Shown here: positions 1 through 26,514 of the stretch, piece after piece
Layout of the letters: every line of letters begins with the position of its first letter
Numbering within the stretch: position 1 is the stretch's first letter
Assembly: GCF_000344685.1 (NCBI RefSeq)
Contig: NW_006920411.1
Location: 3,330,839-3,357,352, forward strand
Length of the DNA: 26,514 nucleotides
From: Gloeophyllum trabeum ATCC 11539
Lineage: Eukaryota; Basidiomycota; Agaricomycetes; Gloeophyllales; Gloeophyllaceae
Direction of reading: 5' to 3'
Made by a program: the position numbers and the translations under genes
The notes under the pieces: model-generated
Databases searched by the model: none
Seen by the model: only the letters and a program-made list of their open reading frames with translations
Told to the model about the DNA's origin: nothing

Positions 1-375
1 ACCTGGACGGTTCAGTAACCGGTCATAACTAGGAAGTTTGGGTAAACTTCGACCATAGGAAGGGGGTAATGTTATGATTTTCCCATGCTTATCTCATTCC
101 ATTTCCATTCCGAGCATTGCTATTGGACAGTACCTTTCTCCGAGTAGACCTTCCCATGGACGCTATCTTCTTCTCACATGTTATCTTCCTTGACTCACCT
201 TCTACCAATGGGCGCCCTTGTATTTCTCATTTCTCTGAGTTACGTTCTCGCAGGATGGCCTACGCGTCCTTTCTTATTGTTCTCTTCTTTGGGTATTAAC
301 CCCTATACCAGTTACTATATATACTGTAGGAAAACCCATGTATTCCTTAGTTCAACCTCCTGTTGAATACAGCGA
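1..375 (+). mobile_element. Possible 3' end of a Ty3/gypsy-type element (polypurine tract plus LTR)
   Basis: A purine-rich run, AGGAAGGGGG (58-67), is followed at 70 by TGTTATG. This is the usual way a fungal Ty3/gypsy polyprotein end, polypurine tract and LTR start follow one another. A TATA-like TATATATA lies near 315-322, inside the proposed LTR. The LTR may end near 370 (GAATACA), but its partner and target duplication would lie left of the window, so neither the end nor the family can be confirmed. From here to about 560 I see no supported gene; the stretch is leader sequence of the next pseudogene or LTR-derived. It could also be ordinary upstream sequence. Confidence 0.35.
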
Positions 376-611
376 TTACCTGGACTCTTGACTTGACCGT
401 TGGCATTGGCCCGGCCAGACCTACCTTTCAGTACGCTTACTGAGGTAGTGACGACATAACTGTTGGCACGTGGCCCAGTTACCTCAAGACGACTAGTTAG
501 GACATCGCTTCCTAACAAGCGGCGGGTAAGAGAAAGGACAAGCGGTCCCGGACGAAGGACTTGACGACAATCGCATGGCAATCTGGGGATGGAGCGGCAG
601 CATCGTCCGAG

Positions 612-755
612 GGCGGATGGGGAACATCGTCCAGGGGCGGATGGGGAACATCAGCAGGGGGTGGATGGGGGACGTTGGCAGGGGGTGGATGGGGGACATC
701 AGCAGGGGATGGATGGGGGACGTCGGCAGGAGACGGATGGGGAACGATGGGCTTG
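612..755 (+). repeat. Six in-frame 24-bp tandem repeats
   Basis: Six units of 24 bp lie head to tail, each encoding an eight-residue unit of the form GGWGTSAG; later units vary (DGWGT, TLAG). The period is a multiple of three, so copy number can change without shifting the frame. The repeats lie in the low-complexity N-terminal part of the uncharacterised gene and create long spurious open frames on both strands. Confidence 0.85.
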
Positions 756-2645
756 GCCCCATGGGGTTCAACAGAGGCTGGCGGGTGGCCAGCGGCGGGG
801 AGTGCAGCAGGACCATCGACAACAACTTCCTCGGGCGGTTCGACGTGGCCGACGCAGAGCCAGCCCCAACCACTTCCGGACCCGCTTGAACAGATGTCAG
901 CTCCTAAGCCAGCGGCGATGCAGAAGAGGGGACCCCATGTCAATACGAATCGGTCCCAGAAGCCTGGGGAAGAGTTGCAACCCTATCTGGCCCGGAGGAG
1001 GCAGATCATGGAGCACCAGTGGGGTAACCTTTCCCGGAGGAGGCAAGAAGCGGTGTTGAATCGATTGTGAGACTACCGTGAGGGCGCGATGCCAGGGAGG
1101 AGGAAGACAAACGCCAACGTCTACCAATGGTACCTCGACGGCGACGACCGACACGTCCGGGAGCGGGTGACCAATGACAACAGGCAGTCAACGTTGGAGG
1201 GTGTCGATTACTCAAAAATATTCTACGACCCCATCAACGACGAGTGGGACGTCTACGACAATGTGTTAGAGGACCCGTTGCCGCCAGGCGAGGATCCATA
1301 CTCGTGCTTCGACAACGACGACTTTGGCTTCTCCGACGAGGAAGAACGACCGGCTGCACCGCAGGAGCCTGGGCAGTCAGATCCAATGGAGTCAACACCT
1401 GCTGCCACGAGAACACCGCCGATTCCTGCTATCGGTCTGCCCATTGAGAGAGAGCCGTCGACGCCGCCAATCGCGATCGAACGGGTCACCTCCACTGCGC
1501 CGTGCTACCCCGCCTCCAAGTCCATCACCTCGTGGTCCTGCAACTCCTTCCCCTCCTCGCTCACCCAGTCCTGATCCCCCGACTCCTGCTCCCTGCTTGG
1601 GCCATGCATCTACTCCCCACGTCCCGTCGCCTGAGTTGGCTCGAAGACCAAGCGTTGCAGGGGAGGGGTCAAGAACGGAGTATTGGAACATGGTGGACGA
1701 GATTCACCCTCCTGCTCCGCCGTCATCATCAGGGATGTCACAAGACGGGCCGTCGACATCGAGCTGGTCTGAGATGAGGTTGGACGACGACGACGACGCG
1801 GCTTGGGTGGTCACAGCAGGGGGTTCGACAGACTCTGACAGGCGGGGGACCGAGGACGTCCAGATGGAGGAGGGGGCGGGTGACGAAGCACAACAAGGGC
1901 AGCTGGCTGACAACGAGGGTGATGAAGAGGAAGAGGACGCGGATGACGGGGGGGCCAAAACCAAGACGCGCCGCCAGTGACAAACATTGGGGGTTTGCCT
2001 GACGTTGTGTTGCGTAGGTTACTGGAGAGGCGTTACGGACTGAGGGTGCCGAAAGATGACGGAGAAGACAACCAGGGGGAGGCGGAGGAGACTGCAAGGT
2101 GGCTGATGCTTATACGTGAGATGAATCTGGACTTCATCCAGCACCAAACGGTCAGGGTGAAAGCCTCCTGTACAAGGTTGTTGAGGTGGCTCAAGGGCGA
2201 CGATGACCTTCCGGTGAGGGACAGCGTCTTCCACGCGGTCAACAGGCGAACAAACCTGCCCGCCGGGATTCGACTTTGCCGCAAGGGTGCCCGATTCTGG
2301 GTGATCTCAACGGCGACAGAGCCAAGTATCTGGTTAACAACCTCGGTGGATGCCAACCATGCCATCAACATCGTGGAAGACTTGGTCGGCGCTGGAAGGA
2401 TGAATCGCTTGGGGGCGGTGCTCGCCGCGTTGGGTATTCGACAGGCTGGGCCAGTTGACCTGCCTCAACATCGATACGAGCTACCAAAGGTCGAAAGGGT
2501 GCCGTTCTACTACCGCGAACCTGGTCATGTGTGGTGCGACATGGACTACACCGACTACTTGTCCCGGTGTTACAAATTACTCTGCGACCAGGGCAGTGGC
2601 CGCATGGCGGCGATGAGTGGGGGAATCCTGTGGCGACTTGGCGTC

Positions 2646-2985
2646 GAGGTTGTTGAACTAGGCACTGACTTAGCTGCCAGGTTCTACAACATACCAGAAC
2701 GTACCGGAACCCTCTGGAATATTCTGGTATATTCCATTATTGTACAATGGCACGGAACTCATGTGGGTCAGTGACATCATAGGTGGAGCTCAGTAGGATT
2801 AGGGATATTCCACGTAGCTTAGTCAGCCTATGGGCCACTGTGTATATAAACCCTGCAGCTCTGCTGCCTAATGACAAGGGTCGTTCATACAAGCTTTACC
2901 AGTAGCTACAGCATCCAACCAATACAGGTGAGTTGTGTAGGGCGCACTGTGCGTGCTGCTGCCTCCATAACTCTTCATCAGAGGT
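2646..2985. mobile_element. Solo LTR, 330 bp, flanked by GAGGT duplication
   Basis: The LTR body 2651-2980 begins TGTTGAACTAGG and ends TCTTCATCA, the TG...CA termini of an LTR. It is flanked by identical 5-bp copies GAGGT at 2646-2650 and 2981-2985. A TATA-like TATATAAA lies at 2843-2850. There are no internal retrotransposon genes, so it is a solo LTR left by recombination between two LTRs. TGTTG starts are common in Ty1/copia LTRs, but the superfamily cannot be settled from the LTR alone. The insertion splits a codon of the surrounding pseudogene, and the reading frame closes when the LTR and one GAGGT are removed. Confidence 0.85.
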
Positions 2986-3236
2986 CCTGGGACTGGATTG
3001 TGTCATGCTCCTGGCGCAGGACGGCCCTTCGCTGTATGCCATCCACCACGGCGGCGGCGAGTGTCTCGATGATGTGCCAGGCGGGGGCATATGGGAGGAA
3101 GCTCTGTTGGAAGGAGAGATCACTGTCATTGTGGGGCAGTACAATCTAATGACGGGTATGTAGCTTTAACATGGGTGGTATGATATTGACTAATCGTGAG
3201 GACAGGGCAAGGCAACCAAGAGGTGCTTTGTTCCTG

Positions 3237-3250
3237 CATCAGGAAATCCG
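3237..3250 (+). repeat. Left terminal inverted repeat of the first Plavaka-type element
   Basis: The sequence is CATCAGGAAATCCG. It pairs with 10606-10619 at 12 of 14 positions and matches the terminus at 25997-26010 almost exactly. It lies 159 bp from the transposase stop codon. Confidence 0.8.
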
Positions 3251-3424
3251 CCAACCTCTAAATGGTCTGTAAGGCCTGAGAGTCTATATCTCAGACTTCT
3301 CAGGATTACAGACTCGATAGATTTTTAGATATGGAGTTGATTATGCCAGTGTACATATTGTAGTGGCTACTCTAGACTAGCTAATGTACTGATAGCTATA
3401 TTATACACTCATGAGAATGATAGT

Positions 3425-3688
3425 TGAAAGGCCGCTAGGCCTCACTAGCCGGAGGCGTTATCGAGAGACTTAGACACGTAGACGAACGTAGAACACAGTA
3501 TGTGATTTAGCACGAGACGGGGGAAAAGAAGATAAAATACAAGCAGAGTTTCGCAGCCTTATAAGGCGAGCGAAACGACAGAATGAACCATGTTTGACCA
3601 GCCAATCATAGACTCTGATCCCGAAACCTATGACGAAAGCTTCCGTGGATCGACCGATAAGATCGTGGCGTAAGCGCCCACGATTACA
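3425..3688 (-). repeat. Complete 3' LTR of the Ty3/gypsy element
   Basis: The 264-bp LTR begins TGTAATCGTG on the minus strand at 3688 and ends at 3425 in TTTCA. It abuts a polypurine tract on its inner side and the ATAGT duplication on its outer side. Its first 180 bp or so are repeated at about 4398-4578. Confidence 0.88.
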
Positions 3689-4397
3689 CTCCTCCCCCCT
3701 CAGAAGAATCTTGAGGGCCGTCTTGAGGATGACTTTTGAGCCAATCGTCCAGGGCTTGACAGTCTTGTACTTCGCGTCCCGGGAGCCAAGAGTCGTCACG
3801 TTCGTCGTAGCCGACCCAGCGAACGAGGTATTGCCAGCCACGCCCTCTTCGACGAGCTTCGATGATCTTCTGGATTTGCCACTCTTGTTCGCCATCTTCA
3901 GTGACGATAGGACTCGGCCGTGGGAGCTTGCGGGATGGGAAGAGGTCATCGTCGTTAGCGTGATACGGGATTAGATGCTTGGCGTGGAACTCAGGGAAGA
4001 TGTTGGTCGACGGGGGAAGATCAAGGGTGTAGACTGAATGTTCAGGGTGTGCCTCGAGGACCTTGTACGGACCATCAAACCGAGGCATAAATTTAGCAAC
4101 CCTGAACTCGCCTTTTCTCTTATAGTCCTGTCGTCTGTTCTTTGTAGAGAGTAGGACATAGTCGCCCGGGGAGTAGATGTGTTCATGGCCCCTATGCTTG
4201 TTTGCGAAGTATGCCTGGTCGATCTTGGACACGAAGAGGTTGTCGCGGGCCTCAGCAACGTCATTGTCAAGGCGTTGTATAAGCGAATGAGCGTCGACAG
4301 TTTCAGAAGACGGAGCAGAGCCAGGGTCGAGGGGTGGAATAACACGGGGAGAGCAACCGTGGCGGAGTTGAAAGGGGGTGTAGCCTGTAGATGTGTT
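3684..4397 (-). pseudogene. Ty3/gypsy polyprotein 3' end: integrase tail and chromodomain
   Basis: About 237 codons remain of a pol gene. From the N-terminal side: an integrase end motif NTSTGYTPFQLRHG (near 4396-4350), SKIDQAYFANKHRG, the GPYKVLEAHPEHSVYTLDLP segment, and a chromodomain (IIEARRRGRGWQYLVRWVGY, then DDSWLP) near 3840-3740. The chromodomain normally guides integration to marked chromatin. The stop TAA (3684-3686) lies inside the first bases of the 3' LTR, a usual gypsy arrangement. The 5' side is cut at the deletion joint, so no start or catalytic domain is left. Long open frames on the other strand here are shadows. Confidence 0.9.
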
Positions 4398-4578
4398 TAG
4401 CGTGAGATGGGGGAAAAGAAGATAAAATACAAGCAGAGTTTCGCAGCCTTATAAGGCGAGCGAAACGACAGAATGAACCAAGTTTGACCAGCCAATCATA
4501 GACTCTGATCCCGAAACCTATGACGAAAGCTTCCGTGGATCGACCGATAAGATCATGGCGTAAGCGCCCACGATTACA
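4398..4578 (-). repeat. Truncated 5' LTR of the Ty3/gypsy element
   Basis: This is a direct repeat of 3509-3688 in the same orientation with about five mismatches. It stops at GCTAAA on the minus strand, where the integrase-coding sequence (CTAAACACATC) takes over; the last 80 bp or so of the LTR are missing. Confidence 0.85.
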
Positions 4579-7500
4579 ATAGTCCGCATATCTGTTTACA
4601 TAGAAAAATTTGAATGCATCTAAAGAGTAAGAGAAGTGAAAATCATTGGGTATCTAGGTATCACCATAGACCCCTATGAGATGTACCGCACGAACGATGG
4701 AATCAATGTGAATAATGCCTAGAGAACGTCCCCTAGCAGTCATCTCCGGCTTGACAACCCACATACCCGTCACAGGGTCAGGTCTGTCGTGACGTCACAC
4801 GAACCACTCTACAATGGCAGAGGGGTACCGAGTGCGCTTGTAACGGACCGAAAGGAATCTGAGAACGCGCCCGATTACCATACCTTTCATCCCATCCTGC
4901 TCGGGATCGAGAGAAATGAGCACAGTATCAAACTGCGCAAACTCATTACGCCAGCGTGAGTTCGAGCGAATAACTTCGCGATGCATTCCCCTGTCGCCAG
5001 CGAGCTCACTAGGGGCGAAGAAGGTTGCGCTAGCGGACCGGTAGACACGAACTCGGTCATCCACGGATGGCAGATCATCCACATTGATGTCGCCGCTGTC
5101 GTGTGGAATGGCAGCATCTTGCAGTTGCTCGAAGACAAACCGCCGGATGAGGAATTCGAGATCTGGTTTGTTGAGCTCATTTGCGAGGGACTGCAAGCTC
5201 TGTGAATATGCTGATTACTTCGCATGAGCCCCAAGAGCACCACAAACAAACATAGAATATACCTGGCTTCTTCCCAAGTTCCACATACGACATCACCGCC
5301 GGTCCGTCCACATCATGGACATCCACGTTGTCACCATCTACACTGTCATTGTTTCGAATATGTTCTTCATTCAAGTCCTGGGGATTCAGCAAGCCCATAT
5401 CGAGCATTGCGTTGGCAAGAACGGACCCTTTCAGCATCCCGGAGCCCTCAAGCACCGGGCGCATTGCAGCTAACTTGTCGAGCCGCTGATTAGTGACAAG
5501 CATTTGCCCCAGCGGATTATTCCTACTCGATCGGCGCCAGGGTTCTTTGACCGCACGGATGTGCTTCGACTCGGTGATGGACGTACAGACTCCATTTGGA
5601 GAGCCAAAGTTTCTGATTGCTGTTATGTAATGCCCCAATGAGTGTTGTCAAGGCTGCGTGAAGCCATCGGGACAGATGCCGGCCTTCTCGAAGATCGTTC
5701 AGTGCTGATGGAACCGGTCCAGGGACTTCTGCATCGCAGCAAGGGTATCATCGTTGTGCGCTGACCGCCGGGCTAGGTAGCAGAAGTCGAGCAGAGCCGC
5801 AAAACATTTTACCATTTCATCTGGCACATGTCCAGTTATTGCAGGTAGATAGACCTAACAAGAGATGAAAGGGAGTCACTAGACTGGTCTGAGTGGGGTG
5901 CGAAGAACATACCTTCATCAGCGCTTTTCAATTGTTACCAGTCCACTGTTTGAAATTTCTTCCTTCGGGAAATCGTCAAAGTCCTGGAAACGCTGGTACA
6001 GCTGCAATTCTGGCACAGGTATGTCAGTTTTCAAGCATGCAAATGAAATCAAGGATACAGCGCATCTTCGATCAATATCATCCATTATCTTCTCGGCCAA
6101 TGATGTCGGATGTACCGCGTGTAGATAATGCTCCACCCATGTGACGAGGTGGTCCTTGAACGTCCCCTTGATGAGTTGATGCAGAAGGTCAGGTGTTATG
6201 AGCTCGTGGATGTCTGCTCGAGGAAAGTGGCTCGTAAATGCCTAGGTAGTCATCAGTAAGAGTACCAAAACCAATGGCATTCGAACATACAATCACGTTC
6301 ACGTCGAGTCCCCAGGTTGTCCAGATGACCCCAGGATCAAAGCGCTCTAGGAGGAAGTGCATGTGTTCCTGACAACGCGGTTCTCCGCATGTCCCAAGGT
6401 CTTCAGGTAGAGCATCACATCTGTCATGTAATGAGTAAGAATTTTGAATGATTGATAGCAAAGGAGACCTACATAGGACACCAGTTCGAGACAACCCCTG
6501 CCAGAAGTACCTGCTCCGGGTAGTCGGCCAAGAACGGACCCAGTTCATAGATAGCACACCGGAAGTGTGTGTCGGGACAACGCACAACCTCCGGGGTAGT
6601 CATTGCAGCCTTCAGCAGTGACATGATGTGCGCCAACGACGCGTGGTACAGCTGCTTCTTGAAGAGTCGGAACTCGTCTGTATCATCTTGCTCACGCGCA
6701 GCTGAGGCAAGAGTCAGACATGACGGAGAGTTCAAGGTGATATCAGCATACCTTTCGGAATAGAGAGGAAGGCAATTGGCAGTATTGCATCCCGGTGTGC
6801 TTGGCGTACAGAGTTGTGTAGATTACCCAGTGACATGTAAACAGGATGGAATTCGTTGTTGCCGGTAGCGACCGACACGGTTGTCTTGTCCGCCCCAAGG
6901 AGAACGGGCACGAACATAGCCCCGTGAGTAGCTGGGTCTTGGGCGATGTGCGTCTTAAATGTCCTGAGTCAGCGTATTGTAATTTGAAACTGCCAGTCGA
7001 ACAGCTTACTGCTTTCCGGTGTGCCCACCGCCCAGAAATCAGGTTCGAGTATTGCCGCTTCCCTGGCCCAGTGTACTCTTCGAACGGTATGTAGTCGAAC
7101 TTTCCATCAAAGCCGGGGTTGTCAAGTATATTGTGGGCGATGGTCCGAGCATCCCGACAATAGACCGTGTACTCCGCTCGCTTCCATGATGGGGCATCGG
7201 GAGGGAGTTCACCTGTGTAGTGTACGGTGAAAGAGCTCCACGGCGCGTCACCATAGGGAATTGAATCCAAGGTGCTATACAGATCCTTTGCATCTTTGAA
7301 CACAGTGTTGTTGGAGCCTGATAAGGTGTTATGAGCTGCCCATATTTCCAGCAGCTCATCTATGTTTCCTGCGGACATCTGGACTTTCTTGAATATGAGC
7401 TCGGCAAACTGGAATGATGGGCGGCTGTCGAATGGGAACCAGTTGTCAATTCCGGGCAGTTCACGACCAGGGGGCTGAATGTAGTTGGGCAGATACTCTC

Positions 7501-7737
7501 TGTCTTCGTTGCAAGGTTGAGCTATGTCGTTATATAGTTTTGAGCATGGTAATTGACCCGTGAATACAAGATATTCGTGTAGAGCTTACCATTCAAGTCA
7601 GCATGGTAATGGAAAGTAGAATGAGGAGGCTCGGGTCTTGGGTACAAGTGCGTTCTAGCTTCATGAAAAGCAAGTCCTCGGGGTTTCAGAAATGATCTAT
7701 TGCATGTTTTACAGACAAAGCGGCGGGGAACAGCCAT

Positions 7738-7902
7738 GGCAGGGTATTACAACAGGACAGTCAAGTAACGAAGGAAACCAACTGCGTACTTAGCGGGTAA
7801 CACCATCGGCAGGTGGTGCATGACAAACAAACGCAACCTCTGCCAGCTCACACATACTTCGCCTCTATCCACCATACTCTACACACTCATTTCACTCACT
7901 TC
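7738..7902. promoter_or_regulatory. Divergent intergenic region of the first element
   Basis: Only 165 bp separate the two start codons (transposase ATG at 7737 on minus, second gene ATG at 7903 on plus). The stretch must have held both promoters, or a shared one. I see no clear TATA box, and no operator can be named. Confidence 0.5.
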
Positions 7903-10080
7903 ATGGCTAGAACAACTCGTAAATCCGCCAAACCAGCGCCGGCCGCTGCTGCAGATGACAACTGGGGTTGCGCGAGGCCCCTGCCGTCACAGTAATCAGT
8001 AAACCGCTCACTCGAAAGACGAAAGCTGCTTCTGCGAAGCAGAGAAAGGCAACAATGGATCGACATGACAACATACCTGAAAACCCTCTTCCCATTGATA
8101 CTCCCGTAGCTCCCCAGCCACACCCATATGCCACTCGAAAGAGCAATGACCCACACCCTGGCATCTCAGCCGGGCTGCAGAAATGGACCATGCAGGAGGT
8201 CCAAGCCAATGCTGCCAGAAGACAGGCAGAGGAGACCGCGCGGCTGGCTGAAAAAGAGGCCGCTCTGTTGAAAAAGCGAGAGGAGCACGATCGAGCAGTC
8301 ACGGAGCTAGCAGCATTTGAGGATTAACTGAGAGTCGAACATATGAGAGTCGAGCAGGAACAGAGGCAGAAAGAGGCATAAGTCGTTCCTGAGGAAGAGC
8401 TCGATGCCAATGGTGATCTTGATCGAGAGATGGACGTCAACTTCGGCCCCGGTGCCCGAGATGATGCTACCTCCGCCGATGACTTCATGGAATCTGGGAT
8501 GACAGATGCCGAGATGATTGATGCTGAGTCTGCCTCGGAGCAGGAGATGCTGCCACCAAAGGCGGATAGGAAGGTAAGTCTGCCGGCTCACCTGGTATGC
8601 CGGAGTCTGACTTGGATACATTACCTCTACAGGCAAAGAAAACGAAGAGAGAGCAACAGCAAGAGATACGCGGTTCTGTCGAGAATGCCAGGAAGACACC
8701 TGCAAGTAAGGGTAAGAGGAAGTCGGATACAAAGTATGCTTGTACTTCTCTTATACTGGCCACTGTTCTATATTAACTATCTAATCAGCGCTGATTCCGA
8801 TAAGACGATGAAGAAGTCTAAATCGGGTTCTGCCTTTGTGCCCAATTGGTGCAATGGCGTCAATCCTCTGCTGCTGCAAGTCCGGCAGGTATCAAACTCC
8901 GATCTCGGATCTTCCTCGGATTCTTCCTCGGCTCTCAAGACCAATGGCCTTGGAGGGTTTACAGACGACGATGTGCTCGTGCAACCAATGTGGGACTGAG
9001 ATGGGCAGCCCGTCAACCGTCGCGTGCGTCCCATGGTCATATCCTCAGGGTCTGGTATGCTAATGCCTTCGCAGGTTCAGATGGTGATGGTCAAGGCTCG
9101 GGCTCCCAAATCAACAGTACCGGAAGAGCGTTCGATGGCAAAGCAATCCCTTCCAGACTGGGCACGCCTCAAGTGGGACACTGCTCTTATCCCTAGCCTG
9201 GTAGAGCACTTTGGTGCTGAGCCAAACCCCTGGGTCTCATCGACAAGTGGCAGCTCATTCCGCACGACCTTACAATCAGTCATTGACCGGGTCTATCCGG
9301 AGGAGCACCTCAGCATCACCCTCAATGACAAGGTCTTCAAGATGGTACGATCTCATCTATTCCACTGAGGGTTGCTAGAGCTAATCTTTGGACCAGGCGC
9401 AGCAAGCAGTATATAACTGGCGGGCCAACTTCGCCCGGGTAGCCAAAGAGGTGGTGCGAAAGGACCTTCTGGCGTGTGGAGGAGGAGATGGCCCGGATAA
9501 ACGGCAAGAGATCCAGACATTCGTCCGTGATGCTCTCGACGATCACGGTTACGCATTCTGGGGTAAGCCGAACATTACCATATGTCAGTTTCCTTGTCTA
9601 CTCATATTTGGTCACTCACATCTCGGCCTAGAATCCGAAACAAACTAAAGACGCGCTGTGCTCGCCGTACATCTTGAAAACATTCCAATGCCATATCACG
9701 GCAACGAAGGGCAGCCAGATCTCGTGTGGTCTACCACGAGGTGGACTGGCACTCACAATCACTGCGGTATGTCACTGCCCTTGCCTTCTCTCATGGAATC
9801 TGACTATGGGTAGGTTGAATGGGTGCTGGAGATGTGGAAGACCAGGAAGTATGAATCAGACGGGACAAGTTTCTCAGAAGTCGACGTGGGTGACATGACC
9901 GAGCTGTGGGTGAACGGGTCTGTCTCCACGTTCTATAGGAAGCCGCACCGGTTCGAGCACTTCTTGTACAAAGCCAACACCCTTGTCAAGAAGCCGCAAT
10001 GGAAAGTCCACTGCTGCCGCCGCTCTCGAACTGCTATCCGGGATGCAAGCAGTCCTGTCCCCGAGGACTCGGATGCATAG
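7903..10080 (+). pseudogene. Second gene of the first Plavaka-type element, decayed
   Basis: The function is unknown. The N-terminal half is Lys/Ala/Glu-rich with a coiled-coil-like stretch (about 8190-8320: ARRQAEETARLAEKEAALLK). The C-terminal half is folded-looking (WARLKWDTALIPSLVEHFG; SPYILKTFQCHI; LPRGGLALTITA; VEWVLEMW). Likely introns: 8574-8632, 8734-8788, 9345-9396, 9563-9631 and 9767-9813. Lesions include a frameshift near 7966, TAA codons near 8326 and 8380, frame changes between about 8860 and 9010, a TGA at 8998, and a one-base phase mismatch at the 9563-9631 intron. Proteins of this make-up sit beside Plavaka transposases in mushrooms as I remember them; that is recall, not a search. 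The gene is divergent from the transposase. Confidence 0.65.
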
Positions 10081-10605
10081 GTAAGTTTTCAATACTCTCC
10101 TTGATGTCACCTGAATGCGAAAATGAGTGCTGTAGGTGTCCACCGCTGTGCATGCTTGTATCGGAGGGTCTTGAATATGTATGTTTTTCGTTTGTCATCC
10201 TGTTGTCATGCGGCGTGCTAACGGTTTTCTGCCCAGGGGATTTGTGAATATATTGTGTTCTCATCATGTTCTTGCTCTTCATACTGTGTTTGTCCTTCCT
10301 CCATTTTATCTCTGTTACACTCATTTTAATTTCACGCCTAATAATTACATTCTCGAGTACATGTATTTCCCCAATATATTGCATTTTCTTGTAAATTGTC
10401 TGCGAAGCCTAACCGGCTGAGCAGTCTGACCAAAGCTTCGCCACTAGATATCTGAAGTGTGAGGAGGTCTGAAAATATTCACCGTTCACTGTCTTACCGC
10501 TCAAAAGTCAGGTTCTGAAGCTCTCTGCGTATAAACGTCCTAAGTTGGTCTGAGGCGGCCTGAGGCGCCCTGAGAACGCTGATATCAGACGTTTCAGACA
10601 CCTCC
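10081..10605. other. Right subterminal region of the first element
   Basis: There is no gene here. A possible 3'-UTR intron (GTAAGT at 10081 to CTGTAG at 10136) follows the stop of the second gene. From about 10490 to 10600 the motif CTGA recurs in both orientations (GTCTGAGG, CCTGAGG, CCTGAGAA, GATATCAGAC), as expected for subterminal transposase-binding sequence in CACTA-like elements. The match to that role is inference. Confidence 0.5.
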
Positions 10606-10619
10606 CGGTTTTACTGATG
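10606..10619 (-). repeat. Right terminal inverted repeat of the first Plavaka-type element
   Basis: On the minus strand it reads CATCAGTAAAACCG, matching 3237-3250 at 12 of 14 positions. It is followed at 10620-10621 by the duplicated TG. Confidence 0.8.
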
Positions 10620-10911
10620 TGGTGGCTGACGGAGAGCACTTGGGACGCGTCAGGTCCAGGGCTAGCGGGGTACTGGACGCGGGGGCAGAGCTATGGTATC
10701 AAAAGCGGTTGGGTGATATTCGGAGTGGGAGTGCAGTGCCGTTGAACCGATCGGCGTGGACGCGGAAGCTGCGGTACGACACCTCGCGAGTCAAGAAGAT
10801 CATGAAGAGGCTGGGGGTAAACTGTGAGAGTATGCTCGGTAAGTTGCTCGCGCGTCCATACATGATATAGGAGAGCTAACGCGAAGACCGTTAGCGCCCT
10901 TGGTGCATTGA
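10620..10911 (+). pseudogene. 3' part of the uncharacterised host gene interrupted at 3236
   Basis: This continues the reading frame left at 3236. With one TG copy removed it gives Ser-Trp-Trp, then ESTWDAS, GYWTRG, then (after a one-base loss in the G run 10681-10685) ELWYQKRLGDIRSG and SAWTRKLRYD. An intron at 10839-10894 (GTAAGT...GTTAG) joins a short last exon that stops at TGA 10909-10911. The same order (SWW..., W.SG...GYW, WFQ/WYQ-RL..IR.G) is typical of the C-terminus of this family as I remember it. This piece and the 561-3236 piece are one former gene. Confidence 0.75.
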
Positions 10912-11485
10912 AGATGAGCAGTGCGGTTACGGCGTGGCTGCAATTGTTTTCTTGACGGACAGCTTTTCTTGTTTTCTCGTCGCAATCTCATCTTAGTCTG
11001 GTATTGTTTTCTTGATGTTCTCCTTGTTGCACTCTCCACCCAGTCAAATAGTTCATGTGTTTCATACTACTCCGATACATGTCTCAATGTCATATCATAA
11101 AGGTAGTATACATGAATATAAAAAAACTATCTATGACTTGAAGAACAAGTGGACGGGGCTCCCATGTCGGAAATTTCAGACGCCCATCACAATGACCTAC
11201 CCGTCACAATATCCTCATAAGGTAATTATAACCTGATTTAGTTAGGACGCTGCGATTGCGAGGGATTCATGATGCCGTTGTGATGACGTCTAGTTTCGCT
11301 ATCGATATCGTGCAGGTTCGTCGTCCGACACGTCCTGCATACAAGCTCGCGCTCGGTCCTCTGGTCACTCTTCTACCAGCAGAGTCTACATGACGGTCTA
11401 GGCAATCCTTTCTCAGCCAGAAATCTTTGTAATCTATGTACATTGATTGTATAGTTATCGACTCTCATCGATCCTCAAGAGTGAC
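10912..11485. other. Intergenic stretch between the host pseudogene and the second transposase
   Basis: No gene can be supported. It should hold the old 3' end of the host gene and the left end and promoter of the second transposon. I looked for an inverted terminus of the CATCAG type and found none, so the left boundary of the second element is not located. CATCACAATG (about 11189) and CCGTCACAAT (about 11203) are two similar short blocks of unknown meaning. Confidence 0.4.
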
Positions 11486-14400
11486 ATGGCGCCTGCGCGA
11501 CATCGTTCCAAAGCTGCACAGAAGGAGTGCCATCTATGCGGGAAACAGTTCGGGGCTTCGGGGCTAGCGAGCCACCAGCGGAAATGTGAGCGGGAGCTTG
11601 CCGACATGGAGCGCAACCGGTTGTACGAGGAGAAGGTTCGCCACAAGGGTGAGGAACGACGGCAAGGTGAGTGATTTCCACCATAGTGGCATGGTTCAAC
11701 TAATAATGATATCTGCTAGCCGCAAAGAAGGCCCGAAGATCTCAAGTACGTGGAACAGGTGAGTTGTATGTGAACACCATCACACTCGCTACACATGGTC
11801 CACGTTCGTCCACAGGGTTTGTCAATATTGCGGAGCAATCATACGATGGGTCAGCATCCATCCAGCCCGGTAAGCTCGGCATTCGAAGCAGCACTGCTGC
11901 TGTATCATCTGCTTGTCAAAATGTCTAACGAGTGTCGTAGATGCCTTCGAACAGGAACAGCCATCGGCGGCGACCAACCGTGACGAGTCTGAAGAACGTC
12001 TTCAAGTTGACGATATCAAGATTGAATGGCACCCTCATAGTGGCCGCCCGCCCGAGATCCACCGGTTTGCGGATTATCGACGTGAGGTAGATTCTACCCC
12101 AGCACCGCCTCCGGACAGTGAGCCATGGCGACCATTTCAATCACGGCTTGATTTCGAGTTTGCAGAGCTTGCTCTCCGTGCTGGTCTCACGAAAGCTGAG
12201 ACTGACACGCTGTTTACGCTGTGTCATCGGGCTGTTGCGGGTGAACCATTTACACTGCGTGATCACGCAGAGCTGACTGTAACCTGGGAGAGTGCATCCT
12301 TCAAGTGTACTCCTGTAAGCTAGTCATACTATGGTTATGTTCTCTAATGTATAATGAGTGTTGTGTGTCAGTTTGAAGCACAAACCATCACTGCAACATA
12401 TGGGAAGGCAGAAAAGAAATACCAAGTATATTACAGGCCGATCTGGAACTGGGCCCTTGACCTTCTGCGGGAGGAACACTTGATGAAGTATTGGCACTGG
12501 GATGCCCAACGTTGCTATAAGTATAGTGGCTCTGAGTTTAAGCGATTCCTATATGAACCATGGACAGCTGACCGGTGGTGGGATATTCAAGTAAGTAGAT
12601 ACACTGGTGCCTTCCTGCAGGTATTGCTGATTGTTTTGTTAGTCATCTCTTCCAAAAGATGCAAAACCACTCTGCTTCATTCTCTATGCAGACAAGACAA
12701 AATTGTCTTCATTTGGGACTGAGATGGGCTATCCTGTCATTGCCCGCATTGCGAATATAGATATTGCTGTCCGGAATAACTCTGGAGTTGCAGGTGGACG
12801 AGTTGTGGGTTGGCTACCAATTGTATGTTAAATATACTTCTTCAGACTTCACAATTGAATTCTGGGACAGGTGAAGGAGAACCCAAGTGACTCAGGAAAA
12901 GCTGGATATGCTGACTTCAAGCAGATTGTATGGCATGAAGCATTTTATGCAGTACTCAAGGCTGTCGCAGAATATTCCCGTACTGGCTATCACTTCAAGT
13001 GTGCTGATCAGATCATACGATTTCTGTTCCCCATAGTTCTTATCTTGTCTGCAGACTATGAGGAGCAGTAAGTCTTGCAACCTATTATCATGATAGACAG
13101 AAATAAAAATTCCTTTTATCCAGATGTGTCATGGCTCTCATACGTGGCTTTCGCGGTCTATGCCCTTGCCCTATCTGCCTCGCCCCAGCCAAGAACCTTG
13201 TGGACACTTCTGAAGAATATGAATTACGAACCACTGCTACGATGCAGGCCATATTTCATAAAGCAAAAGAGCTAGGACGCACTGCAGGTGAACAGCTACT
13301 CAAGTCATATGGCCTTCGAGCAGGAGTTGTATGGCTTCAAATACTATCTGCTGACAGTAGTCTGATTGCCCACTACAGAATGTTTTCTGGAAGATCTGCC
13401 TTTCTGATCCATATCTGGCATTAAGCTTTGACCGGCTCCATGCTTACCATGGTGGCCTGTTCGGCCGGCATATATGGCCACAACTGAAGCTATATATTGA
13501 AGACCTGGGACGTGCTGCTGGAACAACACTCGAAAAACAGTAAGATAAACCAAGTTAATAGTTAAGTCTTAGTTTCTACATAATAACTTACTTTCTAGGG
13601 TGGGAGAGCTGCCCCGATGGCGTGACTTCAATCACTTCAATGAAGTTATGAAGACAAAATTCACCGATGGTCAAAAGTTTGAAGATTTGTCAAAGGTAGA
13701 GTACCTTGATATGATGATATCCACCGCTTCAACATATGTTTCTGGCAGGTCCTTCTCTATGCTATCTATAATCTGTTTGATCGACGGCAGCATGCACATA
13801 TCCATTTATTGCTGCAGTGCCTGAGGCTATACCTTGAGCTTGATATATATGTTGGGCTGGAAGTTCATACCAGTGATACTCTTGAAGCAGGGCAGCAGAC
13901 CCTTGCTAAATTTTCACTAAAATTGCAGGTGAGTAGTATCTTTGTTACTTTGCCCATATTAGCTTCACATGACATTTAGGAATATATTGATGCCCCAAAA
14001 CCTCCTGGACCTTGGTGTGACAAGGATTGGGAATTCCCAAAGGCACACTCACATAAGCATGTCTTTGATGATATACGTGCTAAAGGTGCAACCCGTGTCT
14101 ACAATACGAAGGTCAATGAGAAGGTCCATGGGCCTCTGAAGGAGGCATATCGCCATACAAACTATAAGCAGGTTGCTGGCCAGGTAATCTTCAATACAAG
14201 ATAACACAGTACATGGTTTTACTTCTAATACTCAATGTGCAGATACTGAGAGAAGATCACTGGAAGTTGGTGTCTTCTCTCATCCGGGAACATATAACTT
14301 GCCTTGATGCTTACAACCAACCTGGGGAAGAGTACGATGATGTTGGGATAATGCACATAGCTCTTGGCTCACCTCAGACACCCATTACTTTCAAGGACTT

Positions 14401-15028
14401 GGAAGATCTGCATGGAAAGGATCTGGCATTCAAGAATTTCCGCATAAAACTTGGGAAGTTCTTCAGCACCTTCTTACCAGCCCATGGTATACCTATTCCG
14501 GAAGGCCGTCCAATACATTTTGACCAGTATGATAAGGTGAGCAATACTTTTCTACATATTGTCAAAATTTTAACCAAAGTCTTTAATTCATAGATCAAGG
14601 AACACCGATATGTGAAAGTCACTTATGAATCCATGGTCGACTGGCAAGCAAAAACTGACCATCTACGGTGTAGTCCTGACTTTCATCACCATGAACGTCA
14701 TGACTCAGTGATAGTCAACACCATAGCTGGCAATATCTTTGCAAAGCTGCTCTATGTCTTCACTTGCAGCACAGGAGGAAAAGTGTACCCATTGGCTCTA
14801 ATACAGCCTCTGGATGCAGGAGCAGGGGCGCGCCGACAAACAGACCAGGACCTTAAATTCCATCGATTGCGAGAGAGGCCTCGGAAAAGCTCAGAATTCA
14901 TTTCACTGGAAACTGTCATCCGTGGTTCCTTCATTGTTCCTGACTTCAAAACAGATGGGGACTTCTTTCCAGTAGATGTCATAGATGGTGACATGTTCCT
15001 CCGGCTTCGGGAATTGTATGGTGCCTAA
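11486..15028 (+). CDS. Plavaka-type transposase, apparently intact, 14 exons, 939 aa
   Basis: Transposase of a second element, of a different subfamily from the first. Exons that join without a stop: 11486-11666, 11720-11758, 11816-11869, 11941-12314, 12372-12590, 12643-12822, 12871-13067, 13124-13328, 13379-13539, 13599-13695, 13749-13928, 13980-14183, 14243-14536 and 14594-15028; total 2820 nt, divisible by three. All introns are 49-71 nt with GT...AG. The N-terminus has a C2H2 finger (CHLCGKQFGASGLASHQRKC, residues about 14-33), then WRPFQSRLDFEFAE, ADKTKLSSFGTEMGYP, FLFPIVLILSADYEEQ, CPCPICLAP, LSFDRLHAYHGGLFG, DAGAGARR, SEFISLETVIRG and a C-terminal VDVIDGDMFLRL. The start is the first ATG before the finger. 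Catalytic acidic residues cannot be assigned by eye. Whether it is active cannot be read from the sequence. Confidence 0.85.
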
Positions 15029-15490
15029 GATATATGTGTTAGTAACCTTTCTCACAAATTCCTGTACCCATGCTGCTGTCCAGTCCATACAAGATATCAC
15101 ACATGTGTCATTTCAGCCATGCTCAGAAATACTTGTGGCTGTCATATCATATATGCACATCTGACACTTGTTGTTTTTAGGCCATAAGTTCCCATAAACA
15201 TGTACAGCAGATTGAATAAAATGAAGCTTAGTGGTAGATCCCTGAATCAGGGGGCACCAGTTATGAGACATTTAGTGGATGGTCAGTGCTGAAGGTCACA
15301 TATGTGGGGTTTCCTTCGCATCCTGCTGCAGTGGTATATACATATAGACAGCATCAAGTAATGTACCAGCTATATATCTTTCAGAAAAAAATCAAACTCA
15401 CAGATCATTAGGCAGAAAGAAGGAGTTGAGGCATGATGTGCCCAAAGCTCCGGAATACCAGCTTCTCCATCTCACCGGAACACAAACCTC

Positions 15491-15575
15491 TGTCGGGGAC
15501 AATTACCCCTAGATTACTGCTTATTCAGAAACATATTAGGGAGAGTATATCAATGTGTCAGGATTGTACCCGACA
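15491..15575. repeat. Inverted repeat TGTCGGG(G/T)ACAAT upstream of the 15670 gene
   Basis: The left arm TGTCGGGGACAAT (15491-15503) and right arm ATTGTACCCGACA (15563-15575) match at 12 of 13 positions with a 59-nt spacer. Inside the left side, GGGGACAATTACCCC also forms a short hairpin. It lies 95-180 bp before the ATG of the next gene, so an operator or a small palindromic insertion are both possible. Confidence 0.5.
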
Positions 15576-15619
15576 ATGGTCGCTTATGTAAGCACAATGC
15601 GGCGTAGCACTGGACATAA

Positions 15620-15630
15620 TATATATAAAA
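15620..15630 (+). promoter_or_regulatory. TATA-like box before the 15670 gene
   Basis: TATATATAAAA lies 40 bp before the start codon at 15670, in a position suitable for a core promoter with a very short leader. Confidence 0.5.
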
Positions 15631-15669
15631 TGCCAGCAGACTCAAACCTGTTTGTCGCCTAGTTGTAGC

Positions 15670-17811
15670 ATGCCTCACGCACGAGCACCTTCACCCACAG
15701 GGTTTTCTGATAGTGACTGCCAGGACAGTGGCGACGAGATTGAAGACGTTGCACCCGCTGTCACGGCCGCTGAGGGAGGCCCAACTTTAAACAAGGGTTG
15801 TGGCCGAAATGGCCCAGGTACTGCCACGGGAGTCGTTCCACTCGAGCGCCTTAGCCGTGCTGAGCTTATCGAGGTACATCCATAGCTTTATCCTTTACTG
15901 CAGTATCACTGACAAGAATACCAGGCTTGTAAGGCAGCTCAGCTTCGTGAAGGTGAGGCCTTGCAAGAGGTACGGACACTGGAAGCTCGTGTTGCCGAAC
16001 TTCAAGTGAAGCTCGCCAAGGACAAGAAGCGTGGAAAAGCGATTCCAGATCGCATACTCGCCCGTATAGATGATATCGGGACTTTAGGCGGCAAATACGG
16101 TGTCATGCAAGACCCATGGCCCAACCTTGAGCTGTTCACTGCCGAGAGGCCGAAAGAGCTTCCGGTCCTTGTGGGTATTGAACGATTTGAATCTGACAAG
16201 ACCAAAGAGGCTGCTCTCATTGAGGAGTTCTATTCCTTCCTACCAGTGAACATGCATGACATGGTTGGACCCGAAGGTCACTCGTCCTTCAGCGATAAGG
16301 TACGTGATATCAATGTAGAGATAATCTGTCATTTTACTCACTATATGATGCACAGTTTATCGCCAAGTGCAAAGCTGTCCGAGCGCAGAAGGTGCACCAG
16401 CTGAAAGACCGCATAAATGAAATTTTCGAGGGTTCCGGCATCCCGATAGATCGTCTGAAAACCATAGACAAAGGCAGCTGCATCGAGTTTCTCAAGTATG
16501 ACACAGCTTCGTCAAGTTATCCGAAGTGGCCTCCAATCCTTTTTGATCCCCTTGCCAAGCGCTACAAGGCCTCTCGCTTGCGATACGCCTTTCGTAATCG
16601 TGCGCTACTCCAGGTGAGTGATTACTCCTGGTTAGGGAACTGCTGGGATCGGGTTACCCGTGCAGGTCATGGGTACGGGTCGCATTCGGTGGCAACCATA
16701 ACCCGGCGGGTCTCGAAGACGTGTCGTTTGACGCGTTTTCGAAGCTGAGACCCACGTAGATCATACCTGACCCATCGACGGAGGTCTCATTGCGGGGCCG
16801 ATACGGGTTTACCCGTGCGGTGGTTCCCTACTCAGAGTCCTTATCAGCACGTCGTTTCGCTAACTGAAAGCCGCGCATAGATCCTTAAGGCAACCCTTTG
16901 GGGCAAGGCATCAATAACTGGCGAGTCCAAAAAGCGAGGTGGGCCAGACCCGAGCGGAAAGCTTTGGAAGATAATGTCAATTACTCCTGGTGCTATTGCA
17001 TGGGCCGCGATCATGGTATGTATGAGAGTTCCTGTCTGTTTTTGCAAATTGCCCAATACTCATATCCTGTGAAACAGGCCATATACCTGCTCTCGCCTGA
17101 TAAGGAACTCGCGGAGATGGGCGCAGTCACGCACATCGACTACAGCAAGCTCTTCAAGAAATACAAAGAATTTATCATAGCGAGCATGGACGATGGCAAT
17201 ATCAAGGCTACAATATCTATGTACAACAAGTACCTCTTCTTGTCGAGACCGGTTTCGCTCAACGATGTCATGCAAGTCGAGGGCACCGGGGATGACGAGG
17301 AATCTCTTGAAGACCTCATCGCTGCCTTGGACGCTGTTGACGAAGATTCGGAAGTCGATGAAGTTGGCGGTTTGGCAGTGGCTGTTAGCCAGCAGCTGCA
17401 GGTTCACGATCGTGGTAGTCTGGCTGACCTGGACGCTGCTCCGGAACCCGCCCTTCCACCACTCCCGACAGCTCCCGTTCGGTCCGTGGTGTCGTCATCA
17501 TCCACCACCGAACTCGGAGTCACAGGTACTGTGGGGCAGCGCAAGCCTGCTGGTCGGAAAGCGTCCGCTGGAGTTGGTGTGCAGGAAGGTGCGTTGCTCA
17601 CACACATTATAATTATTCTCTCACAACCTGTCTATACCCTCCCCAATGTACAGGAGTTCCAAGTGTCAAGTCTCGCAAGCCATCCGGAAGGAAGCCTTCG
17701 GGGCAAGCAGACTCGCAGACGACTACGGGGGGGGGTCACCGAAACTGCCCATGTGTTGATGCCTGCAAATCGCAGGAGCACAAGGAGAGGTACTTCGTGT
17801 TAGCGTTGTAA
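15670..17811 (+). CDS. Uncharacterised protein next to the second transposase, intact, 6 exons, 546 aa
   Basis: The function is unknown. Exons 15670-15873, 15925-16299, 16356-16613, 16881-17015, 17078-17588 and 17654-17811 total 1641 nt and read open to TAA 17809-17811. Layout: acidic low-complexity N-terminus, a coiled-coil-like stretch (residues about 75-105, KAAQLREGEALQEVRTLEAR), a middle segment with WPNLELFT and PKWPPILFDPLAKRY, a helical segment with ITPGAIAWAAIM and KLFKKYKEFI, an acidic tail, and a short Cys-containing end (NCPCVDAC). The plan (charged N-terminus, folded core, low-complexity end) resembles the second gene of the first element, though the sequences are far apart. It runs in tandem with the transposase, not divergently. 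It may be cargo of the second element or an unrelated gene. A nine-G run at 17727-17735 was read as printed; one G more or less would change the end. Confidence 0.75.
16633..16830. mobile_element. MITE-like insertion in intron 3 of the 15670 gene
   Basis: Intron 16614-16880 is 267 nt while the other introns of this gene are 51-65 nt. Within it, TAGGGAAC (16633-16640) faces GTTCCCTA (16823-16830). Inside each arm an imperfect palindrome follows (CGGGTTACCCGT and, read outward on the other side, CGGGTAAACCCGT). TA lies at both outer edges. This fits a 194-bp miniature element of Tc1/mariner type with TA duplication. Without it the intron would be about 71 nt. The superfamily is inference from TA and the size. 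Confidence 0.6.
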
Positions 17812-18282
17812 ATCCTTACATGCATCCTGTAGTAATCTTGATTGTGTATCGGGATTCGTCGTTCTCTTAGACTGCTTTATCTACATTGATTAGATAGTCG
17901 AATTGATGATTTCGGCTATGTCAGGCATTTGTTCACAGCCACCGACTTCCTGTCGTTTGCGCTTGCAAAGTATGCAGAACGCCTACCGGGGCTCCTCGCA
18001 AAGCGCAACGTCCCATCGCCTTTCCTCCTCCGACTCACCACTCGCCGTCTTCTCTGATTTGTGTTCTGTGCATGTGTATGGCTGTGGGAATTATGCTGTA
18101 GGTGCCACATATGACTGTGTACACTGAGCTATACTGGTAGACTGTTTCTAATCTTCTTTGCGATGCAGGGCATTCCGTCAATCATGATCCATGATCGCAC
18201 AGAACATGAAGACGGAAATCCAAGGCTCGTAGAACCCAAATACGGATGTAAGGAGACCGGTACTGAAACTATTTACCCGCCA
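17812..18282. other. Stretch with an unassigned open segment before the Hsp70 pseudogene
   Basis: This holds the 3' end of the preceding gene. From 17899 to about 18055 on the plus strand a 50-codon open segment reads like an exon (DDFGYVRHLFTATDFLSFAL, then an Arg/Leu-rich end) and stops at TGA. I do not recognise it. A second short open stretch from 18163 leads into the Hsp70-like sequence and is not part of Hsp70. The right end of the second transposon must lie near here but I found no terminus. Confidence 0.4.
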
Positions 18283-18730
18283 GGCCCCACGTTCGGCATT
18301 GACTTGGGAACGACAATCTCATGTGTATCCGTCATGGAGTGCAAGAGCTTGCGCGTAATCGAGAACGCCGACGGTGCGCACAACGCTGTCCGTGGTCGCG
18401 TTAACAAAGCATGGCAAGCGCCCCGTTGGTCCCCCTGCGAGCGTCAGGCTATCGTCAACTCAGCGAACGCCGTCTACACGTTCAAGCAGCTCGTCGGGCG
18501 CCAGTTCAATGACCCCGAGGTACAGAAGGATATGGAGCACTGGTGATTCAAGGTCGTACCGTCAAGGTTGAGGATGGGTGAAGATGTCATATAAGTAAGT
18601 GTTGCACTGACAGTATGTTACATTGACATGAAGGCTGATCTCATCCAAGTCACCAGAGCAACTGTCTTCGACGGTCCTCTTGAAGATGAAGGAGACCGCG
18701 AACAGTCCCTGAACATAAAGGTCACGTAAG
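18283..18730 (+). pseudogene. Mitochondrial-type Hsp70, N-terminal fragment
   Basis: Hsp70 is an ATP-driven chaperone; the mitochondrial form drives protein import and folding in the matrix. GIDLGTTISCVSVME and RVIENADGA are the phosphate-1 region, then QAIVNSANAVYTFKQLVGRQ and DPEVQKDMEHW. Between about 18378 and 18440 the frame slips and returns; the other frame carries TLSVVALTKHGKRPVG. TGA follows HW at 18544-18546, where a Pro codon is usual. After an intron-like gap comes SPEQLSSTVLLKMKETAN (about 18650-18705). No mitochondrial targeting peptide is seen at the front. The sequence then breaks off into an inverted BEACH-gene fragment. It is a dead fragment; a functional copy presumably exists elsewhere. 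Confidence 0.85.
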
Positions 18731-18734
18731 TAAA

Positions 18735-19672
18735 TGTATTGTTTCTTTCAATATCATATCTACCCATGTTCATAAGGCGCTTCAGGAGCTTCTGCTTCAC
18801 GGCGCGCTCCTCGTCCGGGACCGCGCCGTCGCCCCCGGCAGACACCAGGGCCGCCAAGATGCCCATGCCGCTCAGCACAGCCTTGTTCCGGTGGCTCGTC
18901 GCCGCCAGCTGCTCGAGGATTTTGTACACGCACAGGTGCAGGGCCGCGTCGCCCGCGAGGTGCGCCTACAGGAAGTCCCAGAGCACCCTGAGCGCAGCGG
19001 GGTAGCGGACGAGCCAGAACTCTGACTGGTAGTCGGTAATTTTAGTGGTGAGCTGCGTGTACTCTGTCTTCCGCAACGTGCTGAAGAGGGTTGTGAGGAG
19101 GAAGTTGTGCAGCGCGAGCGAGACGAGCAGGCCGAGTGTCCAGTCCGCCGTCCTTGGATCCAGAACCAGCGGCTCCACCACCTGCGGGAACGAGTCGTAC
19201 CCCACCGAGCGCTGCCAACCAAAGCCACACCCATGTCAGACGGTCACACAGCTCACAAGCGAAACCGCTGCGCACTTCGCCGCATTCGCGTTATGCTCGA
19301 ACATCACCTCGGAGAGAATCGTGAACATATACCTTGCCGCACCCTTCGCGTTCTGCGCGACCTGGTCCACGGGCTCGCGTACGTGGCCATCCTGCGCGGA
19401 GAGCGCGGTCCAGAGCACGCTTGTGAGTCGTGACGACGAGGAAGCCGTCCATCTCGCGGAACACGTCCTTCGTGTCGCGGTCCTCGCCCGTCACGCGGTG
19501 AATCTCCGACAGCGTCTGCGCATCCGTTCAATCAATACCGGCGAAGAGGAGGGGAAGGGCGAGGGGGCAAAGCAATGCGCACCTCGATCCGCGAGTGCGT
19601 GTCCTCGGCGACTTTTAGCCGCTCCACGCCGTTGCGCATGAGCTCGACGAGCACGTCCCTCTCAAAGTCTTC
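18735..19672 (-). pseudogene. BEACH-domain (neurobeachin/Alfy-like) gene fragment, inverted, introns retained
   Basis: On the minus strand, from 19672: [20 protein letters not shown], then (after an intron ending near 19517) TLSEIHRVTGEDRDTKDVFR, SVLWTALSAQDG, AARYMFTILSEVMFEHNANA, an intron (about 19263-19212), SVGYDSFPQVVEPLVLD, LLVSLALHNFLLTTLF, another break, and KILEQLAATSHRNKAVLSG. This is the helical N-terminal half of fungal BEACH proteins, which act in vesicle traffic and autophagy; the BEACH and WD40 parts are absent. One frame slip lies near 19425. Its introns show a DNA-level copy, not a processed transcript. It sits between the two halves of an Hsp70 pseudogene. Confidence 0.75.
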
Positions 19673-19675
19673 CGG

Positions 19676-20460
19676 CGCGCCGGCGCGAGGAGGCTGTCGC
19701 CATCAGTGCCTCCATCCAGGGCGGTGTCTTGGCCGGTAACCTCACTGACATCCTCCTGCTCGATGTCACCCCCTTAACTCTCGGTATCAAGACGCTCGGT
19801 GATATCATGATGAAGCTCACTCGTAACATCACCATCCCGACGAAGAAGTCCTAGACATTCTCGACGGCCGCGGATGGTCAGACCTCCATCGAGATCAAGG
19901 TCTGCGAGGGTGAGCGCGAGCTCATCCGGGACAACAAGCTCCTCGGCTCGTTCAACCTCGTCGGCATCTACCCTGCGCCCAAGGGTGTCCCCCAGGTAGA
20001 GATCACCTTCGACATCGACGCCGACGGTATCGTTCGCGTGAACGTGAAGGACAAGGCGACGAGCAAGGACCAGTCGATGACGATCGCCAGCCCGTCTGGT
20101 CTGAGCGACAAGGCATTGAGAAGATGGTGTCTGACACTAAGCGGTATGCTGAGCAGGACGAGGCTCGCAAGGACCTCATCGACGAGTCCAACAAGGCTGA
20201 GTCTATCTGCTCCAACACTGATTACTAATATCCACTAGTAGAAGCTAACATAAGGCTTGCGGTGATGAATGAGTTCAAGGACCAGCTCAACTGCGCGGGG
20301 AAGGAGAAGGTGCAGAAGCTCGTTACTGAGCTGTGCAAGATCGTGGTCAAGGGCCAGGCTAGCGATGCCTCCGTCACCGCCGAGCAGATCCGGGAGAAGA
20401 TCAACGAGAGGCGATAGGCATCCCTACCAGAAGGTGTACGAGAAGCGCAACGCTGAGCAG
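19676..20460 (+). pseudogene. Mitochondrial-type Hsp70, C-terminal fragment
   Basis: This continues the Hsp70 reading: [32 protein letters not shown] (the linker into the peptide-binding domain), TIPTKKS, then TAG at 19852-19854 where Gln is expected (CAG to TAG), [55 protein letters not shown], a frame slip, [10 protein letters not shown], an interrupted stretch, MNEFKDQL, and finally KVYEKRNAEQ. About 250 residues of the ATPase domain that should lie between this piece and 18283-18730 are missing and replaced by the BEACH fragment. It is a pseudogene. Confidence 0.88.
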
Positions 20461-21310
20461 TTGTCGTCGTCGTCATCAGGGTCTCTCTCCACCCTTCCTC
20501 TCTTGACCCCTCCCTCGCTGCCGCCCTCCTGCGCCGCCTTAATCTCGCTCGTAATACGGATGTCAGCCAGGACCGTATGGCAGCTCTCCCTGATGCTGGT
20601 GTCAAGGCCGGCGACAAGAGTGAGCCCGTAGTTTGACGCGTGTCCGCGCGTCATGCATACTTCCTCGACAGCGATCGACGACCACGCGCTATCCGCCAAT
20701 GTGTGTCAGGTTGCCCCAAGGCACGTCGGCTCGAAGACCTCAGGGACAGTATCTACCACTGTTCTGTGATATGGCCTGCAATGACTGGGCTCATGGTTTG
20801 TCTATTTCACTCTCCTTCCACCATTCATGTCTTAAAAGATCCAGCTGGTGTCTGTTGTCATCGCTGGGCCGATGTGAGCAGGCAGCACGAAGTGGTGCAG
20901 TCTTCACGCCTCTTACATAGGATATGTAGGTTCTTAATTAGTATGACCCATGTTGACTAACGGTAAAGGTACGGTTCAGTAAGTTATATAGTTGTATTAT
21001 TGAAGGTTTCTAGTTCGAATCCCGCACTGACCAGTTACATTCAAGCAAATTACCAAAGAATACCAATAGGAGATGAGTTGGATATCCGAAAATCCTTGAG
21101 TGTGACTCTTTTTTCATCACATTTCCGCTTCGTGCATTGTGATGCTGTCACAATGAAAAGCCAGCATCAAGATGGGCGATATTTCGGGGCTATCACGGGA
21201 TTGACCGAGAGATTTGAATTGGATCGTAATGCAATCTTGATGACATCACAACTCCGATTGTAATTAGCGTCACGATGTAGTTATGAAGTTTCGCCTTTCT
21301 CACGATAGAT
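20461..21310. other. Unassigned stretch after the Hsp70 pseudogene
   Basis: No gene is supported. A plus-strand open segment 20640-20810 (SARHAYFLDSDRRPRAIRQC near its start) followed by a possible intron is not recognised. GTTCGAATCCC (21013-21023) looks like a tRNA B box, but no tRNA fold can be drawn. A perfect palindrome lies at 21135-21155 (CATTGTGA, 5-nt loop, TCACAATG). Confidence 0.4.
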
Positions 21311-21512
21311 TGTAACGCCCAATACCCTCACGGGCGTCACAATGGATTTCAACGGATCGTGATTCGGCCCGGGATTTCCCGACACAGTAATGTAAGCTTT
21401 ACATAAGCTCCGCGTGCACATGTCGATCTGAGACTCAGCCCGGATGTCTCCGAACCTCAGGATATAAGAGCGAACCGGGATCCATGTCACGCCATTTCAG
21501 GTCTTCTCTCAA
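21311..21512 (+). promoter_or_regulatory. Upstream region of the 21513 gene, LTR-like start and TATA box
   Basis: TATAAG at 21463-21468 lies 45-50 bp before the start codon. The region opens with TGTAACGCCC (21311-21320), followed by CACGGGCGTCACA, a sequence that resembles the start of many fungal gypsy LTRs. No partner LTR and no flanking duplication were found, so the LTR origin is only a suggestion. Confidence 0.4.
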
Positions 21513-22159
21513 ATGTCAGCACGTCGCGAGGTACCCTCCTCCATAACATTTTGTTCCTGTTAATCACCTAATATTGTGTTCTTCATTATAGAACCCTCCT
21601 CCTACTCCTGTTCCGTCGAGGCGAGTCCATGGGGAAGACCCCCAAATAGAAAATGAAATAAAAAAAGCGAAAGAGATGTTCAAGTTGCAGACTGGAAAGG
21701 ATCTAGTCATAATCGGGGTACGCTTCTTGTTGCCATATGCGCCCTGATGCTCATAGCTCCCCATAGAAAAAACCTGATCGGGGCGATGAAGTCTACGTGA
21801 TCGACATCCCCAATGAGACTATCGCCCTTCGTTTTTGGGAGTCAGGGTTAAAAGGATTCTTGATGATGGACTGGATGCACCCTGTCCAGGGGACAATCCC
21901 GACCCCTGAGGGGTACTTCATATTCCCTTATCACGCAGGCTCTGATAATGGGGGCTTCACGTCTCTCACTTCATGGGAGAAAGCCTTCACTTATGGCAAA
22001 GGAACGGCTGCCAGCAGCGAGGGCAGACTAGAGAGATACAGTGTCCCTCAGGGGATGGTGTGTATATTGAGACGTCCCAATTGCGTAGACTGGCATTTCA
22101 CTGTACCATTTCGAACCAGCACAGGCGAACTTTTAAACGCTCGGCTCGTCACATTGTAG
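21513..22159 (+). CDS. Uncharacterised small protein, intact, 3 exons, 178 aa
   Basis: I do not recognise this protein. Exons 21513-21530, 21592-21717 and 21767-22159 join in frame across GTACCC...TATAG and GTACGC...CATAG to give 178 residues; the first exon encodes only six. The start is the first ATG below the TATA box. The N-terminus is Pro/Arg-rich, then a basic helix (ENEIKKAKEMFKLQ), a segment VYVIDIPNETIALRFWESG, aromatic-rich GYFIFPYHAGSDNGG, and a basic C-terminus. There is no signal peptide or membrane segment. An AATAAA signal follows at 22296. The absence of stops through three exons and the clean splice sites suggest a real gene. A link to the LTR-like upstream sequence, such as a mobile-element gene, cannot be excluded. 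Confidence 0.6.
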
Positions 22160-22474
22160 CTAGCGCCTTTTATTTGTATATGTACCGGCTCCTCGATGAT
22201 GTAGGATCTCCAGCGTGTATGTTATGGGCCCCATGCCCGACTCCCTGGAATCGTGCAGGAGTTCCCACCGAATGATGATAAGTCTGTTTTGTCATAATAA
22301 AATATCCTTATGTATTCGAGTGCATCGTACGTGTAATCTACGACCCTAAATACGATTTATCATCAATAACATTGAGTGGCTGGCTTGCACTGGCAGGGAT
22401 TGCCCACCCCCACTCCTTAAGCTTGTGCATGTCGGAGTCACATATATGGTGACCGGTGATCCCTCACAACAAAT
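22160..22474 (+). other. 3' region of the 21513 gene and upstream region of the next
   Basis: AATAAA (22296-22301) is a likely polyadenylation signal for the 21513 gene. ACATATATGG near 22441 is a weak TATA-like sequence before the kelch-type start at 22475. There is no gene. Confidence 0.4.
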
Positions 22475-22636
22475 ATGGCCAAGAAGAAATTAAACGCCCC
22501 AACGAAGTCTGCTGCGAAGGCCGCAAAGAAAGCAAAGGCGGCACAGAAAGTAGAGAAGAAGGAGAAGAAGAAACAGGGAAAGTCGAAGGAGGAGGCGGAG
22601 GACAGTGATCAGGATTTGGAGAGCATATTGGACAAG
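22475..22636 (+). pseudogene. First exon of a KLHDC4/Kel3-like kelch protein, truncated
   Basis: Fifty-four codons start MAKKK and continue with Lys/Ala repeats (AAKAAKKAKAAQKVEKKEKK), ending in an acidic DQDLESILDK just before a donor GTGAGT at 22637. Kelch-repeat proteins of the KLHDC4/Kel3 type begin this way as I remember them. No kelch repeats follow in any frame downstream, so only the 5' end is present. Low complexity makes the family call moderate; a short unrelated basic protein is the alternative. Confidence 0.5.
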
Positions 22637-24548
22637 GTGAGTCGCGTACGCTGGTAAACCGGTCAGCGATGTTGCGCGGACGATGTCGGAACGACCCGTT
22701 GAGTTGAGGAGGGCCTGTCAGTAGGGCAGACCTACCGACACCCACCGGTCGCCTGTCGTCCTTCGCGCAACGCCTGCAGACCTAGTAGGATTTCACTAAA
22801 CACTTCCTGATGGTTAGTCAAAGCGGGCATGTGGTTCTGTAATGGAAAGAGATGCTCCGCCGCTCTTACAAAGATTGCGCGCTTGATAGAGCATAGAACG
22901 CCGTCGTCCGCTGAAGCTGTAAGCGGTCTCGCCGTCCAGCTGGCCCGTCTGCGATACGAGCGACGGAGGGGGGTTGCTGGGACTTGCGGTGTGCATGGCA
23001 GGTGGCTTGTGGGAGATGTCGAGCGTGATGGGGAACAAGGTACGCGCGTGGCCAGCCTGTCGTACCGCCACTGACTTACCCTCGACCAGCCCAGGTGGTC
23101 ACGAGCCTAGGAAGACGATCGCGTCATGCCTTGGAAGCTGTCGCCTCGGACTGGGCGCCTGATAGCGCAGAGAGCGATGGAAGCCATTGGAAGGTGCTCT
23201 CGGTAAGTTCGGTTGGGCGTACGCGCGAGGGTGGTCTCTGAGCGTATGTGGACTCTGCGCAAGACCCGTCGTAGAGGGTTACCGTTTGACTGCTGCCCAG
23301 CCCGCTTTGTGGACCACTCTATCTGGTGTCTCCTGCGCTCGTTGGCTTCTAGTGTCTCGCGCGCCTCGAGTCACCCGCGGTCTCTTTGACTATCCATTCA
23401 GAGTTAAACTCAAGGCGCGCGTGACTGTGTGATGCCGGGATGGTGGCTTGGAAGATGTCGGCCTGGCGAACGCTCGGAGTGGGCGCTGGGGGTACAGGAT
23501 ATCTCGGCCGGGGGCGCTGCCATCTGGGCTGCACGTCTTCGTGTCGTGTACGTGGACCCTGCGACGGAGAGAATCCCCTGCGGCCCGCCGTACCCCAGCC
23601 TTGACGCTGGGTAGTCGCATCGCCGCGCGCTATCAATCCCTCTCCCTGCGCTCATCTGACCTCATCTATCATGACCGGGCAACGTGGGTACCTACTCTGT
23701 GCCCCCGACATCGTTCGAGCGCTACTCCCAACGCTTCTCTGCGCAATCGACTCTGGCGACTCGGCGAGTTCTGGAAGGCGGCGGCGGCGTGGCGTGGAGG
23801 GTGCGGAGCGCGACGGACTGGGGAGCGCGCTTTTATGAGGAGCGTCTCCTGACGGTCGGGAAGCGCTCCTCGGAAGAGTTTCGTTGTCTGACGTCTGCGT
23901 GGTCGGTCGTTTCATGTAGATTGCGCGGGCCTCGATGGCGTTTGTTGGTATGGTTGCGCTCACGTCCCTTCCTTTCGCCTTCATCTCAAACTTGGCTTTT
24001 TTCCAGCCACGTGCGCGGAATCAGACGGAGCAGCGCCTCGATCGAGGGAAAGGCAGAAAGCGAGGGGGAGACGCAGACATGGACGAGCTGAAACACGCGA
24101 GCGGTAGGTTGGATCGCGATCTCTGTTTCATTTCGTCCTCACCACCCCCCGCGGTATATCTGATGCTCTCATACATGAGGCGGGGTACAACATATGGCGA
24201 TATTTCAGGATGGAGGGATGCACAGGTGATGGCGAATTTGGCTGCGTGTTCTCTCCCCATGTTACAAGCGCTGTGCAAGGTATCCTATGAGCAGATCTAG
24301 TTATCAATATCAATTTTATTTTTCCAGTAATAATGTCCGAATTCATGAACGCGCCCGAATTTGGAAAGCCGCTTCTCGACACCGGGGAAGGCGATATACA
24401 GATCATACGGACCCTTTGGGGGACCATATGCGCGGTACGTGTGGTGGACACGCACGTCACACAAGGTGTCGAGCGTGCCTGGGAAGCATCCCAGAATTAT
24501 GCTATGATACTTGAGTCTCCTGGACGCATAAGCGGCGTGTTGACGGAC
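22637..24548. other. GC-rich 1.9-kb stretch without a recognisable gene
   Basis: Open frames occur on both strands (for example 23684-24091 plus and 23652-23984 minus), but they overlap one another, are Arg/Ser/Pro-rich and match nothing I know. GTAAG-type donors appear at 23201 and elsewhere, and short exon-like pieces (near 22970-23040) cannot be chained. The high GC content differs from the AT-rich flanks, so this may be old host-gene debris. From 24330 an open plus frame runs into the antisense of the next gene; I do not support it. Confidence 0.4.
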
Positions 24549-25814
24549 TCACTCCATCATGACTCCGCCGGTGGGGATTCTCGCCAGCTCCCTCCCATGG
24601 TCAGTCCAGTAGAAATATGCATGCGAAGGGTCTATGATCCCTTTGTTGAAGGTGCAGTACATCGTCATTTGGAAGTAGTCCGTCTGTGTGATGTTCCACG
24701 TGCCGCTCTCCAACGGGCGCTCAGACAGTTCGAACCCCCCATTATGCTTGCGCTCGCCCTCTATGCCGCACCGTCTTGTCCGGCGACGTCCAGCCGAGAA
24801 GTCGGACAGATAACCTGGATGGAGGAAGGCGAAAACGTCTTTCCTGGTCACGGCGTCAAAACTCCAAGTATAATGGAAGTCAAATATGTCGAAGACAGAG
24901 GCGTCGTCAGGAATAAGTGCTTCTCGTAAGGAATTTATGGGTGCTTCAAGTGCGGCTTCCATCATCCGCACGACGGTCTAAGGATATAAGATTCCGTCCA
25001 TGTTACCATATAGATAGATAATCAATATGAGGTATCAAGACACACCTGCCAGTCCTCGCAAAATTCTTCGGGAATCCAGAACTCCAACCCGAATGGAACT
25101 CTGAGGAGAATCATTCGCTGATGGGGGCCGCGTCCGCCCTCCCATGGATAGCCCACGAAATGGGGTGACGGCTTGCCCATCTCAAGAACGGTCTTCAGAA
25201 CCAGCTTCACATCGCATCTGGTCGATTCTGCGGTAGCATGAACTTCATGGAGCACCGAGCGGCCCGCAACCACAAGGCTGTGCGTAGCTTCCTGAGTTTG
25301 CCTGAGTCCGGCAATGTCAGGAGGGATAAACTGATCAGAAACCGAAAACAAGGGCACATGCTTACCGAGTGAGCATCAATAATGCAATGTTCATCGATGC
25401 ATGCTGCCTCTGGATTTCTTGTTTATATCTCTCGAGCTCCTCTGGAGCAAAAAGGCGATATCCAGCACGACGCCAGAGTTCCCTCCACTCCCTTGGGCGG
25501 CGCTCCCTTAGGCACACCTGGTACCAAATGATGCCCCTCTCCATCTTCTCCAGTGCAACGCGACAGGCCGCGATGCGCGCTTCGATGTCGCGTCTCACGT
25601 CATAGGAAACTGAGGACGCACCAGCCGTTCGCGGAGCCTGCAGCTCGTGCTGTAGCACTTCTAGGGACTGCAATAAGGCATGGAGTTCTAAGAGGACCTC
25701 GCTGTACTGCTGCAAGTTCCCTTGAGTGCTGATAAATCTCGCTATCACGGAGGAAGCGAGCTGAACCAGGGAGACAATGTCACCGAATGAGCCGAAAGTG
25801 AGCGCGACAGGCAT
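24549..25814 (-). CDS. Protein with fungal STAND-type N-terminal region and Ub-like (ULD-type) segment, 3 exons, 377 aa
   Basis: Exons on the minus strand, 25814-25366, 25301-25046 and 24977-24549, join in frame across GTAAGC...CTCAG (64 nt, branch CTGAC) and GTGTGT...CTTAG (68 nt). I chose Met at 25814 because MPVALTFGSFGDIVSLVQLA is the usual start of this fungal family; the frame stays open upstream to 25916. Residues 1-150 form a helical region of the kind found before NTPases in fungal STAND proteins. Around 205-235 the pattern LEFWIPEEFCEDWQTVVRMM matches the Ub-like ULD core (PLELC..W..F...L), and YFQMTMYCTFNK near the end fits its last strand. These proteins are common and unstudied in mushrooms; a role in non-self recognition or signalling is inference. 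No NTPase is encoded nearby. Confidence 0.7.
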
Positions 25815-25996
25815 TGCTATGTGGAGGAAAAGGAGGGAGGTAAAGATGATAAGACCATTGGTATATCTGCGAGAAGACTCGGCACGAGGCAAGAGTGTCT
25901 CCCATGAGTACAGCATTGGGGACCCACATCTGATGGCTTTGCGAACATCACCTTGGAGTTAGTCGCACGCTCTTCAGGGAAAAGGCATGGGTTCTG
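25815..25996 (-). promoter_or_regulatory. Upstream region of the ULD-type gene, truncated by a transposon
   Basis: Only 182 bp separate the chosen start codon (25814) from the terminus of the third Plavaka-type element at 25997. Any further upstream control sequence has been moved to the far side of that element. CACATAG just before the ATG could be the acceptor of a 5'-UTR intron. Confidence 0.4.
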
Positions 25997-26010
25997 CATC
26001 AGGAAAACCC
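25997..26010 (+). repeat. Terminal repeat of the third element
   Basis: CATCAGGAAAACCC differs from the left end of the first element only at position 11 and the last position. It identifies the border independently of coding evidence. Confidence 0.75.
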
Positions 26011-26163
26011 TCCCGTCATAATTTTATGTAAATTTTGAGGGTTTATAAATAATCCATATAACACAGAAAGCGACAATCTGCTAGTATTTTCGTCGATTTT
26101 CTGTAATTATGTCTAGGTACCATTGTCAAATAGCATCATTTCATATTATCTCTATTATACAGC
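26011..26163. other. Subterminal region of the third element
   Basis: This is an AT-rich stretch between the terminal repeat and the transposase stop codon. It contains no gene and corresponds in position to 3251-3395 of the first element. Confidence 0.5.
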
Positions 26164-26514
26164 TTACAGGAACATGGTAAAAGTGTGGCGATCTAGGAAT
26201 GGATTAACATAAAATGCAGATGCATCATCAAGGACTGTGTGACTTGACCAAGTCCGAGGAACTGAGGACCCAAACTTCGGGAGCAGGTGTATGCTCCGGT
26301 AAATCTGCGAGACCGGTATGATACTTGCAAGTCTCTCGCCATCACGGATAGACCTAGTTATCTTGTACATACCACTCGTTCTGTCCGGAGCCAAAGCGAA
26401 CGGGGAGAACCACTCCACATAAGCCAAGTGCTTTGGAGGGGCCTTTCGAAATAACCGCGCCACGGTGGTAAGGGGTAGTGCGAATACGACACGCACTTGT
26501 GCTACACGATAATC
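26164..26514 (-). CDS. Plavaka-type transposase, C-terminal 116 residues (partial)
   Basis: The frame is open from the right edge (26514) to TAG at 26164-26166. Motifs: VRVVFALP, AYVEWFSPFA, MYKITRS, ASIIPVSQIYRSIHL, LPKFG and FYVNPFLDRHTF. This is the C-terminal pattern of a Plavaka-group subfamily (AYVEWF, then SIIPV.I.RS.HL.PKFG, then FVNPF.D.H), different in sequence from the first and second transposases here. There is no stop or shift in the visible part. The start and the catalytic part lie outside the window. Confidence 0.8.
   Translation of the reverse strand, partial: DYRVAQVRVVFALPLTTVARLFRKAPPKHLAYVEWFSPFALAPDRTSGMYKITRSIRDGERLASIIPVSQIYRSIHLLPKFGSSVPRTWSSHTVLDDASAFYVNPFLDRHTFTMFL

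Follow-up and report, generated by a model that had tools for sequence, protein, structure and literature searches.

Plavaka elements described in the passages of Kojima 2025 (PMC12730594) on termini and target-site duplications (TSDs) include PlavakaA, with TGT..ACA termini and a 2-bp TSD, and PlavakaB, with CATCA..TGATG termini and a TSD of 2 or 3 bp. The same passages give CAC..GTG ends and a 3-bp TSD for those fungal EnSpm families that the paper covers. In Marasmius oreades, autonomous Plavaka elements were defined by the Pfam family PF18759, according to the part of the report that deals with them (PMC8290104). Here we describe a 7383-bp element at positions 3237–10619 of a 26,514-nucleotide stretch of Gloeophyllum trabeum DNA (the window; Table 1), which is a previously undescribed, decayed member of the known Plavaka kind. 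The locus provides one securely bounded Plavaka element, and a paralogue resolves its empty site to the codon.

Table 1. Features of the Plavaka element, its nested insert and the interrupted host gene (window coordinates)
Feature	Position	Strand	Evidence
Host gene exon	1947..3155	+	293-codon open frame without the LTR and one GAGGT; C16 paralogue
Solo LTR (TG...CA, 330 bp)	2651..2980	+	5-bp TSD GAGGT at 2646-2650 and 2981-2985
Host intron, 50 bp, phase 1, GT..AG	3156..3205	+	Paralogue intron at the same place
Host exon, part before the insertion	3206..3236	+	Paralogue alignment
Left TSD copy TG	3235..3236	.	Sequence; paralogue alignment best with two right-flank bases dropped
Left terminal inverted repeat CATCAGGAAATCCG	3237..3250	+	Transposase C-terminal side; motif scan
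Nested Gypsy, left TSD ATAGT	3420..3424	.	Sequence; C7 relative
Nested Gypsy deletion derivative, 1154 bp, TG...CA	3425..4578	-	Repeat family; empty site in C7 relative
Nested Gypsy LTR	3425-3688	-	LTR comparison
Retrotransposon pol C-terminus (Tf2-1-like SH3 and chromodomain)	3684..4448	-	Pfam PF24626 2.3e-10, PF00385 2.5e-8
Nested Gypsy, remnant of other LTR, shortened	4396-4578	-	LTR comparison
Nested Gypsy, right TSD ATAGT	4579..4583	.	Sequence; C7 relative
Plavaka transposase gene, several exons, apparently disrupted	4657..7737 (approximate)	-	Frames, intron candidates; tblastn to C7, C1 and C20 relatives
Open stretch, N-terminal third of transposase domain	6743..7585	-	Pfam PF18759 2.1e-25, profile 1-99 of 325
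Second gene, divergent, several frames	7903..10080 (approximate)	+	Reading frames
Right terminal inverted repeat CATCAGTAAAACCG	10606..10619	-	Motif scan
Right TSD copy TG	10620..10621	.	Sequence; paralogue joint
Host exon, part after the insertion	10622..10828	+	Open frame; paralogue alignment
Another CATCAG-type element end CATCAGGAAAACCC	25997..26010	+	Three genome copies (window, C11, C5)

Boundaries of the element

An earlier, sequence-only reading of this DNA had assigned the element to Plavaka, set its boundaries at 3235..10621 and found that the two 14-bp ends share 12 bases, with TG outside both. A position check confirms the ends and the TG copies, the interval is that of the element plus both copies, and the Plavaka assignment holds, with a match to PF18759. 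The size of 7.4 kb given there is right as a span but counts in the 1154-bp Gypsy insert; without this insert and one ATAGT the element measures 6224 bp. Exact matches to CATCAGKAAAWCCG occur twice in the window, once at each end of the element, and a third site (25997) differs by one mismatch; shuffled sequences contained a mean of 0.52 sites at up to two mismatches. Extending the comparison of the two ends to 16 positions leaves the number of identical bases at 12, so the terminal repeat is about 14 bp long.

Taken alone, the terminal pair is only moderately beyond chance. One CATCA-anchored pair with at least 12 of 14 identical bases and a 2-bp repeat was observed, a count that 23 of 300 shuffles preserving dinucleotides also reached (mean 0.08); when the flank repeat was not required, the two observed pairs were equaled in 66 of 300. 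Since 23 shuffles equal the pair, the terminal repeats and the TG are suggestive and not proof. A scan anchored on CATC returned a second TG-flanked pair (1607-4179), which we judged surely spurious. The shuffles thus lend something to the view that the two ends form an inverted repeat by accident and that the real element ends elsewhere. We consider this view practically untenable, as the relatives of both ends cease to align at, or at most 9 bases from, the termini, and the host frame resumes across the ends with the residues of a paralogue (tblastn E 4e-22 for the two host exons together).

Besides itself, each end has one DNA relative in the genome. The relative of the left end lies on C7 and aligns at 93.9% over 197 bp and then, beyond the nested insert, at 89.2% over a further 1253 bp. 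This alignment passes 3237 and ends 9 bases outside, where seven of the nine bases match, an extension that would count against the left boundary. The relative of the right end (C2:123155, 87.1% over 349 bp) begins to align exactly at the right terminal base and continues inward only. We saw no full-length copy of the element in this genome: the right half was not found near the C7 relative in a 9.9-kb stretch less 706 bases, and the 9.9-kb stretch at C2:123155 contained the right end only. Overall, we are highly confident that the boundaries are right and that the exact ends are secure and ordinary for their kind.

The paralogous empty site and the host gene

A genome search with the joined host protein returned four matches, namely the three window pieces and one relative on C16. 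This paralogous gene is 32% identical to the query over residues 78-296, has an open frame of 926 aa and reads through the insertion site, so that the search for an empty-site paralogue proposed with the sequence-only reading had a positive outcome. When a protein database was searched with the joined host protein, none of 5678 candidates scored at E 0.001, which leaves the C16 paralogue as the sole relative identified for the host gene; a DNA search of the genome with the right host flank matched only itself. At the site, the paralogue has the codons TCT TGG TGG (S-W-W) and the host TCC TG^G TGG, which puts the insertion point within the first W codon of S-W-W. The residues around the joint are C-S-W-W-L in the host and Y-S-W-W-P in the paralogue. 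Past the intron, whose position and phase in the paralogue were read by eye, the paralogue continues ..WAEYSWWPKSTNWSASGFGAVGYWTNG and its host counterpart ..QEVLCSWWLTESTWDASGPGLAGYWTRG.

Fifteen joints were scored against the paralogue. The best (score 84) was obtained when two bases of the right flank were dropped, while scores of 81, 80, 72 and 70 were obtained for the other four in-phase joints and of 11-20 for the ten that are out of phase. Given these scores, the phase of the joint is firm in the comparison with the paralogue, and the exact 2-base joint is favored by a small margin. An open frame by itself is weak evidence because, besides the frame proposed earlier, one of the other two can also be read across the joint. 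That reading, TGT TCC TGG TGG CTG, is indeed open, and the paralogue confirms its frame at the joint. The three independent lines that had been said to agree (alike ends, duplicated TG, open host frame) all hold, but the ends with TG and the open frame are each weak alone. The boundaries are settled by three further results, namely the paralogue, the borders at which the relatives of the two ends stop aligning, and a MITE family and a second Plavaka element with CATCAG(G/T) ends and, at most sites, 2-3 bp repeats.

The host gene is a pseudogene, given a change of frame and two insertions, the Plavaka element and the solo LTR. Its similarity to the paralogue switches frame within ~10661-10742, 13 to 40 codons past the joint. 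The solo LTR has 40 scored genome matches, its own copy counted, of 84 candidates. The 5' region of the host gene is also spread over more than one frame, for which introns might be a reason.

Related ends and the target duplication

CATCAG-type ends were found at other places in the genome. A 322-bp MITE family comprises five two-ended copies, one of them internally gapped, and a 50-bp fragment. Its ends read CATCAGGAAAAAGGG (GGGG in one copy) at one side and CATCAGTAAAAAGGG or CATCAGTCAAAAGGG at the other, and judging from these shared ends only, the family looks to have been mobilized by a Plavaka-like transposase. A second Plavaka element spans C7:1257212-1264001 (6790 bp) and is flanked by a TSD of TA. 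Its ends, which share 11 of 14 bases, were chosen by scanning for the motif on either side of a transposase exon with a PF18759 match of 2.9e-30. Position 1254690 as partner of the end at 1264001 also gave 11 of 14 but without a repeat, and was set aside as chance. Finally, the window alignments of the C11 and C5 copies of the end at 25997 begin exactly at CATCAG, while these two copies align to each other from 5 bases further out. The dinucleotides that flank the three copies are TG (window), AC and AT.

The joint in the paralogue fits a duplication of TG as well as an element with a TG of its own at one end that caused no duplication. In the latter case the true left end would be TGCATCAG (or the right end CTGATGTG), and the single TG would be host sequence. 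TG does precede CATCAG at four left ends: those of the window element and of its relative on C7, that of the element at 25997 and that of the 50-bp MITE fragment on C12. However, AC and AT stand there in the other two copies of the 25997 type, the dinucleotides at the five MITEs with two ends are TT, TA, GA, GC and TA, and the C2 relative of the right end is bordered by AC. Moreover, the flank repeats at the five MITEs are TT, GA, CTA, none and none, and repeats of 2-3 bp at three of five sites have a chance probability P of 0.002. The two copies without a repeat count against regular duplication. PlavakaB ends are likewise published as CATCA..TGATG in the passages on termini (PMC12730594). 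We therefore regard an element with TG at one end and no target duplication as very improbable; the varied duplications at the other sites favor a duplication of TG at the window element.

Across the seven two-ended sites (window, C7 and five MITEs), repeats of 2-3 bp occur at five, which by chance has a probability of ~2e-5, with the window pair having been found partly by its own repeat. The duplicated bases are TG, TA, TT, GA and CTA, with none at two sites. The proposal that a TG target is a property of the group is not upheld by these bases, and the varied flanks rule out a TG target consensus. The group terminus CATCAG(G/T)AAA(A/T)CCG proposed along with it proved too narrow: other ends here have CATCAG(G/T) followed by AAA or CAA, without CCG. 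The recommended search of the assembly with this motif did recover both window ends and the C2:123155 right end, yet the motif is a weak probe. In 35.5 Mb, it gave five exact 14-bp hits against ~1 expected from the window base composition (none for a reversed control); two lie in the window, one is the C2:123155 end and two are on C13 (1040553 and 1274602). For the C13 hits, neither a partner end nor a transposase match was found in 9.9-kb stretches, one of which includes 1461 bases of N. Similarly, no ends of the C20 and C1 transposase relatives were found in the parts of the stretches scanned; the sole pair listed on C1 has its ends within its own transposase exon and is without a repeat. 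C26 has a possible left end only. Repeat-bearing pairs on C7, C2 and C13 were unrelated to transposase and were set aside as chance.

The window element and all five two-ended MITEs differ between their ends at position 7 of the terminal repeat, with G on one side and T on the other, and this base is G in the left-end relative and T in the right-end relative of the window element. This pattern could reflect a signal specific to each end that leads the transposase to bring unlike ends together, which we consider unlikely. Both ends of the C7:1257212 element carry G, counter to the asymmetry, and the common ancestry of the five MITE copies weakens it. The end at 25997 carries no weight here, as it was assigned to a side through its resemblance to the left end.

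Interior, history and comparison with described elements

The start of the transposase gene is zinc-finger-like by eye. Of the C(2)C and H(3-4)H motifs that PlavakaB has between the second D and the last E, the reading frames suggest, by eye, a C-x-x-C across an intron candidate (6472-6421), with no H(3-4)H assigned. Its later stretches have tblastn matches to the relatives on C7, C1 and C20. Compared with the C7 relative, the gene contains small insertions and deletions, and stops separate the stretches that match the relatives; the window copy consequently appears unable to produce its own transposase. As to the second gene, the stretches 7959-8327, 8382-8999 and 9000-9368 matched no Pfam family at E 0.01, so that these three stretches gave no match to a TET/JBP dioxygenase of the kind encoded by TET/JBP-bearing Plavaka elements, and the one stretch searched against this genome had no relative. 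The nested insert has the TG..CA LTR pair, the 5-bp TSD and the chromodomain pol end of a Gypsy LTR retrotransposon. Its LTRs differ at 5 of 183 aligned bases, and the C7 relative without this insert represents the empty site.

These observations are best explained by the following history, in which we have high confidence. A Plavaka-group transposon of the PlavakaB type, moving by cut and paste, entered a coding exon of the host gene and duplicated the 2 bp TG; the unoccupied allele would then read TTCCTGGTGGCTG. By analogy with the superfamily, its minus-strand transposase presumably cleaved at the CA/TG ends and linked these to the target at a 2-bp staggered cut. A Gypsy-type retrotransposon inserted later at 3424/3425 and was then deprived of the greater part of its internal sequence, and the gene for the transposase decayed.

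Among the described systems, EnSpm/CACTA elements have CA..TG ends and recognizably similar transposases in common with Plavaka, but the fungal EnSpm families described in that paper differ from the window element in their CAC..GTG ends and 3-bp TSD (PMC12730594, passages on these families). PF18759 links the window element to the Plavaka elements of Marasmius oreades as defined in the relevant part of that report (PMC8290104). With PlavakaA it has the Plavaka transposase and the 2-bp TSD in common, whereas its termini are CATCAG..CTGATG and not TGT..ACA (PMC12730594, same passages). The group description offered by the sequence-only reading is not new since PlavakaB termini and TSDs are published; it is already in print there, in broader form (PMC12730594). 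Our results are useful for repeat curation in fungal genomes, and the view of how such elements work is unchanged. PF18759, CATCA..TGATG termini and a TSD of 2-3 bp are all present in the window element, and against the description of PlavakaB in these passages we found no defining difference (PMC12730594). What sets this copy apart from that description is its decay, the nested Gypsy insert and a second gene whose three scanned stretches match no Pfam family (PMC12730594). The locus independently supports the termini and the short duplication published for PlavakaB.

The second gene of the decayed element

The Plavaka transposon in the window carries a second gene, divergent from the transposase gene. 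Three stretches of this second gene were scanned against Pfam, and none gave a match. One stretch of this gene, searched against the same genome, found no relative, whereas relatives are present for both ends of the element.

Features in the window and on contig C7
Feature	Location	Strand	Pfam
LTR-like repeat	70-517		
24-bp tandem repeat	561-769		
Second gene of the element (limits approximate)	7903-10080	+	
Second Plavaka transposase gene (limits by eye)	11480-15028	+	PF18759
Hsp70-like gene, N-terminal part	18115-18546	+	PF00012, 4.2e-15
End of another CATCAG-type element	25997-26514		
322-bp MITE, Plavaka-like ends	L010 8521-8842 (C7:1281120-1281441)		

Repeats upstream of the host gene

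The LTR-like repeat recurs twice in L010, the stretch of C7 that holds the left-end relative of the decayed element, on either side of withheld sequence, and once in L011, another stretch of this genome, at 94.9-97.5% identity. The tandem repeat upstream of the interrupted host gene lies in an open frame and matches Prion_octapep below threshold.

Further Plavaka-type sequences

The PF18759 profile match within the second transposase gene (5.3e-8) falls within 12348-12722. Near the right edge of the window, the end of the other CATCAG-type element has copies on contigs C11 and C5 that are 97-99% identical, and the alignments of both to the window begin exactly at CATCAG. The MITE, found by genome search in five two-ended copies, has as its neighbour on C7, at a distance of 79 bp, the left-end relative of the decayed element, itself a Plavaka fragment.
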